Source of the DNA: a bacterium
Lineage (GTDB): Bacteria; JAMCPX01
Direction: 5' to 3'
NCBI GenBank assembly: GCA_021787665.1
Contig: JAJYLN010000003.1
Span: 62,001-126,000, forward strand
Length of the DNA: 64,000 nt
Shown: positions 1 to 64,000 of the stretch, one piece after another
Numbering within the stretch: position 1 is the first letter of the stretch
Layout: every line of letters begins with the position of its first letter
Notes under the pieces: model-generated
Told to the model about the DNA's origin: nothing
The model's database searches: none
What the model saw: the letters and a program-made list of their open reading frames with translations, nothing else
Translations under genes and position numbers: made by a program

Positions 1-207
1 GTGAAGTCCGTATCGGACGTATTCTCGCCGCTCAGCGGCAAGATCGCAGAGGTGAACAAGGACCTCCTCGACCACCCGGAGCTCATCAACAAGGAGCCCT
101 ATGGCAGGGCGTGGATGGTGAAGCTCTCGTCCGGCAATAGTGCCGGGGAGCTGCCCGGCCTGCTGGATCCGGACGCGTACGAAAAATACTGCAAAGAGGC
201 AGGATAG
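1..207 (+). CDS. gcvH: Glycine cleavage system H protein, C-terminal part (cut by window edge)
   Basis: This is the last 68 residues of an H protein, the lipoyl carrier that shuttles the aminomethyl group between the P, T and L proteins of glycine cleavage. The segment SPLSGKIAEVNKDL followed by PELINKEPYGRAWM is the typical second half of the lipoyl fold. The lipoyl-lysine lies upstream, outside the window, so the start cannot be seen; the GTG at position 1 is an internal valine codon. About 260 bases after the stop hold nothing recognisable. The family assignment is firm, but whether the missing half is intact is unknown. Confidence 0.85.
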   Translation: MKSVSDVFSPLSGKIAEVNKDLLDHPELINKEPYGRAWMVKLSSGNSAGELPGLLDPDAYEKYCKEAG

Positions 208-465
208 CGGAGGTGCGCATACCCGTACGGGGTGCTCGTCTGCTTGCCGTCATTCTGGCCATTTTCGACCGCCGGACGATGCGTCCTCAGGCGAACTAAC
301 GGAGGTTCAGAGCTTTTTGCCTCTAACAGCACGCCATGGCTGCTCGTGGTCTCTGTCTGGAGTTTGACGTATTGGCCCAGCATCCTTGTATGCTGTTAAC
401 CTGTTGCGGGCAGTTCAGGAACATGCCTCTACGCCATAGGTTGCGTTTTAGCAAATCGTCGGAAC

Positions 466-825
466 TCAAATCTTTTCCCCAATCACGATGTACTCTGTGG
501 GGTAGGCATGGAAGTCTTCCTCCCCGTTCTTCGCAAATCTTCCGGTCTCGGCATCCCGCTTCTGCGGCAATATTTTCAAGGGGATCTCCCGCTTGATGAT
601 CCTGTCTATCGTCAGTCCGGCATACTGCATGCTCTCTGTAAAGACCTCTGCATTCAATATCTCAACTTTCTTCAAGATCGTGTTCCCGATGACGTAGCAG
701 CACCTGCCGCCGTGCCGCACTATCCTGTAGGTCTCGTCGAAGCATTCCTGCATATCGATAAAGAACGCCCGAATCTCCTGCCGCCATAGACCTGTCCGGG
801 GGCCCATTTCGGTTAGATTTCTCAT
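466..825 (-). pseudogene. C-terminal fragment of a SAM-dependent DNA methyltransferase
   Basis: The 119-residue frame resembles the last third of a DNA N4/N6 methylase. It has a helix-rich stretch, then YRIVRHGGRCCYVIGNT (compare the usual RVLKPGG...VIGN strand-turn), then KREIPLKILPQKRDAETGRFA and a final EYIVIGEK. The SAM-binding and catalytic motifs of a full enzyme are missing, and no good ribosome binding site precedes the ATG. Upstream codons stay open for a short stretch without restoring the lost domains. It sits about 100 bases from the 3' end of tRNA-Ser, a common integration site, so it may be a remnant of an integrated element. Alternatively it could be a small free-standing protein. 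The family call rests on pattern memory only. Confidence 0.45.
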
Positions 826-920
826 GCTTGAGAGGTGACTGCCTTCGTCGATCGACGTTGAGCAGCGTCCTCAGCCTGGAGCTGATCCACCTTGGGATGA
901 GAACCCTGACAAAAAGTAAA

Positions 921-1008
921 CGGAGAGGGTGGGATTCGAACCCACGTACCGCTTTGGGCGGTAACACGCTCTCCAGGCGTGCTCCTTAAACCACTCGGAC
1001 ACCTCTCC
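921..1008 (-). tRNA. tRNA-Ser (anticodon GGA)
   Basis: Reading the minus strand, GGAGAGG at the 5' end pairs with CCTCTCC at the 3' end, followed by discriminator G. The anticodon loop CTGGAGA carries GGA. A long variable arm (CCGCCCAAAGCGG) and a GGTTCGAATCC T-loop are present, as expected for a class II serine tRNA of 88 nt. CCA is not encoded. It lies only 8 nt downstream of lspA on the same strand, so it is probably part of the ileS-lspA transcript. Confidence 0.97.
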
Positions 1009-1016
1009 ACACTGCT

Positions 1017-1514
1017 TTATGTCTGCGATTTTTTTGTTTTCCCTGACCTCAACAAATCGATCGCCAGCAGGACTGCGCCTACCGTGATAGCGCTGTCCGC
1101 GATGTTGAACGCCGGCCAGTGCGCGCTTCTCACATAGACGTCGATGAAGTCCACGACATACCCGAGCCTGATCCTGTCGATAATGTTGCCTGCCGCGCCC
1201 CCCATGATAAGGCACAGGGAAACCATGGTCAGGTGCGTGACGTCCTTCGATAACACGAACACGGCGAGCAGCACGGCGAAAACACCGAGGTTCAGCACGG
1301 CCAGCAGGGCTGTTCTGAGGGTACAGGCGCCGGCGTTCAACATGCCGAACGCCATTCCCCTGTTGTAGACGACTACCAGGTCCGCGAAGCCCGGCATGAT
1401 AACGATCTTGTGGGTAAGGAAATGGACGATCAGATATTTTGTAACTTGATCGAAGGCGACCACCGACACGCCTATGACCAGCAAATAGAGCAGTCTCTGC
1501 CTGAGTCGGATCAT
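1017..1514 (-). CDS. lspA: Lipoprotein signal peptidase (signal peptidase II)
   Basis: This inner-membrane aspartyl protease removes signal peptides from prolipoproteins. The protein has 165 residues and four hydrophobic segments. It carries both catalytic motifs: the NIIDR block with the first Asp, and FNIADSAI with the second. The ORF track starts 30 residues upstream inside ileS; the ATG chosen here overlaps the ileS stop as TGATG, typical of translational coupling. Lipobox proteins elsewhere in the window would be its substrates. The ileS-lspA order is widespread among bacteria. Confidence 0.95.
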   Translation of the reverse strand: MIRLRQRLLYLLVIGVSVVAFDQVTKYLIVHFLTHKIVIMPGFADLVVVYNRGMAFGMLNAGACTLRTALLAVLNLGVFAVLLAVFVLSKDVTHLTMVSLCLIMGGAAGNIIDRIRLGYVVDFIDVYVRSAHWPAFNIADSAITVGAVLLAIDLLRSGKTKKSQT

Positions 1515-4309
1515 CAGCCCACCACCCCCACGCACCTGACGCACAACGTCGGGTGTTTTTCGTTCCTGCCCACCGCCTCTGAGTAGTTCCAGCACCGCTC
1601 GCACTTTCTGCCTCTTGCCTTTTCTATCCGTACAGCCGGCTCCCCACCTTCCGTTATCTCTACCTGGGAAACGATGAACAGCTCGGTCAGGACGTCTTGA
1701 TACCTGGTAAGCAGCGCATGATCATCCTTGCCAGCCTGGATAACGACCATTGCCCCGAGAGACGAGCCGAGGACCTTGCTGGCACGCTGGACTTCCAGAG
1801 CCTTGTTGACCTCTTCCCGTATCAGCCTCAGCCTCTCGTAGTCCTGATACACTGCGGCGTCAGCCTCCGGAAGCGGGCGTCTGTCAGCGCCGTTCGACAG
1901 GAACACGCTCTCTTCCTTCCTGCCCGGCAGGTGCGACCACGCTTCCTCCGCGGTAAACGAGAGTATCGGGGCGATCGCCTCAATAAGGCTGACGAGGACA
2001 TCGTGGAGCACGGTCTGCGCTGCACGCCTGCCCGGATCGTCCGACCTCGATGCGTACAGCCTGTCTTTCAGGATGTCGAGGTAGAACGAGCTGAGGTCGA
2101 CGACGCAGAAATCGAGCACCGCATGGTAGACGATATGGAAGTTGTAGTCCTCGTACGCCTTCTCTATCTTCTTGATCAGTTCACTCGCTCGGGAGAGCAT
2201 GTACCGCTCCAGGGGAGCCATGCCGCTATAAGCAACCCTGTCCTTCTCCGGGTCGAAATCGTAGAGGTTGCCGAGAATGAACTTCATCGTATTGCGGATC
2301 TTGCGGTACGCTTCCTTCAGGCGATCGAGGATGTCTCGGGAAACGCTGACGTCTCCGCGGAAATCCTCGGCAGAGACCCACAGCCTGAGCACGTCAGCGC
2401 CATAGGTGTCGATGACTTCCTGCGGCGCCACGACATTGCCGAGCTGTTTGCTCATCTTCCTGCCTTTCTCGTCCACGACAAACCCGTGTGTCAGGACCGC
2501 GCGGTACGGGATACCGTGCCCGGCAGACAGGGACGCAAGCAGGGTCGACTGGAACCATCCCCGGTGCTGGTCGCTTCCCTCGAGATAGAGATCAGCGGGC
2601 CAGACAAGGTCGTTGTTACGCTTCAACACGACCGCATGACTGACCCCGGAGTCGAACCACACGTCGAGGATGTTCTCCTCCTTCTCGAAATGGGTGTCAC
2701 CGCAGTGAGGACAGGTATAGCCCTGGGGCATGAAGTATGCGGCATCCTTTTCGAACCAAACGTCGGCACCCCGCTCCTTGAAGAGCTCCGACACCCGCAT
2801 TGCTACAGTAGGGTCTGCGATGCTCTCGCCGCACTTCTTGCAGGAGAACACCGGTATGGGAACTCCCCACGTCCGCTGACGCGATATACACCAGTCAGGT
2901 CTTGCCTCTATCATGGCGTTAATCCTGTCCTTGCCCCATACCGGTATCCACCCCACCCGGTCTATCGCATCGAGCGCCTGCTTCCTCAAATCGTGCTTCT
3001 CCACGGAAATGAACCATTGCTCGGTCGCCCTGGTGATGACGGGCTTCTTGCACCTCCAGCAGCACGGGTAGGAATGTGCATAGTCCTGTTGCTTGAGCAG
3101 TGAGCCGTTAGCCCTGAGCATACCGATGATGTCTTTGTCGGCATCGAACACGAACCTACCGCTGAAGAATTCCACGTCCTGCGTGAACTTGCCGTACGTA
3201 TCGACCGGCGAGTAGACGTCGAGCCCGTACCGCACCCCTGTCTGGTAATCCTCTGCGCCATGCCCCGGCGCTGTGTGCACACAGCCGGTGCCTATGTCCG
3301 TTGTGACGTAGGTGCCCAGCGTAAGCATGGAATCCCTGTTGTAGAACGGATGCGCTGCAATGATGCCCTCGAGCGTGCTGCCCTTAAACTTCTCTACCAC
3401 ACTACCTGCGTCCCAACCCGGAAGGCCTTTGACGGGATCTCTAAGATTATTCAGCAGAGGTTCAGCGACGATGTAAATCAATGCTGCTGATCCCGAACCC
3501 TTACCGGCAATCACTTTAAAGGCAACGTACTCGAGGTCCGGGTGGACCGTAATGGCGAGGTTTGCGGGCAGGGTCCACGGCGTCGTGGTCCAGATTACGA
3601 AGTACACGTTCTCGTTCTTAAGCGGAACAGGGAGCTTGCCCCGGTCGTTCTTCACCTTGAACCGCACGTACACGGATGGCGAGACGTGGTCCTCGTACTC
3701 GACTTCCGCTTCCGCGAGCGCGGTGATGCAGTGTGCACACCAGTACACCGGCTTCCTGCCTTTATAGACGTAGCCATTACGCATGATCTTTGAAAGCTCT
3801 TCGACGATGGCTGCCTCGTAGCCGTAGTTCATGGTAAGGTACGGCTGATCCCACCTGCCGAGCACCCCGAGCCTGATAAATTCCTGGCGCTGTATATCCA
3901 CGTACTCCTGTGCAAACTGCCTGCACGCCCTGCGTATCTCGAGCTTCGACATGCCCTGCTTTTTGGGCCCGAGGGACTTGTCCACGTTATGTTCTATAGG
4001 CAGCCCATGGCAGTCCCACCCCGGCACATACTCGGCCCGATAGCCATGCATGGCCTTGACCTTGATCAGGATGTCCTTGAGGATCTTGTTGAGGGCATGT
4101 CCGATATGGATATGGCCGTTCGCATAGGGCGGGCCGTCGTGCAACATGAAGGTCTTGCCCTTTGCGTTCTTCTGGATACCCTTTTCGTAGATACGGTTCT
4201 CTTGCCAGATCCTGATCCTGTCAGGCTCACGCTTGGGCAAGTCCGCCTTCATGGGAAAGTCCGTGCGGGGCAGGTTCAATGTGTCCTTGTAGTCCATAGT
4301 AGCAACCAT
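1514..4309 (-). CDS. ileS: Isoleucyl-tRNA synthetase
   Basis: This class I synthetase charges tRNA-Ile. Its 931 residues match the family length. The HIGH-type motif appears as GHIHIGHALN near residue 67, the KMSKS-type loop as GRKMSKQLGN in the middle of the protein, and a C-terminal zinc finger as CERCWNY...CVRC, the usual bacterial short-type ending. A CP1 editing domain of normal size lies between. The start could be the first ATG or the ATG four codons later (MDYKDTL). A TTGACA lies about 23 bases upstream but its -10 partner is unclear, and no T-box antiterminator signature was found in the leader. Confidence 0.97.
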   Translation of the reverse strand: MVATMDYKDTLNLPRTDFPMKADLPKREPDRIRIWQENRIYEKGIQKNAKGKTFMLHDGPPYANGHIHIGHALNKILKDILIKVKAMHGYRAEYVPGWDCHGLPIEHNVDKSLGPKKQGMSKLEIRRACRQFAQEYVDIQRQEFIRLGVLGRWDQPYLTMNYGYEAAIVEELSKIMRNGYVYKGRKPVYWCAHCITALAEAEVEYEDHVSPSVYVRFKVKNDRGKLPVPLKNENVYFVIWTTTPWTLPANLAITVHPDLEYVAFKVIAGKGSGSAALIYIVAEPLLNNLRDPVKGLPGWDAGSVVEKFKGSTLEGIIAAHPFYNRDSMLTLGTYVTTDIGTGCVHTAPGHGAEDYQTGVRYGLDVYSPVDTYGKFTQDVEFFSGRFVFDADKDIIGMLRANGSLLKQQDYAHSYPCCWRCKKPVITRATEQWFISVEKHDLRKQALDAIDRVGWIPVWGKDRINAMIEARPDWCISRQRTWGVPIPVFSCKKCGESIADPTVAMRVSELFKERGADVWFEKDAAYFMPQGYTCPHCGDTHFEKEENILDVWFDSGVSHAVVLKRNNDLVWPADLYLEGSDQHRGWFQSTLLASLSAGHGIPYRAVLTHGFVVDEKGRKMSKQLGNVVAPQEVIDTYGADVLRLWVSAEDFRGDVSVSRDILDRLKEAYRKIRNTMKFILGNLYDFDPEKDRVAYSGMAPLERYMLSRASELIKKIEKAYEDYNFHIVYHAVLDFCVVDLSSFYLDILKDRLYASRSDDPGRRAAQTVLHDVLVSLIEAIAPILSFTAEEAWSHLPGRKEESVFLSNGADRRPLPEADAAVYQDYERLRLIREEVNKALEVQRASKVLGSSLGAMVVIQAGKDDHALLTRYQDVLTELFIVSQVEITEGGEPAVRIEKARGRKCERCWNYSEAVGRNEKHPTLCVRCVGVVG

Positions 4310-4672
4310 GTTTAGATGATAAGCGCGTCCCCTGTCAAGCAGACACGGCAGTTTGCCTGCCGCAAGCCTCGGGGGTTTTTACCTGCCATGTTCGATCTTC
4401 GGGCCACGGGAGGTCCCTCCCTGTGACTTAACGAGGTCAGAACCTTACCCTTTCCCCTCCCTCAGGGTTTTACACTCTCTATGGCTACCCCCGGTTACGC
4501 TGTTTTACCATCGACAGGTACGATCGGGAAAAGGCTTGTCTCCCTGCAATAAATGATCTATTGGTAGGCAGAAAGGACAATAAACTATACCAGGGGGAGA
4601 GGCTTGACCTGCAGAACCAATTCTGAAGTGAATCTTCTTTTAAACCTCAGGCACGTTTCATGAGAGGAGCTT
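4310..4672. other. Divergent ileS/argF intergenic region, structured, no gene recognised
   Basis: These 363 bases separate the divergent ileS and argF genes. They contain a strong hairpin (CACGGGAGG paired with CCTCCCTGTG, one bulge) near 4404-4424, and a GGCAG/CTGCC-type hairpin near 4348-4362. The plus-strand stretch ATGTTCG...CGGGCCA near 4388-4406 and GGTTACGC near 4493 recall conserved patches of 6S RNA, and CTGCC at 4383 could pair with GGCAG near 4567. The match is too loose for a call. No T-box, cobalamin, SAM or TPP riboswitch core was recognised on either strand. Confidence 0.3.
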
Positions 4673-5578
4673 ATGGCAAAAAGGGACCTGATCGACGTTT
4701 CGGATTTAAAAAAGGCAGAAATTGACGCTCTTATAAAAGAGGCGGGGCGATTGAAGAACGGGAGCGACGACAGCACGACGCTGAAGGGCAGGGCGCTTGC
4801 TATGATCTTCGAGAAGTCTTCGACAAGAACGCGGGTGTCGTTTGAGGTGGGTATGTACCAGCTCGGGGGCATGGCAATATTTCTCAACTCCATGGACATG
4901 CAGCTCGGCAGGGGGGAGACCATAGCGGACACTGCACGGACCATCTCCCGGTACGCCGACGGCATCATGATACGCGCGTTCTCGCACGACGATATAGTCC
5001 AGTGTGCCCGGTACTCCTCGGTACCGGTAATCAACGGGCTGTCCGACCTCTCGCACCCCTGCCAGGTCCTCAGCGACCTGTTTACCGTGTACGAGAAGAA
5101 GGCCGATTATACCGGGCTCACCTACGCGTACGTCGGCGACAGCAATAACGTCCTGAACTCATGGATCGAAGCTGCCGGTATCATGGGGCTGCATCTCAGG
5201 ATCGCGACGCCCGCACCGTACGCACCAGCCGAGCCGATCCTGAAAAAAGCATCGTCCCTGGGTCGCGGGAAGATCGAGATATCCAGCGACCCGGTTCAGG
5301 CCGTCAGAGGGGCGGACGTGATCTACACGGACGTCTGGGTTAGCATGGGGCAGGAAAGCGCGCGGGAGGAGAAACTGAGGGCATTCAGCGGGTTCCAGAT
5401 CAACGAATCACTCGTGCGGCATGCCAATGCCGACGCGATCGTCATGCACTGCCTGCCGGCACACCGGGGAGAAGAGATAACCTCGGAGGTGCTCGACGGC
5501 AGGCAGTCCGTCGTGTTCGATCAGGCAGAGAACAGGCTGCACGTTCAAAAGGCCATTTTGAAGCTACTCATGCAATAA
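4673..5578 (+). CDS. argF: Ornithine carbamoyltransferase
   Basis: The enzyme transfers the carbamoyl group from carbamoyl phosphate to ornithine to give citrulline in arginine synthesis. Its 301 residues contain the carbamoyl-phosphate loop SSTRTR (about residue 49), HPCQ in the middle, and the ornithine-side MHCLPAHRGEEI near the C-terminus, which separates it from aspartate carbamoyltransferase. A GAGAGGAG sequence sits ahead of the ATG. It begins a plus-strand run with glmU 15 bases downstream, although the two pathways are unrelated. No other arginine gene is in the window, so it is isolated from an arg operon here. Confidence 0.96.
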   Translation: MAKRDLIDVSDLKKAEIDALIKEAGRLKNGSDDSTTLKGRALAMIFEKSSTRTRVSFEVGMYQLGGMAIFLNSMDMQLGRGETIADTARTISRYADGIMIRAFSHDDIVQCARYSSVPVINGLSDLSHPCQVLSDLFTVYEKKADYTGLTYAYVGDSNNVLNSWIEAAGIMGLHLRIATPAPYAPAEPILKKASSLGRGKIEISSDPVQAVRGADVIYTDVWVSMGQESAREEKLRAFSGFQINESLVRHANADAIVMHCLPAHRGEEITSEVLDGRQSVVFDQAENRLHVQKAILKLLMQ

Positions 5579-5593
5579 ACAGGAGGAAAGTGC

Positions 5594-6985
5594 ATGCACA
5601 CGAAGCTGTATACCATCATACTCGCCGCCGGAGAAGGCAAGCGGATGAAATCGGATATACCCAAGGTGTTCCATCCCGTGGGCGGGCTGCCGATGATAGA
5701 GTACGTCCTCAGGCGTGCGATCGAGCTGCCATCGGACAGGATCATCGTCGTCGTGGGGACGGGCAAGGAGATCATTATGGACTATGTGTCCAAGCGGTAC
5801 GAAGACGCCTTCTTCGTCCACCAAAACCGCCAGATCGGAACAGCCGACGCCGTGAAGACGGCCACTCACGAGCTCACCGACCTCGAGGACGACGTTCTCA
5901 TCCTGAACGGCGATGTACCTCTCCTGAGCAATGCACTTCTGAAGGACTTCTACGAGCAATATAAGAAATCAAAGTCCTCCCTCGGCTTCGTCTCCGCCAG
6001 GCTTGATAACCCTGCCGGCTACGGCAGGGTCATCAAGAAGGGGACCCGGTTTACCATTCTCGAAGAGCGGGACGCGGACGAGAAGGTCCGGAAGATACAG
6101 GAAATCAATGCCGGCATCTACCTGGTATCGTACAAAGCCCTGGTCAAGGCTATCGAGCGTGTGGAGCCCTCCCCGGTGACCGGCGAATACTACCTCACGG
6201 ACATCGTCCGGATCATTCAGTCGATGAAAAAAAAGATCATGAACTATCACACCGACAAGCCGGAGCAGGTGATCGGGATAAACGACAGGAAGTCGCTCGC
6301 GTTCTCGGAAAAGGTACTCAACCAGAAGAAGCTCACCAGACTCATGGCAAACGGCGTCACCATATACGACCCGGACAACACGTACATTGAGCACGACGTG
6401 GCCATCGGCAAGGACAGCATCGTATATCCGAACTGCTTCATCATGAACGGGACAAAGATCGGGAGCAGGTGCATCATCTGGAACGGCACCATCATCAAGA
6501 ATGCCAGGATCAACGACGGCGTTGAGGTCAAGCCCTACTCGATCATCGAGCAGAGTACCGTGGGCAGGGATGCTGTCATCGGTCCCTACGCAAGGATCCG
6601 GCCGGAGTCTGTCATCGAAGACAACGTCCACATCGGCAACTTCGTCGAGATAAAAAAATCGTCGCTGGGCAGGGGCACGAAGGCCAACCACCTTTCTTAC
6701 ATAGGGGACGCGACTGTGGGCAGCAGGGTGAACATCGGCGCGGGCACGATCACGTGCAACTACGACGGATTCAAGAAGAACCTCACCGTCATCGAAGACG
6801 AGGCGTTCATCGGGAGCGACACCGCCCTTGTCGCGCCGGTGCACGTCGGCAGGGGCGCTATCATCGGGGCAGCGTCGGCCATCACGAAGGACGTTCCGAC
6901 GGGTGCACTCGGGATAGAGCGCTCGGAGCAGCGCAACATCGAGGGTTACGCAATGAAGCGGAAGAGCAAGCTCGGCGGCAGGTAA
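5594..6985 (+). CDS. glmU: Bifunctional GlcN-1-P acetyltransferase / GlcNAc-1-P uridylyltransferase
   Basis: GlmU makes UDP-GlcNAc from glucosamine-1-phosphate in the cytoplasm, for peptidoglycan and LPS. The N-terminal nucleotidyltransferase shows LAAGEGKRMKSDIPKV at about residue 10. The C-terminal half is a left-handed beta helix of hexapeptide repeats (for example ending in GRGTKANHLSYIGD and NIGAGTITCNYDG), which carries the acetyltransferase site. At 463 residues it has the normal length. A strong AGGAGG precedes the ATG. Its TAA overlaps the ATG of glmS (TAATG), coupling the two enzymes of the amino-sugar pathway. Confidence 0.97.
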   Translation: MHTKLYTIILAAGEGKRMKSDIPKVFHPVGGLPMIEYVLRRAIELPSDRIIVVVGTGKEIIMDYVSKRYEDAFFVHQNRQIGTADAVKTATHELTDLEDDVLILNGDVPLLSNALLKDFYEQYKKSKSSLGFVSARLDNPAGYGRVIKKGTRFTILEERDADEKVRKIQEINAGIYLVSYKALVKAIERVEPSPVTGEYYLTDIVRIIQSMKKKIMNYHTDKPEQVIGINDRKSLAFSEKVLNQKKLTRLMANGVTIYDPDNTYIEHDVAIGKDSIVYPNCFIMNGTKIGSRCIIWNGTIIKNARINDGVEVKPYSIIEQSTVGRDAVIGPYARIRPESVIEDNVHIGNFVEIKKSSLGRGTKANHLSYIGDATVGSRVNIGAGTITCNYDGFKKNLTVIEDEAFIGSDTALVAPVHVGRGAIIGAASAITKDVPTGALGIERSEQRNIEGYAMKRKSKLGGR

Positions 6986-8814
6986 TGTGCGGTATCGTCG
7001 GATATATCGGCAAAAGACACGCACTCCCCATCATCCTTGATGGCCTGAAGCGGCTCGAGTACCGGGGGTACGACTCCTCCGGTGTCGCGATTCTCACAGA
7101 AGCCGGGCTCACGATAAAGCGGAGGAAGGGCAAGATCAAAGACCTCGTCGAGCTCGTGAGACACGAGACCATCGACGGCACGATGGGGCTCGGCCACACA
7201 CGCTGGGCCACGCACGGCAAACCATCCGACGAGAATGCCCACCCGCACAGGGCCGGGGACGTCGTCGTAGTCCACAACGGCATCATCGAGAACTACACGG
7301 AACTCAGGGCCTTCCTGAAGGACAGGGGGCACCACTTCAAGTCGGAAACGGACACGGAGATGATAGCCCATCTCATCGAAGACCACATAAAGGCCGGCGA
7401 GCCGTTCGAGGGAGCGGTCCTCTCTGCGGTCAGGCTGCTGAAGGGGTCCTTCGCACTCGGCATCATGCATGTGAAGACGCCGGACCGCCTCATCACGGTA
7501 CGGGAGGCAAGCCCCATCGTGCTCGGATTCGGCAACGACGAGAACCTCTTCGCGTCTGACATGCCCGCCATCCTCCCGTACACCGACCGGATGATGTTCA
7601 TGAAAGACGGTACTATGGCGGTCATAACGCCGGATGCTGTCCGGCTCATGGACTTTTCCGGCAGGGGTCTCCCGACGGAGCCCGGGCGCTACGACATCAG
7701 CGCGACCATGGCAGAGAAGGGCGGGTATAAGCACTTTATGCAGAAGGAGATCTTCGAGCAGCCCCACGCGATAACGGACACCATGAGGGACAGGATCCTG
7801 TTCGATACGAAGGATATAACGCTCGGGGACGTTTTGCTCGAAGAAAAAGGCCTCGGCTCCGTGAAAAGGATACACTTCGTGGCGTGCGGCACATCGTATC
7901 ATGCCGGCCTTGCCGGAAAGTACATCGTGGAGGAGATCACGGGCATACCGGTTGATGTGGACGTTGCATCCGAGTTCAGATACCGAACACCCCTGGTCAA
8001 CAAAGGAACGCTCACCATCGCCATCTCGCAGTCCGGGGAGACCGCTGACACCATCGCTGCGATCAGGCTCGCGCAGCGTCAGCAAAGCAGCACACTCGGT
8101 ATATGCAACGTCATCGACAGCACCGTGGCACGGGAGTCAGACCAGGTGCTCTATACCCATGCCGGGCCGGAGATAAGCGTGGCATCAACGAAGGCGTTTA
8201 CGTCGCAGCTCATCGCGATCTATCTGCTGGCGATCCACATCGGGAGGATTACCGGCCGGGTCTCCCGGCAGCAGGCGTCGGCCTACATCGACACGCTCGT
8301 CTCGCTGCCCTCCCTGCTCGATGCCATCCTGAAACAGGAAGACAGGATCGTTGCCATTGCAAAGGAATACTCCCGGTACTCCGATTTCCTGTACCTGGGC
8401 AGGGGCATCAGCTATCCGGTCGCTCTGGAGGGCGCGCTCAAGTTGAAAGAGATATCCTACATCCATGCGGAAGGCTACCCGGCCGGGGAGATTAAGCACG
8501 GCCCCATAGCGCTCGTCGGCCCGGACATGCCGGTAGTCTTCATAGCGGTCAAAGGCAGGGTCTACGACAAGATCCGAAGCAACATTGAGCAGGTAAAGGC
8601 GAGAGACGGGAAGATCATCAGCTTCACCACCGCTGACGGCCGCGAGGTCCCTGAGCTGTCGGACGCGGTGTTCTTCCTCCCGGCGATCGACGAGCTGTTT
8701 ACGCCGGTCCTTTCCGTGGTACCGCTCCAGATGCTTGCGTACCATATCGCCGTGCTCAACGGAACAGACGTGGATCAGCCAAAGAACCTCGCCAAGAGCG
8801 TAACCGTGGAATGA
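6985..8814 (+). CDS. glmS: Glutamine-fructose-6-phosphate aminotransferase (isomerizing)
   Basis: GlmS converts fructose-6-phosphate and glutamine to glucosamine-6-phosphate, the entry step to UDP-GlcNAc. The ORF track begins far upstream inside glmU; the real start is MCGIVGYIG, because the N-terminal Cys is the nucleophile of the Ntn-type glutaminase domain and must follow Met1 directly. Two SIS sugar-isomerase domains follow, with SQSGETADT and the C-terminal QPKNLAKSVTVE ending typical of the family. The 609-residue length equals the E. coli enzyme. It is coupled to glmU by a one-base overlap and to the antiporter by a four-base overlap. No glmS ribozyme is possible here because the start lies inside glmU. 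Confidence 0.97.
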   Translation: MCGIVGYIGKRHALPIILDGLKRLEYRGYDSSGVAILTEAGLTIKRRKGKIKDLVELVRHETIDGTMGLGHTRWATHGKPSDENAHPHRAGDVVVVHNGIIENYTELRAFLKDRGHHFKSETDTEMIAHLIEDHIKAGEPFEGAVLSAVRLLKGSFALGIMHVKTPDRLITVREASPIVLGFGNDENLFASDMPAILPYTDRMMFMKDGTMAVITPDAVRLMDFSGRGLPTEPGRYDISATMAEKGGYKHFMQKEIFEQPHAITDTMRDRILFDTKDITLGDVLLEEKGLGSVKRIHFVACGTSYHAGLAGKYIVEEITGIPVDVDVASEFRYRTPLVNKGTLTIAISQSGETADTIAAIRLAQRQQSSTLGICNVIDSTVARESDQVLYTHAGPEISVASTKAFTSQLIAIYLLAIHIGRITGRVSRQQASAYIDTLVSLPSLLDAILKQEDRIVAIAKEYSRYSDFLYLGRGISYPVALEGALKLKEISYIHAEGYPAGEIKHGPIALVGPDMPVVFIAVKGRVYDKIRSNIEQVKARDGKIISFTTADGREVPELSDAVFFLPAIDELFTPVLSVVPLQMLAYHIAVLNGTDVDQPKNLAKSVTVE

Positions 8815-9965
8815 TGGAGCACGCCTCCATACTTTTTGATCTATTCCTGGTCTTCGTCAGCGCCAAGGCCTTTAACTTCGTCTTCCGCAAAATACATATC
8901 CCCCCCATGATCGGCGAGATCGCCGCAGGACTTGTCATAGGCACCGGCGGCCTTGATCTCGTTCGGGAAACCCCTGTACTCGGCGCCTTCTCGGAACTCG
9001 GTGCCATCATGCTCCTGTTTGTTGTAGGCCTGCATACGAGACTGAAGGACATGCTGCGGATAGGCTTGGACGCAACGATCGTCGCTGTCCTCGGCGTCGC
9101 CGTGCCGATGGTGCTCGGCTACTACGGTATGCTTTTTATGGACCACAGAGGTATGGAGGCGCTGTTCGTGGCAGCGGCGCTGGTGGCAACCTCCGTGGGC
9201 ATAACCGCGAGGTTTCTGAAGGACCTGAAGCTCGAAGACACGATCTCTGCAAGGCTCATCCTCGGCGCTGCGGTGGCGGACGATATTCTCGGCCTGCTCC
9301 TCCTCGCCGTCATCACCGGGGAGACCCACGGCCGCATCGATGTGACCAAGCTCCTCTCGCTGATCATCGTCGTCACTCTGTTCCTTGCGGGCGTCTTCCT
9401 TTTGGGCGGCAGGTCTGTACGGATGCTCAAGTCGAGGATCGAGAAGATGAAGATGGAGAAGGGCGAGTTCATCCTGAGCATGACCGTGCTCCTCGGCCTC
9501 TCGTTCCTGACGTCCTTCATCGGTATGGCGGGCATCGTGGGCGCGTTCTTTGCGGGCCTGCTCATGGCGGAACTCGAGGACCAGCACCTCGGTGACATGT
9601 TCGACTCCATCTACGAGCTCATGGTACCGTTCTTCTTCGTTATGATCGGCATGAAGATCCAGCCAGCGGTGTTCTTCAACAGCCACATACTCCTTATAGC
9701 TGTGGTCTACACGCTCATCGCGGTCATCGGGAAGTATATCGGCTGCGGCCTCGGTGCTACACGGTACGGAACACGGGTCATGAACTTCGTTGGGCTCGGC
9801 ATGGTCCCGCGCGGAGAGGTCGGCATGATCGTCGCACTCATCGGTCTGAACTCGGGCATCATCGGCCCCCGTACCTATGCGATCGTCATCTTCATGGTCG
9901 TGGCAACGACCGTTGTCACGCCCTTCATCCTCTCGTCCGTGGCAAAGCGCTGGCAGGTGCGCTAA
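8811..9965 (+). CDS. Cation:proton antiporter, CPA2 family (NapA/Kef-like)
   Basis: This is an integral inner-membrane protein of 384 residues with about 12 hydrophobic segments. An ion-site motif GAAVADDILGLLLLAV carries the paired aspartates of electrogenic CPA2 antiporters such as NapA, and an upstream LVATSVGITARFLKDL segment matches the other discontinuous helix. No cytosolic RCK/TrkA domain follows, so a ligand-gated KefB/C type is less likely than a Na+/H+ exchanger. The start ATG overlaps the glmS stop (ATGA). It ends 12 bases before the convergent glnB gene. Ion specificity cannot be read from the sequence. Confidence 0.88.
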   Translation: MMEHASILFDLFLVFVSAKAFNFVFRKIHIPPMIGEIAAGLVIGTGGLDLVRETPVLGAFSELGAIMLLFVVGLHTRLKDMLRIGLDATIVAVLGVAVPMVLGYYGMLFMDHRGMEALFVAAALVATSVGITARFLKDLKLEDTISARLILGAAVADDILGLLLLAVITGETHGRIDVTKLLSLIIVVTLFLAGVFLLGGRSVRMLKSRIEKMKMEKGEFILSMTVLLGLSFLTSFIGMAGIVGAFFAGLLMAELEDQHLGDMFDSIYELMVPFFFVMIGMKIQPAVFFNSHILLIAVVYTLIAVIGKYIGCGLGATRYGTRVMNFVGLGMVPRGEVGMIVALIGLNSGIIGPRTYAIVIFMVVATTVVTPFILSSVAKRWQVR

Positions 9966-9977
9966 GACGGCGGACTG

Positions 9978-10316
9978 TCAGACTGCGCTTTCCCCGGTCT
10001 CGCCCGTCCTTATCCTCAGGATCTCGCCGAGGTCATACACGAATATCTTGCCGTCGCCGATACTGCCGGTGTGCGCAGCAGCGGCGATCGACTTGACGAT
10101 CATCTTCACCTGATCGTCCGATGCCGCGATCTCCATCTTTATCTTCGGTATGAAGTCCGTCTTATACTCTGCGCCGCGGTAGAACTCGGTATGTCCCTTC
10201 TGCCTGCCGAACCCCTTCACCTCGGACACGGTCATGCCGGCTATGCCGACCTCTGCGAGGGCCTCCTTCACCTTGTCGAGGGTGAACGGCTTGATTATGG
10301 CCACTATCATCTTCAT
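9978..10316 (-). CDS. glnB: Nitrogen regulatory protein P-II
   Basis: P-II is a trimeric sensor of 2-oxoglutarate, ATP/ADP and, through uridylylation, glutamine. The 112-residue protein has the T-loop GRQKGHTEFYRGAEYKTDF, in which the uridylylated tyrosine is the second Tyr (YRGAEY), and the nucleotide-binding TGSIGDGKIFV block. No amtB or glnA lies beside it, so glnB versus glnK cannot be decided from context. A GGAG sits at normal distance from the ATG, and a sigma-54-type promoter lies just upstream, which fits nitrogen control. The gene is convergent with the antiporter. Confidence 0.93.
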   Translation of the reverse strand: MKMIVAIIKPFTLDKVKEALAEVGIAGMTVSEVKGFGRQKGHTEFYRGAEYKTDFIPKIKMEIAASDDQVKMIVKSIAAAAHTGSIGDGKIFVYDLGEILRIRTGETGESAV

Positions 10317-10348
10317 GCGTTTCTCCTTTATCGCTTTCGCTTCTTAAT

Positions 10349-10364
10349 TGCAGGTGTTGTGCCA
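10349..10364 (-). promoter_or_regulatory. Sigma-54 (RpoN) promoter of glnB
   Basis: On the minus strand the sequence reads TGGCACAACACCTGCA. The invariant GG (-24) and GC (-12) doublets are separated by exactly ten bases, as sigma-54 requires. The predicted transcription start is about 12 bases downstream, near 10338, leaving a leader of roughly 20 bases with a GGAG before the glnB ATG. No enhancer site was identified. Confidence 0.7.
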
Positions 10365-10499
10365 GTCATCGAACAAGGGGACGTCGCACAACTCTACTGT
10401 ACAAAGATGTAACGGTGCGCCAGCAATGTATGAAAATGCCCATTTCGAGCATCTCTCCACCTATCGAAGCCCCTCCATCGTCCATGAGTCTGGACCGGG

Positions 10500-11432
10500 T
10501 CATCCCCTGGGGGGCGCTATGCCCATGGCGAGGGCTCGCAGCCTCCAGAGCCATACCGAGAGCCTCGATCCCCCGTGCTTATGGGAGGAGCGGTCCGTTA
10601 CCGTTACTGCATCGAGGTGCGTGAGCGACTCCCGCATCTCCTTCGCGCTGCTGAAACGGTCGTCCGGCTCCCGCTCGATGGCATGCAGGACCACCTCCTC
10701 GAGCTGCGCCGGGACCTCGCGGCGGAGTTGACAGGGCGGGACCGGGCTGCCGGTCATCTTAGCCTGCATGGCTGTGTAGACATTATCGCCCTGGAAAGGC
10801 ACCCTGCCGGTCAGCATCTCGTAGAGCATGACGCCGAGGCTGTAGATGTCCGTGCGCGTGCTGCCGCGCTGCCCTTTTATCTGCTCCGGAGACATGTAGT
10901 CCGGCGTGCCCACGGGCTGGGAAAGACCTCCCCATGTAATCTTGCGCATGGCCGTATCGAGCGCTATTCCGAAGTCTATCAGCTTTAACCTGCCGTCCTT
11001 CATGATCATGATGTTGTCGGGCTTGAGGTCCCGGTGCACCACGTTGCGGTCGTGAAGGTATAGAAGGATGTCCAGAATCTGCACGGCGTAGTCGATGGCG
11101 GTCTGGACGGGCAGACGGCGCTCGCGCTGGAGGCGCTTGCTCAAAAGCTCACCGTCCACGTACTCCATCACGAGATAGAGCCTGCTCTTTTCTCTCGTGT
11201 TCAGTACCTTGATGATTCCTGGATGGTCGACGCTGAGCCCTATGTGCTCCTCGCGCAGGAAACGCTGGTGAAAGACGATGTCGCTCGCGTACTTCAGGTG
11301 CGGCACCTTGAGCGCAACGATGCTCCCGTCTTCGGCGTCGCGTGCGCGAAATATGGTTGCCATGCCGCTGTACGCGACGATGTCGAGGAGCTCGTAGTGA
11401 TCGAGACGCTGTCCGGGGATTAATTCATTCAT
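10500..11432 (-). CDS. Serine/threonine protein kinase (Hanks type)
   Basis: A 310-residue kinase with catalytic Lys at about residue 42 (VALKVP), HRDLKPDN at 133-140, DFG at 153-155 and GTPDYMSPEQ as the activation segment end. The glycine-rich loop is atypical (VAYSGMATIF keeps only the second glycine of the usual GxGxxG). The roughly 45 residues after the kinase domain lack a clear membrane segment or PASTA repeats, so it is probably cytosolic. A PP2C phosphatase gene lies just upstream on the same strand, and the pair probably forms a reversible phosphorylation switch. No Shine-Dalgarno is visible; a TAAAAT -10 box ends nine bases before the ATG. Confidence 0.93.
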   Translation of the reverse strand: MNELIPGQRLDHYELLDIVAYSGMATIFRARDAEDGSIVALKVPHLKYASDIVFHQRFLREEHIGLSVDHPGIIKVLNTREKSRLYLVMEYVDGELLSKRLQRERRLPVQTAIDYAVQILDILLYLHDRNVVHRDLKPDNIMIMKDGRLKLIDFGIALDTAMRKITWGGLSQPVGTPDYMSPEQIKGQRGSTRTDIYSLGVMLYEMLTGRVPFQGDNVYTAMQAKMTGSPVPPCQLRREVPAQLEEVVLHAIEREPDDRFSSAKEMRESLTHLDAVTVTDRSSHKHGGSRLSVWLWRLRALAMGIAPPRG

Positions 11433-11441
11433 ATGAGTAGA

Positions 11442-11470
11442 ATTTTAACTAAGGTGGCTTTCAGCCACAA
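11442..11470 (-). promoter_or_regulatory. Candidate promoter of the kinase gene, overlapped by a hairpin
   Basis: The minus strand shows TTGTGG, a 17-base spacer, and TAAAAT ending nine bases before the kinase ATG. A perfect inverted repeat GTGGCT-TTC-AGCCAC (11454-11468) covers the spacer and -35 region and could be an operator. The resulting leader would be only a few bases long. The -35 match is poor. Confidence 0.35.
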
Positions 11471-11479
11471 CCGAAAAGT

Positions 11480-11576
11480 CCTCACCATAGCCCTCTCCCA
11501 AGGGGCGAGGGGATTGAATCCCTTCCTGCCTTGGGGGAAGGCAGGGTACCCATGCGGAGCATGGGTCGTGAGGGCT
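11480..11576. repeat. Palindromic intergenic repeat element with nested hairpins
   Basis: Outer arms CCTCAC (11480-11485) and GTGAGG (11568-11573), or alternatively AGCCCTC and GAGGGCT, enclose three hairpins: CCCTC...GAGGG; the perfect CCTGCCTT-ggggg-AAGGCAGG (11525-11545); and the perfect ACCCATGC-gga-GCATGGGT (11548-11566). The pattern CCTCACC...AGCCCTCTCCC resembles a type of palindromic repeat scattered between genes in many proteobacterial genomes; that resemblance is recollection. It sits between the PP2C and kinase genes and could also act as an mRNA stabiliser or attenuator. Confidence 0.55.
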
Positions 11577-11653
11577 TTCTGCTTTCTTTGTATTCTTCAT
11601 AGAAGTTACAAGGTAAGGATCTAATCAAAACCGCAGGGCTTGTCAATGCCGCC

Positions 11654-12442
11654 TCACCGCCACAACTGCCGCCACCACGAGGGCTGGGCGGTGTGCGCTC
11701 CGGTGGAGCGCACGGAGAGCACCTGTACGCTTATATTGTCCTCTGATCCTGCATCGCGGGCCCCCTTGACAATCTTCGTGCACGCCGCCTCCGGCCCATC
11801 CGATCGCAGCGCCTCGGCAAGGTCGGCATCGAGCAGGACCTCATACGCCCCGTCGCTGCACTGGAGAACGGTGTCTCCGGGCATGACCTCGAGCTTGAAA
11901 AAGTCGATCGATGCGAGCAGCTCGTTACCCAGGTACCGCGTGATCAGGTGACGGTAGGGGTGCGCCCTGGCTTCTTCCGGCGTGAGGATCCCGTACTGAA
12001 CCCGCTCGCCGACCCACGTGTGGTCCTTGCTTTGCTGGGTCAGCACCCCGTCGCGCAGCAGGTACAGCCTGCAATCTCCTATGTGCGCCGTGAACAGCAC
12101 GTTGCCGGTCAACACGCTCGCTATGACGGCTGCTCCCATGCGGGACAGCTCGGGCACCGTTATGGCCTTCTGATAGATCTCCAGGTTCGCCTGGCGCATG
12201 GCGTTGCGCAGGTTCTTCATGGACAGTCCGGTGCCGGACGACCCGGACATCTCCCGCTCCAGCACCCGCACGGCTAGGGCGCTCGCGACCTCGCCCGCGT
12301 TATGAGCGCCGAGCCCGTCGGCCACGATGGCGAGCACCCCATCGTCGTACTGGTAAAAGCCGATCGCGTCCTCGTTGTTCTCCCGGACAGGGCCCTTGTC
12401 CGTGAGCTGGAAAAACTCTATCTTAGGGTTCAATGCGTTCAC
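11654..12442 (-). CDS. PP2C-family protein serine/threonine phosphatase
   Basis: This metal-dependent phosphatase has 262 residues. N-terminal TDKGPVRENNEDAIGF and VADGLGAHNAGEVAS are the first metal-binding motifs of bacterial PP2C, followed by AHIGDCRLYLLRDG, QCSDGAYE and SEDNISVQVL with the last metal Asp. The ORF-track start lies far upstream inside the permease gene. The GTG used here overlaps the permease stop as GTGA, the classic coupling arrangement. With the kinase gene downstream on the same strand, it probably reverses that kinase's phosphorylation. It lacks a membrane segment. Confidence 0.92.
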   Translation of the reverse strand: MNALNPKIEFFQLTDKGPVRENNEDAIGFYQYDDGVLAIVADGLGAHNAGEVASALAVRVLEREMSGSSGTGLSMKNLRNAMRQANLEIYQKAITVPELSRMGAAVIASVLTGNVLFTAHIGDCRLYLLRDGVLTQQSKDHTWVGERVQYGILTPEEARAHPYRHLITRYLGNELLASIDFFKLEVMPGDTVLQCSDGAYEVLLDADLAEALRSDGPEAACTKIVKGARDAGSEDNISVQVLSVRSTGAHTAQPSWWRQLWR

Positions 12443-13998
12443 GTCGGTCTGGATGTTACCCCTATAATCGCGCGGCCGGTTCGCCTGCTGCTTATCGCGA
12501 CATACAGCGCGCTCGCGACTGCCCATACGCCGGCTATGCCGAAGCAGATATAGGCCTCGTGTCGTGCGTCGCTGTTCCCTATGATGTACAAGTACAGGAT
12601 CGCGCCAAGCATGGCGACGTTCGCCAGCAGCCCGAGTACCGGGATCACGAGGTGCCTGACCGTGTTGAACTGTCTGCGCTCCGCGAATGCGACGATGGTC
12701 CACAGACACGTCAGCCCGTACAGCACGAAGGTGCCGAAGTTCGATGCAAGGGTTATACCGGTCAGTCCCACGACCGAGCGCACGCCGATGGCCGCAATGA
12801 GCGAGGACACGACCACGAGCACCCATATGGCCCTGTGCGGCGTTGCAAAGCGCCCGTGCAGCGCATTCAACAGGCTCGGCATCTCCCTGTCCTGTGCCAT
12901 GGCATAGCTCACACGAACGGCCGTGTTCATGCAACTGAGCGTGGTGCCGAGGATGGCGAGGGCGACCGTTATAGCTATGGTGATCATCAGTCCAAACCCT
13001 ATGCCCCCGAGCAGGCTATTGCCCAGCAGGATCGCCATGTCGCCCATGGGAGCGCTCGATGCCCCGGCCGCTGCGAGGCCCGTCACGGTCGTGCTGACCG
13101 TGCCGCTGACCGCGGTGTTGACCAGCTTCTCGCTGACCATGTAGCTCGCCGCGAAGTACTCGAACAGGTACGCGAACAGCCCCTGGACGACGAGAGAGAT
13201 GACCACGGCCCTCGGTATGTCCCGCTTCGGGTCCTTCGCCTCGGCAGCGAACGCGGTGGAGCTCTCGAACCCCACGAGTATGAGGATCGCGATCGTGGAC
13301 TGTATCAGAACACCTTGTAACGAGTGTATCTTTACCACGTCCCATGCGCCGGTGAAGGCCCAGGTCGTCGCGTGTGCCGGGTTATGCAGCCTGTAGATGA
13401 TCGCTGCAATACCGAAGCCGATCAGCGATACGAGCTGGACGACGTTGATGACAAAGGCCGTGAGCGTCGATCCGGTGACGCCGCGGTACGCGACGTACCC
13501 GACAGTAACTGCAAAGGCCACGGCCATTACCGTAAGCTCTACATTCGACAGGGTCTTGCTCGTAACCGCCGTGTATAGGTAGCCCATCAGTATCGCCATC
13601 ATGGCGACCATCACGCCCGGGTATACCCAGTAGAACAGGTGCGCTGCCCAGCCCGTAACGAGCTTGGCGAGCCGTGCCCATTTGTGGTGCTCCTTGTTCT
13701 CCCGGTCCAGGAAAGCCTTCTCCGCGAAATAGTAGGAGCTGCCGAACCCCGCCTCCGGGTATATCCGTGCGAGCTCCGCGTAGGAGAGCGCGGTGAGGAA
13801 CGCCAGCACGAGCGCGAAGACGATGCCCGACCATATATCGGACGCCACGGACGAGCCGCCCGGCGCGGTTGCCGCTGCCTGCATCTGATAGGTGATCCAC
13901 AGGAACGCGCCCGGCGCGATCAACGCCATCGCGTTTACCGTCACGCCCGTCAGACCGAGCGTGGATTTTACCTGCGTGCTTGTCCTTTCCTGACTCAT
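12439..13998 (-). CDS. APC-superfamily amino acid permease
   Basis: This inner-membrane transporter has 519 residues and about 12 to 14 hydrophobic segments. The N-terminal helix STLGLTGVTVNAMALIAPGA and the later LVGFESSTAFAAEAKDPKRDIPRA block (with conserved FE(S/A) and acidic-basic loop) are hallmarks of the APC family. Substrate cannot be read. The gene lies 12 bases downstream of an outer-membrane protein gene and overlaps the phosphatase gene by four bases, so outer membrane passage, inner membrane uptake and a phosphatase are likely co-transcribed. Confidence 0.9.
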   Translation of the reverse strand: MSQERTSTQVKSTLGLTGVTVNAMALIAPGAFLWITYQMQAAATAPGGSSVASDIWSGIVFALVLAFLTALSYAELARIYPEAGFGSSYYFAEKAFLDRENKEHHKWARLAKLVTGWAAHLFYWVYPGVMVAMMAILMGYLYTAVTSKTLSNVELTVMAVAFAVTVGYVAYRGVTGSTLTAFVINVVQLVSLIGFGIAAIIYRLHNPAHATTWAFTGAWDVVKIHSLQGVLIQSTIAILILVGFESSTAFAAEAKDPKRDIPRAVVISLVVQGLFAYLFEYFAASYMVSEKLVNTAVSGTVSTTVTGLAAAGASSAPMGDMAILLGNSLLGGIGFGLMITIAITVALAILGTTLSCMNTAVRVSYAMAQDREMPSLLNALHGRFATPHRAIWVLVVVSSLIAAIGVRSVVGLTGITLASNFGTFVLYGLTCLWTIVAFAERRQFNTVRHLVIPVLGLLANVAMLGAILYLYIIGNSDARHEAYICFGIAGVWAVASALYVAISSRRTGRAIIGVTSRPT

Positions 13999-14010
13999 GG
14001 TGACCTCCCG

Positions 14011-14796
14011 TTAAAAGTTTATGTAGACCTGCGTGGTCCATTTCCACGCCCCCATCAGACCTGCATCATTGAACCAGGTAGGCCCTATGAGCAGGCTGAT
14101 ATTTTTCGTCCAGTTCAGATACGTACCGAACCCGCCGCCGCCGATCATATTCTTGCCTGCGGCATAGTCCGCGGCAAAGGTTAGAGAGTCCATCCAGTCC
14201 TTGCCGACATTGAAAGTCCGGTCCACGGCGACCATCCAATCCTGGTTGTTGGGTTGGCCCGTGCTGCCCAGGAGCACGGCGTGGTTTCCGACGTAATAGC
14301 CGAGATGAAGCCTCATGTTGATATACGGAATGGTCTTGCCGATGACGATAGTACCGATGTCTGCTGCCGTCGTCGACGGGTTCGTGCCGACGTTGAATAT
14401 GCCGACAGCCAGCCCGGGGGCGCCCTTGAACATCGAGTCTTCCGGCGTTCCGAGTTTTGCGTTGAACAGATACGGGTCTGCCGACGGATATATGCCGTCG
14501 ACACCGATCTCCATGTTTATCTTGTCGAACGGAAGGACCCCGATCTCAAAGCCGATATCGGATGCAAGAGCGTTCGGTGAGCCGTCGGCATCTACCATCG
14601 ACTTCTTGTAGACGCTGAAGAAGTTCCCTATCATCAGCTCCGGGATCCCGTAGGGGTGCACGTCCTCCACGCACGGCGTCCAGAATTCGGTCGTCTCCCA
14701 TGCGCGCGCGATACCGACCATGCAGGCATACACGATGATTGCAGACGCAATGATGCCCACAAACTTTCTTATCCCCTTCTCCTGTATCTTTTTCAT
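14011..14796 (-). CDS. Secreted beta-strand-rich protein, probable outer-membrane porin-like protein
   Basis: The start chosen has AGGAGG eight bases upstream and gives 261 residues, ten fewer than the track. MKKIQEKGIRKFVG then a hydrophobic stretch ending VGIARA-WE is a Sec signal peptide. The mature part is rich in alternating hydrophobic and aromatic residues, and ends in TTQVYINF, a C-terminal aromatic typical of barrels inserted by BamA. No named family was recognised. Its position ahead of an amino-acid permease suggests it may provide a passage through the outer membrane; that is inference. Confidence 0.7.
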   Translation of the reverse strand: MKKIQEKGIRKFVGIIASAIIVYACMVGIARAWETTEFWTPCVEDVHPYGIPELMIGNFFSVYKKSMVDADGSPNALASDIGFEIGVLPFDKINMEIGVDGIYPSADPYLFNAKLGTPEDSMFKGAPGLAVGIFNVGTNPSTTAADIGTIVIGKTIPYINMRLHLGYYVGNHAVLLGSTGQPNNQDWMVAVDRTFNVGKDWMDSLTFAADYAAGKNMIGGGGFGTYLNWTKNISLLIGPTWFNDAGLMGAWKWTTQVYINF

Positions 14797-14979
14797 TTCT
14801 TGCCTCCTGAAATGGGATAAGGGCACGGAGCATGCCAGTACGCAGGGAAACGCTGGAGAGTGGCTTTTGATGCGGGTTTACGGGCTATTCAGACGTAGCG
14901 ACAAAGGGAATACAGTATTTACAAACTTGTAATACCGTTACAAAAAGGCCCGCCTTGTCAGCGCTTCGAGGAAGATCGC

Positions 14980-15015
14980 GGGCATCCTATGAGGGGGGCT
15001 GGATGCCCCCCTCAT
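14980..15015 (-). terminator. Strong hairpin after the phosphoesterase lipoprotein gene
   Basis: ATGAGGGGGGC (14989-14999) and GCCCCCCTCAT (15005-15015) form a perfect 11-bp stem with a five-base loop, 21 bases after the stop of the minus-strand lipoprotein gene. There is no U-run on the minus strand, so factor-independent termination is uncertain. GGGCATCC (14980-14987) can instead pair with GGATGCCC (15001-15008), which would exclude the first hairpin. Confidence 0.5.
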
Positions 15016-15035
15016 CATAGATCAAAGGGAAGCGA

Positions 15036-17411
15036 CTACCCGGCGCCGGGGTTTTGGGTTATGGTAGGCCACGTCTCCGGGACTGCCGTAAACGGGGTCA
15101 GGTCCGGGGTCGCCTGGAACATGTCGTACAGCGGCAGCGCGGTTGCATCGTACTCCGTCATGGGGGGCAGCCCAAGAATAAGCTCTATGGTCCTCAGCAC
15201 GCCGGGGAACCCGTAGTGCTCGAGGGAGATATGCCCGTGCCTTGCGTACGGACCCACGACCACAATAAACGACCTGTCCTGTGCGATGTGGTCTATGCCG
15301 ACCTGGGGGTCATCCTCGTCGAGGAAGATCACGGTCGATCCCCAATACTTGCTGTGCGCGATTGCCTGCACGACCATCGCGGTCGCGTAGTCGTTCTCTG
15401 AGTAATCACCTGGCGGGTAATGGTCATCGCCGAATGTCAGGTAGAGGAACTGCGGGAACTTGTCCGTCGCTACCATGGTGTTGAACACGCCCAGGAACTC
15501 GTTGGCCCTTGCAACATCGCTGAACAGGCCGCCGTAGTTCGGATCGATGTACGGGAGGTACTCTGAAGGCGTCGGGCTATTGAAGGCTGCGGTGTACAGC
15601 CTCGGTATGCCCTCGCCGAAGATCGAGAACGAGATGCCGGCATTCAGGAGCTCCGAGAAGATGGAACCGCTCGGAAGTCCTGCGATGGGCTGGCTGGAGT
15701 CGTCCATCCGGTTCATGCCACCATAGTCCAGGTTGATCGCCCATATCCTCCTGAGGTAGTCGCTCTCATAGCTGTTGATGGCGAGCGGATGCCCCTCTAT
15801 CGACGTGTCTATATCGAGGTAGAAGTCCGTACCGAGTGCAAACTGCCGCGCCATGGCATGGGTGTTGGGTGTCGTGAACCCCTTGCCCATCTCACTGGTG
15901 CATCCGTACGTCGCCGGGAGGCCGGCAAAGGCAGAATCGCTGCCCGGCGCATAGTAGGGACACGGTATGGGCTTGGTATCTGCGGAGGTAAGGTCACCGA
16001 ACTCCATGTCCGCGGTCTTGTTCTCCCTGAAGATATAGACGACGTGCTTAATGTTCGACCAGGCTGCCTGGATGGCCGGGTCCGCTGGATGGCCGGGACT
16101 GACAAAGTCGTTCGCGAGGACCTGAGCGGTGTACGTGGCGAGCTTCGAGGCAGAAGGAACAGGTATGTCCGAGACAGAACCGTAGACGTACCAATTGTAG
16201 TCGGCGAAGTCGAACACCTGGCTATAGCCTGCCGGTACCCATCCCCCATGCCCTATGCCGTACATGTTTGCGGTATAGAGATGACTGTTCTGCGTGTCGA
16301 ACACGACCCCTGCCGGGTACGACCCAGTAGGTATTCTCCCGATAACCGTATCCGTGGAGGTGTCCACCACAGCGACCGCGTTGTCCGCGCCCATGGCGAC
16401 GTACAGGGTACCGCCGTTCGGGGACAGCGCAAGCCCATCCGGCGAACCGGCCACCGATGGCTCTTTGGAGAACATCGCAAGGGATAGGTTCGATACCGCG
16501 TTCGTTGCCGTGTCGATGATGCTGACAGAGTCGCTCAGCGTGTTCGCGACGTACATCTTGGTACCGTCCGGGGACGAGATGATCGCTGCCGGTCCTGCCT
16601 GAACCGGTATGACTGCGGTCGTGACCGGCGTTCCGGTGAGCGATAAAACGGACACCGTCGCAGATCCCCTGTTGGTGACATACGCCTTGCTTCCGTCCGG
16701 CGTTATCGCCACGTCCCATGGATAGAGTCCGCCGGTGACTACCGTAAAGGTCTGTACCCCGTTCAAGAGGTCGATGATCGACACCGTCTCTCCCGGGTAC
16801 TGCGGACAGTTGGGCGCCTGGATAGTTCCGCCGCAGGCATAGCCCACGTCGTTCGCGGCGATAAGGGTATTGCCGTTAACGGCGATACCAGCCGGCGTTG
16901 GCTGCAGCGTCATGAGCGAGCCGAACCTTGCTGTCGTGTACGCCTGCAGGGCCATGGACTGTCTCAGGGCCATTTTTCTGGACGGATCGATGCTGATATC
17001 CAGTATAAAGCCGCTCTGGTTCTGCACGCCGGGCACGTAGATGTCCGCCCCACTGACGGCCATGCCGTCGAAAGACTCGTACGGCGAGAGGGCAAAGGAC
17101 GATACGATGCTATCTGTTACGGTGTCTATCGCCGTAATCCTGTGGCTGCCGCCAGTCTTCACCCATCCGGTGCTGAGCGTCAAGACCGTCTTGCCATCCG
17201 GCGTTACTGCTATCTCGCTCGGCATGGGGATGCTCTTCCTGTCAGCGCCGACCTGGACACCGGCCGGCGTCAGGATATCTCCACCGGCGCCGTACAGCAT
17301 ACTACTGGCCGACGACGCATTGGTCTTCGATTTCGTACTGCAGCCTGCAAGGCCTGCCGCGGTTATAAGAAGCGCAGTCACCAACATCAACGAATAGCTC
17401 TTGTTCCACAT
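15036..17411 (-). CDS. Lipoprotein: YncE-like beta-propeller joined to an alkaline-phosphatase-superfamily phosphoesterase domain
   Basis: The 791-residue protein begins with a lipoprotein signal ending ITAAGLAGC, so the mature protein would be lipid-anchored. Residues about 60-400 contain repeated blades such as PDGSKAYVTNRGSATVSVL and PDGTKMYVANTLSDSVSIID, the YVTN repeat of surface beta-propellers. Residues about 450-760 (HVVYIFRENKTADMEFGD, FGDDHYPPG, IFLDEDDPQVGIDHI, GPYARHGHI) match the phospholipase-C/alkaline-phosphatase phosphoesterase fold with metal-ligand Asp and His residues. The substrate is unknown. It is the last gene of its strand block and is followed by a strong hairpin. 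Confidence 0.85.
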   Translation of the reverse strand: MWNKSYSLMLVTALLITAAGLAGCSTKSKTNASSASSMLYGAGGDILTPAGVQVGADRKSIPMPSEIAVTPDGKTVLTLSTGWVKTGGSHRITAIDTVTDSIVSSFALSPYESFDGMAVSGADIYVPGVQNQSGFILDISIDPSRKMALRQSMALQAYTTARFGSLMTLQPTPAGIAVNGNTLIAANDVGYACGGTIQAPNCPQYPGETVSIIDLLNGVQTFTVVTGGLYPWDVAITPDGSKAYVTNRGSATVSVLSLTGTPVTTAVIPVQAGPAAIISSPDGTKMYVANTLSDSVSIIDTATNAVSNLSLAMFSKEPSVAGSPDGLALSPNGGTLYVAMGADNAVAVVDTSTDTVIGRIPTGSYPAGVVFDTQNSHLYTANMYGIGHGGWVPAGYSQVFDFADYNWYVYGSVSDIPVPSASKLATYTAQVLANDFVSPGHPADPAIQAAWSNIKHVVYIFRENKTADMEFGDLTSADTKPIPCPYYAPGSDSAFAGLPATYGCTSEMGKGFTTPNTHAMARQFALGTDFYLDIDTSIEGHPLAINSYESDYLRRIWAINLDYGGMNRMDDSSQPIAGLPSGSIFSELLNAGISFSIFGEGIPRLYTAAFNSPTPSEYLPYIDPNYGGLFSDVARANEFLGVFNTMVATDKFPQFLYLTFGDDHYPPGDYSENDYATAMVVQAIAHSKYWGSTVIFLDEDDPQVGIDHIAQDRSFIVVVGPYARHGHISLEHYGFPGVLRTIELILGLPPMTEYDATALPLYDMFQATPDLTPFTAVPETWPTITQNPGAG

Positions 17412-17464
17412 ACGTCCTCCTTTTTATCGCTCTCTCTCATAGGGAAGCATGCCCGGGACAGGGG

Positions 17465-17581
17465 TCAGGAGTGTTTCTCTTTCTCCTTCGCCTTCTGCTC
17501 CATAGATGCCTTCTTCTTCATCCTCAGCCTCTTCGCCTTTCTCCTCTGTTTTCTGTTTAGTTCCCGATCTTTCTCTCTCAT
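17465..17581 (-). CDS. Very basic 38-residue micro-protein downstream of rpmB
   Basis: This ORF is too short for the track. It reads MREKDRELNRKQRRKAKRLR, then a lysine- and glutamate-rich tail ending KEKEKHS. A GAAAGGAG ribosome site lies at good spacing before the ATG. It begins 16 bases after rpmB on the same strand. Nearly all residues are charged, so a helical nucleic-acid-binding or ribosome-associated peptide is imaginable, but no family was recognised. The Shine-Dalgarno and operon position are the evidence that it is translated. Confidence 0.5.
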   Translation of the reverse strand: MREKDRELNRKQRRKAKRLRMKKKASMEQKAKEKEKHS

Positions 17582-17596
17582 ATCCGCTCCTTTCGG

Positions 17597-17824
17597 TTAA
17601 GCAGTCGTCGAAGCAGCCTTCATGGCTGTCTTCCGGGCGACTTTCTGGACCTTGCCGGACTTTATACACGTCGAGCACACATAGGCGCTTCTCACGCTGC
17701 CGCCCTGGAGTATCTTGATTCTCTGAAGGTTCGGCTCCCATCTCTTGTTTGTCTTGTTGTTCGCGTGGCTCACGCTGTGGCCATACAGCGGCCCCTTGCC
17801 GCATATCTCGCACACCTTTGCCAT
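17597..17824 (-). CDS. rpmB: 50S ribosomal protein L28
   Basis: The 75-residue protein starts [20 protein letters not shown] and continues [15 protein letters not shown], the standard L28 N-terminus with its CxxC pair; a second CxxC pair ([10 protein letters not shown]) completes a zinc ribbon. The track adds 22 residues upstream; the chosen ATG has GGAGG eight bases ahead. It lies between the alaS operon and the micro-ORF on the same strand. No rpmG (L33) follows, as it does in some other bacteria. Confidence 0.95.
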
Positions 17825-17873
17825 GTTTTTTCCTCCATTTTCCTCTACAGTATTATACCATAACTTTCGGATA

Positions 17874-20513
17874 TCAACCTCTCTCAGCAAGCCTCAGGAG
17901 CTGCCCCACGGCATCGCTCAGCCTGTCCGTTGCCGGGCCACCGGCTTGCGCGAAGTCCTTCCTTCCCCCGCCGCTTCCACCGAGTATGCCGGCGAGATCC
18001 TTCACTATCTCTGCGGCGCTGTACCTGTCCGTCAGGTCTTTCGTGACAAACACCACGACCGTTGCCTTCCCCTCTATCGCGCTCCCGAGTGCACCGATGC
18101 CCGTCTTGATCTTCTGCTTCAGGACATCGCACAGGCTGCGCATGTCGTCGACCGATACACCCTCGAGCACCGCGGTCAAGACCTTCATTCCCCTGACCTC
18201 CACGGCCCGGGCGAGTATGCCCTGCGCCCGATCCGTCGCCGCGGCCTTGCCACCCGTCGGCCTCGACTCGAGGTCCTTAACCCGCTGCTTCAGTCTTTCG
18301 GCAGCCGTGATCACATCGCTTTCGGGTGAGCCCAGGACGGATGACAGCTCTTTGATGGACGACAGCCGCTCTCGGACAAAGCCGTAGGCCGCCTGTCCGG
18401 TCAGGGCCTCTATCCTCCGCACCCCGGCCGATACGGAAGTCTCCTTTACCATCAAGAACAGACCGATGTCGCCGGTGCGCTTTATGTGCGTGCCCCCGCA
18501 CAGCTCCTTGCTTACCTTATCGATGGTGACAACCCTGACGATGTCCTTGTACTTCTCGTCGAACAGCGCCATAGCCCCCTCTTTGACCGCGTCCTCCAGG
18601 GACGAGAAGTTGACGACTACCTCGTGGTTCTCCCGTATCCACTGATTGACCTGGGACTCGACCTTCAGGACCTCCTCTGCGGTAACAGCGCGGCCGAGGG
18701 TAAAGTCGAACCGCAGCCTTAATGGGCCTACGTACGAGCCGGCCTGCGTTATACCGGGGTCTATTAGGCTGCGCAACGCTGCCTGGAGCAGGTGGGTCGC
18801 GGTATGGTGGAGGGCCGTTGCCTGGCGCCCCTCCCTGTTCACGGCGAGCTCCGCGTTCTGGCCCCGAGCAAAGCGCCCCTTCTCCACCTTTCCGATGTGT
18901 GCTATGATGCCTTCTACCGGCCTTATGGTGTCCCTGACAGAAAACCTGTTCGGACCTGCGGAAATCGTGCCGGTGTCACCGGCCTGACCACCGGACTCCG
19001 CATAGAACGGCGTCTCCTTGAAGACGAGGATGCCTTCCTCGCCTTCGCCGAGCTCTTCCACGTACTGGCCCTCCCGCATGATCCACTGGACCGGCGTCTT
19101 CAGCGATAGTCTCCGGTACCCGATGAACTCCGTCGGGCCGGAGGCCTGCACGATCTGCTCGTACAACGATAGGTCCTTGGTCTCTATGGCTTTCCCGAAC
19201 TTGCTGGCGCCCCTTGCCTTCTGTCTCTGCTCCTCCATGAGCACCGCGAACCGGTCACTATCAACCGTCATACCGTTTTCTTTCGCGATATCGGAAAGGA
19301 TGTCGATGGGGAAGCCGTAGGTGTCATAGAGTTTGAAGGCGAAGGCACCGTCTATGGCCGTACCACCGGACGACCGCATGCCGGCGAGCCTGTCCTCGAT
19401 AAAGGAAAGACCTCTCTCGAGCGTAACGAGGAACCTGCCTTCCTCCTCCTTGATCGTGGACTGGATGAGCCGCCGCTGCTTGCCGAGATACGCGTAGGTG
19501 TCGCTGTACGGTCCGATGATTGCATCCACTGCTGTATGGAGCCTTGGCTCTTTCATGCCGACCATGAACGCGTACCGCAGCGCACGCCTTAGAATCCTCC
19601 TCAGGACGTAGCCCCGCTGCTCATTGGACGGCAGCACACCGTCGCCGATGAGGAACACGGATGCCCTGAGGTGGTCCGCAATCACCCTGAGCGCGGTGCC
19701 GGAAAAGGAACCGGGGTCATAGCCCACGTGCAGGATGTCTTCCAGCGACCTGAGGATGTCCCTGAAGATGTCGATGTCGTAGTTGCTCGTCACCCCTGCG
19801 ATCACCGCACTGATCCTCTCGAGTCCCATCCCGGTGTCGATGCTCGGCTTCGGCAGCGCGATGAGCGTGCCGTCCTGCTGCCTGTTGTATTGCATGAACA
19901 CGAGGTTCCATATCTCGAGGTACCTGTCGCACGCGCACCCCACCCCGCAGTCCGGGTCCTTGCATTGCACGGCTTCGCCCTGATCGAAGATGATCTCCGA
20001 GCACGGTCCGCAGGGACCGGTATCGCCCATGGACCAGAAGTTATCCTTCGCGTCCATCCTCACGATCCGCGCCGCGGGAATGCCGATGTTCTTGTTCCAC
20101 AGGTGGTACGCCTCGTCGTCATCCTTGAAGGTCGTGATCCACAGCCTCTCCGGGGGCAGCTTGAACTCCCGGGTAAGGAGCTCCCATGCGAAGCGTATGG
20201 CGTCCTCCTTGAAGTAGTCGCCGAAGGAAAAATTGCCGAGCATCTCAAAAAAGGTGTGGTGCCTCGCGGTATAACCGACGTTCTCGAGGTCGTTATGCTT
20301 CCCCCCTGCCCTCACGCACTTCTGCGAGGTACAGGCCCTCGCGTAGTCCGCCCGGTCCTCGCCCGTGAAGAACCTCTTGAACTGTACCATGCCTGCGTTG
20401 GTAAACAGCAGGGTGGGGTCGTTCCGGGGAACGAGGGAAGAACTTGGTACAAGCCTGTGTCCCTGCGAGGTGAAGTACCTGAGGAAGGTATCTCTGATCT
20501 CTTTAGTGTTCAC
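17874..20513 (-). CDS. alaS: Alanyl-tRNA synthetase
   Basis: This class II synthetase has 879 residues. The N-terminal catalytic core begins [23 protein letters not shown], the editing domain shows [12 protein letters not shown] and [13 protein letters not shown] (zinc-binding His and Cys), and a glycine-rich C-Ala domain ends with [11 protein letters not shown]. Length and order are normal for the family. It starts four bases after pilT, so the pgpA-thpR-recA-pilT-alaS run is one packed transcription unit. The recA-alaS neighbourhood is common in bacteria, usually with recX in between; recX is missing here and pilT occupies the space. Confidence 0.97.
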
Positions 20514-20516
20514 CGA

Positions 20517-21668
20517 TCAAAACTTCTCTATCTTGAAGTCTTCTTCCTTGGCAGGGCCTGACTTCTTGTCGAAGTCTTCCCACGTCATGTCCGAGCTCGA
20601 GGTGATGCCCTTTACTCTCAGGGCAAAGTCATCCGGGTTCGTGGACTGCTTCAGAGCTTCCTCGTAGGTAACGAGGCTCTGCCGGAAGAGTTGGAGCAAG
20701 GACTGGTCGAAGGTCTGCATGCCGTAGGTCGTGAACCCCTTCGCGATAGTGTCGACAATCTCCGTTACCCGCTCCTCATCCGCAACGAGCTCCTTTATCC
20801 TCGCGGTCGCTATCATGACCTCGACCGCCGGCACCCTGCCCTTGTTGTCCGCCTTGGGTACGAGTCTCTGGGATATGACGGCCTTCAGAATGGAGGAGAG
20901 CTGGAGCCGCACTGCCTTCTGCTGGTACGGGGGAAATATGGAGATGATCCTGTTTATCGTCTCCTTCGCATCGAGGGTGTGCAGCGTACTGAACACGAGG
21001 TGACCGGTCTCTGCGGCGGTGATGGCCGTCTCAATAGTCTCGAAGTCCCTCATCTCTCCGACGAGAATGACGTCCGGGTCCTCCCGGAGGGCGCTCCGGA
21101 GCGCCGTGGCAAAGCCCTGCGTATCGACCCCGAGCTCACGCTGGTTCACGATGCTCCTCTTGTCCCTGAGCAGGTACTCGATGGGGTCCTCTATGGTGAT
21201 GATGTGGCAGGTCCTGTTGCCGTTGATATAGTCTATCATCGAGGCAAGGGACGTGGACTTTCCGCTCCCGGTCGTTCCGGTGACCAGCACGAGCCCCCGC
21301 TGCTCCATCGCTATCTTCTCGATGACTTTGGGCAGGTTCAACTGCTCGAACGAGGGCACCCCGAAAGGGATGACCCTGAACACGCTCCCAATCGTGCCCC
21401 GCTGTTGGAACACGTTGACCCTGAATCTGCCGAGCCCCGGCACGCCGTAGGCCATGTCAAGCTCGTACGTGGACTTAAACTTCTCGCGCTGCTGCGGCGT
21501 CATGATGCCGAAGGTCATCTTACCGAGCTCCTCCGGTGAGAGCCTCGGCGCCTCCTTGTACGGCACCAGCGAGCCGTTTACCCTGAATATGGGCGGCAGC
21601 CCGGCCTTCAGGTGTATATCCGAAGCATTCGCCTTGATCGCGACCTTCAGGATGTCGTTCAGTTCCAT
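20517..21668 (-). CDS. pilT: Type IV pilus retraction ATPase
   Basis: PilT is a hexameric cytoplasmic ATPase that disassembles type IV pili and drives twitching. Of its 383 residues, the N-terminal PAS-like part starts LNDILKVAIKANASDIHLKAG. Walker A is TGTTGSGKSTSLA, the Asp-box ITIEDPIEY, Walker B DPDVILVGEMRD and the His-box HLVFSTLHT. The AIRNLIRE-equivalent helix is less conserved, and a roughly 30-residue acidic tail follows, which can suggest a PilU-like paralogue. It starts one base beyond the recA stop. No other pil genes are in the window. Confidence 0.93.
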   Translation of the reverse strand: MELNDILKVAIKANASDIHLKAGLPPIFRVNGSLVPYKEAPRLSPEELGKMTFGIMTPQQREKFKSTYELDMAYGVPGLGRFRVNVFQQRGTIGSVFRVIPFGVPSFEQLNLPKVIEKIAMEQRGLVLVTGTTGSGKSTSLASMIDYINGNRTCHIITIEDPIEYLLRDKRSIVNQRELGVDTQGFATALRSALREDPDVILVGEMRDFETIETAITAAETGHLVFSTLHTLDAKETINRIISIFPPYQQKAVRLQLSSILKAVISQRLVPKADNKGRVPAVEVMIATARIKELVADEERVTEIVDTIAKGFTTYGMQTFDQSLLQLFRQSLVTYEEALKQSTNPDDFALRVKGITSSSDMTWEDFDKKSGPAKEEDFKIEKF

Positions 21669-22712
21669 CTATGCCTTCTCCTGTTCCTTCTTTTGTTCTT
21701 TCCCGTTTTTTATAAGACCGTAATGCTGCCGAATTTTCTCTTCTATCCTGGCGGATATCTCCGGGTGTTCTCTCAGGAACAGCCTCGTGTTGTCCCTGCC
21801 CTGGCCGATGCGCTCGTTGTTGAAGGTATACCACGCGCCGCTCTTATCTATTGCCTTGATCTCAGCCCCGATGTCAATGATCTCGCCGATCCTCGATATA
21901 CCCTCGCCGTAGTATATATCGAACTCGCTCTCCCGGAAGGGCGGTGCGACCTTGTTCTTGACGATTTTCACCTTGGTCCTGGTGCCGATGATGGAATCGC
22001 CCTCTTTGATATTGCTCACACGCCGTATGTCCACCCGCACCGACGCGTAGAACTTCAGTGCGTTGCCCCCGGTCGTGGTCTCCGGGTTGCCGAAGAACAC
22101 GCCGATCTTCATCCGTATCTGGTTGGTGAATATGACGGTCGTCTGCGTCTTGCTGATGTTCGCCGTGAGCTTGCGGAGCGCCTGCGACATCAGCCGTGCC
22201 TGCGCACCCATTTGTGCATCACCCATCTCGCCCTCGAGCTCGGCCCTGGGCACGAGGGCAGCGACGGAGTCTATCACGACGATGTCCATGGCGCCGCTGC
22301 GCACGAGCGTGTCCGTTATCTCGAGCGCCTGCTCACCGGAGTCCGGCTGGGACACGAGCAGCTCGTCGATGTTGACCCCCAGCTTCTTCGCATAATTTAC
22401 ATCGAGGGCGTGTTCCGCATCTATGAACGCGGCGATACCGCCCGTTTTCTGCGCCTCGGCGATGATGTGGAGCGTGAGGGTCGTCTTGCCGGAGGACTCC
22501 GGACCGAAGATCTCAACGACCCTGCCCTTGGGGATACCACCCACGCCCAGGGCCACGTCGAGACCGAGCGAGCCGGTCGGTATCACGGGCGTATCCACTA
22601 TCGCCCCGGTCGTACCGAGCTTCATGATGCTGCCCTTGCCGAACTGCTTTTCGATGTTGAGAAGGGCCATGTCGAGAGCCTTCTTCTTACTCTGGGTATC
22701 GATAATGGTCAT
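21669..22712 (-). CDS. recA: Recombinase A
   Basis: RecA forms filaments on single-stranded DNA for strand exchange and SOS activation. The 347-residue protein has Walker [13 protein letters not shown], the [14 protein letters not shown] stretch, the L2 region [20 protein letters not shown], and the monomer-interface N-terminus [22 protein letters not shown]. It overlaps thpR by four bases, so it is co-transcribed with pgpA and thpR. A possible internal promoter (TTGACA, 19 bases, TATACT) lies inside thpR at 22772-22802. A clear LexA box was not seen. Confidence 0.98.
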
Positions 22713-23323
22713 ACTGCCTCCTTTTTCAGGGCTACCTCATACAGCGGGAGGTATACGGCGCCCTTTGGCCCCAGTATACTTTGGAACAGCACCGCCCTGT
22801 CAACTGGCGAGGTGCCTATGATCTGATCATCCCACATCTCCCTGACTTTTTCAAGCGGACCGGCCCTGCCTGCAGGCACCACGCCCGCAGGGTCACTGAG
22901 TCTGGCAACGGTTATGTGCGCGGAGAACGATCTGTTCTCCCTGTTTATGTCACCTATGGTACCCTCTATCCGTCCGGCGAGCGCCCGGACCTGATCGGCC
23001 TGTCGTACGCCTATCCACAGGACCCTTGGCCCCGTGACGGACGGGAACGCCCCGATGCCACAGAGGTCTATACGAAAGGCCCTCATGTCTTTCAGCGCAT
23101 CCAGTGCGCCCTGCGCACGCAGGACATCGTGCTCGTCTATATCGCCGAGGAACTTCAGCGTGAGATGGATGCCGTCCCTGCTGACCCATCTGACGGCTTT
23201 CCATGCGCTGCGTACCGCAGCGTCCTTCTGTCGGGCCCCGGAGGCCCTCAGTGTGTCCATGACCTCGACCACCGCGGACTTGGCCGCGTCTCCAACAGGG
23301 ACTGCGATGAACGCCCTTACCAT
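22709..23323 (-). CDS. thpR: RNA 2',3'-cyclic phosphodiesterase (2'-5' RNA ligase-like)
   Basis: This 2H-phosphoesterase has 204 residues. Both catalytic HxT motifs are present: HLTLKFLG near residue 53 and HITVAR near 136. The N-terminal [10 protein letters not shown] is typical of the family. It hydrolyses 2',3'-cyclic phosphates and can ligate tRNA halves in vitro. It sits between pgpA and recA with overlaps of a few bases; this position next to recA recurs in several bacterial groups. Confidence 0.92.
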
Positions 23324-23326
23324 CGT

Positions 23327-23800
23327 TCAGACCGTCAGGTAAAAGAAGATCAGGATGCGGGCTGCTATGCTCGCATAGACGGCCGCAACCACGTCGTCGA
23401 GCATGACTCCGATCCCGCCGTGCACGTTCTTGTCCACATAGGACGCGGGGAAGGGCTTGAGGATGTCGAAGGCCCTGAAACAGAGAAAGGCGATCAGGAG
23501 GGCGGCCGGCCCCGGGTGTAGGAAGAGCATGACCATGTACATGCCCGCGATCTCGTCTATCACGATCCTGCTGCTGTCCTGCTGACCGAGGATCTTCTCC
23601 GCCACCCCTGCCACGTACGTTCCGACAAAGAGCAGGCCAGCCAGCAACGCCAGCGACTGGTAAACACCCAGCCAGCGCGCGGCACCATAGGCGAGCACAG
23701 CGCCCAGCACGCTTCCGAACGTGCCGGGCGCAAAAGGCACGAAACCCACGAACATACCCGTGGCAAAGAACAGAACAACAGTGTTGTACAGTCTTTTCAT
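23327..23800 (-). CDS. pgpA: Phosphatidylglycerophosphatase A
   Basis: PgpA dephosphorylates phosphatidylglycerophosphate to give phosphatidylglycerol in the inner membrane. The 157-residue protein contains GFVPFAPGTFGSVLG, the acidic motif IVIDEIAGMYM and FRAFDILKPFPASYVDK, with the late MLDDVVAAVYA. Four hydrophobic segments are visible. It is first in the pgpA-thpR-recA-pilT-alaS operon and has a good promoter upstream. Confidence 0.94.
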   Translation of the reverse strand: MKRLYNTVVLFFATGMFVGFVPFAPGTFGSVLGAVLAYGAARWLGVYQSLALLAGLLFVGTYVAGVAEKILGQQDSSRIVIDEIAGMYMVMLFLHPGPAALLIAFLCFRAFDILKPFPASYVDKNVHGGIGVMLDDVVAAVYASIAARILIFFYLTV

Positions 23801-23838
23801 TCTCTCCTGGCTCCTAGAGCTTTATACGAATATATTTT

Positions 23839-23867
23839 ATATTAATCCTATCGTGGATCGCTGTCAA
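23839..23867 (-). promoter_or_regulatory. Promoter of the pgpA-thpR-recA-pilT-alaS operon
   Basis: The minus strand carries a perfect TTGACA, a 17-base spacer and TAATAT in a very AT-rich context, ending 39 bases before the pgpA ATG. This is one of the best sigma-70-type promoters in the window. Confidence 0.65.
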
Positions 23868-23950
23868 GGGCGATGGGAGAAAGAGGGACAGTTGCCCTGT
23901 CTCATATTCGGGACAAACATAGGAAAGAGATCATCACCCTAATCAAGGGA

Positions 23951-23970
23951 CGTATGCCCTCAGGCATACG
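23951..23970 (-). terminator. Hairpin just after the BtrH-like gene
   Basis: CGTATGCC-CTCA-GGCATACG is a perfect 8-bp stem and tetraloop, 12 bases beyond the stop of the minus-strand BtrH-like gene. There is only a weak U-run, so termination is probable but not certain. Confidence 0.45.
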
Positions 23971-23981
23971 GTCTTCATAGC

Positions 23982-24938
23982 TCAACCGAGGATGTCCTTG
24001 TAAAACTCTTCTTCCTTTATGGCCTGGATAAGGAGCATGTCCGCAACCATGCGGAAGTCTGGCACCTGCGACTCGCTTATTTCCTTGAGGACGGCGGAGA
24101 TATCGGTCCACCGGGCCGCGATCTGTCCCATCGCAGCCACCGGCCTCTTACCCGCGAACTCTTGGAGGGCCTCCGTATACATCTTCCTGAACCCGCCCCC
24201 GCCGGTGCCCCTCTTCTCCATCACCTGATACGCGAACCGGGCGAGCCACTTCCAGTCATGCAGCTCTTTCCATTCGACGACCTTCTTGGAGGCGAGTTGC
24301 ATGCCCTTCACGCCGTACCCTTCGAAACCGTCTTGATCCAGCATGCTCTTCGCGTTCTCCCTCGCTGCATCGGCCAGGAGCTTCTTCTTCTGCGGAATTG
24401 CGGCCGGCTCCGCCACCGGCGTAAAATGTGCCTGCGTGCCTTCGGGAAAATCCCCGTGCATAACGCCTTCGAGCAGTGCGTCGAGTGAACACATGGTCAG
24501 CCCCTTCCGCTCGGTATCGGATATGTATGCCGTACCGCCCTCGAGGTCGTACCCCCAGAGAACGACTACGTGTCCGGGGAAATGCGTCTTACTTTTGTAA
24601 TAATCGAGGTAAAAGATGTCCGTCCTCAGGAGCACGGGCGCTCCGCTGTCTATGCTGGTCACCAGGGCGGAGCGCAGATCTTCCTTCGAACCTGCCGTGT
24701 GCCACTGGAATGCCGCTCCTATGTTCCTGAAAAAGACCTCCTCGATGTCCCTAGACCTGAAGTGCATTAACCTCGCCGGGGTCAGGCCCTCGATGTACCA
24801 GAACCCGAGGCCTGCCCCTGCGCAGAAGCACTCGGGCTCTGTCAGCGCGTGACCGTAGAAACGCATGAGGTCGGCAAGTGCCGTTGACGCACAGTGCCTC
24901 CCGGGGACATGGACCCAGTCTTTGATGATGCTCTGACC
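23982..24938 (-). CDS. BtrH N-terminal-like cysteine acyltransferase/peptidase-fold protein
   Basis: The N-terminal part begins VPGRHCASTALADLMRFYGH and contains ECFCAGAGLGFWYIEGL, which match the BtrH_N domain named after the acyltransferase of butirosin synthesis. Cys17, His124 (HFPGHVVVLWGYD) and Asp142 (AYISDTER) could form a papain/C39-like triad. The C-terminal half is helical, ends VADMLLIQAIKEEEFYKDILG, and looks like the domain often paired with BtrH_N. The track start is a GTG 21 bases upstream abutting GGAGGT; the ATG used here gives a normal N-terminus, but spacing favours neither. No biosynthetic genes flank it, so the role is unknown. Confidence 0.75.
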   Translation of the reverse strand, partial: GQSIIKDWVHVPGRHCASTALADLMRFYGHALTEPECFCAGAGLGFWYIEGLTPARLMHFRSRDIEEVFFRNIGAAFQWHTAGSKEDLRSALVTSIDSGAPVLLRTDIFYLDYYKSKTHFPGHVVVLWGYDLEGGTAYISDTERKGLTMCSLDALLEGVMHGDFPEGTQAHFTPVAEPAAIPQKKKLLADAARENAKSMLDQDGFEGYGVKGMQLASKKVVEWKELHDWKWLARFAYQVMEKRGTGGGGFRKMYTEALQEFAGKRPVAAMGQIAARWTDISAVLKEISESQVPDFRMVADMLLIQAIKEEEFYKDILG

Positions 24939-24975
24939 CATGAAAAAGAGTGTAAACACACCTCCGCCTGATCGT

Positions 24976-25051
24976 GCAACCGTTTTTTATCATGTCGGTG
25001 TTGCAAGGGCCCGCAGTACTGGCCCTACGCCGGCCCGCAATGGCCATGAGG
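24976..25051. repeat. Copy 1 of a dispersed repeat ending in a coding-like WPY-rich tail
   Basis: From GCAACCG to TGAGG this 76-base stretch matches 47610-47679 closely. Read on the plus strand it encodes a tail ...CRCCKGPQYWPYAGPQWP followed by a stop, in an open frame that has no start codon and begins after a TGA. It looks like the 3' end of a gene whose remainder is absent here. Copy 2 carries compensating +1 and -1 shifts in the same tail. Confidence 0.6.
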
Positions 25052-25218
25052 TAAGGCAGTAGATGCCGGCATGTTTTTTTTGCAGGTGATTCCGACCATG
25101 TGGCCCCCCCTCTATCAAGCGAGAAACTGAAAAGAGTTCCTCTCCAATCATTGCATAGTATTGCTCCAAATGAGCCTTGTAGCACGCCTGAGATAGACAT
25201 GAAAAAAGAGAGACAGCC

Positions 25219-25248
25219 TTGACACAGGTTCGAGGTGTGTGCTACTGA
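25219..25248 (+). promoter_or_regulatory. Candidate promoter of the response regulator gene
   Basis: TTGACA is followed after 18 bases by TACTGA, about 27 bases before the ATG at 25276, which has AAGGAGG in front of it. The -10 match is weak. The rest of the 24960-25275 gap holds the repeat copy and no gene. Confidence 0.4.
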
Positions 25249-25275
25249 GATCGCAACCGGTACGAAGGAGGAATT

Positions 25276-26463
25276 ATGGCGAAAAAGATTCTACTCGCTG
25301 ACGATTCGATAACTATCCAGAAGGTTATTTCGATAACCTTCTCGCCCCCGGACTACGAGATTTCCATCGTCGACAACGGTAACGATGCGATAAAGAAGAC
25401 GACCGAGGCGAGACCGGATATCGTCCTGACCGACATCGTCATGCCGGGGAAGAATGGGTACGAGGTATGCGACGCCATAAAGAGCAACGCGGGTCTTCAG
25501 GGTATACCCGTTCTCCTGCTGACGGGCGCTTTTGAGGCATTCGATGAACAGAAGGCCCGGCAATCAGGCGCCGATGCATGGCTCTCGAAGCCGTTCGAGA
25601 CACAGACGCTGATCGATAAGGTCACCGCCCTGCTCTCGAAGCCGGCGGTCAAAAAGCCTGTGGAGGCGAAGCCCCATGCCGCAAAGCCAGCAGCCCCACC
25701 GCCGCCCCCGGCACCGCCATCGTCAAGACCCGGTATGCCGCCTCCCCCTCCGCCGAGGAAGCCTGCTCCGGCGAGTGCCCCGCTACCGCCTCCCCCTCCG
25801 AAGCCTGCAAAGAGCGCACCTATAGAGGCTGTCGAGGGAATACAGGAGCTCTCTTCGGAAGAGACATTCGGGGTCACCGGAGACACGATCGGTGACGAAT
25901 CTGGCTGGGAAACCATACCACTCGGCGAGAGCAAGCCAGCACCTGTTCAGACTGAGGAAAAGTCAGACGAACCCGCGGGAGAAGAGTCTCCGTTAGAGGG
26001 TTTGGAAGGCATGTCCGCTAAGCCGCTCGAAGGACCGTCCCTGTCAAAAGAATCGGAAGAGGAAGAGCTTTCGGTAGGCTTCGGTGACCTCGAGGCGGCC
26101 ATGGAAGAAGAGGCGCCGAAAGAGGAAGTCCAAGCGCCGGAGGAACCGTACCAGAAGACGTACGATACAAGAGACCTGTCCGACGTCGTCGAAGAGGAGG
26201 CCGTGGCCGCTAACGAAGCCGCACCTCCGGCCGGCCTGAGCAAGGAAGAGCTCCTGGAACTGGCATCAAACAAGATAACAGGCTTGCTCCAGTCCATGCT
26301 GCCGGATAAGCTCGACGAGGTCATACGACAGACGGTAGAGATGAAGGTTGACACGATCGTGCGGGAAGTCGCTGAGAAGATCCTATGGGAAGTCGTACCC
26401 GCCCTGACGGAGACAATGATAAAAGAGGAAATACAAAGACTTAAGACGAAGAAGAAGCCGTGA
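25276..26463 (+). CDS. Response regulator: receiver domain, proline-rich linker, acidic C-terminal region
   Basis: The receiver domain (about 1-120) has the Asp9/Asp10 acidic pair, phospho-acceptor Asp53 in VLTDIVMPG, and the conserved Lys in WLSKPFE. A linker of polyproline blocks (about 130-180) follows, then a strongly acidic region. The C-terminus (EVAEKILWEVVPALTETMIKEEI) is a helical tail seen in similar deltaproteobacterial-type receivers. There is no DNA-binding domain and no histidine kinase next to it. An excellent AAGGAGG precedes the ATG. It is probably a signalling adaptor rather than a transcription factor. Confidence 0.88.
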   Translation: MAKKILLADDSITIQKVISITFSPPDYEISIVDNGNDAIKKTTEARPDIVLTDIVMPGKNGYEVCDAIKSNAGLQGIPVLLLTGAFEAFDEQKARQSGADAWLSKPFETQTLIDKVTALLSKPAVKKPVEAKPHAAKPAAPPPPPAPPSSRPGMPPPPPPRKPAPASAPLPPPPPKPAKSAPIEAVEGIQELSSEETFGVTGDTIGDESGWETIPLGESKPAPVQTEEKSDEPAGEESPLEGLEGMSAKPLEGPSLSKESEEEELSVGFGDLEAAMEEEAPKEEVQAPEEPYQKTYDTRDLSDVVEEEAVAANEAAPPAGLSKEELLELASNKITGLLQSMLPDKLDEVIRQTVEMKVDTIVREVAEKILWEVVPALTETMIKEEIQRLKTKKKP

Positions 26464-26495
26464 CCTTTTAGTCAACAGAACCGACTTACACATGC

Positions 26496-26519
26496 AGGGG
26501 CGGTCCGAAAACCGCCCCT
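26496..26519. terminator. GC-rich hairpin between the response regulator and valS
   Basis: AGGGGCGGT and ACCGCCCCT form a perfect 9-bp stem around a six-base loop, 33 bases after the response regulator stop. No U-run follows, so it may be a weak terminator or one of the common palindromic units of the GGGGCGG...CCGCCCC kind. Confidence 0.5.
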
Positions 26520-26593
26520 ACGCATTTGCAAGGTACGTTCCCTGCACAAATGTTTCAGCTTTTAATTCCTCTGTGGTATACAGGATGACCAAC

Positions 26594-29248
26594 ATGGATA
26601 CAGCGGACACGAAAATAGGTGGAGCTTATTCCCACAAAGACGTCGAAGAGCGATGGTACGCATACTGGGAAGAGAACGGCCTTTTCCATGAGGAGCCGGA
26701 CCAAAGGCAGGCTTACTCGATCGTCATTCCCCCGCCCAATATCACCGGCTCCCTTCATATGGGCCATGCGCTGAACAATACCCTCCAGGACATCCTCGTC
26801 CGCTATAAAAAAATGCAGGGCTTCAATGTCGTATGGATACCGGGCACGGACCATGCCGGCATCGCAGCGCAGAACGTCGTCGAGCGACAGCTCGCACAGG
26901 AGGGGCTCAGCAGGTTCAAGATCGGCAGGGAAAAGTTCATCGAGCGGGTCTGGGAATGGAAAAAGAAATCGGGCGATACCATAGTCCATCAGCTCATGAA
27001 GCTGGGCGTTGCCTGCGATTGGGCGCGACAGAGATTCACCATGGATGACGGACTGTCCTTGGCTGTCAGGGAGGTGTTCGTGAGGCTCTACAACGAGGGC
27101 CTCATCTATCGGGGCGAGTACATTATCAACTGGTGCCCTCGGTGCTTTACTGCGCTCTCCGATCTCGAGGTCGAACACAAGGACGAAGAGGGGAAGCTGT
27201 ATTACCTGTTCTACCCAAACCCGGACCGGAAGGGGGGAATTACGGTCGCCACGACCAGACCGGAGACTATGCTCGGAGACACCGCCGTAGCGGTGCATCC
27301 CGAAGACCCGCGGTACAAGGCCGCTATCGGAAAGACCGTCGTTCTACCGTTAGCGGACAGAGAGATACCGATTATCGCGGACCCGGCGGTGAAGGCCGAC
27401 TTCGGGACCGGGGCCGTGAAGATAACCCCTGCACACGACTTCAACGACTTCGAGGTTTCGAAGCGGCACTCCCTGGCGCAGATCCAGGTCATCGAGCGTA
27501 CGGGAAAGATGTCTGCCGCAGCAGGTAAATATCAGGGGATGGACAGATACAAGGCTCGCGAGGCCATCGTCGAGAGACTGCAGAAGCTCGGTCTGCTCGT
27601 CAAGATTGAAGACTACCGGCTGCCGGCCGGGAGATGCTACCGGTGCAGCACCGTGACCGAGCCCATGGTGTCCACGCAGTGGTTCGTAAAGACCGCCACC
27701 CTCGCACGGCCCGCGATCGATGCGGTCAGGGACCACCGGACACGGATTATACCGACCGCGTGGGAAAACGCTTATTTTGAGTGGATGGAGAACATCAGGG
27801 ACTGGTGTATATCGAGACAGATATGGTGGGGGCACAGGATCCCTGCATGGTATTGCGACGACTGCAAGGGCATCACCGCTTCCGTGCAACCGCCCGCGAA
27901 GTGCTCGCACTGCAGCAGCACGAACCTACGTCAGGACGAGGACGTGCTCGACACGTGGTTCTCCTCGGCGCTCTGGCCGTTCTCGACCCTCGGATGGCCG
28001 GCAAAGACCGGCGACCTGGAATACTATTATCCGACCAGCACACTCGTGACGGCATTCGACATCATCTTCTTCTGGGTGGCCCGCATGATGATGATGGGGC
28101 TGAAATTCATGGGCGATGTGCCCTTCAGGGATGTCTATATCCACGCGCTCGTGCGGGACGAGCTGGGCAAGAAGATGAGCAAGACCAAGGGCAACGTGAT
28201 CGACCCGCTTGTCATCATCGAGAAGTACGGCACGGATGCGTTCAGATTCACGCTCGCCGCCATGGCAGCGCAGGGCAGGGACATACGCCTGTCCGAGCAG
28301 CGGATAACGGGCTACAAGAACTTTATCAACAAGCTCTGGAACAGTACGCGGTTCGTGAACATCAAAAAGACTGAGGCCGGGGTGGGACGGCCGTTCCATC
28401 AGAGCTCCCAGGTCCCTATCAATGCGTGGATCAACAGAAAATTACGGCGCGTGACAGCGGGGGTCATGGACGCGATCGACGGCTACCGTTTCAACGATGC
28501 GGCGACGGCCCTGTACCAGTTCGTCTGGCACGAGTACTGTGATTGGTATATCGAGATGGTCAAGGTCCGCACCGCAGCATCACCGGACAGGACGACGCTG
28601 GACAACATGCTGTTCGTCCACGACGTCATGACGCGACTGCTCCACCCCTTCATCCCTTTCCTGACGGAAGAGGCCTACCACATCCTCGGCGGTACCGGCT
28701 CGATACTGCGGGAGCGCTACCCTGACGTCGACCACTTGATCCAGCCGGACAGCGCGGCGGATATCGCCGCGGACGAAGTCGACTTGGTCATCGACATCAT
28801 CAAGCGCATCAGAAACATACGGGCCGAATGCAATGTACCTGCCGCGGCCGATATCGATATTAGCTTCTCGGGTACCGGCGAGCGCCAGGGACTGGTCCGG
28901 AAATATCATGACTACATCACACGGCTGACCCGGACCAAAGGCATGGATGTTTATCAGGGCGTCCCGGGGATGAAAGGCAGTGCGGTTGAACGGGTGGAAG
29001 GAGTGACCATCTATGTTCATCTCGCCGGCGTGATAGAGCCCTCCACCGAGATTCAAAGACTCGATAAGGAGATGGGCAAGCTGCAGCTCGACCTCGAGAA
29101 ATACAAGTACAAGCTCAGCAACGAGGAGTTCGTACGAAAGGCACCCCAGGAAGTGATCGATGAGGCGAAACAGATACATGCGGAGCTGAAGGAGCGTCAC
29201 GAGCAGTTGAACGCAGCAAAGAAAAGGCTGGAAGAGCTCTTGCGATGA
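26594..29248 (+). CDS. valS: Valyl-tRNA synthetase
   Basis: This class I synthetase charges tRNA-Val. It shows PPPNITGSLHMGHALN (HIGH motif), GKKMSKTKGN (KMSKS), a CP1 editing domain, and a C-terminal coiled-coil of about 60 residues (IQRLDKEMGKLQLDLEKYK) typical of ValRS. The track start is far upstream; the ATG at 26594 has an AGGA at eight bases, while the ATG at 26585 (MTN) overlaps that site. The length from the chosen start is 884 residues, normal for the family. It overlaps nadC by four bases (ATGA). Confidence 0.96.
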   Translation: MDTADTKIGGAYSHKDVEERWYAYWEENGLFHEEPDQRQAYSIVIPPPNITGSLHMGHALNNTLQDILVRYKKMQGFNVVWIPGTDHAGIAAQNVVERQLAQEGLSRFKIGREKFIERVWEWKKKSGDTIVHQLMKLGVACDWARQRFTMDDGLSLAVREVFVRLYNEGLIYRGEYIINWCPRCFTALSDLEVEHKDEEGKLYYLFYPNPDRKGGITVATTRPETMLGDTAVAVHPEDPRYKAAIGKTVVLPLADREIPIIADPAVKADFGTGAVKITPAHDFNDFEVSKRHSLAQIQVIERTGKMSAAAGKYQGMDRYKAREAIVERLQKLGLLVKIEDYRLPAGRCYRCSTVTEPMVSTQWFVKTATLARPAIDAVRDHRTRIIPTAWENAYFEWMENIRDWCISRQIWWGHRIPAWYCDDCKGITASVQPPAKCSHCSSTNLRQDEDVLDTWFSSALWPFSTLGWPAKTGDLEYYYPTSTLVTAFDIIFFWVARMMMMGLKFMGDVPFRDVYIHALVRDELGKKMSKTKGNVIDPLVIIEKYGTDAFRFTLAAMAAQGRDIRLSEQRITGYKNFINKLWNSTRFVNIKKTEAGVGRPFHQSSQVPINAWINRKLRRVTAGVMDAIDGYRFNDAATALYQFVWHEYCDWYIEMVKVRTAASPDRTTLDNMLFVHDVMTRLLHPFIPFLTEEAYHILGGTGSILRERYPDVDHLIQPDSAADIAADEVDLVIDIIKRIRNIRAECNVPAAADIDISFSGTGERQGLVRKYHDYITRLTRTKGMDVYQGVPGMKGSAVERVEGVTIYVHLAGVIEPSTEIQRLDKEMGKLQLDLEKYKYKLSNEEFVRKAPQEVIDEAKQIHAELKERHEQLNAAKKRLEELLR

Positions 29249-30090
29249 GCTGCACGGACCGCATCATACCGTGTGCGCTCGATGAAGACATCGGTACCGG
29301 GGACATCACGACCGACGGCATCATCGACGACGCGCTCCTCGCATCGGCAGCCATCATCATGAAGGAGAACGCCGTCGTTTCCGGGATGGAGGTCGTACGG
29401 CGGGTCTTCCTGACCGTGGACCCCGCGATACAGTTCGAACCGCTCGTCAGGGACGGACAAGCCGTCCAGAAAGGCGAGGTCATTGCCAACCTGACCGGGA
29501 AGGCCCGCTCCCTGCTCAAGGGAGAGCGTTGTGCGCTCAATTTTCTGATGAGGCTGTCCGGCATCGCCACCCTCACGCGCGCGTTCACACTGGCTATCGA
29601 GGGCACCGGGGTGGTCCTGCTCGATACACGGAAGACGACGCCCGGGCTGCGTGCGCTGGAGAAGCATGCGGTAAGGACCGGAGGCGGGAAGAACCACAGG
29701 TTCGGCCTGTTCGACGGCGTGCTGATAAAAGACAACCACATCAAGGCGTCGGGCAGCGTCGGTGAAGCCGTGAAGAGGATGAAGCACGTCGTGCCGTACC
29801 ATACGATAGAGGTTGAGGTCCGGACCCTCGGGGAGCTGAACGAAGCGATGCTCGCCGGTGCCGATATCGTCATGCTCGACAACATGCCTGTGGAGACGAT
29901 GAAACAGGCCTTAGAACTTGTGAAGGGCAAGGCGCTGACCGAGGTGTCCGGGAACGTGACCCTCGAGAATATCCGGGATATAGCGCGGATCCGTCCGGAC
30001 TTCATATCGACCGGGGCCATCACACATTCTGCGAGGGCCATTGATATTTCGATGAAGCTAACTACCATCTATACAAAGGAGACACCATGA
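29245..30090 (+). CDS. nadC: Nicotinate-nucleotide pyrophosphorylase (carboxylating)
   Basis: NadC forms nicotinate mononucleotide from quinolinate and PRPP in NAD synthesis. The 281-residue protein contains LDEDIGTGDITTDG at the N-terminus, GERCALNFLMRLSGIATLT, DTRKTTPGLRALEKHAVRTGGG (substrate-binding), and LIKDNHI. Overlap with valS (ATGA) and with the following TGase gene (ATGA) shows a coupled operon. No nadA or nadB is in the window. Confidence 0.96.
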   Translation: MSCTDRIIPCALDEDIGTGDITTDGIIDDALLASAAIIMKENAVVSGMEVVRRVFLTVDPAIQFEPLVRDGQAVQKGEVIANLTGKARSLLKGERCALNFLMRLSGIATLTRAFTLAIEGTGVVLLDTRKTTPGLRALEKHAVRTGGGKNHRFGLFDGVLIKDNHIKASGSVGEAVKRMKHVVPYHTIEVEVRTLGELNEAMLAGADIVMLDNMPVETMKQALELVKGKALTEVSGNVTLENIRDIARIRPDFISTGAITHSARAIDISMKLTTIYTKETP

Positions 30091-32018
30091 AAAGACTATT
30101 GCTGGTTGCACTGATCGCGGTATTGTCCGCGGTCCCTGTCCTGCTGCCGGCGCCGCTGTCCGCTTCAGCCAGCGACCCGCAGCAGGAGGCAGGCGCGATC
30201 GTCGTGCAGGACACAGAGAGGACCAAGGTCTTCAAAGACTTTACCTACACGACCGTTGAGCACGAGCGGGTAACCATATTGAACAAGCGTGGGGTGAATG
30301 CCTACTGCGAGGTCGTACTGCCCTACTCAACCGAATACCAGAGGATAGAGATACTCGATGCAAAGACCCTGACCCCGGACGGAAAAATCCTGAAGCCCGG
30401 GAAGAAGGGCATCAACGACGTCACACCGCCGTTCATCTTCAGTGCGCCCATATACTCGGACGTAAAGTACAGGACGATAACCATGCCTGGCTGTACGCCC
30501 GGTGCTACCATCGACTACACCGTCCGGATAAGGACCATAAAGCCGTACATGAAGGGGAACTTCTTCGATAGCGATTACCTGCAGACGAGCGACCCCATAT
30601 CGCAGTCGACGTACGAGGTAAGCTTCCCCAGGGACGTGAAGTTTGCGTACCGGCAGTACAATTTTATCAGCCCGCCGTCCATTATCGAACGGGGAGACAG
30701 GGTCATGTACACCTGGAAACTCAGGGGCATCAAACAGATCATCCCGGAACAGAACATGCCGCCGATGTCCGAGGTCCTAAACCGTGTCAGGATAAGTACC
30801 GTGGGCTCGTGGGACGGGCTCGCACGATGGTACTGGGGCCTGTCCGGCAAGCAGTACGGTAGCAGCAAGGCTATGGACAGAAAGATCACAAAGCTGACAA
30901 AGGGACTGACAACGACAGACGAGAAGATCCGTGCGATATACGACTACGTGTCGATGAATATCCGCTATGTCGGGCTGGAGTTCGGGATTGAAGGATACAA
31001 GCCCCACAAGGCACAAGACGTATTCAAGAACAAGTACGGAGACTGCAAAGACCACGCGACGCTCCTCATAGCGATGCTGAGACACATCGGCGTGACCGCC
31101 TATCCGGTGCTCGTGGATACAGCCGAAGTCTCGAAGATGGACCCATCCCTGCCATCCCCGGGCCAGTTCGATCACGAGATCGTCGCCATACCGCAGGGCA
31201 AGGGGTTCTGGTTCCTGGACTCGACCTCCGACGTCACGAACTACAAAGACCTCCCGCCGATGGACCAGGGAAGGCAGGTGGTTGTCGTACAGCGGGACAC
31301 GGCGAAGATCGTCGAGACGCCGATATTTTCGCCGGCAAAAAACGCTACGGACGATGTCAGGACGGTGACGATAAACAGGGACGGCTCGCTCAGCGTCGCT
31401 ATGAAGCTTACGTACACGGGCGTCTACGGTATGTACATCAAGGCGATGCTGCGGGGAATGAAGCCGATCCAGAGGAAGACCTTCCTCGAGGACACCGCGA
31501 GCGATGTCTGCCCCGGGGCGGTCGTCTACAGGTATACGATATCGAACATCTACGACCTGAACATCCCCGCAGCGGCAAGCCTCGACTTTACCTGTCAGGA
31601 CTATGTGATAAAGGCGGGGAACCTCCTCATCGTCAAGGTCCCGACGATGTCGATGCAGAACCTCGCACAGCTCGTCGCTCGGGATACGAGGACATACCCG
31701 CTCATGATAGGCTACAACTTTGAGAAGAAGAACTCGATCGTCTTCAACATCCCGGACGGCTACAGCATACGGTACATGCCGCAGAACACGTCGTACAAGA
31801 ACCAATTCGGCACATTCACTATTAACTATCAGAGGCTCGAGAGACACCTCGGATACACCGGTGACATCGTGATACAGGCGTATTCCGTCGAACCGAAGGA
31901 TTACCCCCTGATCAAGACGCTGTTCAACACGGCCGTCATCGGCTCGAAGAACCAGGTCGTGGTGTTCGAAAGGCTGAACATCGGAAGGCATATCATCAGG
32001 CGCAGGAGAAGGAGATAA
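30087..32018 (+). CDS. Secreted DUF3857 / transglutaminase-like protein
   Basis: The 643-residue protein begins with a Sec signal peptide (LLLVALIAVLSAVPVLLPAPLSASA). Residues about 45-215 fit DUF3857, and a transglutaminase-like domain follows with catalytic Cys320 in YGDCKDHATLL, His363 in FDHEIVAIP and Asp378 in FLDSTS, so the triad is intact. The C-terminal 230 residues are beta-rich. The likely place is the periplasm. The substrate is unknown; bacterial homologues are generally thought to act as peptidases or amidases. It overlaps nadC by four bases, but no functional link to nadC or valS is evident. Confidence 0.85.
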   Translation: MKRLLLVALIAVLSAVPVLLPAPLSASASDPQQEAGAIVVQDTERTKVFKDFTYTTVEHERVTILNKRGVNAYCEVVLPYSTEYQRIEILDAKTLTPDGKILKPGKKGINDVTPPFIFSAPIYSDVKYRTITMPGCTPGATIDYTVRIRTIKPYMKGNFFDSDYLQTSDPISQSTYEVSFPRDVKFAYRQYNFISPPSIIERGDRVMYTWKLRGIKQIIPEQNMPPMSEVLNRVRISTVGSWDGLARWYWGLSGKQYGSSKAMDRKITKLTKGLTTTDEKIRAIYDYVSMNIRYVGLEFGIEGYKPHKAQDVFKNKYGDCKDHATLLIAMLRHIGVTAYPVLVDTAEVSKMDPSLPSPGQFDHEIVAIPQGKGFWFLDSTSDVTNYKDLPPMDQGRQVVVVQRDTAKIVETPIFSPAKNATDDVRTVTINRDGSLSVAMKLTYTGVYGMYIKAMLRGMKPIQRKTFLEDTASDVCPGAVVYRYTISNIYDLNIPAAASLDFTCQDYVIKAGNLLIVKVPTMSMQNLAQLVARDTRTYPLMIGYNFEKKNSIVFNIPDGYSIRYMPQNTSYKNQFGTFTINYQRLERHLGYTGDIVIQAYSVEPKDYPLIKTLFNTAVIGSKNQVVVFERLNIGRHIIRRRRRR

Positions 32019-32066
32019 GGGCAGCTGGCCCTCCGACACGGGCGTGCCGGCTACCCCTTCGCGTAC

Positions 32067-32972
32067 ATGAGATACATCCTGATAGAGGCATTCACCCTCA
32101 TCGTGCTGGGCATGCTGTCCAGACTGCTGGGCCTCGTCGATGAGAAAGACGACCGCATCATAGCGAAGCTTGTCTTCAACGTCACGCTCCCTTTCCTCGT
32201 CTTCCTCGCGATGTTCAACCAGCACCCTGTCTATGTCTATCTGAAGATCACGATTCTTGTCTGGGTCCTGCTCGGCCTGTTCACCGCAGCGACCTATTAC
32301 CTTGCCAAAGGCGTTATAAAAGACCCGAAGAGGCTCGGGGTCTTTGTGATGACCTGCGTCGGCGGGAATACGGCGTTCCTCGGATACGCGGTGATCCAGG
32401 GATTGGTAGGGAGCAGGGGTATGCCCGCTGCCGTGATCTATGACCAGTTCGGGAACGGGATCTTCATCTACACGGTGCTGCTGCTTCTCATGTCCTATCT
32501 CGGCAACAAGAGCCTCGGGCCGCGGGCGCTGCTTTCCGGCGTACTCACGCCGCCTTTTATCGCCCTTATCGTGGGCCTCCTTTTCCCGGCTTCCGTCCAC
32601 ATGCCGGCCTCCATCATGAAGGCGTTTGAACTCGTGGGCGGGGTAACGACCCCCCTTATGATGCTCATTGTCGGCATGAATCTGACACGGTCCCTGGAGC
32701 TGTCGTCCGTTCCCCTCCTCGGCGTCGTATCCGTCGTGAAGCTCGCGATCGTCCCGGCCGCGATGTATCTGCTCGCCGCCGTCGTACGCATGCCTGCGTT
32801 CCCCCTGAAGATAACGGTGCTCCAGGCTGCCATGCCCTCCATGATGACGAGCGTCATCTTCGCACAGATTTACGACCTCGACGAGCCGCTCGCGGCGCAG
32901 CTCGTCGTTGCCACGACCCTGATCAGTTTCTTCACCCTTCCGTTCATCTGGACACTGCTCCGGCACGGGTAG
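32067..32972 (+). CDS. AEC-family transporter (auxin efflux carrier type)
   Basis: This 301-residue inner-membrane protein has about ten hydrophobic segments in two homologous halves. The first half contains NVTLPFLVFLAMF (the NxTLP motif of AEC proteins), the second TPLMMLIVGMNLTRSLE with an internal GM pair. Bacterial relatives export or import organic acids such as malate or malonate; the substrate here cannot be read. It follows the TGase gene by 48 bases and is probably in the same transcript. Confidence 0.85.
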   Translation: MRYILIEAFTLIVLGMLSRLLGLVDEKDDRIIAKLVFNVTLPFLVFLAMFNQHPVYVYLKITILVWVLLGLFTAATYYLAKGVIKDPKRLGVFVMTCVGGNTAFLGYAVIQGLVGSRGMPAAVIYDQFGNGIFIYTVLLLLMSYLGNKSLGPRALLSGVLTPPFIALIVGLLFPASVHMPASIMKAFELVGGVTTPLMMLIVGMNLTRSLELSSVPLLGVVSVVKLAIVPAAMYLLAAVVRMPAFPLKITVLQAAMPSMMTSVIFAQIYDLDEPLAAQLVVATTLISFFTLPFIWTLLRHG

Positions 32973-33131
32973 TCCGTATACTCCGCTCGGTCACATCGGT
33001 GCCTGACCAACTCACGTCGGACAGCAGCCTTACCTGCACGCTCATACCGGCGCCCCGGGCGAACCCGTGCAAGCGTGCCACACAAAGATTCCCTTTGAAA
33101 TATCTGTACCGCATGGTAAAAGTAACGATAT

Positions 33132-34232
33132 ATGCAGCCAGACGTGAGCCTATTTCCCCTTGCGGGAGCAGGCCCCTTTCTCGGGAAGAACAGACTAAAG
33201 ATAGGACTGGAGATATCCTCTCTGGCGTTCCCCTTGTCCGGCATACAGGTCTACATCAACGGCATCGTCCATGCTCTGCGCAGCTTAGACACGACAAACC
33301 ACTACATCCTAACCACCAAGGCTAAGCAATACCTCAAGCTCAGGGAATACGGAGCTTCATCGTTCTGGCTCAGAAGTTTCGACGTTTATCATGGACTCGA
33401 CGGCTTTCTGCCCGGGGCGGTCCGTGCGGCGCTGAAGTCAGCTATCGTCCACGACGTTCTATTCCTGAAGAGCGGGGACTACCATACCGCAGAGCAGCGC
33501 CAAAGGCTGCTACGTAAACTATACAGGCTGACCAGACGGGCCGATGTCCTTATCACGCCCTCGCTGGCAACGAAAAAAGACCTCTCCGCTCTATTTCCTG
33601 CTGAGAGAATCTATGTCGTTCCGAACGGCTGCTCTGAGTCGTTCAGACCGATGTCAGCGGCCACGCTTGCAGACTTCAGGCAAGGTCTGGGCGTGGACAG
33701 GTATCTGCTCTTCGTCGGTGTCTTCCAGCGTAGAAAAAACATCGAGAGGCTGCTCGACGCGTTCAAGATCATCAGGGGAACGATCCCCGGCCTGAAGCTC
33801 ATTATGGTGACGAGCTACTTTGGCTACGGAAGCACAGAGGTCATGCAGAAGGTCTCGGAGATGAAGGGAGACATCTTCCTCAAAAGGGGGGTGGGTCAGG
33901 AGGAGCTGGTGTCTCTGTATAACGGCGCGGAGGCCTTTTTGTTCCCGAGCCTTGCCGAAGGGTTCGGTCTGCCGGTACTGGAAGCCATGGCGTGCGGCAC
34001 TCCGGTGGTCACATCCAGAATTTCGTCTATGCCTGAGATCGGCGGCGATGCGGTTGTATACTGCGACCCTTACGATACAACCGACATTGCGTCTGTTACG
34101 CTGGACGTGCTGGGCAGCGAAGCGAGGAAACGGGAGCTGAGGCAGCTCGGTCTGTCCCGGGCTGCGGGGTTCACCTGGACAGAGAGCGCACGCGGGGTCA
34201 TGAGCGTTTGGGAGAAAAATCTTTGTCCCTGA
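33132..34232 (+). CDS. Glycosyltransferase family 4
   Basis: The 366-residue cytoplasmic transferase has a GT-B fold. Signature pieces are the N-terminal LKIGLEISSLAFPLSGIQVYING, LLFVGVFQRRKNIERLLDAFK, and the nucleotide-sugar site FPSLAEGFGLPVLEAMACGTPVV with the EX7E pair. It probably adds a sugar to a surface polysaccharide. The next gene, a GT2, starts within its last bases, so the two are translated as a pair. Confidence 0.9.
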   Translation: MQPDVSLFPLAGAGPFLGKNRLKIGLEISSLAFPLSGIQVYINGIVHALRSLDTTNHYILTTKAKQYLKLREYGASSFWLRSFDVYHGLDGFLPGAVRAALKSAIVHDVLFLKSGDYHTAEQRQRLLRKLYRLTRRADVLITPSLATKKDLSALFPAERIYVVPNGCSESFRPMSAATLADFRQGLGVDRYLLFVGVFQRRKNIERLLDAFKIIRGTIPGLKLIMVTSYFGYGSTEVMQKVSEMKGDIFLKRGVGQEELVSLYNGAEAFLFPSLAEGFGLPVLEAMACGTPVVTSRISSMPEIGGDAVVYCDPYDTTDIASVTLDVLGSEARKRELRQLGLSRAAGFTWTESARGVMSVWEKNLCP

Positions 34233-35107
34233 AGCTCAGCGTCGTCATACCAAGCTTTAACGGAGCCGGGCGGCTGAAGGACTGCATCCCTGTACTTTTC
34301 AGGGCAATGGCACACGCGGGCTTCCAGCAGGAAGTCATCGTCGTCGACGATGCATCCGGCGATCACAGTGTGGAGTTTATACGGGGAACGTATCCGCAGA
34401 TCAGGCTCTTGGTACACGATATCAACAAGGGGTTTATTTCGAGCGTGAACGACGGAGTCCGAGCATGCACCAACGAGCTCGTCGTGCTTTTGAACAACGA
34501 TGTGATCGTTTACGAGGATACCTTTGATACGCTCGAGCAGGACTTTTCCGACAAGAGTGTATTCGCGGTGAGCTTCCAGTCGCTGAACGACGCAGGAACC
34601 TTCAGGGAGGGGCTTAAAAAGGCACCTTTTGTTCTCGGCTTCTACAAGATCAGGCACGGTGCGCAGGACCAGCCGCTCGATCTCTCCCGGGTATACGACA
34701 CCTTTTATGCTGTCGGCGGACACTGCGCTGTGCGGCGATCAGCATTCCTGGAGCTGGGAGGCATGGACCCCCTCTTCGCGCCCTTTTACTGGGAAGATCT
34801 GGACCTCAGCTTCAGAGCACGACGCGCAGGATACAAGGTGCTGTACGACCCGCGCTGCGTCGTGGTCCACCGGGAAATAGGTACGATTAAGACCCACTAC
34901 GGGATGCGCTATATCCGGCGTATACGGGAGAGGAACAGGCTGCTCTTCCACTGGAAGGGCCTCAGAAATAGACCGTTCCTTTTTCTCCAGCATATCGTGT
35001 TCGTTTTTTTTAGACTGCTCACCGGCGTATTTCTGCTGGACACCGACTTCTATGCAGGGTTCTTCCTCGCGCTAAAGGCGAGGCTACAGCGCCCGATACA
35101 TCTCTGA
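34223..35107 (+). CDS. Glycosyltransferase family 2
   Basis: This GT-A enzyme begins LKLSVVIPSFNGAGRLKDCI, with VDDASGD (first Asp pair), LLNNDVIV (DXD-equivalent NND) and a catalytic-loop region FYWEDLDLSFRARRAGYKVLYDP. The track start is a TTG at 34208; the TTG at 34223 has GGGAGA eight bases upstream and is preferred. A C-terminal hydrophobic patch near RPFLFLQHIVFVFF may attach it to the membrane. Its last 24 bases overlap tail-to-tail with a minus-strand glycosyltransferase. The acceptor is unknown. Confidence 0.88.
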   Translation: MSLKLSVVIPSFNGAGRLKDCIPVLFRAMAHAGFQQEVIVVDDASGDHSVEFIRGTYPQIRLLVHDINKGFISSVNDGVRACTNELVVLLNNDVIVYEDTFDTLEQDFSDKSVFAVSFQSLNDAGTFREGLKKAPFVLGFYKIRHGAQDQPLDLSRVYDTFYAVGGHCAVRRSAFLELGGMDPLFAPFYWEDLDLSFRARRAGYKVLYDPRCVVVHREIGTIKTHYGMRYIRRIRERNRLLFHWKGLRNRPFLFLQHIVFVFFRLLTGVFLLDTDFYAGFFLALKARLQRPIHL

Positions 35108-36217
35108 AAGTCTGGCACCGGTCACACGAGCGTCGAAACGCATCTCGGCTCTTTCACGGGACATGCGTCTGAGCCTTTCCCTGAGACTGCCGTCGTCCTT
35201 CAGGCTGCGTATCGCATGCGCTATGTCCTTGTACTCACCGGGCCCGACAAGAACGGCCACATCGCCAACCACCTCCGGTATCGAGCCACTCCTGCTCGCT
35301 ATCACGGGCAGTCCGGATGCCATCGCCTCGAGGAGCACCATCCCGTACTGCTCCTTCCATCCCCGCAGCGGTATACTGGGGAGGACGAAGGCATCGGCCC
35401 GGCTATACATCCCCTGCAGATCGGCATAGGAGACAAAGCCGGTAAACTCGACGAGATCCGAGATGCCGAGCTCATTCGCAGTGTTCCTTACTTCTGCCGT
35501 GGATTCGCCGACCATCAGGAGCCGCACATCCTTCACACCATGCATGTTCAGGAGCCGTAGCGCATTGAGCAGCTCGAAGACGCCCTTTTCGTACACCTGC
35601 CTCCCTATGAACAACACCGTGAAAAATGGACGACGCGTATCCTCGCCGGGTTTGAACCTTCTGACGTCGACGCCGTAGGGGACAACACGTACCGGAGCAT
35701 CTGTTACCCCTTCTACGGCAAGCACGTCAGCGGCGTCCTGAGTGACGGCGTGGATAAGATCAACGTGCTCGAGGGCCACACGCCGCATGGACGTCCACCG
35801 GGGCTTTTGCCGGTACAGGAAGGGGATGTTCTCCCACACGGTGACCACCAGCCTGTACCCGCACCGATCCTTCAGCATGGCGGCCGTATAGGTAGCCTTC
35901 GACTTCAGATCCACCGTGTGGACGATGTCGACGCCCTTCAGCACCCGTGCCAGCGTATGGGGGAAGAAGCGCCGCCTCTGCGCCCGGTCGGCGACAATGT
36001 ACTTGAGCGTGGTTGCAAGGTCCACCAGAGACAGCACCCGCTCCCGTGCCTTCGTGACCACGACGGGCATAACGGGAAGGTCCTCCAGGGTAACATCGTT
36101 GTCCTCCGGGGCGATGGGCACGAGTTCGATCCCCGGCAGATCGAGGTAGTTCTGCATCTCCCAGGGGTTGAGGCTGCGCTCCCTGATTATAGAGACTTTA
36201 CGGTTTCCTTCCCGCAT
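35084..36217 (-). CDS. Glycosyltransferase family 4
   Basis: A second GT-B enzyme (377 residues) with FTVLFIGRQVYEKGVFELLNAL and the donor site GWKEQYGMVLLEAMASGLPVIASRSGSIPEV. The N-terminal half contains HTVDLKSKATYTAAMLK, a helix seen in GT4 acceptor domains. It overlaps the convergent GT2 by 24 bases and shares a single junction base with the upstream MBL gene (stop and start share position 36217), so it is probably co-transcribed with MBL. Confidence 0.9.
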   Translation of the reverse strand: MREGNRKVSIIRERSLNPWEMQNYLDLPGIELVPIAPEDNDVTLEDLPVMPVVVTKARERVLSLVDLATTLKYIVADRAQRRRFFPHTLARVLKGVDIVHTVDLKSKATYTAAMLKDRCGYRLVVTVWENIPFLYRQKPRWTSMRRVALEHVDLIHAVTQDAADVLAVEGVTDAPVRVVPYGVDVRRFKPGEDTRRPFFTVLFIGRQVYEKGVFELLNALRLLNMHGVKDVRLLMVGESTAEVRNTANELGISDLVEFTGFVSYADLQGMYSRADAFVLPSIPLRGWKEQYGMVLLEAMASGLPVIASRSGSIPEVVGDVAVLVGPGEYKDIAHAIRSLKDDGSLRERLRRMSRERAEMRFDARVTGARLSEMYRAL

Positions 36218-37242
36218 CAGTCGGCACTGTAGTAGAGCAGCCCGTCCCTCTCGAAGGACCGCACCATATCGTGCTGCTCGAGCAGATCGAGGTGCCCTAT
36301 CACCTCGGACACTGCGAGAAACATGTCCCGCCGGTGCAACTTCCTGAAGAGTTCGCCCATGATGCTGTACGGTGTCGCCGGGGCCTGCCTCAGGATGTTG
36401 TGGATCCTCATCATGCGCTTGTAGTGGAAATTGAACAGGCTCTTGATGTGCGGCTTATGATCATAGATGATCTCGTAGTGCCCGGGGTACACGACCCTGA
36501 GGTCCATTTCATAGAGCTTATAAATGGAGTCTATGTACTCGACGAGGCTCTTCCGACGGCCGCCGGCCGGGTAGAACTCGAGCAGGGGGTTCGGGGAGAG
36601 TCTGGACAGGAGCGTGTCCCCGGAGAGCATGAAATTTTTCTCCCGGTCGTACAGGCATATCGAGCCGGCCGTATGACCCGGCGTGTGGATGACCTCGAGG
36701 CTGCCGCCGTCATAGGGCATGAATGCGCCCGGGGCCATGAACGACACATTCTCCGGTTTCTGGACAAAGCTGTCGAAAAACTGCAGCGCGATCCGCATCA
36801 TTTCGAGCACGCTTTCCGGCAGTCCGTAACGCCGTAGCTGATCCCCGTACAGCGACGCGTCGAACGAATTGTCCATATTGCCGAGCTCTTTCTCGTGAAC
36901 ATAGAGCCTGTCTGCCATCCCGCTCTTTACGAGCCTGGCCGCTGCACCGAAGTGGTCAATGTGGCCATGCGTCAGATAGATCGCATCAAGGTGTTCGACA
37001 CCGCATGCGCGCAGGGCATCGAGCAGTACGTCGTAGGAATCCTGTCTGCTGGTGCCGGTGTCGATGAGTACGGACCGGCGCCTGCCCAGGACGTAGACGT
37101 TGACGTGCTGGACCTGCGGGAACGGCAGGGGAAGGACGATCTTCCTGACCAATCCGTTTTCAAACACCGCCGGCTTCTGGATATCCGCCCCGTACGGCTT
37201 CTCACCCTCAGCCGGGGCTTGCTCCGGTGTATGGTCGCTCAT
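36217..37242 (-). CDS. MBL-fold metallo-hydrolase with C-terminal winged helix
   Basis: The 341-residue cytosolic protein has the metal-binding THGHIDH motif near residue 91, HTPGHTAGS and GDTL downstream, and VYPGHYEII as the last metal His region. The final 80 residues (SIMGELFRKLHRRDMFLAVSEVIGHLDLLEQ) resemble the winged-helix tail of LACTB2-like hydrolases, which act on RNA or thioesters. It lies 42 bases beyond an acyl-CoA ligase on the same strand, so a thioesterase role is possible but unproven. Confidence 0.85.
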   Translation of the reverse strand: MSDHTPEQAPAEGEKPYGADIQKPAVFENGLVRKIVLPLPFPQVQHVNVYVLGRRRSVLIDTGTSRQDSYDVLLDALRACGVEHLDAIYLTHGHIDHFGAAARLVKSGMADRLYVHEKELGNMDNSFDASLYGDQLRRYGLPESVLEMMRIALQFFDSFVQKPENVSFMAPGAFMPYDGGSLEVIHTPGHTAGSICLYDREKNFMLSGDTLLSRLSPNPLLEFYPAGGRRKSLVEYIDSIYKLYEMDLRVVYPGHYEIIYDHKPHIKSLFNFHYKRMMRIHNILRQAPATPYSIMGELFRKLHRRDMFLAVSEVIGHLDLLEQHDMVRSFERDGLLYYSAD

Positions 37243-37284
37243 CTTGCCAATACGGCTTCCGGGTCCGTGGTCCTCGCCGGCCGC

Positions 37285-39078
37285 TTATTGAGCATAGAGG
37301 CCTTCTATCGCATCCTTGTACTTCTCCATGATGACCCTCCTCTTGACCTTCAGGGTCGGAGTAAGCTCGCCCGTCTCCTGCGTGAACTCGTTGGGCAGCA
37401 CCTTTATCTTCTTTATGGTCTCATACTTTGCGAGCGTTGCATTCACCCCGTCAATAGCGCCCTGAATAAGACCGATGATCGTAGGGCTTTCGACGAGCTC
37501 CCTGCGGTCCTTGTAAGCGATGTTGTTCTGTTTTGCGTAGGACTCGATCGCATCGAACTTGGGGACCACCAGTGCGACACAATAAGGCTTCTTGTCGCCA
37601 ATCATCGCGACTTGCTCGATATACCGGTTCATCTTGAGCATGTTCTCGATAGGCTGCGGCGCGATGTTCTTGCCCCCGGCCGTCACGATAAGGTCCTTCT
37701 TCCGGTCCGTGATATGCAGGTAACCGTCATTGTCCAGAAACCCGATGTCCCCGGTATGGAAGTAACCGTCCTTCTCTATGGCCTCGGCGGTCGCCTCGGG
37801 TTTCTTGAAGTAGCCCTTCATGATCATGGGTCCCCGCGCCAGGATCTCGCCGTCCGGCGCGATCTTTATCTCGCAGCCCGGGATGGGCTTGCCGGCCGTG
37901 CCGAACTTCATCTTGCCCAAGGGATTCACTGTCAAAACCGGCGACGTCTCCGTCAGGCCGTAGCCCTCGATGATCGTCACGTTCGCAGCATAGAAAAACT
38001 CGCCGAGCTCCTTCGAAAGCGGCGCGCCGCCGGAAACGAAGAACAGCAGCCTCCCCCCGAGAATGGCCCGTATCTTGCTGAACACGAGTTTCATCGCGAG
38101 CGCATACCTGAGCTTCAGGAGCAGGGGCAGGGGCTTGCCGTCGAGCTTGTACGGCATCGTCTGCTTACCCGTATTGAGCGCCCAGTAGAATATTTTTTTC
38201 TTCGTGGCAGGGCCGGTCTCAACGCCCTCCAGGATCCTGGCGTACATCTTCTCGTAGACCCGAGGCACCGAGACCATCGCATGGGGCCGTATCTCGGCCA
38301 TGTTGTCCACGATCTTATCTATGCTTTCTGCGTAGGCGATCGTTGCGCCATAGAAAAGCATCGTATAGTAGCCGGCTGTCCGCTCGAAGACGTGGCTCAG
38401 CGGCAGAAACGACAGCGCTACGAAGGTATCGTCGATCGGCACGTAGGAAGCTATGTCCTCGCAGTTCGAGAGGATGTTCCTGTGGGTCAGCATCGCGCCT
38501 TTGGGGTCCCCGGTCGTCCCGGAGGTGTAGATGATCGTGATCAGATCGTCAGGCTGCGTCGTCTGGTAGCGCTGATCGAGTGCGGCCCGGTCTTTCGCGG
38601 TGCTGCCTATCTTCCTGAGCTCGTCCAGTGTCATGACGAAATCCGGTGCAGGGTTTGCATCGATGACGTCCATGATGATGACCTTCTTGAGCTTCGGGAC
38701 GCCCGACCGAACCTTCAGTACCTTGTCGAGTTGGATTCTGTTCGACACGAACAGGTACTGCGCCTCGGCGTCGTTGACGATGTATTGGACCTGCTGGGGC
38801 GTGTTCGTCGCATAGATGGGCACGTTCACGCCGCCGGCGCTTATGATTCCGAGATCCACATGCGCCCATGCCGGCCTGTTCTCCGAAAGCAAACAGACGC
38901 TGTCCTTCTGCTTCAGGCCAAGCTCTATCAGGCCGAGCCCCACGTGCTCAGCGGCATCCTTCATCTGGTTCCACGATAGATCCATCCATCTGCCGTCCTT
39001 CTTGTAACGTTGCACGACCCTGTTGCCGTACTTTTTGACCTGGGAAAAAAACATTTCGGGAATATTCTTGTACTTCAT
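37285..39078 (-). CDS. fadD: Long-chain fatty-acid-CoA ligase (AMP-forming)
   Basis: This ANL-superfamily enzyme has 597 residues. Motif IIYTSGTTGDPKGAMLTH binds AMP, GYGLTETSPVLT is the second core motif, and HTGDIGFLDNDGYLHITDRKKDLI is the hinge region. The track start adds 11 residues; the ATG chosen has AGGAGG nine bases upstream. Chain-length preference cannot be read, though the size and N-terminus resemble the FadD15-type long-chain ligases. It lies just ahead of an MBL hydrolase on the minus strand. Confidence 0.9.
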   Translation of the reverse strand: MKYKNIPEMFFSQVKKYGNRVVQRYKKDGRWMDLSWNQMKDAAEHVGLGLIELGLKQKDSVCLLSENRPAWAHVDLGIISAGGVNVPIYATNTPQQVQYIVNDAEAQYLFVSNRIQLDKVLKVRSGVPKLKKVIIMDVIDANPAPDFVMTLDELRKIGSTAKDRAALDQRYQTTQPDDLITIIYTSGTTGDPKGAMLTHRNILSNCEDIASYVPIDDTFVALSFLPLSHVFERTAGYYTMLFYGATIAYAESIDKIVDNMAEIRPHAMVSVPRVYEKMYARILEGVETGPATKKKIFYWALNTGKQTMPYKLDGKPLPLLLKLRYALAMKLVFSKIRAILGGRLLFFVSGGAPLSKELGEFFYAANVTIIEGYGLTETSPVLTVNPLGKMKFGTAGKPIPGCEIKIAPDGEILARGPMIMKGYFKKPEATAEAIEKDGYFHTGDIGFLDNDGYLHITDRKKDLIVTAGGKNIAPQPIENMLKMNRYIEQVAMIGDKKPYCVALVVPKFDAIESYAKQNNIAYKDRRELVESPTIIGLIQGAIDGVNATLAKYETIKKIKVLPNEFTQETGELTPTLKVKRRVIMEKYKDAIEGLYAQ

Positions 39079-39259
39079 GTGTGACCTCCTCTGCTTTCTC
39101 TCTATCCACAAACAGGATGCAAGTCAAACCTTTCGCCCTACGATGAGGTTTCTGAAAATGGCGTTTTTGATGAAGTGCAGCAAGCTACGAAGTGAGGGAA
39201 GCGCTGTTTTCGCGGCTTCCTCTCGCTGTTCACGGGAAAAATCCTTCCTTTATTGGCGC

Positions 39260-39517
39260 CTATCCGTCTATCACCGTCACCGAGAAGGAGTCATTTGCCG
39301 GGTCATAGGACAGCCTGTACTTCTGCTTGCCCGTCTTGTCCTTGAAGGTCGTCGTGTTATCGGTATTACTTTTGGCCTCTTTCATGATGAACTTGAGATA
39401 AAAGAGGTTCTGCTCTTTTATCCGCTTCAATTCTTCCAGCCCTTCGGGGTCGCCGGTCAACTTCATGGTTTCACGTTTCCGGGGGGGCATGGTAACCCAC
39501 GCCCCCGCCAGATCCAT
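39260..39517 (-). CDS. Small hypothetical protein downstream of the OmpA-type gene
   Basis: An 85-residue ORF five bases after the OmpA-type stop on the same strand. It has a charged N-terminal helix (PEGLEELKRIKEQNLFYLKFIMKEAKSN) and a C-terminal beta-like end (KYRLSYDPANDSFSVTVIDG). The real start could be the ATG at codon 10 or 18. No signal peptide or family was recognised. Its position and reasonable composition suggest a real gene, with only moderate certainty. Confidence 0.5.
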   Translation of the reverse strand: MDLAGAWVTMPPRKRETMKLTGDPEGLEELKRIKEQNLFYLKFIMKEAKSNTDNTTTFKDKTGKQKYRLSYDPANDSFSVTVIDG

Positions 39518-39521
39518 GCTT

Positions 39522-41495
39522 CTATTCTTTTGTTATGGTGAACTCGACCCTTCTGTTCCTGGCCCTTCCCGCAGCCGTCTTGTTGGATGCAATGGGGTTC
39601 ATCATACCGAAGCCCTTCGCCGTGATCCTGTCAGGGGATATCCCCTGACCGATCAGATATTTCATGACCGAGTCTGCACGGGCCTGAGAGAGCTTGAGGT
39701 TATACCTTCCTGAGCCCACATTGTCCGTGTAGCCTTCTACCCGCACGTTGATGGTGGGATTGTCATGCAACACCTGGGCGATCTCATCGAGCAGCGAGAA
39801 CGAGTCTTCCAAAATCGTCGCCCTGCCTGTCTCGAAATGAATGGCTTCGGTGATGACGATCTTCTTCTGTCCCTTTTCGAGGATTACCCTGGGTTTCTTC
39901 TGGGCCACGACCGGCACCGGGGGAGGAGGCGGCGGCAAGGCGGCCTGCTTCTGCTCGAGCACAAAGTTGGCGATGGTCCTGATCATGTTCTTGATCTCTA
40001 CGTTGATAGTCTTGCTGACATACCCTTGTGCGGACACCGTGATCTCGTAATTGCCCGGGGGCAGCTTCACGAAGTACGCCCCTGTCCTCGGGTCGGACGC
40101 GGCCGGCGGGAGGGTGGTATTCGCAAATGTTATAACAGCAGCAAGGGGCTTGCCCGCCATGTCCGTTATGGTTCCCGAGAGCGCACCTATCTGCACGAGT
40201 TTCTTCAGCAGAACTTCCTGGCTCGTCGTCTGCCCGGTCAGGATCGTGCCATCGAGCGTGGAGGGCAGGTACCCGTCCTTCGCAAACTGGAGCTTCACCG
40301 AGCCCGCATCCATTTGGCAGCTCACGAAGGCGCCATTGTCGTTTGTTATGATGTCGGAAACATTCTTCCCCGGGAACCGGATAATAACGTCCGGGATCGG
40401 CTGTCGTGACTGTTGATCGAGCACGACGCCCCCGAACCTCCCCTTCTCCAGTGGCGGCGGAGCCTGTATCCGCTGGATAACGACCATCGCGCCCGGCAGT
40501 ATGGTATAGCTTGCACCGAGCACGACATCCCACAACGGGATGGTCCGCACGTTCGTCGTTACGCCAGGGTTACCCGTAACCGGCAGTGTCTCGATCTTCG
40601 AGAGGCCGATATCGCATGCGAGATCAATCGCGATCCCCTTCGCGGGCGTAAACCTAAGCCCCGGGGTGATGAATTCCGGGGACTGGTTGTAGCGCAGGTG
40701 TGGGAGCGATGAGTTCCGTCCCGTGTTTATGATCTGGTTCGTGTAATACTGTACAAACGGCGTAAGATACGGGCCGGGGAATTCGAGGCCGACGGCACCG
40801 ATCACCTGATCGTCGTGGAGTATACCCAGCGCGTACTCTTCTTCGCTTTGAGGCAGGCCGAGGGTATACATGGAAGCAACGGTACCGAACGAGCCCAGCG
40901 TATAGTTGGGCCCGGGGAGCAGGTACCGGGAGCGATCCCACTTGTAGCCTAAATTAAGATGGAAACGTAAAGGGATGTTCTGCACGGCATCGAGATCGAT
41001 CGTCCACAGCAGACGTGCACCGAAGTTTGAAGCGTTCCATTGATAGCCGAGTTGATTGGGCATTGTCATGAGTTTGGCAAAGGCATCTAACCCGATCGCA
41101 AGGCCGGGCGTCGCGAGGTAGCTCATCTTGAACCCGAGCGTCGTGTCCCCGAGCATTTGATACAGGTCGTTCCTGCTCGTCGCGCTGTTCTTTATCGTTT
41201 GCGCGGAGCTCGCCTCGTTCAGGAAAACCTCCAACCAGTTCGTCGCACCGTACGTGACGTTGATGTTCCCTTCGAGCCTCTCGTTGACGTCCCCCACCGT
41301 GTTGAGAAGGTCGGTTGTGCGGAAGTACAACCCGTCCGTACCCATCATTACCCCTGTCGCGGGCAGGCTCTCGGCAGATATGAGCCGTATGATCCCGGTC
41401 TCACCGGTCAGCGAAGGGCCTATCGGCGAAGCGGCGTACAGCCTCGGGCTCAGGAGCAAAAGAAATGCCCCCACACAAACTATCAATCTTTTCAT
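39522..41495 (-). CDS. OmpA-family outer membrane protein with carboxypeptidase-regulatory-like domains
   Basis: The 657-residue protein begins with a Sec signal peptide ending PRLYA-AS. The first about 330 residues look like a beta-barrel (YLTPFVQYYTNQI and similar aromatic strands). Two carboxypeptidase-regulatory-like beta-sandwiches follow (GRFGGVVLDQQSRQPIPDVII and GTITDMAGKPLAAVITF). A proline-rich linker leads to a C-terminal OmpA domain with YTDNVGSGRYNLKLSQARADSV and GFGMMNPIASNKTAAGRARN, which binds peptidoglycan. It would tie the outer membrane to the cell wall. A GGAGGAGG lies before the ATG. Confidence 0.88.
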   Translation of the reverse strand: MKRLIVCVGAFLLLLSPRLYAASPIGPSLTGETGIIRLISAESLPATGVMMGTDGLYFRTTDLLNTVGDVNERLEGNINVTYGATNWLEVFLNEASSAQTIKNSATSRNDLYQMLGDTTLGFKMSYLATPGLAIGLDAFAKLMTMPNQLGYQWNASNFGARLLWTIDLDAVQNIPLRFHLNLGYKWDRSRYLLPGPNYTLGSFGTVASMYTLGLPQSEEEYALGILHDDQVIGAVGLEFPGPYLTPFVQYYTNQIINTGRNSSLPHLRYNQSPEFITPGLRFTPAKGIAIDLACDIGLSKIETLPVTGNPGVTTNVRTIPLWDVVLGASYTILPGAMVVIQRIQAPPPLEKGRFGGVVLDQQSRQPIPDVIIRFPGKNVSDIITNDNGAFVSCQMDAGSVKLQFAKDGYLPSTLDGTILTGQTTSQEVLLKKLVQIGALSGTITDMAGKPLAAVITFANTTLPPAASDPRTGAYFVKLPPGNYEITVSAQGYVSKTINVEIKNMIRTIANFVLEQKQAALPPPPPPVPVVAQKKPRVILEKGQKKIVITEAIHFETGRATILEDSFSLLDEIAQVLHDNPTINVRVEGYTDNVGSGRYNLKLSQARADSVMKYLIGQGISPDRITAKGFGMMNPIASNKTAAGRARNRRVEFTITKE

Positions 41496-41533
41496 AGTGC
41501 CTCCTCCATTCGAGAAATGACTACACTGAAATG

Positions 41534-41562
41534 AACATACAGGACAAACGCAATCCCGTCAA
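41534..41562 (-). promoter_or_regulatory. Promoter of the OmpA-type gene
   Basis: On the minus strand TTGACG, a 17-base spacer and TATGTT lie about 39 bases before the ATG at 41495, whose Shine-Dalgarno reads GGAGGAGG. The preceding bases up to brnA show no gene. Confidence 0.55.
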
Positions 41563-41722
41563 GGAAAAGATGGCGGCGTGTGATAGCCGGTTACCAGGGA
41601 TGCGATCAGCAAACCTTCTGCACGAGGCTGGCATTACGGCCCTTCTCAGGTACTCGCTCCCGGCGCTTGTTCCCAGCCTCCACCCACGCGCTGACCTATT
41701 CTGAACAACAGGTGCCAGAGGT

Positions 41723-41971
41723 TCAGCCGGCCCTGTCGGCTTTTTTCCGGATTTTTGTGGAGTATTCTCTGAGTGCGGTATTGATAAGGGTCTGGTATCC
41801 GATCTTTGTCTCTGTTGCGAGCTTCTTAAAGAGAACTATCATATCATTATCGATTCTTATAGTCGTGGAAACCTTCTTGGGCACATAAAATCTGCCTCTT
41901 ATACCTTTTGAAAGATCATAGTCCTTCTTGAACGTGAGATCTTCCTTCTCTTTAATGGTTACTTTCTTCAT
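41723..41971 (-). CDS. brnA: BrnA-family antitoxin
   Basis: This 82-residue protein has an N-terminal tail and a ribbon-helix-helix fold: VSTTIRIDNDMIVLFKKLA, then the GYQTLINTALREY pattern characteristic of BrnA. It should neutralise BrnT and bind the promoter DNA as an autorepressor. Its first 20 bases overlap brnT. AT-rich codon use differs from its neighbours, consistent with horizontal acquisition. Confidence 0.85.
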   Translation of the reverse strand: MKKVTIKEKEDLTFKKDYDLSKGIRGRFYVPKKVSTTIRIDNDMIVLFKKLATETKIGYQTLINTALREYSTKIRKKADRAG

Positions 41972-42245
41972 ATTGTTTGCACTCCCTTGTCGTAGCTTGC
42001 CTTACTATTATTATTTTTATGTGTTCTTCCCCGTCCCCGGTGAGAAAGTAGAGATGACCGACAGCGATAACCTTGCCTTTAGGGGTAGCCCCAAAAGTGA
42101 TCCATCTTTCAGAAAAATAGTCGAATCGCTTATCGAGAATAGAAATATGCAGCGGATCATCGAACACCGTCCTTGCTTCTGCAAGAGATATCGCATGCTT
42201 GTTACGGTTGCTTTTGATCTCGCTCGTATCCCACTCAAACAACAT
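41952..42245 (-). CDS. brnT: BrnT-family ribonuclease toxin
   Basis: The 97-residue protein starts LFEWDTSEIKSNRNKHAISLAEARTVF (quoted in parts: FEWD, NKHAISLAEA), the conserved BrnT N-terminus, and continues through a region equivalent to RWITFGATPKGKVIAVGHLY. BrnT is a RelE-fold mRNA-cleaving toxin. The usual order toxin-then-antitoxin is kept. No Shine-Dalgarno precedes the ATG, and the -10 box ends five bases before it. It could have come in with the unusual downstream DNA. Confidence 0.88.
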   Translation of the reverse strand: MLFEWDTSEIKSNRNKHAISLAEARTVFDDPLHISILDKRFDYFSERWITFGATPKGKVIAVGHLYFLTGDGEEHIKIIIVRQATTRECKQYEESNH

Positions 42246-42250
42246 GATAC

Positions 42251-42287
42251 ACCATAAGACATTTGTAGTTACATTGTCAATACAATG
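42251..42287 (-). promoter_or_regulatory. brnT promoter overlapped by an inverted repeat (possible BrnA operator)
   Basis: On the minus strand TTGACA (42275-42280), an 18-base spacer and TATGGT (42251-42256) form the promoter. The inverted repeat CATTGT-caat-ACAATG (42272-42287) covers the -35 box, a sensible place for BrnA autorepression. Transcription would start at or next to the toxin ATG. Confidence 0.5.
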
Positions 42288-42711
42288 GACAACGATCCAT
42301 CGGGAGCGCTGTATCTCTTATGGTTGCTTCCCGACAGTTCCTCCGTACGTAAAGATACCATCATGCTGTGTACATGGGATTGTTGGCAAGCCATGGTATA
42401 CCCGCCTGCTTGACGGCCCCCCCTTTCCCCCGCATGTCGCGCGCCGAATCTCTATCCTTCCGCAGAGATATCCATGTGTCCCGATAGGGCAGATCCATGA
42501 CACGCCGCTGTTTGTGTTCCTAAGAAACCTTGTATGGAGTCTGTCCTATCCCACAAATAGTTGTTTTGAGTCGTTTGAGTCTTATAAGCCGAGCATCGGG
42601 GCCCTATTCGGCAGGTTATAGTAAAGGATCAAACCATACATTGAGTTTGACCAACTTTGGAAAGCCCTTCATCTGAGAAAGGAAAGGCAATTTCGGCAAT
42701 TTCGGCAATAG
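42288..42711. other. Gene-free stretch with inverted repeats and a short tandem repeat
   Basis: No ORF here has a family signature or a ribosome site; the 140-residue plus-strand frame overlapping it looks random. A long imperfect inverted repeat, GATAGGGCAGATCCAT (42483-42498) against ATGGAGTCTGTCCTATC (42534-42550), has a 35-base loop. CGGGAGC and GCTTCCCG near 42299-42333 form another. The 9-base unit GGCAATTTC is tandemly repeated twice, with a partial third copy, near 42687-42709. This could be debris of a mobile element. Confidence 0.45.
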
Positions 42712-42740
42712 TTGTTAAAACGCCTGGCATGCTTTATACT
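42712..42740 (+). promoter_or_regulatory. mnmG promoter
   Basis: TTGTTA, a 17-base spacer and TATACT (five of six -10 bases) lie about 45 bases before the mnmG ATG. The predicted start near 42747 gives a leader that contains the parS site. Confidence 0.55.
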
Positions 42741-42766
42741 AGAAATCCGAAACGGTACAACGAATA

Positions 42767-42782
42767 TGTTTCACGTGAAACA
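42767..42782. promoter_or_regulatory. parS chromosome partition site
   Basis: TGTTTCACGTGAAACA is a perfect 16-base palindrome equal to the canonical parS that ParB binds. It ends two bases before the mnmG ATG and takes the place where a Shine-Dalgarno would be. parS sites cluster near oriC, and mnmG (gidA) often lies there with rsmG, parA and parB; those genes are not in this window. Confidence 0.93.
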
Positions 42783-42784
42783 GT

Positions 42785-44680
42785 ATGAAGAACGTCGACT
42801 TTGACGACCTCTATGACATTATCGTGGTGGGTGCGGGCCATGCAGGTATAGAGGCCTCGCTCGCCGGCGCGCACATGGGATGCACGGTACTCTTGCTCAC
42901 CGGCAACCTCGACACGATAGGCTATATGTCCTGCAATCCAGCCATCGGCGGACTTGCAAAGGGCCATCTTGTCAGGGAGATAGATGCGCTGGGCGGACAG
43001 ATGGCGAAGACGACCGACTTCGCCGGCATGCACTTCAGGAGACTGAACACGAATAAAGGCCCTGCCGTGCGAGGCAACAGGGCGCAGTGTGACAGGGTCA
43101 TGTACCGTACCGGTATGAAGACGGTCATAGAGCAACAGGAAGGCATAGACCTGAAACAGGCGACCGTGACCGGCCTTATCACAGAGGGAAAGGCCATCAA
43201 AGGGGTCGAGACGTCCTTAGGGCTCAGTTTTTTTGGCAAGACGGTCGTTCTCACGACCGGGACCTTCCTGAACGGGCTTATCCATATAGGGCTTACTCAC
43301 TTTCCGGCCGGACGGGCAGGAGAGCCCCCCTCTATCGGCATATCGGACAGCCTGAGACAGCTCGGCTTTACTATAGGGAGGCTGAAGACCGGGACCACCC
43401 CGCGCCTCGATGCAAAAACGATCGATTTCTCTGCCCTCGAGCCCCAGTACAGCGATAACCCTCCGATACCATTTTCTTTCTCCACGGAGAAGATAACAAA
43501 TCCCCTTATCGCCTGTTACATGACCTACACCAATGAGCAGGCCCATGCCTTTATCCTATCCGGGCTGGACCGCTCGCCGCTCTATTCTGGTATTATCAAG
43601 GGGGTGGGTGCGCGCTATTGTCCTTCTATCGAAGATAAAGTTGTGAAATTTAAAGATAAATCAAGGCACCAGATATTCCTCGAGCCTGAAGGCTACAACA
43701 CGAAAGAGGTATACCCCAATGGCCTCGCCACAAGCCTGCCGTACGACATCCAGCTCAAGATGCTACGGGCGATAAAGGGATTGGAAGAAGTCGAGATTAT
43801 GAGGCCGGGTTATGCGATAGAGTACGACTTCGTGGAGCCGACCCAGATCTACCCCACGCTCGAGACAAAGCACGTGAACGGTCTGTACCACGCCGGTCAG
43901 ATAAACGGGACTTCCGGCTATGAAGAGGCCGGGGCACAGGGGCTTGTAGCAGGCATAAACGCAGCCCTGCGGGTCAGGAAGGAGCAGCCCCTCATCATAA
44001 CGCGCCAGCAGGCATACATAGGGGTACTGATCGACGACCTCGTAACGAAGGGCACCCAGGAGCCCTACAGGATGTTTACCTCCAGGGCAGAACACAGGCT
44101 CGTCCTGCGGGAGGACAACGCCGACATCCGGCTCTGCGATATCGGCAGGTCCATAGGGCTGCTGAGCAAGAAGGACTATGCGCTCTTTCTCCAGAGGCGC
44201 GACCAGCGCAATGAGGTGCTGGCCAGGCTGCAATCTTCAAGGGTCAAAGGGGAGCGCGCCCGGGAGGTACTCAGGCAAACAGGTTATGCGGATCTATCCG
44301 ATACGACGACGCTCTATCAGCTCCTCAAGCGGCCAAACATAACCATCAAACATCTCGAGTCCCTGGAGCCTTCCCTCGTGCACGCGGACAGAGCCATAAA
44401 GGACGCGATAGAGGTCGAGGTGAAGTATGACGGCTATATCAAAAGGGAGATAGAGTTCATCCACCGGCTCTCCAGGCTCGAAGATACGAAGATCCCGGAG
44501 GGTTTTTTCTATAATACCATACCCGGGCTATCCACGGAGATAAAGGAGAAGCTCGGAAGGTTCAAGCCGGTAACCCTGGGCCAGGCATCCCGCATCTCCG
44601 GCATAACGCCGGCAGCCATAGCCATCCTCGATGTCTATATAAGAAGATATCGGACGGGCTATTCTGCAAGTACAAAATAG
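42785..44680 (+). CDS. mnmG: tRNA U34 5-carboxymethylaminomethyl modification enzyme
   Basis: MnmG (GidA) with MnmE modifies the wobble uridine of several tRNAs, using FAD. The 631-residue protein has VVGAGHAGIEAS (FAD dinucleotide fold) near residue 15, the SCNPAIGGLAKGHLVREIDALGG block, NGLYHAGQINGTSGYEEAGAQG, and the late helical domain ending with PAAIAILDVYIR. Length is normal. No Shine-Dalgarno is visible because parS fills the space. No rsmG or mnmE is next to it. The 3' end overlaps the convergent DUF35 gene by 22 bases. Confidence 0.97.
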   Translation: MKNVDFDDLYDIIVVGAGHAGIEASLAGAHMGCTVLLLTGNLDTIGYMSCNPAIGGLAKGHLVREIDALGGQMAKTTDFAGMHFRRLNTNKGPAVRGNRAQCDRVMYRTGMKTVIEQQEGIDLKQATVTGLITEGKAIKGVETSLGLSFFGKTVVLTTGTFLNGLIHIGLTHFPAGRAGEPPSIGISDSLRQLGFTIGRLKTGTTPRLDAKTIDFSALEPQYSDNPPIPFSFSTEKITNPLIACYMTYTNEQAHAFILSGLDRSPLYSGIIKGVGARYCPSIEDKVVKFKDKSRHQIFLEPEGYNTKEVYPNGLATSLPYDIQLKMLRAIKGLEEVEIMRPGYAIEYDFVEPTQIYPTLETKHVNGLYHAGQINGTSGYEEAGAQGLVAGINAALRVRKEQPLIITRQQAYIGVLIDDLVTKGTQEPYRMFTSRAEHRLVLREDNADIRLCDIGRSIGLLSKKDYALFLQRRDQRNEVLARLQSSRVKGERAREVLRQTGYADLSDTTTLYQLLKRPNITIKHLESLEPSLVHADRAIKDAIEVEVKYDGYIKREIEFIHRLSRLEDTKIPEGFFYNTIPGLSTEIKEKLGRFKPVTLGQASRISGITPAAIAILDVYIRRYRTGYSASTK

Positions 44681-45195
44681 AGGTCCGTGGGCTTGAACTT
44701 GGAGTTCCTTTTGAACCGAGGCCTGACCTTCTTCCCTATGAGATCGATGGACGCCGACGACGGGGCCACACCGAGCAGCCTCGAGAGCATGAGCGTCTTT
44801 GCGCCGGCAAACTCGACGAGCACGAGCATGAACGGCGTCTCCTTCAGAAATTCCTCACTCCCGAAATAACACACCGTGAACGTATGTATCCTGCCCTCTT
44901 TCGGCAGCTCCATCCACTCGCACTCCCCGCCGCACTGTTGGCAATGCAGCTTGGGCGTGACGTGGATGTACCCGCACGAGGCGCATCTGGTACCCAGCAG
45001 GCGGCCGTTTGCGAGCCCTGCAAAGAACGGCGAGTCCTGCCCGTAACTATGAATGTAGTTTATGCCGTAATGCTGAAGTGTTACGATCGGGCTCATGTCC
45101 TTCAATTGCTTCAGGTCCTTGGGAAAGGGTACCTTGAACAGGACCGTTCCTTCCTCGGTCTCTGGTATTGCTATAGCTTCCTTTTCTTTTTTCAT
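44659..45195 (-). CDS. DUF35 OB-fold protein with zinc ribbon
   Basis: The 178-residue protein has a rubredoxin-like zinc ribbon (CASCGYIHVTPKLHCQQCG) followed by an OB-fold domain (GRIHTFTVCYFGSEEF and LIGKKVRPRFKRNSKFKPTD). DUF35 proteins pair with thiolase-superfamily enzymes as in BbsA/BbsB, archaeal HMG-CoA synthesis and ChsH2/Ltp2, where they shape the acyl channel. Here the neighbour upstream on the same strand is a thiolase-like protein, ten bases away, so the pair likely forms a complex. It overlaps mnmG at the 3' end. Confidence 0.9.
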   Translation of the reverse strand: MKKEKEAIAIPETEEGTVLFKVPFPKDLKQLKDMSPIVTLQHYGINYIHSYGQDSPFFAGLANGRLLGTRCASCGYIHVTPKLHCQQCGGECEWMELPKEGRIHTFTVCYFGSEEFLKETPFMLVLVEFAGAKTLMLSRLLGVAPSSASIDLIGKKVRPRFKRNSKFKPTDLYFVLAE

Positions 45196-45205
45196 GGCGC
45201 CCTCC

Positions 45206-46516
45206 TTAGGCCTTTTCCAGTATAGAGACTGTTACGTAGGTGCCCGTGCCCGCATGACTATGTATCGCACCTCTTCTGGCGTCCCGGACCTGCAGAAGGT
45301 CGTTCCCGAAATGCTTCTTGATCGAGCGCTGTATCTGCCAGAATGCGAACACCGCCTGCATCAGGCCTGTTGCACCCACCGGGTGGCCGCACGCCATCAG
45401 GCCGCCGGAAGGGTTAACCGGGATCGTGCCCTTCTTCTTCAACTTGACGCCGTAATCTATGTTCGGCAGGAACGGGTTACCGGCCTCGACAAACTTGCCC
45501 CCCTCGCCGTACTTGCACAGTCCCATATCCTCGTATGTCTGTATCTCAGATGAGGTAAAGGCATCGTGGAGTTCGACAAAGTCGATGTCCTCGAGGGGGT
45601 TCTTGATCCCAGCCATCTCATAGGCGAGCTTCGTCGCCATCCTGCCGGCCCTGAAAGAATGTATGCCCGGATAATCGAGGTTCCGATAGTCGCCCGCGGA
45701 TTCGTGGGGAAGCAGTATCACCTTCCCATGCGGCCTGTCTGCCATTCTCATGCTGTCGGTGCCCCGACCGATCCCGGAAACCCGCACCGGCCGCAACTTC
45801 GTGCCGGACGCCTTCTCGAGCTTCCGGATACCCTCCTCGCTCGCGAGCAGAGCGACGGCGGCGCCGTCGGACATGACACATACATCGAGTCTCGTGAGTG
45901 GCCACGCGACCATGGGCGATTTCCGGACGTCCTCCACGGTGAGCTGCTCGCGCTTCTGCGCGTAAGGGTTGTGGTATGCATTGATGTGGTTCTTTACCGA
46001 TACCAAGGCCATCTGCTCGACCTTCGTGCCGAATTCCTTCATGTGCCGCACGACCATCATTGCGTAGTAGCCCGTGTAGAACCCTCCTACCGGATAATCA
46101 AAGTTGACGTCCGATGCGAGCGCTATGAACTCGTTGCCCTTCCATGTGTTGACATGCGACATCGTCTCGAACCCGTAGGCGAGACAAACATCCATGACCC
46201 CGGACGCTACGGACTTGTAAGCCTCCTGAAAGCATATGCCGCCGGTCGCGCCCCCGCCCTCAACCCTGTGCCCGGGCTTCGGGACAAGACCCAAGTAGTC
46301 CTGAACCATGATTCCCGCCATTAACTGCCGCGTAAAATGGTCCGAGAAGTACGATGCCACCACGCCGTCGATGACGTCGACGGCCTCCCGGTGCATCAGC
46401 CCTATGTCTGCAAGCGCATAGTCATATGCCTTCTTGACCATCAGTTGGAAGGTCATTTCCGGGTGTGCCTTCGCAAACTTCGTTATGCCGCCAGATACCA
46501 TATAAACCGGTCTCAT
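45206..46516 (-). CDS. Thiolase-superfamily protein lacking the nucleophilic cysteine (Ltp2-like candidate)
   Basis: The start with AAGGAG upstream gives 436 residues. The fold matches SCP2-type thiolases: EGGGATGG at residues 86-93, GGLMACGHPVGATG near 365-384 with the conserved His (about 378), and IHSHAGTGTYVTVSIL at the end. At the position where thiolases have Cys (consensus ACASG), this protein has Gly89; Cys95 lies six residues further. Such loss is known in Ltp2-type aldolases that also pair with DUF35. Alignment was by eye. The DUF35 gene lies ten bases downstream and a B12-binding gene just upstream. The substrate is unknown. Confidence 0.85.
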   Translation of the reverse strand: MRPVYMVSGGITKFAKAHPEMTFQLMVKKAYDYALADIGLMHREAVDVIDGVVASYFSDHFTRQLMAGIMVQDYLGLVPKPGHRVEGGGATGGICFQEAYKSVASGVMDVCLAYGFETMSHVNTWKGNEFIALASDVNFDYPVGGFYTGYYAMMVVRHMKEFGTKVEQMALVSVKNHINAYHNPYAQKREQLTVEDVRKSPMVAWPLTRLDVCVMSDGAAVALLASEEGIRKLEKASGTKLRPVRVSGIGRGTDSMRMADRPHGKVILLPHESAGDYRNLDYPGIHSFRAGRMATKLAYEMAGIKNPLEDIDFVELHDAFTSSEIQTYEDMGLCKYGEGGKFVEAGNPFLPNIDYGVKLKKKGTIPVNPSGGLMACGHPVGATGLMQAVFAFWQIQRSIKKHFGNDLLQVRDARRGAIHSHAGTGTYVTVSILEKA

Positions 46517-46540
46517 TGTATCTCCTTTCTTCATAGTCAT

Positions 46541-46942
46541 TTATGTCCTTGGCCGAACCTCTTTCTTTATAAACTCGAGTATGGTCCCCAGGCTCGCGCC
46601 CGGCGTAAATACGCCTTTGACGCCGATGCCCTTGAGATAAGCGATGTCCTCTTCCGGGATGATTCCGCCTCCAAAAACGGTGACGCCATCGAGCCCCTTC
46701 TCTCGTAGCAGTTCCACGACCCTCTTAAAGAGCGTATTGTGGGCGCCGGAGAGGATACTCAAGCCTATGGCATCGACGTCTTCCTGGAGCGCCGTCGCCA
46801 CAATCATCTCCGGCGTCTGATGGAGCCCGGTATAGATGACCTCGTAGCCCGCGTCCCTGAGCATCCTCGCAATGATCCTTGCGCCCCGGTCATGGCCATC
46901 CAGTCCCGGCTTCCCTATAAGGATCCTTATTTTCTTCGTCAT
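46541..46942 (-). CDS. Cobalamin-binding domain protein (methylmalonyl-CoA mutase C-terminal type)
   Basis: The 133-residue protein is one B12-binding Rossmann domain. It has the DxHxxG motif as [10 protein letters not shown] near residue 13 with the histidine that ligates cobalt, and later [19 protein letters not shown] and [10 protein letters not shown], as in the small subunit of acyl-CoA mutases. The catalytic large subunit is not adjacent. An AAGGAG precedes the ATG. It is upstream of the thiolase-like and DUF35 genes with a 24-base gap, suggesting co-transcription and a link to branched or substituted acyl-CoAs. Confidence 0.88.
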
Positions 46943-47094
46943 ACAGTTTCTGTCTCCTTGAGAGAACCCAACTGTCACCCACTAAAGCATAATTCACCCG
47001 CGCAATGCAACAGAAGTCGGTCCGATTGCATCTGCACCTTGCCCAACCCAAATATGCGACTGAAATTTTCTTGTCCTTACATAAAGGAGGCTCT

Positions 47095-47313
47095 ATGATA
47101 CAGTCAAAGGCTGTGTGGTTGACACCGACGTGGCGTATGTTGTGTACAGTGTTCGGATTAGTTACAGGTCTTTTGTCCTTCCCGAACGCAGTATACGCTG
47201 GCAGGCCAAATCCATGTGAAGTATCTTCATGTTATTCCTGCAATAAACAGAACGGCAATACGTGGACAGTGCCATGGAACAATCAGACTCGGGATAGAGC
47301 CAGACCATCATGA
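47095..47313 (+). CDS. Small secreted cysteine-containing protein
   Basis: The start is the ATG with AAGGAGG eight bases upstream, giving 72 residues. After a basic N-terminus comes a hydrophobic stretch (LCTVFGLVTGLLSFPNAVYA) with an AxA-type cleavage site. The mature part has three cysteines (PCEVSSCYSCNKQ) and TWTVPWNN. No family was recognised. A small lipoprotein-like ORF follows about 100 bases downstream. The strong ribosome site and signal peptide make it a credible gene. Confidence 0.6.
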   Translation: MIQSKAVWLTPTWRMLCTVFGLVTGLLSFPNAVYAGRPNPCEVSSCYSCNKQNGNTWTVPWNNQTRDRARPS

Positions 47314-47410
47314 CCCCGGCAGGCGATGTCGAGGAATCGCAGAGGCCAGGAGCTTGAGAGCATAACGGCAGACCGGTAAACGCAGATGCCCTTACGCTGA
47401 GTAGTTAAAG

Positions 47411-47677
47411 GTGGAGGTTGTATTGGTTTTGTTAATAATTACCGGCTGTGGAGCAACCAAGAAATCTCCACCCGTTATTACCCAAATTAGAGAGTCTTGC
47501 GTGCCCCCACTTGGAGGGGATGTGAAATTGCAGGTATTGATAAATGGTGGGGAAGGATATGCACCTGTATTTGTAAAGAGACACACGGGAAAGAACAGGC
47601 AGTTACCCCGCAACCGAATTGGTCGGTGTTGCAAGGGGCCCGCCGTATTGGCCGTACTCGGGTCCCAATGGCCGTGA
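47411..47677 (+). CDS. Small lipoprotein-like ORF overlapping repeat copy 2
   Basis: A GTG start gives 88 residues beginning MEVVLVLLIITGCGATKKS, a short lipoprotein signal with an ITGC lipobox. The middle (CVPPLGGDVKLQVLINGGEGYAPVFV) resembles nothing recognised. The last 25 codons lie in the dispersed repeat and, compared with copy 1, carry a +1 and a -1 shift, so the WPYAGP tail is scrambled to AVLAVLGS. It may be a decaying gene. No strong Shine-Dalgarno is seen. Confidence 0.4.
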   Translation: MEVVLVLLIITGCGATKKSPPVITQIRESCVPPLGGDVKLQVLINGGEGYAPVFVKRHTGKNRQLPRNRIGRCCKGPAVLAVLGSQWP

Positions 47678-47679
47678 GG
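47610..47679. repeat. Copy 2 of the dispersed WPY-tail repeat
   Basis: Shares GTCGGTGTTGCAAGGG, CCCGC.GTA.TGGCC, and AATGGCC.TGAGG with 24976-25051. Relative to that copy it gained a G in the G-run and lost one base near CGGGTCCC, so both copies end in QWP-stop but the centre is frame-shifted. Confidence 0.6.
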
Positions 47680-47834
47680 AACCTTGATAAAGAGTCATAC
47701 GGGGAAAAATTGTGACAAGCGTCATTGCAAAGTGTACCGCCATGCCGGCATCATGGTATTGTACTCATCAACGGAAAGAGGGCCTCAACCATACTCCAGG
47801 CGAAATGCGGAGACGAGCAAGGCACGTGCACTGC

Positions 47835-47863
47835 TTGACATAGAACGTCTCTTGGCATACACA
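47835..47863 (+). promoter_or_regulatory. Candidate mltD promoter giving a leaderless start
   Basis: A perfect TTGACA is followed after 17 bases by TACACA (three of six), ending six bases before the lipoprotein-type ATG at 47870. No Shine-Dalgarno is seen before that ATG. Confidence 0.35.
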
Positions 47864-47869
47864 AGATCC

Positions 47870-49312
47870 ATGAAATACATAGATGTCTTGTTATCGGGCC
47901 TGGTCATTGGTGTTCTTATGCAGGGTTGTGCGACCTCGAACAGCACCGGACGAAATGGAACGGGATTGAACACCGTCGGACAGCCGATAACAACTTCTGA
48001 CACAGCCGGCCCCGGCACCGTGGCGTGCGGGCCGCTGACCGGCACATCCGTAACCACCGCAGCGGACCAGGACCTGTCGGACATCCTCGCACGTAGCTCC
48101 GCCCCGGAAAGCCTCGAGACCATAACGGCAGACACGGACATCCCGATGGTCATGAACGAAAAGGTGCAATACTTTATCAGGTACTTTTCAGACATACAGC
48201 ACGACATATTCGCAAAGTGGCTCGAGAGGTCAGAGCAGTACATACCTCAGATGAAAAAGATCTTGAAGGACAACGGGCTCCCGGTGGACCTCGTATATAT
48301 GGCACTCATCGAGAGCGGGTTCAACACCCACGCCATGTCGAGGCGCAGCGCATGCGGTCCATGGCAGTTCATCAGGAGCACTGCACGGCTCTATCATCTC
48401 AAGGTCAACTGGTGGGTAGACGAGAGGAGGAACCCGGAGAAATCCACGCTCGCAGCAGCACGGTACCTCAAGAACCTCTACGACACCTTCGGCTCGTGGT
48501 ACCTCGCCGAGGCCGCCTACAACGCCGGGCCCCTCAAGGTGCTGTGGGCGATGCGAAAACAGAAGACGGACAATTTCTGGAAGCTTGCCGAGCACAGATA
48601 CCTGAAAAGAGAAACCAGGGACTATGTACCGAAGCTCATCGCAGCAGCGATGATAGCGAAGTCTCCTGCGACCTTCGGGTTTACCGGACTGACCTATGAA
48701 AAGCAGATCCAGGACGATACCGTGGTGCTGTCCCACCAGATCGATCTCCATGTAGCTGCAAGACTTGCAGGAACGACATACGCGGTGATAAAAAATCTTA
48801 ACCCGGAGCTCCTCAGATGGGCAACTCCTCCGGTCCCCGCATACGCCCTGAACATACCCGCTGGCACAAAAAAGACCTTTACCGAAGCGCTGGATAACAT
48901 GCCGAGGAGAGAACTCTTCAGCTACAAGCGGTACCCTATACGGAGGGGCGATACCCTCTATGTGATCGCGAGGGAATACGGCGTACCGGTCCGCGAGCTC
49001 AGGACGATGAACCACATATGGAACGTACGGGCGATACGGCCGGGTCGCAACATCATCATTCCGGTCAGCCCCTACTCGCACAGGAGGGCGATCTCGTATG
49101 CGAAGAGGACCAGAACGATCAACACTTCCTACACGGGCTACAGCTCCAGATACATCTACTACCGGGTAAAACAGGGTGATACTTTATGGGATATAGCCCA
49201 TAAATTCGACGTCACCATCTCAAGGATACGGTTCAGCAACAGGCTGAGGGGCAGGCTCATCAGACCGAATATGATCCTGAAGATACCCAAGATCGTCGCA
49301 CGGGAAGATTAG
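47870..49312 (+). CDS. mltD: Membrane-bound lytic murein transglycosylase D-like protein
   Basis: The track start at 47684 is rejected because the ATG at 47870 begins a lipoprotein signal (LLSGLVIGVLMQGC, lipid on Cys20). The 480-residue protein then has an SLT domain with catalytic Glu148 in LIESGFNTHAMS, GPWQFIRSTARLY and AEAAYNAGP, and two LysM repeats (RRGDTLYVIAREYGV and KQGDTLWDIAHKFDV). It cleaves peptidoglycan in the periplasm. The gene runs into mrp after 14 bases. Confidence 0.93.
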   Translation: MKYIDVLLSGLVIGVLMQGCATSNSTGRNGTGLNTVGQPITTSDTAGPGTVACGPLTGTSVTTAADQDLSDILARSSAPESLETITADTDIPMVMNEKVQYFIRYFSDIQHDIFAKWLERSEQYIPQMKKILKDNGLPVDLVYMALIESGFNTHAMSRRSACGPWQFIRSTARLYHLKVNWWVDERRNPEKSTLAAARYLKNLYDTFGSWYLAEAAYNAGPLKVLWAMRKQKTDNFWKLAEHRYLKRETRDYVPKLIAAAMIAKSPATFGFTGLTYEKQIQDDTVVLSHQIDLHVAARLAGTTYAVIKNLNPELLRWATPPVPAYALNIPAGTKKTFTEALDNMPRRELFSYKRYPIRRGDTLYVIAREYGVPVRELRTMNHIWNVRAIRPGRNIIIPVSPYSHRRAISYAKRTRTINTSYTGYSSRYIYYRVKQGDTLWDIAHKFDVTISRIRFSNRLRGRLIRPNMILKIPKIVARED

Positions 49313-49326
49313 AAAGGAGACCTTCG

Positions 49327-50406
49327 TTGTCTGACATAGAACTCGAAAGGCAGGTCCTCAATGCCCTCAGTAAGGTCGAGGACCCGGAGCTGAAGAGGGA
49401 CGTCGTGAGCCTCGGCATGATAAGGGACCTCACGATAGAAGACGGCAGGGTGATCTTCAGGTTCGTGCTTACCACCCCTGCGTGCCCGCTCGCAGACAGC
49501 CTCAGCCAGATGGTGAGAAAGGCCGTCGAGTCGATAGACTGGGTAAAGTCCGTGGAGATTAAGCAGGACTTCGCTGTCCCGAAGGCAAAGACCCCGGGCC
49601 CCCAAAAGCCGGCCCCCATCGAAGGCATCAAGAATATCATAGCCGTCGGCAGCGGCAAGGGAGGCGTGGGTAAGTCGACCGTCAGTGTCAATCTTGCCGT
49701 TGCGCTCGCCCAGACCGGTGCCAAGGTTGGACTCATTGACGCAGATATCTACGGCCCGGATGTTCCCATGCTCCTCGGCATAACCAAGGAACAGAGGCTC
49801 GCCATCGTAGAAAATGAGCGGCTCGAGCCGGTCGAGGCACACGGACTAAAGGCAGTCTCGATAGGCCTGATCCTGCCGGACGACACACCGGTGATCTGGA
49901 GAGGTCCGTTGATAAGCCAGATGATAGACCAGTTCCTGACACAGATTCGGTGGGGCGAGATCGACTATATGATCGTGGACCTGCCCCCGGGCACAGGGGA
50001 CATCCAGCTCACCCTCGTGCAAAAGGCGCCCATCAACGGCGCTCTTATCATATCGACCCCTCAGGACGTATCCCTCCTCGACGCAACAAAGGCATTGAAC
50101 ATGTTCCTGAAGGTGGAGGTACCGGTACTCGGCATGATAGAGAACATGAGCTATTTTATCTGCCCCCACTGCGGCAAGCAGACGAACATATTCGGCACGG
50201 GCGGTGTCGAGGAGGCCGCAAACAGGCTGTCCATCGACTTCCTGGGAAGGATTCCCCTCGAGCCAAGGGTGAGGGAAGGAGGCGATACCGGCAAGCCGAT
50301 AGCGGCAGAGGAGCATCCTTCCCCCACAGCGCTGGTGTTCAAGGGCATAGCCGCCAGAGTGGCATCAAAGCTGAGCGTACAGAACATGGCGGCCGGAGAC
50401 CGGTAA
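49327..50406 (+). CDS. mrp: Mrp/NBP35-family Fe-S cluster carrier ATPase
   Basis: The 359-residue protein starts at a TTG with AAGGAG ahead. An N-terminal MIP18 (DUF59) domain (ALSKVEDPELKRDVVSLGM) is followed by the deviant Walker A GSGKGGVGKSTVS, IVDLPPGTGDIQLT, and CPHCGKQ, whose CxxC holds a bridging Fe-S cluster in the dimer. It delivers clusters to apo-proteins in the cytosol. The Fe-S genes glpA and the glpC-like gene follow directly, so it may help mature them. Confidence 0.93.
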   Translation: MSDIELERQVLNALSKVEDPELKRDVVSLGMIRDLTIEDGRVIFRFVLTTPACPLADSLSQMVRKAVESIDWVKSVEIKQDFAVPKAKTPGPQKPAPIEGIKNIIAVGSGKGGVGKSTVSVNLAVALAQTGAKVGLIDADIYGPDVPMLLGITKEQRLAIVENERLEPVEAHGLKAVSIGLILPDDTPVIWRGPLISQMIDQFLTQIRWGEIDYMIVDLPPGTGDIQLTLVQKAPINGALIISTPQDVSLLDATKALNMFLKVEVPVLGMIENMSYFICPHCGKQTNIFGTGGVEEAANRLSIDFLGRIPLEPRVREGGDTGKPIAAEEHPSPTALVFKGIAARVASKLSVQNMAAGDR

Positions 50407-50410
50407 TCCC

Positions 50411-52072
50411 GTGGCCACCGATAAGCAGGACGAGACCTATGACGTCGCGGTCATAGGCGGGGGCATCAACGGCACGGGCATAGCACGGGACTGCGCTATG
50501 CGGGGCCTGAAGGTCGTTCTGTTCGAAAAGAATGACCTCTCGGCCGGGGCGACCGGCGCCTGCACCGGTATGATCCATGGCGGCGCGCGGTACCTCCTGA
50601 ACGACATCCACACCACCTATCTCTCGAGCCTTGACTCCGGCTACATCCAGAAAATCGCCCCGCACCTGCTGTTCAGGATACCCTTTGTTACGCCGGTGCT
50701 GAAGCAAGATGCCGTACCGAACATCTATCTCGGACTGCTCGAGACGTTCTTTGAAGCATACGACCGGTTTGCGCCCCTGAAGAACAGTAAGCCGCATACG
50801 AGGCTCACCAGGGACGAGCTCAGGTCGATCGAGCCCGGCATTACTGACGATGCTATAGGTGCGGTCTCCTTCGACGAGTACGGTATCGATACCTTCAGAC
50901 TGTGCGTGGAGAACGCGCTGTCTGCGGCAGAGCATGGTGCCTCGATACACAACCATACCGAGGTGCGGCAGCTCCTCATGCAGGACAACACGGTCGGGGG
51001 GGTACAGGTAAGGGACACGCTCACCGGAAAGACCGGGTATGTCCACGCGAGGCTCGTTATGAACGCGGCCGGGCCATGGCTCCCCGGCGTTGCCGGGCTC
51101 GCCGGGACAAAGGTCCGGATACGCCCGGGCAAAGGCATCCATCTTATCATGGACCGGCGCGTTTCGAACATCGGCATCGTCATAAAAGCCATCGACGGCA
51201 GGCAGGTGTTCATGATGCCGCACGATAACACTTTCATCATCGGGACCACGGACGACGACTTCTACGGTGACCTCGACAACCTATGGGCGACCCGCGACGA
51301 GATCGAATATCTCCTGCAGGCAGCGGAGCGCTACTTCCCGAGCATACGGGACTACCGGATCATGCGCGTGATGATCGGCGTACGGCCCACCCTGTACGCC
51401 TGGGGAAAGAACGAGGACTCGCTGTACCGGGAGCACAGGATATTCGACCACGAGGCCGAGAACGGCGTGAAGGGCTTTCTGACCATAGCGGGCGGGAAGC
51501 TCGCAAGCTACCGGCTCATGTCCGAGGAGGCCACGGACGTTATCTGCATGAAGCTCGGTCACAAGGGCACGTGCAAAACCCACACCGAGCCCCTGCCCGG
51601 CGGTCGCGCACTACCGGACGTCGGGAAGCTCTCACAGCAGTACAGCATGGATCCATACGCCATTTCCCGGATCGCGTACCGACATGGCGCCCTGACTGAG
51701 GAGGTCCTCGGATCGACGGTCCGGGAAGCATCGAACGGCGCCACGGTATGCGAGTGTGAGCCTGTTACCGAGGCTGAAATCCGGCACGCCATCCGCAGCG
51801 AATGGGCACGCACCTTGCCGGACCTGCGAAGGAGGACCAGACTCGGCACCGGCTCGTGCCAGGGAAGGCGATGTGCGATCAGGGCCGCGTACATCCTCGG
51901 AGAGGAGCTCGGACTTGACTCGGACGGAATCAAGGGGCTCATCGGAACATTTATCAAAGAGCGCTGGAAAGGCAACGCTCCGATCCTTACGGACAAGCAG
52001 CTTGCCGAGGCCGAGCTGAACCTTGCGACGCACGTGCTTTCCGATAGTTTTAACGATCTCATCGAGAAGTGA
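50411..52072 (+). CDS. glpA: Anaerobic glycerol-3-phosphate dehydrogenase subunit A
   Basis: This FAD enzyme oxidises glycerol-3-phosphate to dihydroxyacetone phosphate. The GTG-started protein of 553 residues has VIGGGINGTGIARDCAMRGL near residue 13, the SAGATGACTGMIHGG segment, and a C-terminal BFD-like [2Fe-2S] region with CECEPVTEAEI and GSCQGRRC. It is four bases from mrp and three bases from glpB. Domain order is that of GlpA, not of aerobic GlpD. Confidence 0.93.
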   Translation: MATDKQDETYDVAVIGGGINGTGIARDCAMRGLKVVLFEKNDLSAGATGACTGMIHGGARYLLNDIHTTYLSSLDSGYIQKIAPHLLFRIPFVTPVLKQDAVPNIYLGLLETFFEAYDRFAPLKNSKPHTRLTRDELRSIEPGITDDAIGAVSFDEYGIDTFRLCVENALSAAEHGASIHNHTEVRQLLMQDNTVGGVQVRDTLTGKTGYVHARLVMNAAGPWLPGVAGLAGTKVRIRPGKGIHLIMDRRVSNIGIVIKAIDGRQVFMMPHDNTFIIGTTDDDFYGDLDNLWATRDEIEYLLQAAERYFPSIRDYRIMRVMIGVRPTLYAWGKNEDSLYREHRIFDHEAENGVKGFLTIAGGKLASYRLMSEEATDVICMKLGHKGTCKTHTEPLPGGRALPDVGKLSQQYSMDPYAISRIAYRHGALTEEVLGSTVREASNGATVCECEPVTEAEIRHAIRSEWARTLPDLRRRTRLGTGSCQGRRCAIRAAYILGEELGLDSDGIKGLIGTFIKERWKGNAPILTDKQLAEAELNLATHVLSDSFNDLIEK

Positions 52073-52075
52073 TCC

Positions 52076-53413
52076 ATGGACTATGACGTCATCGTTATCG
52101 GCAGCGGTCTTGCGGGAACGCTTGCTGCAATCAATGCGGCCAGGACAAAAAAGGTCGCTGTAGTAAGAAAGGGGTACGGAGCGACCGCGCTATCCTCCGG
52201 TGCGTTCGACATCGCGGGCAGAACCGGTCAAAGGGGCAGGCCGTTCAAGGGCATCTCGACCCTGACCGGGGCCATCGGCAACATCCTTTACAACGAGCCC
52301 CTGCATCCCTACTCGATGCTCTCCACCCTGCTTACGGGAGACCGGTTCAACGAGTTCCCGAGTATGGTCAAGACCATCGGCGATCAGCTCTTCAGCGAGC
52401 TGGAAACGGAGGGGATCCGGTACGAAGGCTCCTGGGAGAGCTACTCGATTATCCCCAACCAGCACGGCACTTTCAAGCTTACCTCCTTCTGTCAATCTTC
52501 CATGCTATCCGGTAACCTGACGAAACTGATGGGCAGGGCGATAGTGTTCGTGGGCTTTGAACGTACCGACGTACACAACAAAACCAGGGCATCGTTCATC
52601 TCGGCTATGCTCTCAAAATACGGACTCGCGTCTTTCAGGAATATCGGTTGCACGAATATCGATCTCAGGCACTACGGCATACCCTGTAATGAATACGATT
52701 ATATATCTCTCGCCGGTACCATGGACGACACGGAACATGCAAAGAAGGTACTGGCCATCGTGAAACATTCCCTGGACAGCATGGAATATGAGCATGCTTT
52801 TCTGCCGCCTATCATGGGTATTACGAACCACCATGAGGTCCTGAAGATGTTTACCGATAGTTTCGGAGATACCGTCTCCGAGTTTATTTCTCCTCCCTCC
52901 TCAGCCCCGGGTTTGAGACTGCAGTATGCACTCGATAGGTTGCTTGCCCGGCATGGCGTCGCGATCATAGAGGGGGATGCGGCCGGTGAGGGGACCGGAG
53001 ACACGATTAAGACGATACGGGTGTCCTCACGGGACGGCAGGAAGGCGTCTACGTCCGCAGACAGCTTTGTGCTTGCGACAGGCAAATTCATCAGCGGGGG
53101 CATCGTGAATAAGGGAACATGGCACGAAGCCGTGTTCGGTCTGCCGGTCTTTATAGGTGTGCATCAGACAAAGGACCCGTTCCCTCCTGGCCACCTCACC
53201 GGAGACCCGTTCGACGATCAGATGCTCTTTTCGATGGGCGTAAGGACGGACACCAGCCTGCGGCCGGTCGATGAAGACGGCAGGGTCGTGTACAAGAACC
53301 TCTACGCGGCTGGCTCCGTACTCTCGGGCTACAACTATATCTACGACAAAACAGGCCTCGGTACGGCCATGATGACCGGCGCGAAAGCGGGCATATTCTC
53401 TGTGGCGGGGTAG
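52076..53413 (+). CDS. glpB: Anaerobic glycerol-3-phosphate dehydrogenase subunit B
   Basis: The 445-residue flavoprotein begins DYDVIVIGSGLAGTLAAINAAR and continues with ATALSSGAFDIAG; FVLATGKFISGGI near residue 335 and YAAGSVLSGYNYIYDKTGLG at the end are typical of GlpB. It acts with GlpA and a membrane-associated Fe-S subunit. It follows glpA by three bases and precedes the Fe-S gene by two, a tight operon. Confidence 0.9.
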   Translation: MDYDVIVIGSGLAGTLAAINAARTKKVAVVRKGYGATALSSGAFDIAGRTGQRGRPFKGISTLTGAIGNILYNEPLHPYSMLSTLLTGDRFNEFPSMVKTIGDQLFSELETEGIRYEGSWESYSIIPNQHGTFKLTSFCQSSMLSGNLTKLMGRAIVFVGFERTDVHNKTRASFISAMLSKYGLASFRNIGCTNIDLRHYGIPCNEYDYISLAGTMDDTEHAKKVLAIVKHSLDSMEYEHAFLPPIMGITNHHEVLKMFTDSFGDTVSEFISPPSSAPGLRLQYALDRLLARHGVAIIEGDAAGEGTGDTIKTIRVSSRDGRKASTSADSFVLATGKFISGGIVNKGTWHEAVFGLPVFIGVHQTKDPFPPGHLTGDPFDDQMLFSMGVRTDTSLRPVDEDGRVVYKNLYAAGSVLSGYNYIYDKTGLGTAMMTGAKAGIFSVAG

Positions 53414-53415
53414 GC

Positions 53416-53814
53416 ATGGGCAAAAAGGAAATACTTGCACGGCTCAATCTCGCGTACAGGCTTTTCATCCATATCCTGAAAAAGCCCCTTGAACGGATAA
53501 GGGGCCACCGGGGCTACGACGCCTTTATCAGCCAGTACAAGGGACTCGCCCCGGTAAATGCGGAAACGAGGGCCCTGTATCCGTTCCTGTCCGGCTGTAT
53601 CGACTGCGGCATCTGCATCGCCGAGTGCAGCAAGCTCCGGCACGACGTACCACCGGTTTATTTTTTCGTCAGCTACTCCAGGCTCTTGCCGGAGCTTTTG
53701 TATTCTGACAGGCTGCTCAAGGCCTGCATGGACTGCAACGCGTGCCTTGTCCATTGTCCCACCGGCTTAACGATGAAGCAACTGGTGGTACTGTACCGGG
53801 GCATGATCTCCTGA
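53416..53814 (+). CDS. Short GlpC/HdrC-like 2[4Fe-4S] protein
   Basis: A 132-residue protein with two CxxCxxCxxxC/P motifs, CIDCGICIAEC and CMDCNACLVHCP. A full GlpC has about 400 residues with two CCG domains; these are absent, so this is the ferredoxin part only, like HdrC. It probably takes electrons from GlpAB, but the missing CCG domains mean the quinone or membrane partner must be another protein. It ends the glp operon and has a terminator hairpin behind it. Confidence 0.85.
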   Translation: MGKKEILARLNLAYRLFIHILKKPLERIRGHRGYDAFISQYKGLAPVNAETRALYPFLSGCIDCGICIAECSKLRHDVPPVYFFVSYSRLLPELLYSDRLLKACMDCNACLVHCPTGLTMKQLVVLYRGMIS

Positions 53815-53843
53815 CGCCCCTCCTATCCGACCTCTGGAAATAA

Positions 53844-53871
53844 AAAGGCTTACCGGGAACGGTAAGCCTTT
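53844..53871 (-). terminator. Bidirectional terminator between glp operon and tRNA-Asn
   Basis: AAAGGCTTACC and GGTAAGCCTTT form a perfect 11-bp stem with a six-base loop. On the minus strand it is followed by TTTTTATTT-like sequence, so it stops the tRNA-Asn transcript; on the plus strand it ends the glp operon less clearly. Confidence 0.85.
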
Positions 53872-53881
53872 CATAATAGTC

Positions 53882-53953
53882 CTCCTCGGGCAGGGCTCGA
53901 ACCTGCAACCCTTCGGTTAACAGCCGAATGCTCTACCATTGAGCTACCGAGGA
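53882..53953 (-). tRNA. tRNA-Asn (anticodon GTT)
   Basis: The minus strand has acceptor TCCTCGG/CCGAGGA, D-stem AGCTC...GAGC, anticodon loop CTGTTAA (GTT), and T-loop GGTTCGAGC. It is 72 nt without CCA. A promoter lies upstream (54045-54073), a 17-codon ORF lies between promoter and tRNA, and a terminator follows. It is a compact independent unit. Confidence 0.97.
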
Positions 53954-53962
53954 ATAAGATCG

Positions 53963-54016
53963 CTATTTCTTCTTTTTCGTTTTCTTTGATGTACATGGCT
54001 TCGTCTTACAAACCAT
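53963..54016 (-). CDS. 17-residue basic micro-ORF upstream of tRNA-Asn
   Basis: Reads MVCKTKPCTSKKTKKKK then stop. AAAAAGGAG stands seven bases before the ATG, a strong ribosome site, and a promoter lies about 30 bases upstream. It ends nine bases before the tRNA 5' end. No family is known to me; it could be a leader peptide, or a small lysine-rich protein. Too short for any homology claim. Confidence 0.5.
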   Translation of the reverse strand: MVCKTKPCTSKKTKKKK

Positions 54017-54044
54017 GGTCGTTCTCCTTTTTAAAGTTTACCAG

Positions 54045-54073
54045 AATGTAGCCGAACTCGCTACAGAATGCAA
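54045..54073 (-). promoter_or_regulatory. Promoter of the micro-ORF/tRNA-Asn unit
   Basis: TTGCAT, a 17-base spacer and TACATT on the minus strand, about 30 bases before the micro-ORF ATG. Both boxes match at four of six positions. Confidence 0.5.
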
Positions 54074-54123
54074 TATCTTTTTAAGGCATCAGAAACGACG
54101 GGATGGGGCAGTACGGACAGAGG

Positions 54124-54720
54124 CTATCGGACAGCGGTGCTTCTCTTCATCTCCACCAGCACGAGCTTTGCAATCGCCTTGAGCGTCTCGAACACCGCGA
54201 TGCCTTTCGTCGCAACGCCCTCGAAGTCCGGTGAGGTCTTAGGGTTCAGTATGGTCTTCATTTCCTGCAGCTCTGCCGCGTTCGGCAGGTCGCGCTTGTT
54301 ATACTGCATGACGAATGGTATCTTCTCGAAATCGTACCCGTTCTCCTTGAGGTTGAGCTTGAGGTTCTCGAGACTCTCTATATTGGCGTCCATCCTCTCG
54401 ATTTGCGAGTCGGCAACGAACACGACCCCGTCGACTCCCCTCAGGATCAGCTTTCTGCTCGCATCGTAGAAAACCTGTCCCGGGACCGTGTAGAGCTGGA
54501 ACCTGGTCTTGAAGCCGCGGATGTCCCCAAGCGCGAGGGGGAGAAAGTCGAAGAACAGCGTTCTCTCGGTCTCGGTCGCAAGGGATATCAGCTTGCCCTT
54601 CGTGTCCGGGCTCATCTTGTCGTAGATATACTGGAGGTTGGTCGTCTTGCCCCCGAGTCCCGGACCGTAATAGACTATCTTACAGTTAATCTCCCTCGAA
54701 GAATAATTGATGAAGGACAT
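54124..54720 (-). CDS. mglA: MglA-like small GTPase
   Basis: This 198-residue Ras-like protein has P-loop [10 protein letters not shown] near residue 19, the PGQ-type switch [16 protein letters not shown], and the NKRD guanine motif. In Myxococcus MglA sets the polarity of motility machines. The adjacent roadblock protein (mglB) is its likely GAP. The start matches the family N-terminus [18 protein letters not shown]. It is the second gene of the pair, 12 bases after mglB. Confidence 0.93.
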
Positions 54721-54732
54721 CTTACAGGCCCC

Positions 54733-55218
54733 TTAATCCTTGAACAGGTTCTCGATGTCTTCGTCCGTTATTTCAGAGAATGGCGAGGCTGCCTGGGGCT
54801 CTTTTTCCACCTTCTTGATGAGCTTGGAGAAAATAGCGTTGAGCTCATCCCCGGTCTTTTTTACCCTCAGCCTGACGAGCCCGAGGGAAGATCGGTGATC
54901 GAAGATAACGACGAGAATGACCCGCTGGCCTATGATCGATATATGGATATTGTCCTTCTCTCCCTCGTGGAACAATATGGAGAACTCTTTCTCTCCGATG
55001 AGCTTTGCCAAGCCGCCGGTCGCAGCTATATTGCCCGCAGTCAGCGATGCGAGCGAGGTCGTGTCAATGTTCTTGGTCTCTCCGTATGCGGAGATCAACT
55101 GCCCGTTCTTGTCGACCAGGAAGACAATCTTGGCATTGGCTTCCTTGGTGAGCTTCTCCAAGACCTTATTGATCTGGTTAAACTCCTCTTCATACATTAT
55201 AAGCGATGGGCCTGCCAT
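54733..55218 (-). CDS. mglB: Roadblock/LC7 domain protein, MglB-like
   Basis: The 161-residue protein has the roadblock fold: NKVLEKLTKEANAKIVFLVDKNGQLIS, then TAGNIAATGGLAKLIGEKEFSILFHEG, and a C-terminal acidic tail after the core. MglB acts as GTPase activator for MglA. A GGAG precedes the ATG. It forms a two-gene operon with mglA. Confidence 0.92.
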   Translation of the reverse strand: MAGPSLIMYEEEFNQINKVLEKLTKEANAKIVFLVDKNGQLISAYGETKNIDTTSLASLTAGNIAATGGLAKLIGEKEFSILFHEGEKDNIHISIIGQRVILVVIFDHRSSLGLVRLRVKKTGDELNAIFSKLIKKVEKEPQAASPFSEITDEDIENLFKD

Positions 55219-55312
55219 ACCTTTTCTCCTTTAATGACTAACCCTTATACCATGTCAAGCCAAAATTCAACACTTCGTTTGCAAGCCTCCTGACAGGAGG
55301 GTGTCACCGGGG

Positions 55313-57601
55313 CTACAGGTAGGGGCTCTCATGCATGGCCTTGATCCTCAACCATCTCCGGTCGACCTCCTTCTGGAACGCTTCGACTATGTCCTTGTTT
55401 TCAGGCTTCGTGAGGTGCTTCGTCTTGCCCATCAGCTTCAGCCACTCTATGACCGGTACCTTCTTGCCCTTTAACTCCGGGTCGTACGTGATCTTGGTTT
55501 TACCGTGGTCCACCTCGTACAGCGGGAAGAAGCACGAGTCGACTGCGGTCGCTATGATCCGCTCGCCGATCTGCTCCTCGCTCCTCCAGGAGAGCGGGCA
55601 GAGGGAGAGTGCCTTGATATACACAAAGCCTTCCCGTGAATACTCCTGTGCCTTCCGTGCTTTCTTGATCATATCGCTGTAGTTGCTCTCCGCGACGGTG
55701 GCGACGTACGGCACGTGACACGCGGCCATAATCTGTGCGGTGTCCTTGTGGTGCGTTCTCTTGCCTTTCTGGTACGGTCCCGCGTGGGACGTGGAGGTGT
55801 CATGACCGAGCGGTGTCGAGAACGAGAGCTGATCTCCCGTGTTCATGTACCCCTCGTTATCGTACTCGAGCAGAATGAGCCGGTGGCCCTTCAGCGCCGT
55901 GCCTATGGCCGGCCCCATCCCGATGTCCATCCCGCCGTCCCCGGAGACCATCACGAAGGTGATCCGCTTGTCCTGCGGGAGTTCACCCCTCTTTATCTTC
56001 TCCTCCATCATCTCGACGAGCCCGGACAACGTGGGAGCACCGTTCTGGAAGAGGTTGTGGATATAGGTTATCCTGTGGGAGCTGTAGGGGTAGCCGGAGG
56101 TAACGACCTCTCCGCAGCCGGTATGGAACAGCACGACGACATCGCCCTCGATGCCCTTGAAGAAGATGTTCAGGTTCGAAAATATGCCGCACCCCGGACA
56201 CGCCCCGTGACCAGGCACCACCCGCTTGGGTACCATCGAGAGGAGTTGAGCGTTCACGCCCTTGACGTCCGTTACCCTGCCGGTCTGCTGGTCTACCTGC
56301 GCGCTTACCTGTCCCGTAACATCGGTCCTGCCCACCGGGGATATCGCCGTTTTCATGCCGTAGCCCGGGGTGCCCGGGTTTATGCCGTGGTATTCGAACA
56401 GCTTCACCTGCTTGCCGTCGCCCGCAGCTATGGCCTCTTCAAGCAGCTTCACCGCGTCCTCTATGAAGAACTCCTTGCCCCCGAGGCCGTAGATCCTGGA
56501 GATGACTCTTGTCCTGTTGTCAGGGTCGTCTTTCAGGGCAGCCTTGATTTCGAGCGTCATGTTCCCGCCGTTTGCACCGTAGCTGTCCGCCCTGTCCGCC
56601 ACGCACAGCCCCTTCACGTGCCGGAACGTGCTCGCGACCTCCCGGTACGGGAACGGCCGTATGACTCCCGGAGAGACGATGCCTACCTTTTTGCCCTGCT
56701 TCCGCAAATCATCCACCGCGTCCTTCGCGGTGTCGTAGGACGAGTTGAGAATGAAGAGCGCATACTCGGCGTCCTCCATCCGGTAGGTCTCCAGCAGGTG
56801 GTACTCCCTCCCGCTTATGGAGGCGTACTGACTGAACACCTCCGGCAGGCGTGCATACGCAGCGTCCATTGCAAGGGAGAGCTGCTTCTTGTTGTTGATC
56901 AGGTCAGGGTCGTTCATGTACGGCCCGAATGTGATAGGGTGCTCCGGGTCCAGGGCCGTGTACGGGGGCTCGTATTTCCCGATGAATTCCTGGACGAACT
57001 GTTTGTCCGTGAAGAAGCTCACCCTCCTCTTCTGATGGCTCGTGAAGAAGCCATCGTAGGCGACGATGACCGGCAACCGCACGTCCTTCGACTCGCCTAT
57101 CTTGACGGCCATGATGTTCATATCGTACACGGCCTGCGGGGAACGGGCAAGCAGGATGATCCATCCGGTGTTGAGTGCCATGTACAGGTCGCTGTGGTCA
57201 CCCTTGATATCGAGCGGCCCGGAGACCGCCCTTGTCACCAGGTTGAGCAGCATCGGGAACCTCGTGCCTGACTGGACCGGGTACTGCTCGAGGGAGAACA
57301 GGAAACCGTTCGCAGACGTCGCATTGAAGACCCTGCCCCCGCCGAGGGTCGCACCGTAGCATATGCCCGCCGCACCGTGCTCCCCATCTCCCGGTATCAT
57401 CCGTATATCGTGCTCTCCGAATGCCTTCATTTCGTCGAGGTTTTCTGCCACCTCTGTCGAGGGCGTTATCGGATAGTACCCCATGATATGGAAATTGATG
57501 TGTTTCGCCGCCAGGGCCGCCATCTCGTTACCGCTGAGCAACCCGAACATCTGCGGGAGTGGCTGCCTGCCGGCAGTTTTTGCTGACTGATCGTTACCCA
57601 T
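55313..57601 (-). CDS. 2-oxoacid:ferredoxin oxidoreductase, fused alpha-beta subunit
   Basis: The 762-residue protein carries an N-terminal alpha domain (NFHIMGYYPITPSTEVAE, DGEHGAAGICYGATLGGGRVF) and a C-terminal TPP-binding beta domain (GHGACPGCGIFSN, GDGGMDIGMGPAIGTAL and NEGYMNTGDQ). Normally these are two proteins of about 390 and 300 residues. The CxxC near the beta N-terminus is kept. It oxidises pyruvate or another 2-oxoacid to acyl-CoA and reduces ferredoxin. Its partner gene for gamma-delta lies 12 bases upstream. Substrate cannot be read; pyruvate is the usual one. Confidence 0.92.
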   Translation of the reverse strand: MGNDQSAKTAGRQPLPQMFGLLSGNEMAALAAKHINFHIMGYYPITPSTEVAENLDEMKAFGEHDIRMIPGDGEHGAAGICYGATLGGGRVFNATSANGFLFSLEQYPVQSGTRFPMLLNLVTRAVSGPLDIKGDHSDLYMALNTGWIILLARSPQAVYDMNIMAVKIGESKDVRLPVIVAYDGFFTSHQKRRVSFFTDKQFVQEFIGKYEPPYTALDPEHPITFGPYMNDPDLINNKKQLSLAMDAAYARLPEVFSQYASISGREYHLLETYRMEDAEYALFILNSSYDTAKDAVDDLRKQGKKVGIVSPGVIRPFPYREVASTFRHVKGLCVADRADSYGANGGNMTLEIKAALKDDPDNRTRVISRIYGLGGKEFFIEDAVKLLEEAIAAGDGKQVKLFEYHGINPGTPGYGMKTAISPVGRTDVTGQVSAQVDQQTGRVTDVKGVNAQLLSMVPKRVVPGHGACPGCGIFSNLNIFFKGIEGDVVVLFHTGCGEVVTSGYPYSSHRITYIHNLFQNGAPTLSGLVEMMEEKIKRGELPQDKRITFVMVSGDGGMDIGMGPAIGTALKGHRLILLEYDNEGYMNTGDQLSFSTPLGHDTSTSHAGPYQKGKRTHHKDTAQIMAACHVPYVATVAESNYSDMIKKARKAQEYSREGFVYIKALSLCPLSWRSEEQIGERIIATAVDSCFFPLYEVDHGKTKITYDPELKGKKVPVIEWLKLMGKTKHLTKPENKDIVEAFQKEVDRRWLRIKAMHESPYL

Positions 57602-57613
57602 GTCTCCTCCTGT

Positions 57614-58627
57614 CTATTTGAGAGCGAACTCTCTGTGTTTTACGGTTATCGCCCCCACGTCGAAGCTGGCCTCGATATCCTTCTTGAGCGCATCGAACTT
57701 GCATATCTCTACGCACTTCATACAGCCCTTGCAGAACTGATAATCAATGCCGAGCAGGATACGCTTGGGCCTGCCGTGCTTGTCCACGCCGCTCTCCCAT
57801 ACGAAGCAGTAGTCCGGGCAGGTGATCTCGCACTCACCGCAGCTCGTGCACTTGTCCTTGATAAAAAGAGGTATGTGCCCCGTCCTTGAAGCACTGAGGT
57901 CCTTCTGGACGCTGTTCCCAGGGTTCAGGATGACCCCGCCGATCGGCGCATTCTCGTACCCGAGGTCCGGTACGCTCCTGCTGAAGGGGACGTACTCGTA
58001 CCTGCCGTCCGGAGCGAAGGTCTTCCCGGTAAACTCGCTGTACCCCCTCTCGAACGCCCTGATATTGGCATCGATGATCTGCGGGTACTTCTTCTTGAAG
58101 GTTTCGGCAATGGCACTCTTGAGGGCGTCCTTGTCGACGAACCCGGAGGCCTTTGCGATAGTGCCGAGCAAGGTGGTGTTGAGCTTGACCTTCTCCTCAA
58201 CCGCTATCCTGATGGCGTCGACGCAGATGACGGTTCCCGCATAAAGCCTGAGCGCATCCCTCATCTGATCGGGTGTCCTCGACGTGTTGACGATGACGAT
58301 GCCATCCTTGCCGACCCCCTGCGTGAGCACGTGGGTCGTTATCATCTTCTCGTGGAAGATGACCAGGATGTGCGGCTCCTCGACCGGGCTGTTCGACCTG
58401 ATCTCGAAGTCCGGCTCCGAGAACCGCACGAAAGATTTTACCGGGGTACCCTTCTTCTCCGAGCCGTAGCTCGCGAAGTTGACGCCGTTCAGTCCCATAC
58501 CCAGCACACCGGCCTCGGCGAGTATCTTCCCTGCCAGGTTGGCGCCAAGCCCTCCGATGCTCTCCATCCGTATCTCATAGAAGCCGGACTTGTTTTTTGT
58601 TGGTAGCAATTGTTTTGCGGCTGCCAT
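57614..58627 (-). CDS. 2-oxoacid:ferredoxin oxidoreductase, fused gamma-delta subunit
   Basis: The 337-residue protein joins a gamma domain (IRMESIGGLGANLAGKILAE near residue 20, GVNFASYGSEKKG, VDAIRIA) and a delta-type ferredoxin with two CxxCxxCxxxC motifs: CTSCGECEITCPDYC and CKGCMKCVEICK. It passes electrons from the TPP enzyme to external ferredoxin. It is first of the two genes and probably co-transcribed with recR upstream and the alpha-beta gene. Confidence 0.92.
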   Translation of the reverse strand: MAAAKQLLPTKNKSGFYEIRMESIGGLGANLAGKILAEAGVLGMGLNGVNFASYGSEKKGTPVKSFVRFSEPDFEIRSNSPVEEPHILVIFHEKMITTHVLTQGVGKDGIVIVNTSRTPDQMRDALRLYAGTVICVDAIRIAVEEKVKLNTTLLGTIAKASGFVDKDALKSAIAETFKKKYPQIIDANIRAFERGYSEFTGKTFAPDGRYEYVPFSRSVPDLGYENAPIGGVILNPGNSVQKDLSASRTGHIPLFIKDKCTSCGECEITCPDYCFVWESGVDKHGRPKRILLGIDYQFCKGCMKCVEICKFDALKKDIEASFDVGAITVKHREFALK

Positions 58628-58640
58628 CTATCCTCCAATC

Positions 58641-59255
58641 TTATAGTTCTGTTCTGTTTTCCATTGCTCTGGTGAGCGTGTACTGGTCTACATACTCGAG
58701 CGAGGAGCCCATCGGTATACCGCTCGCCAGCCTCGTGACCTTTATGCCCATCGGCTTTATCAGTCTCTGCAGATATATCGAGGTCGCCTCTCCCTCCGTC
58801 GTCGGACTCAAGGCAATGATTACCTCTCTCATAGATTCCTTTGCCAACCTTTGCAACAACGCCGCAATCGCTATGTCGTCCGGCCCTACATTGTTCAGCA
58901 GATTTATCACCCCGTGCAACACGTGGTACCTGCCCCTAAAAACACCAGCCTTCTCTATCGTGGTAAGGTCGGCGGGCCTTTCGACGACGCAGAGCGTACC
59001 GTTGTTCCTGTGGGACAAGGTGCATATATCACACGGGTCCTTGTATGTAAAATTCAGGCATAGGGAGCACTTCCTCACCTCCTCAGCCGCCCTCTTGATC
59101 GCGGCTGACAGGGCGAGGATCTCCTCCCGCTTCATCCCGAGGACGTGGTAGGCAAACCGCGTTGCGGTCTTCTCGCCGACACCCGGAAACTTTTTCAGGT
59201 TGGCGACGAGTTCTGCAACCGGGCCTGCGGACCGGTCCTGGGACCCTGACGTCAC
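58641..59255 (-). CDS. recR: Recombination mediator RecR
   Basis: RecR loads RecA with RecO or RecF on gapped DNA. The 204-residue protein has the helix-hairpin-helix LKKFPGVGEKTATRFAYHVL, a Cys4 zinc finger (CSLCLNFTYKDPCDICT), and a Toprim domain with CVVERPADLTTIEKAG. It overlaps ebfC by four bases. The recR-ebfC-dnaX order is common. Confidence 0.96.
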   Translation of the reverse strand: MTSGSQDRSAGPVAELVANLKKFPGVGEKTATRFAYHVLGMKREEILALSAAIKRAAEEVRKCSLCLNFTYKDPCDICTLSHRNNGTLCVVERPADLTTIEKAGVFRGRYHVLHGVINLLNNVGPDDIAIAALLQRLAKESMREVIIALSPTTEGEATSIYLQRLIKPMGIKVTRLASGIPMGSSLEYVDQYTLTRAMENRTEL

Positions 59256-59563
59256 AGGGGAAACCCCGGGATGTTCAGACCTCCGGAGACCTTCTTGAAG
59301 GCCTCTGCAGAAAGGTCTTTCGCCCTGCTCAATGCCTCGTTGACGGCAGCGAGGAGCAAATCCTCGAGCATCTGCTTGTCCCCGAGCGAAAAGACCTCGG
59401 GATCCACCGTGATCTTCGTTATCTCGTTCTTGCCGTTTGCCCTTACAACGACCATAGCACCGCCGCTGGACGCCTCCACCTCTTTCGTTGCGAGTTCTTC
59501 CGTTATCTTGTTCATCTGTTCCTGGACCTTTTTGGCCTGTTTCAATAGACTGTCGAAGTTCAT
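59252..59563 (-). CDS. ebfC: YbaB/EbfC family nucleoid-associated protein
   Basis: A 103-residue protein with the family start NFDSLLKQAKKVQEQMNKITEEL, KEVEASSGGAMVVVRANGKNEITKI and DLLLAAVNEALSRAKDLSAEAF. It binds DNA as a dimer. It lies between dnaX and recR, typical of the dnaX-ebfC-recR operon. Confidence 0.95.
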   Translation of the reverse strand: MNFDSLLKQAKKVQEQMNKITEELATKEVEASSGGAMVVVRANGKNEITKITVDPEVFSLGDKQMLEDLLLAAVNEALSRAKDLSAEAFKKVSGGLNIPGFPL

Positions 59564-59573
59564 GGCTACCCCT

Positions 59574-61151
59574 TTACGTTTTTTTTATAATCTTGGCTCC
59601 AAAGACATCGAGGAGCTTGTTGAGCTTTTGATCGTCCGCCGCTGCTTCTTTCTTGCTGTCCGCTGCAACGCTGCCTTGCAGGGTAACGGCGTACACGCTG
59701 CCGAAGTATTCTCTTACGCACTTTTTTACGAGTTCTCTGTGCTTCTCTATGCTGACGAACTTGTTCCTGTCCACTGCACTATAAAATATATCTATCTTCT
59801 TGTCTTTTTCAATCGTGATGGCTGCCTCGCCGAGCTCTGCCGCGAGCGGCCCGTTCATCTGATAAACATACTCCAGAAACCCCTCCACAGTCGTCCCCTT
59901 ATTGCCCGTCCCGGCCTGGACACCGACCGGCGGGGGCTCGCTGGAAAGCACGATGCTGTTGTTCGCCTTTCCCTCTCCGTGTGCTGCCGGGGCGGGACCG
60001 CCGTCGTGCTCCCCGAGCGTGTTCTTGTACTTTTTCAGATCAGAAAGTATCTGATCGATAGGCAGGACGGGCTTCAGGGACGCGGCCTTGATAAGGACTA
60101 TCTCGAGGGCCATCGCGGGCTGCGTGGACCTTGTTATCAGCTCGCTCCCCTGTGAGACGGTGTTCATCAGGCGGATTATGTCCTCCTGGGTAAAAGACTT
60201 GCCGGCCTTTTTGAGTGCTATGACCTCTGCCTCCGGCAGCTCCACGAGTTCGTCGAGAGACAGGCCCAGAAGATAGATGTCCCGGAGGGCCGAGAGCAAC
60301 TCTTCCACGAAGCGCCTGGGGTCATATCCCCGTGCGTCGGCCTCGCGTGCAGCTAACGCAGCTTCAGAGACGTCGTGGCGGGACAGAGCGTTCATTGCAT
60401 TCAGAATCACATCCCTCTCAAGCACGCCCAGTGCCTTGTAGATGTCCTCATGCTTGATGTTCTTGCCGCTATAGGAAATCGCCTGCTCGAGGAGACTCTG
60501 CGCGTCCCTGAGACTGCCCTGGGCATATCTGGTTATGATCTCTCTGGACTCCTCGTCTATGGAGATAGCTTCCTTCTCCGCTATGCCCGTCAGGCTCTGC
60601 ATGATCAGAGAGTTGCGGAGCTTGCGGAAATCGAACCGCTGGCAGCGCGACTGTATGGTCAGCGGCACTTTGTGCGGCTCGGTCGTCGCGAATATGAAGA
60701 TCACGTGATCCGGCGGCTCCTCCAGGGTCTTCAGCAGCGCGTTGAAAGCTCCCTGCGAGAGCATGTGCACTTCGTCTATGATGTATATCTTGTACCTGTC
60801 CCGCGACGGCGGGTACTGTACGTTGTTCTTGATCTCTCTGATGTTGTCCACGCCCGTATTCGAGGCACCGTCTATCTCGTAGACGTCCATGCTCCTGCTC
60901 TCGTCTATCTCGAGGCAGCTCGAGCAGCTGTTGCACGGCGTTGGCGTGGACCCTTTCTCGCAGTTCAACGCCTTTGCAAGCAGCCTCGCTGCGGTTGTCT
61001 TGCCGACACCCCGGGGGCCGGTGAAGAGGTAGGCATGCCCTATCCTATCGTCTGCTATAGCATTCGATAGGGTCCTGGTAACATGAGGCTGACCGATCAG
61101 ATCCTCAAATACCTTTGGTCTATATCTCCTTGACAGTACCCTGTAAGCCAT
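59574..61151 (-). CDS. dnaX: DNA polymerase III subunit tau/gamma
   Basis: DnaX is the ATPase of the clamp loader. The 525-residue protein starts YRVLSRRYRPKVFEDLIGQPHV; Walker A is GPRGVGKTTAARLLAKALNC, the zinc finger CEKG..CNSCSSCLEI, the DEVHMLS box, and the SRC arginine finger QSRCQRF. The C-terminal part is short and weakly conserved, so it may be nearer a gamma than a full tau. A late A AAA AAG slippery heptamer is discussed under rejected items. SRP RNA lies 12 bases upstream. Confidence 0.95.
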   Translation of the reverse strand: MAYRVLSRRYRPKVFEDLIGQPHVTRTLSNAIADDRIGHAYLFTGPRGVGKTTAARLLAKALNCEKGSTPTPCNSCSSCLEIDESRSMDVYEIDGASNTGVDNIREIKNNVQYPPSRDRYKIYIIDEVHMLSQGAFNALLKTLEEPPDHVIFIFATTEPHKVPLTIQSRCQRFDFRKLRNSLIMQSLTGIAEKEAISIDEESREIITRYAQGSLRDAQSLLEQAISYSGKNIKHEDIYKALGVLERDVILNAMNALSRHDVSEAALAAREADARGYDPRRFVEELLSALRDIYLLGLSLDELVELPEAEVIALKKAGKSFTQEDIIRLMNTVSQGSELITRSTQPAMALEIVLIKAASLKPVLPIDQILSDLKKYKNTLGEHDGGPAPAAHGEGKANNSIVLSSEPPPVGVQAGTGNKGTTVEGFLEYVYQMNGPLAAELGEAAITIEKDKKIDIFYSAVDRNKFVSIEKHRELVKKCVREYFGSVYAVTLQGSVAADSKKEAAADDQKLNKLLDVFGAKIIKKT

Positions 61152-61162
61152 ACCTATTAAAG

Positions 61163-61260
61163 GATAGCCAGGTTTTCCGTGACTTGAACAGTGTTGCTAC
61201 CGTTGCTTCCTCTCGGATCTGGCGGGTTCACAGCTTATTCAAACACAGGACCCGGCTACC
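61163..61260 (-). ncRNA. ffs: Bacterial small SRP RNA (4.5S type)
   Basis: The minus strand reads GAACCCGCCAGATCCGAGAG then GAAGCAACGGTAGC, the helix-8 core of SRP RNA (consensus GCCAGGYCCGGAAGGAAGCAGC) with GNRA-type loop GAGA. GGTAGCC at the 5' end and GGCTATCC at the 3' end can form the closing stem with one bulge. The gene is on the dnaX strand 12 bases upstream of it, a known neighbour in many bacteria. Ends are approximate. Confidence 0.88.
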
Positions 61261-61428
61261 AACATTGCACTCAATAAGTGACCGAACGCTCCATCGCCGC
61301 TCATGGAAATGACCGTGCAAGAGCATCGGTTTTTAACATTATATAGTATCATACAGGGCTGTATCTATACCATAGCCGGAGCAAGAGTGCAATCGCTACA
61401 TCCGGCCCTCTCCCGAAGCATGCCCCGA

Positions 61429-62184
61429 CTATTTCTTATACTCTTCGGTCAGTGCCTGTTTGAATTCCTCTGCGGTGAATATCCCCTTCTTTATCAGCAA
61501 GGCGATGACGGCCTTGATGAAGGGCAGGAGCTTGGAATACCTGCTGTCCGCTTCTCCTTCCGTACCATCCGCCCCACGAGCAGCGCCAGGCGTCGCCGTC
61601 CGGGGTATGTTGTCGGCCGTGCGAGATGGGCCCCGGGCGTCCCGTGTCTCAAACACGCCCTTCATCTCCCTCCCGGGAGAAAACGCTCCGTCCCGCTCAG
61701 TCATGGGGACGACCGTCGTCTGTCTGGGGAGCTGTTTGCCCTTGTAATAGAAATTGATAAAGTCTGTGATGCTCGAGTCAAGTGCAAGAACCGACTGGAT
61801 CTTGTACCCGGAGGTAAACTGTATCGAATCGATCGCCTCCAGATTGGTGGGATCGGACATTGCAAGATGCAACAGAGGCTTGCCCGAAACGATCTTTACC
61901 GCAAGGGGCAGGACATTATACTTCCCTGCCACCTCATACGAGATCAGATCGATCGTCTTCTGTTCTACGACGATTTTATACAGATCTACCATGGGGAGCT
62001 CGAGCTGCTTGCTCAGGAACTTCAGCATATCGAGCTCCCGCAGGAATCCCATCTTCACGAGTATCGTACCGAGCCGGCCGCCGTAGCTCTTCTGGTTCGA
62101 GAGCGAAGCCCTGAGCTGCGATTGGTCGATCATCCCCGCCTCTATCAGGAGTTCGCCAAGCTTTTTGTGTGGTACAGGCGTCAT
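61429..62184 (-). CDS. MshEN (GspE N-terminal) domain protein, copy B
   Basis: The 251-residue protein has a MshEN-type domain twice in outline: KKLGELLIEAGMIDQSQLRASLSNQ, GGRLGTILVKMGFL, and MSDPTNLEAIDSIQF, the region that binds c-di-GMP in MshE. The C-terminus after a low-complexity linker is helical. It is the second of two paralogues; the ATG overlaps the copy A stop by four bases. No ATPase domain follows, so it is a free regulatory domain. Confidence 0.85.
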   Translation of the reverse strand: MTPVPHKKLGELLIEAGMIDQSQLRASLSNQKSYGGRLGTILVKMGFLRELDMLKFLSKQLELPMVDLYKIVVEQKTIDLISYEVAGKYNVLPLAVKIVSGKPLLHLAMSDPTNLEAIDSIQFTSGYKIQSVLALDSSITDFINFYYKGKQLPRQTTVVPMTERDGAFSPGREMKGVFETRDARGPSRTADNIPRTATPGAARGADGTEGEADSRYSKLLPFIKAVIALLIKKGIFTAEEFKQALTEEYKK

Positions 62185-62972
62185 TTGAGCCGTTGTTTAA
62201 TGTCCGATTCCTTTATGAGCCCTTTCGTCGTTAATATTTCGATCACGATGTTCAGCAACTCCCTGGTCTCTTTGTTCATCAGGAGAGACACCAGCTCCTG
62301 CGAAAGCCCTGTCTTTACCCCCAGCGTGGAATCGAGGATCGCCTTTGCCTCCTCGGGCAGCTCGGAGTCGGAGATGGACATGCCCGTCTCCTGCGCGTCC
62401 CCGGGAACATCGCGGACAATGACCATCTCGTCTCTGGCAGGTGCATCAGTCTGGGGCTTGGCGGGCTCATGAATAGTACCGTTGCTATCGACGGGGATGG
62501 ACGTCTCCGTGGGCCCCTGCTGAGGGACGGGGTTATAGTACTCCTTAATGGCGTTGAGGATGGCCGTTTCCGCTGCGAGCACGGGCTTCACGGTCAACCC
62601 TGTCAGGAACTGTATCTCGTCGATGGCCTCCAGATTGGTAGGGTCCGAAGTGGCAATAAACAGCAGCTTCTTGCCCCCTTCGGTCTTTATGCCGAGTGGC
62701 AGAACATTGTTCTTCGTAGCTATTTCCTCGGGGATAAGCTCGATCGTGGAGGCGGCAATCTTTATCTTACCTATGTCGACATACTGGATCTTGAGCTGCT
62801 GACTGAGGAACTTCACCAGCTTCTCCTCGGTAATAAACTTTAGGCGCAGAAAATGGCTGCCCAGCCTGCCGCCCCATTTCTGCTGCTCAGCAAGGGCCGA
62901 TCTCAATTGGAACTGATCGATGAGCCCTGCCTCGACGAGCAAGTCTCCCAATCTTTTCTTACCCTCTACCAT
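62181..62972 (-). CDS. MshEN (GspE N-terminal) domain protein, copy A
   Basis: Chosen ATG gives MVEGKKRLGDLLVEAGLIDQ, with FQLRSALAEQQ, GGRLGSHFLRLKF, and TSDPTNLEAIDEIQF. The track uses a GTG 15 bases upstream. Neither start has a Shine-Dalgarno; a TATAGT -10 ends six bases before the ATG. It shares about the same domain order as copy B, so they come from a duplication. The family occurs in type IV pilus and type II secretion ATPases, but here it stands alone. Confidence 0.85.
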   Translation of the reverse strand: MVEGKKRLGDLLVEAGLIDQFQLRSALAEQQKWGGRLGSHFLRLKFITEEKLVKFLSQQLKIQYVDIGKIKIAASTIELIPEEIATKNNVLPLGIKTEGGKKLLFIATSDPTNLEAIDEIQFLTGLTVKPVLAAETAILNAIKEYYNPVPQQGPTETSIPVDSNGTIHEPAKPQTDAPARDEMVIVRDVPGDAQETGMSISDSELPEEAKAILDSTLGVKTGLSQELVSLLMNKETRELLNIVIEILTTKGLIKESDIKQRLK

Positions 62973-62978
62973 GGCTTT

Positions 62979-63006
62979 ACTATACACAATCTATAGAGGA
63001 TTTCAA
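62979..63006 (-). promoter_or_regulatory. Promoter of the MshEN gene pair, leaderless geometry
   Basis: TTGAAA, a 16-base spacer and TATAGT (five of six) on the minus strand end six bases before the ATG at 62972, so the transcript would begin at the start codon. Confidence 0.5.
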
Positions 63007-63024
63007 CGATTCTTCTTATATTAC

Positions 63025-63053
63025 TTGACCTTTACCGAGCAGCTAATTAAATT
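63025..63053 (+). promoter_or_regulatory. Promoter of the glutaredoxin-groES unit
   Basis: TTGACC, a 17-base spacer and TAAATT, 47 bases before the ATG at 63101. It is back-to-back with the MshEN promoter. No CIRCE element (TTAGCACTC-type) was seen here. Confidence 0.55.
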
Positions 63054-63100
63054 TTTAGGTAATTTTTGATATAGATGCAGTAACGATGAGGAGGTAACGT

Positions 63101-63355
63101 ATGGCTGAAGAGGTAAGGCAACCGCAGGTGGTGGTGTTCACGACACCGACATGCTCGTGGTGCAAAAAAACAAAACAATACTTGATGGAACACAGGATAC
63201 GGTTTAGAGAAGTGGACATATCGAGGGATCAGCAGGCCGCGAAGGACCTCGTGAGGAGGACCAACCAGATGGGCGTACCGGTGACGCTCATCAACAGCAA
63301 GCCTGTTATCGGATTCAACAAGCCCGAGATAGACAGGTTGTTGAACATAAAATAA
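63101..63355 (+). CDS. Glutaredoxin-family thiol-disulfide protein
   Basis: The 84-residue protein has VVVFTTPTCSWCKKTKQYL with the CxxC active site at about residues 18-21, and NQMGVPVTLINSKPVIGFN, where the cis-Pro is in GVP. This is the usual NrdH/GrxC-like size. GAGGAGG precedes the ATG. It is 20 bases from groES, so they are co-transcribed. Confidence 0.92.
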   Translation: MAEEVRQPQVVVFTTPTCSWCKKTKQYLMEHRIRFREVDISRDQQAAKDLVRRTNQMGVPVTLINSKPVIGFNKPEIDRLLNIK

Positions 63356-63375
63356 TACAATAAAAGGAGGTACGC

Positions 63376-63648
63376 ATGAAAATACAACCATTGGAAGACA
63401 GGGTTTTGATAAAACCCACGGAAGAAAAGGAGAAGAAGCTTGGCTCCATTATCGTCCCCGAGACGGCCAAGGAGAAGCCCCAGGTAGGGGTCGTGGAGGC
63501 CGTGGGGACCGATGAAGAGCTCCAGAAGAACGTCAAGGTGGGGGATAAAGTCATCTTTGCAAAGTACGGTGGCACAGAGTTCGAGATCGATGGGACGACG
63601 TACCTGATCGTCCAGAAATCCGATCTCCTCGGCGTCCTGAAAGGCTAA
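63376..63648 (+). CDS. groES: Co-chaperonin GroES
   Basis: GroES caps the GroEL ring. The 90-residue protein has MKIQPLEDRVLIKPTEEKEK, a mobile loop around GSIIVPETAKEKPQVG, and VGDKVIFAKYGGTEFEIDG. A strong AAAGGAGG stands upstream. Directly after the stop is a terminator, so groEL is not in this unit. It is the second gene behind glutaredoxin. Confidence 0.96.
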   Translation: MKIQPLEDRVLIKPTEEKEKKLGSIIVPETAKEKPQVGVVEAVGTDEELQKNVKVGDKVIFAKYGGTEFEIDGTTYLIVQKSDLLGVLKG

Positions 63649-63651
63649 GCT

Positions 63652-63679
63652 AAAAAGTCCCGCTCAGGCGGGACTTTTT
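63652..63679 (+). terminator. Rho-independent terminator after groES
   Basis: AAAAAGTCCCGC pairs with GCGGGACTTTTT around loop TCAG, with the T-run included in the stem end. It lies three bases after the groES stop. Confidence 0.92.
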
Positions 63680-63845
63680 ATTATTCAGGGTGAATGAAGT
63701 GAAGGACCGTGCTGGAAAACAGTGTGGGTTCTTCGTCGCTATGGAAAACAGGCATTGCAGAGCTCGCCTTGACACCGCCCTGCCTATCGGACGGACACAG
63801 AGGATACCCAAGCGAAGCCTGGGGCAAGCTGGGTCCGGCAGCCCC

Positions 63846-64000
63846 TTGAGGGATCAGCAGAAGAATGCGCTGCTCTTGTTTCCGCTGGTCTTCTTGCTGG
63901 CATGCTCTCTCAGCGCCTTTGCGCAAGGTAGTCCTGCGGGGACACCTTCCTCCGGCGCCCCGCCTGTCATTGCCCGATCCGTCAGTGCACAAGGAGACGC
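63846..64000 (+). CDS. Start of a secreted protein (cut by window edge)
   Basis: The plus frame reads RDQQKNALLLFPLVFLLACS then LSAFAQGSPAGTPSS, a typical Sec signal with AFA-Q cleavage. The frame is open to the window end. The TTG at 63846 is the nearest start; ATG at 63741 or GTG at 63690/63699 are in frame upstream. No SD is obvious. The function cannot be judged from 50 residues. Confidence 0.5.
   Translation, partial: MRDQQKNALLLFPLVFLLACSLSAFAQGSPAGTPSSGAPPVIARSVSAQGD

Follow-up and report, generated by a model that had tools for sequence, protein, structure and literature searches.

An intriguing question about the DNA analysed here, a 64,000-nucleotide stretch of a bacterial draft genome that we call the window, is why two intergenic places lying far apart share a short run of sequence that ends in what appears to be the end of a protein; namely, whether these are small genes, copies of a repeated element or the remains of genes that have been lost. 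The two places named in the first-pass annotation are both present and the shared sequence recurs elsewhere in the same genome. In a BLAST search of the whole 2.25 Mb genome (35 contigs), copy 1 and copy 2 match at 85% over 58–59 bases (E = 1.8e-10), and with this genome-wide value the match is beyond chance. The core common to both is 24994-25051 in copy 1 and 47622-47679 in copy 2, and the similarity of copy 2 to other relatives begins at about 47612 and runs to 47708, beyond the stop. Further matches of copy 1 in its own genome (G000), including those at C8:115766, C29:384, C10:34092 and C18:10618, make the two copies members of a larger set. The two features, read as the ends of decayed genes on grounds given below, are:

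24994..25051, plus strand: copy 1, very probably the decayed 3′ end of a propeller gene (VGVA, 1-base deletion, GPQYWPYAGPQWP, stop), based on 85% to copy 2, matches to intact members and the codon alignment
47612..47679, plus strand: copy 2, very probably the decayed 3′ end of a propeller gene (TELVGVARGPPYWPYSGP, 1-base deletion, QWP, stop), based on the codon alignment and on a 98-base match, at 79%, to the intact C8 gene that continues to 47708

Reading the further copies in all frames showed that open reading frames at C8, C10, C14 and C17 have the stretch as their 3′ end. The encoded proteins are built of ‘GIAIDASGNVWVTN...TVTELSPTGTTIG’ repeats and close with VTExxGxxxGPQ[YF][FW]PYxGPQ[FW]P, in some cases followed by a short GGGNW-like extension. 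In intact genes, the repeat is thus the last ~60 bases of an NHL/Vgb-like β-propeller protein, usually a predicted lipoprotein. The suggestion that the two copies descend from a gene family with a tryptophan-, proline- and tyrosine-rich C terminus is therefore borne out: other copies and intact full-length genes with the tail occur in this genome, in its relatives and in many other genomes. The family, which the first-pass annotation did not recognise, is recognisable from Pfam as an NHL/Vgb-like β-propeller group.

Of six members tested, all exceed the Pfam cutoff for NHL and four exceed that for Vgb_lyase. The intact parents therefore resemble NHL (PF01436) and Virginiamycin B lyase-like (PF24684) proteins in having the same repeats above curated cutoffs and a seven-bladed model, and differ from these entries and from solved structures in adding a conserved C-terminal tail outside their coverage. 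They are not identifiable as true streptogramin lyases, as the best member scores 48.5 and 35.7 bits against VgbA/VgbB, far under the NCBIfam cutoff of 600; the window copies keep only the tail. Among solved structures, the family profile finds NHL propellers (PknD, Pizza designs and Vgb), and the longest profile matches to natural solved proteins end before the last residues of the tail. An AlphaFold2 model of a 323-amino-acid member (G000:C19), computed from a 19-sequence alignment, has 28 strands with a mean pLDDT of 91.3, which we read as seven four-stranded blades. Confidence drops to 74 and then to 50 over the last 13 residues, and the tail thus extends beyond the last blade. Four propeller genes with near-identical blade repeats of ~123 bases are clustered at G000:C14:66800-81700 (L114), where duplications and internal deletions are likely to arise from these repeats.

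To define the reading frame of the family, 52 tails and the two window copies were aligned by codon. Relative to the family, each copy carries one 1-base deletion, and in the family frame the copies read:

copy 1: GTC GGT GTT GCA AG- GGC CCG CAG TAC TGG CCC TAC GCC GGC CCG CAA TGG CCA TGA
copy 2: ACC GAA TTG GTC GGT GTT GCA AGG GGC CCG CCG TAT TGG CCG TAC TCG GGT CCC -AA TGG CCG TGA

The tail in its true frame is TVTELVGVAKGPQYWPYxGPQWP followed by the stop. The first-pass annotation correctly gave CRCCKGPQYWPYAGPQWP and a stop, with no start codon, as what copy 1 encodes in the frame chosen there. The first part of copy 1 and most of copy 2 are misread in that frame; the family frame gives VGVA.GPQYWPY there. 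The CRCC of that frame is VGVA read one frame off, a frameshift artefact exposed by the codon alignment. As for the shifts described for copy 2, QWP and the stop are reached after a 1-base shift, inside an 88-amino-acid frame with a GTG start at 47411. When five family proteins were searched against the window segments with tblastn, the tail alone was found, with no propeller blades upstream of copy 1 or copy 2; a propeller protein would have at least one blade. With no remnant of a blade upstream, the parent genes cannot be rebuilt, and their descent is read from about 20 codons. We acknowledge that the draft genome is incomplete (92.7%) and that errors of assembly could in principle account for the single-base deletions; they could not account for the missing blades.

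The two copies take their place in a series of increasingly damaged genes. Profile searches with the tail alone, on which these counts rest, found 19 places in this genome: 9 in frames of 330–982 amino acids, 4 in frames of 97–172 amino acids, 5 orphans and 1 marginal match. The recovery of four tail-only remnants partly reflects the use of the tail as the query. The orphans, all in frames of at most 56 amino acids, are copy 1, copy 2, C18:10603, C29:385 and C3:16324. An intermediate at C3:16253-16386 has a blade and a tail in different frames. In a genome of the same genus (G001), all 11 tails are in frames of at least 194 amino acids; G003 has 14, one of them in a 77-amino-acid frame, and G002 has marginal matches only.

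The features in the surroundings of copy 2 are:

47018..47832, no strand assigned: block of ~815 bases that holds copy 2 and the 5′ fragment of another secreted protein, delimited by blastn of its flanks against G001:C103
46541-46978, minus strand: gene to the left of the block, which from its reading we take to encode a B12-binding protein
47081..47310, plus strand: 5′ fragment of a different secreted protein (ribosome-binding site, start and signal peptide; 72 amino acids from 47095) with a degenerate (CA)n start cassette
47411..47677, plus strand: 88-amino-acid frame from the open reading frame listing, with a GTG start and a lipobox-like LIITGCG, which enters copy 2 out of the family frame and is probably not a gene

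To the right of the block is a plus-strand gene for a LysM/SLT transglycosylase (Pfam). At the orthologous place in G001, blastn finds the same two flanking genes separated by a short spacer, and the block is missing. The fragment at 47081-47310 matches G000:C23 at 77% over 135 bases and G001:C112 at 71% over 209 bases, and its intact relative, in G004, has 1124 amino acids and lacks the tail. The start at 47095 and the stop at 47677 are therefore not the two ends of one ancestral gene, as the 5′ part begins a different secreted protein whose intact relative is tail-less. That relative (L110, G004:C32, 2-3376) is itself a secreted protein with a HEYGH motif, metallopeptidase-like by eye, for which Pfam gives an Ig-like domain only; its N terminus is the part related to the fragment.

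Copy 1 lies between a minus-strand BtrH_N/DUF4872 gene and a plus-strand response-regulator gene (Pfam). No copy 1-like match was found beside the orthologues of the BtrH_N gene in relatives. In G001 the sequence upstream of the response regulator is different and broken, and on reading it resembles what are presumably transposase remnants; in G002 and G007 a minus-strand gene lies there, which we take from its reading to be accA.

Conservation of the tail follows the genetic code. When 63 tails are compared in pairs over their last 13 codons, the average identity is 0.92 at first, 0.84 at second and 0.37 at third codon positions, and the tail is thus conserved at the level of the peptide and not of the DNA. 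Read in the family frame, the two window copies have 1 difference at first, 1 at second and 6 at third positions, the pattern expected if they diverged mostly as working genes and broke later.

These patterns bear on what else the shared stretch might be. Several tail-only copies are scattered in one genome and copy 2 lies within a block missing from a relative of the same genus, as might be seen if the 3′ tail were a mobile or recombining DNA element, such as a MITE-like repeat or a cassette end, able to spread on its own, apart from the propeller gene. However, match ends vary from orphan to orphan, whereas copies of a MITE- or REP-like element would have the same borders; conservation follows codons, with third positions only 37% identical; and phage records contain no match. 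We therefore consider such an element very unlikely. An origin from phages was also rejected: phage records gave no match, and viral contigs contain a single weak relative of the propeller part.

The 88-amino-acid frame at 47411-47677 could be taken for a genuine gene for a small lipoprotein, with its end in the tail region, given its open frame, GTG start and lipobox-like LIITGCG; yet its first 67 residues have no homologue in any locus compared, its block is missing in G001 and its tail part is out of the frame of the family, which makes a functional gene highly improbable. The lack of a homologue also removes it as a known lipoprotein. That the shared stretch acts as a structured RNA or regulatory element rather than as a protein end is extremely unlikely: it is GC-rich and could form hairpins, but three copies folded singly have fold energies no better than those of shuffled sequences (z from −0.5 to −0.2), the window copies have no match in Rfam, and third codon positions vary freely. 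Rfam and folding likewise give no support to a terminator.

Copies 1 and 2 are very probably dead 3′ fragments and not genes. Both combine homology to intact genes of the same genome with a broken frame, no start or domain upstream and no conservation of place in relatives, the features of pseudogene remnants. With the homology, the disruption of the frame, the absence from corresponding sites in the relative of the same genus and the peptide-level conservation of the tail demonstrated, they are very probably the surviving 3′ ends of pseudogenes from a multi-copy family of NHL/Vgb-like β-propeller proteins, typically lipoproteins. Intact members have a signal peptide containing a lipobox-like cysteine, frequently further domains, the propeller and the short conserved tail; such proteins would be located at the cell surface, where the tail would extend outwards and be exposed. 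The family has probably expanded and decayed by duplication, internal deletion, frameshift and truncation, and the two remnants would represent the last stage, in which the tail and stop are left, with one single-base deletion each and neither a start nor blades; we infer the order of these events. Like the bacterial pseudogene remnants surveyed in intergenic DNA (PMC522871), they are disabled copies of known genes marked by frameshift and truncation. Nothing essential differs, except that at about 60 bases the window copies are very short and would escape most annotation. Ordinary gene decay thus settles the observation, and a conserved-looking intergenic tail need not be a gene. The propeller family is large and turns over fast.

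The sole part with some novelty is the motif on the intact proteins. GPQ[YF][FW]PYxGPQ[FW]P ends at most 15 residues from the stop in 75 of 76 sampled frames and 18 residues from it in the remaining one, in a sample of loci chosen by the motif that includes a few fragment frames. Searched with one genome per species, the motif occurs in metagenome genomes that their records label Deltaproteobacteria, Nitrospirae, Proteobacteria, Geobacter, Acidimicrobiaceae and Chloroflexi, and the same search found related propellers in further genomes. The motif has no match in Pfam or NCBIfam, and a literature search for the tail peptide gave none. Its position and conservation suggest a putative role in sorting, anchoring or partner binding. 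It is possible, although we hold this only tentatively and think it rather doubtful, that in environmental bacteria propeller proteins bear this motif as a C-terminal signal not yet described, serving for instance in surface display, anchoring or partner binding. As a family-wide feature without an entry in the searched libraries, it lends itself to tests of a role in sorting or anchoring.

The start cassette beside copy 2 belongs to a separate family. Its layout is a leader with a small hairpin, a ribosome-binding site, ATGAAGCAGTCAAAGGCTGTGTG, a (CA)n tract of 5–13 units and a signal peptide. Besides window positions 47081-47310, it occurs in this genome at G000:C23:5308(-), C7:38232, C9:176(-), C2:47141 and C17:47607, and in G001 on C112, C78, C48 and C19 (the set L225-L235). 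The cassette is common to genes for different secreted proteins and is restricted to the genus (2 of 31 genomes, plus one chance-like match). The leader has no match in Rfam, and its reading as a known riboswitch was rejected.

Phase-variable contingency loci carry simple repeats. Some cassette genes are in frame with their start and in others the long open frame is displaced by one step, a mixture expected of such loci, and the (CA)n cassettes therefore look phase-variable. As in such loci, the start codon is followed immediately by a dinucleotide tract whose length varies, with genes in and out of frame; the cassettes differ in being known here from sequence rather than from switching in populations. 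The window cassette, which has lost the tract, is a decayed member of the cassette family, separate from the propeller family. At two contig ends, G000:C2:47141-47305 and G000:C9:1-176, the same cassette and flank occur with 5 and 8 CA units, and these may represent either separate copies or one repeat in two states.

Follow-up and report, generated by a model that had tools for sequence, protein, structure and literature searches.

A single parS palindrome at the mnmG start codon is the candidate centromere of a bacterial chromosome

The DNA analyzed here is a stretch of 64,000 nucleotides (the “window”), corresponding to C6:62001-126000 of the draft genome G000 (35 contigs, 2.25 Mb, 92.7% complete). 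It contains mnmG, which encodes a full-length protein: the GIDA domain and the C-terminal helical bundle are both present and the score exceeds the curated cut-off (Table 1). An initial annotation of this DNA had claimed that a canonical 16-base parS ends two bases before the mnmG ATG, and this is what we found. The perfect palindrome TGTTTCACGTGAAACA is followed by GT (42783-42784) and then by the ATG at 42785. The palindrome itself fixes this start: in the mnmG frame it supplies a TGA, and as there is no start codon between 42785 and the FAD motif, 42785 is the sole possible start. No Shine-Dalgarno motif was seen before this ATG. Its place is occupied by parS, as had also been claimed, and the same holds in the family relatives. 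By a rough count, Shine-Dalgarno-like motifs precede 29 of the 89 other genes on contig C6, compared to 8 in the control. The lineage therefore employs such motifs, though not at every gene.

A promoter-like sequence, TTGTTA-17-TATACT, precedes the palindrome by 26 nt. The inferred mnmG transcript start lies at about position 42747, which would put parS at approximately +20 to +36 in the 5' leader. In most of the family relatives a TATAAT/TATACT-like box, resembling a -10 element, occurs 26-40 nt before parS. Upstream of the mnmG promoter region lies a minus-strand gene (41952-42245) that matched BrnT, a type II toxin-antitoxin toxin (PF04365). Elsewhere in the window, a bacterial small SRP RNA (RF00169, 47.9 bits) was found at 61163-61257 on the minus strand.

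Table 1. Features at the mnmG start, numbered from the first position of the window
Feature	Position	Strand	Evidence or remarks
Putative sigma-70-type mnmG promoter, TTGTTA-17-TATACT	42712..42740	+	9/12 consensus, weak alone
Short out-of-frame upstream ORF (MFHVKQYEERRL), starts on parS, overlaps mnmG start	42766..42804	+	MFHVK start in all six family genomes, tails diverge
parS, perfect palindrome TGTTTCACGTGAAACA	42767..42782		Sole perfect site of the genome; same position in G001 and G007 (perfect) and in G002, G003 and G004 (CATGTG core)
In-frame TGA within parS, fixes mnmG start at 42785	42776..42778	+	Sequence
mnmG (gidA), 631 aa, monocistronic, next gene converges	42785..44680	+	TIGR00136, 860 bits; PF01134, PF21680, PF13932

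To judge how unusual the site is, we searched the whole draft genome. The exact sequence TGTTNCACGTGNAACA occurred once in 2.25 Mb, at mnmG, while a first-order Markov model predicts 0.004 occurrences by chance and a reversed control pattern gave no exact match in the genome. The runner-up in the genome was TGTTGCACCTGCAACA on contig C29, in which the core is broken. Within the 64-kb window, no further parS was found with up to 3 mismatches. A second parS could be absent from a draft of this completeness.

For comparison we used a family set of nine genomes (G000-G008); the next relatives available share only the domain. Six of the family genomes, representing four genera, include the mnmG start, and all of them have parS at the same place, 2-3 nt before the ATG. 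The palindrome is perfect in G000, G001, and G007 (L010), three genomes of two genera, despite the diverged DNA surrounding it. The other three, G002, G003 (L009), and G004, carry TGTTTCATGTGAAACA, in which the core is CATGTG. No other site within one mismatch was present in any of the nine genomes. Across the six, 15 of the 16 parS columns are invariant, whereas the leader and upstream DNA have diverged to the point that two species of one genus barely align. Constancy of this kind amid diverged flanks is strong evidence for selection on the block. The assemblies of G005, G006, and G008 contain neither mnmG nor parS. These three are 80-87% complete, and the shared absence may reflect an assembly gap at the same place.

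The variant core deserves separate consideration. In three genera (L148 (G002), L009/G003:C12:19462, and G004:C8:88424) the sole parS candidate carries CATGTG instead of CACGTG. This CpG to TpG transition leaves the peptide of the overlapping leader ORF unchanged and falls in the loop of a possible RNA hairpin. In P. aeruginosa, changes in the parS core accompany lower ParB affinity (PMC4368675), and by analogy the site in G002, G003, and G004 may be weak or decaying. One possibility was that the specificity residues of ParB track the variant; no correlation was observed and we rejected it. A strand-specific constraint on the core was likewise rejected: in one unrelated genus, CATGTG (G370) and its mirror CACATG (G103) both occur at this same place before mnmG. 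Given this pairing, we think a DNA palindrome that tolerates the change or is drifting more likely than a signal confined to one strand.

The genome also encodes the protein partners of a parS site. The genes parA and parB are adjacent on contig C28, and ParB matches solved Spo0J/ParB structures (best match 1vz0, 2.8e-61) and retains intact CTP-binding boxes, GERRLRA and ENLQRE. Previous work has defined the residue sets that distinguish parS-type ParB from Noc (PMC7383237). The contact residues R173, N178, G201, and R204 (Caulobacter numbering, read from the alignment) are of the parS type and do not belong to the Noc set (Q173/R201).

As the initial annotation had remarked, parA, parB, and rsmG are not in the window, and neither is dnaA. 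The adjacency of the classical origin cluster was not found, as mnmG is on C6, mnmE and dnaA are on C3, parAB on C28, and rsmG on C15. The mnmE and dnaA genes lie head to head (G000:C3:3910-7021); the interval separating them holds the cumulative-skew minimum and a DnaA-box-like site and is likely to be oriC. The same head-to-head pair is kept in G001, G003, G004, and G007. The further proposal that the window lies near oriC, for which GC skew was the suggested check, was supported only indirectly and in part. In G000 itself, parS is on a different contig from dnaA and the skew minimum, at a separation of at least 45 kb, and the skew of C6 is weakly negative with no switch at parS. On the other hand, the distance from parS to dnaA is only 5 kb in G004 and 18.5 kb in G003, and genes of the first 10 kb of the window also flank dnaA in G003. 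On one contig of G004, parB is at 8.8 kb, mnmG with parS at 88.4 kb, and dnaA at 93.6 kb; parS is thus 80 kb from parAB, and mnmE and mnmG are 3 kb apart. The window therefore probably belongs to the origin domain. About 125 bp are common to the start of C6 and both ends of C3, probably a repeat border that broke the assembly. Joining the two contigs through these ends was rejected, since such a repeat boundary gives no linkage.

To determine whether parS precedes mnmG in other bacteria, we searched 386 genomes with a gapped pattern consisting of a parS that allowed C or T at position 8, a spacer of at most 30 nt, an ATG, and the MnmG GAGHAG motif. Eighteen genomes matched, the six of the family and 12 others, and the mirror core CACATG added one more. 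Of the 377 genomes outside the family, about a dozen thus have parS just 5' of mnmG. G058, one of the 12, may have its parS within the gene, as the pattern's ATG there falls inside the conserved motif. In most of the non-family cases parS occupies the gap between mnmE and mnmG and is sometimes followed by a Shine-Dalgarno motif. In an observation of a different kind, the 4.5-Mb genome G055 has 13 perfect TGTTCCACGTGGAACA sites over some 10 contigs (C1 to C31), which is an unusual dispersal for parS. We found nothing specific in the literature on parS in the mnmG/gidA leader. The recurrence across genomes marks parS before mnmG as a recurrent feature of the origin cluster, and probably an old one. 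The peculiarity of the present case is an mnmG that has lost its neighbors yet retained the sole parS.

Taken together, these data suggest that the palindrome is very probably the centromere of this chromosome. The best explanation of the whole, and one in which we have considerable confidence, is a single parS centromere that inherited its position at the mnmG start from the origin cluster, with a modest side effect on mnmG possible. We infer ParB binding, clamp loading, the role in segregation, and the ancestry of the position. ParB dimers, encoded by parAB on another contig, would bind the two parS half-sites through their helix-turn-helix and close into CTP-dependent clamps that slide over mnmG and its promoter; loading of ParB as a CTP clamp that slides outwards is the documented general mechanism (PMC8299390). 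ParA would then pull the ParB-parS complex, and the origin region with it, toward the daughter cell. A single site could be enough for this. In P. aeruginosa a single parS near the origin suffices (PMC4368675), and Xanthomonas campestris has one parS only (PMC7333895). The place of parS at the mnmG start would have been inherited from an mnmE-mnmG-rsmG-parA-parB cluster, in which parS often precedes mnmG. In this family mnmG would have been split from its old neighbors and would have remained in the origin domain with parS because parS was the only centromere left. Given that parS closely follows the promoter within the 5' leader and replaces the Shine-Dalgarno motif, ParB occupancy may modestly lower mnmG transcription as a side effect. 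Any effect of ParB on mnmG is speculative.

A stronger proposal makes ParB bound at parS a dedicated mnmG regulator. In this view, clamps that load just downstream of the promoter would hinder initiation or elongation. An occupied centromere would thus repress mnmG, whereas scarce ParB or a newly replicated parS would relieve the repression, and the tRNA modification that depends on MnmG would then keep step with the segregation cycle. The order of promoter, parS, and ATG, the -10-like boxes 5' of parS in the relatives, the missing Shine-Dalgarno motif, and the recurrence of the arrangement in other lineages are all consistent with this, and there is a precedent in P. aeruginosa, where ParB represses the promoters adjoining parS3 and parS4 (PMC5521831). 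Based on this geometry and precedent, segregation could plausibly be coupled to mnmG expression. However, the neighbors of parS are often unaffected elsewhere, for example in B. subtilis upon loss of Spo0J (PMC7022226), the promoter sequence and its spacing are not strictly kept (G001), and ancestry in the origin cluster accounts for the location without any regulation. We therefore consider a dedicated regulatory role unlikely. An extended version, in which the sole centromere doubles as the mnmG operator and translation-start region, ParB loading sets the level of MnmG, and the CATGTG variants tune the strength of ParB there, seems to us more doubtful still.

It could also be speculated that the block is kept for translation of mnmG and not for ParB, as a leader ORF (MFHVK[HQ]YE..), as an RNA hairpin formed by the palindrome, or as an A-rich initiation signal. 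Each of the six family genomes has a leader ORF starting on the site, the sole variable column (CAC/CAT) is synonymous within it, its stop overlaps the mnmG start in G004 (ATGA), and mnmG has no Shine-Dalgarno motif of its own. However, the tails of the leader differ, from 7 to 16 codons, and in genomes beyond the family a base other than A often precedes parS, which removes the leader ATG. A conserved leader peptide was rejected on these grounds. Folding of the leader RNA was no better than that of shuffled sequences (z from +0.9 to -1.6), and the hairpin was rejected as well. The two mirror-image cores found in one unrelated genus are consistent with a palindrome acting as DNA but not with a signal read from one strand, and a role in translation leaves the complete match to the parS consensus unexplained. 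A translational function in place of ParB binding is thus very unlikely, and the upstream ORF MFHVKQYEERRL is probably a by-product of parS. Least probable of all is that the palindrome is a chance match or a decayed relic that no longer binds ParB in vivo: the altered core in three of the four genera, whose genomes have no better site, would fit decay, but the very low chance expectation, the perfect site in three genomes of two genera amid diverged surroundings, and the intact ParAB argue against it.

A single centromere therefore remains our preferred reading, and it makes this family of interest in several respects. Here parS is fixed at the start codon of one gene across a little-studied family while the surrounding gene order has been reshuffled, which indicates that the link between parS and mnmG can outlast the gene cluster of its origin. 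A chromosome with one identifiable centromere at a start codon is also a clean natural case for studying what holds parS at its position and whether a housekeeping gene responds to ParB occupancy.

The arrangement resembles three known systems and departs from each. Like the Spo0J-type parS of B. subtilis (TGTTNCACGTGAAACA), it consists of the identical 16-bp palindrome together with a cognate ParAB bearing the conserved motifs, and in two relatives (G003 and G004) it lies close to dnaA; in contrast to that system, there is one site and it overlaps the translation start region of mnmG. In the origin cluster mnmE-mnmG-rsmG-parA-parB, parS is likewise directly 5' of mnmG (G060, G081, G222, G241, G255, G370, and L012), whereas here mnmG stands apart from mnmE, rsmG, and parAB as a monocistronic gene preceded by a promoter-like sequence of its own. 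Finally, parS3 and parS4 of P. aeruginosa are intergenic sites before PA0011 and PA0013, beside promoters that ParB represses (PMC5521831). The site described here similarly adjoins a promoter that ParB could repress, although its place is in the leader, directly before the start codon, and the repression is putative.
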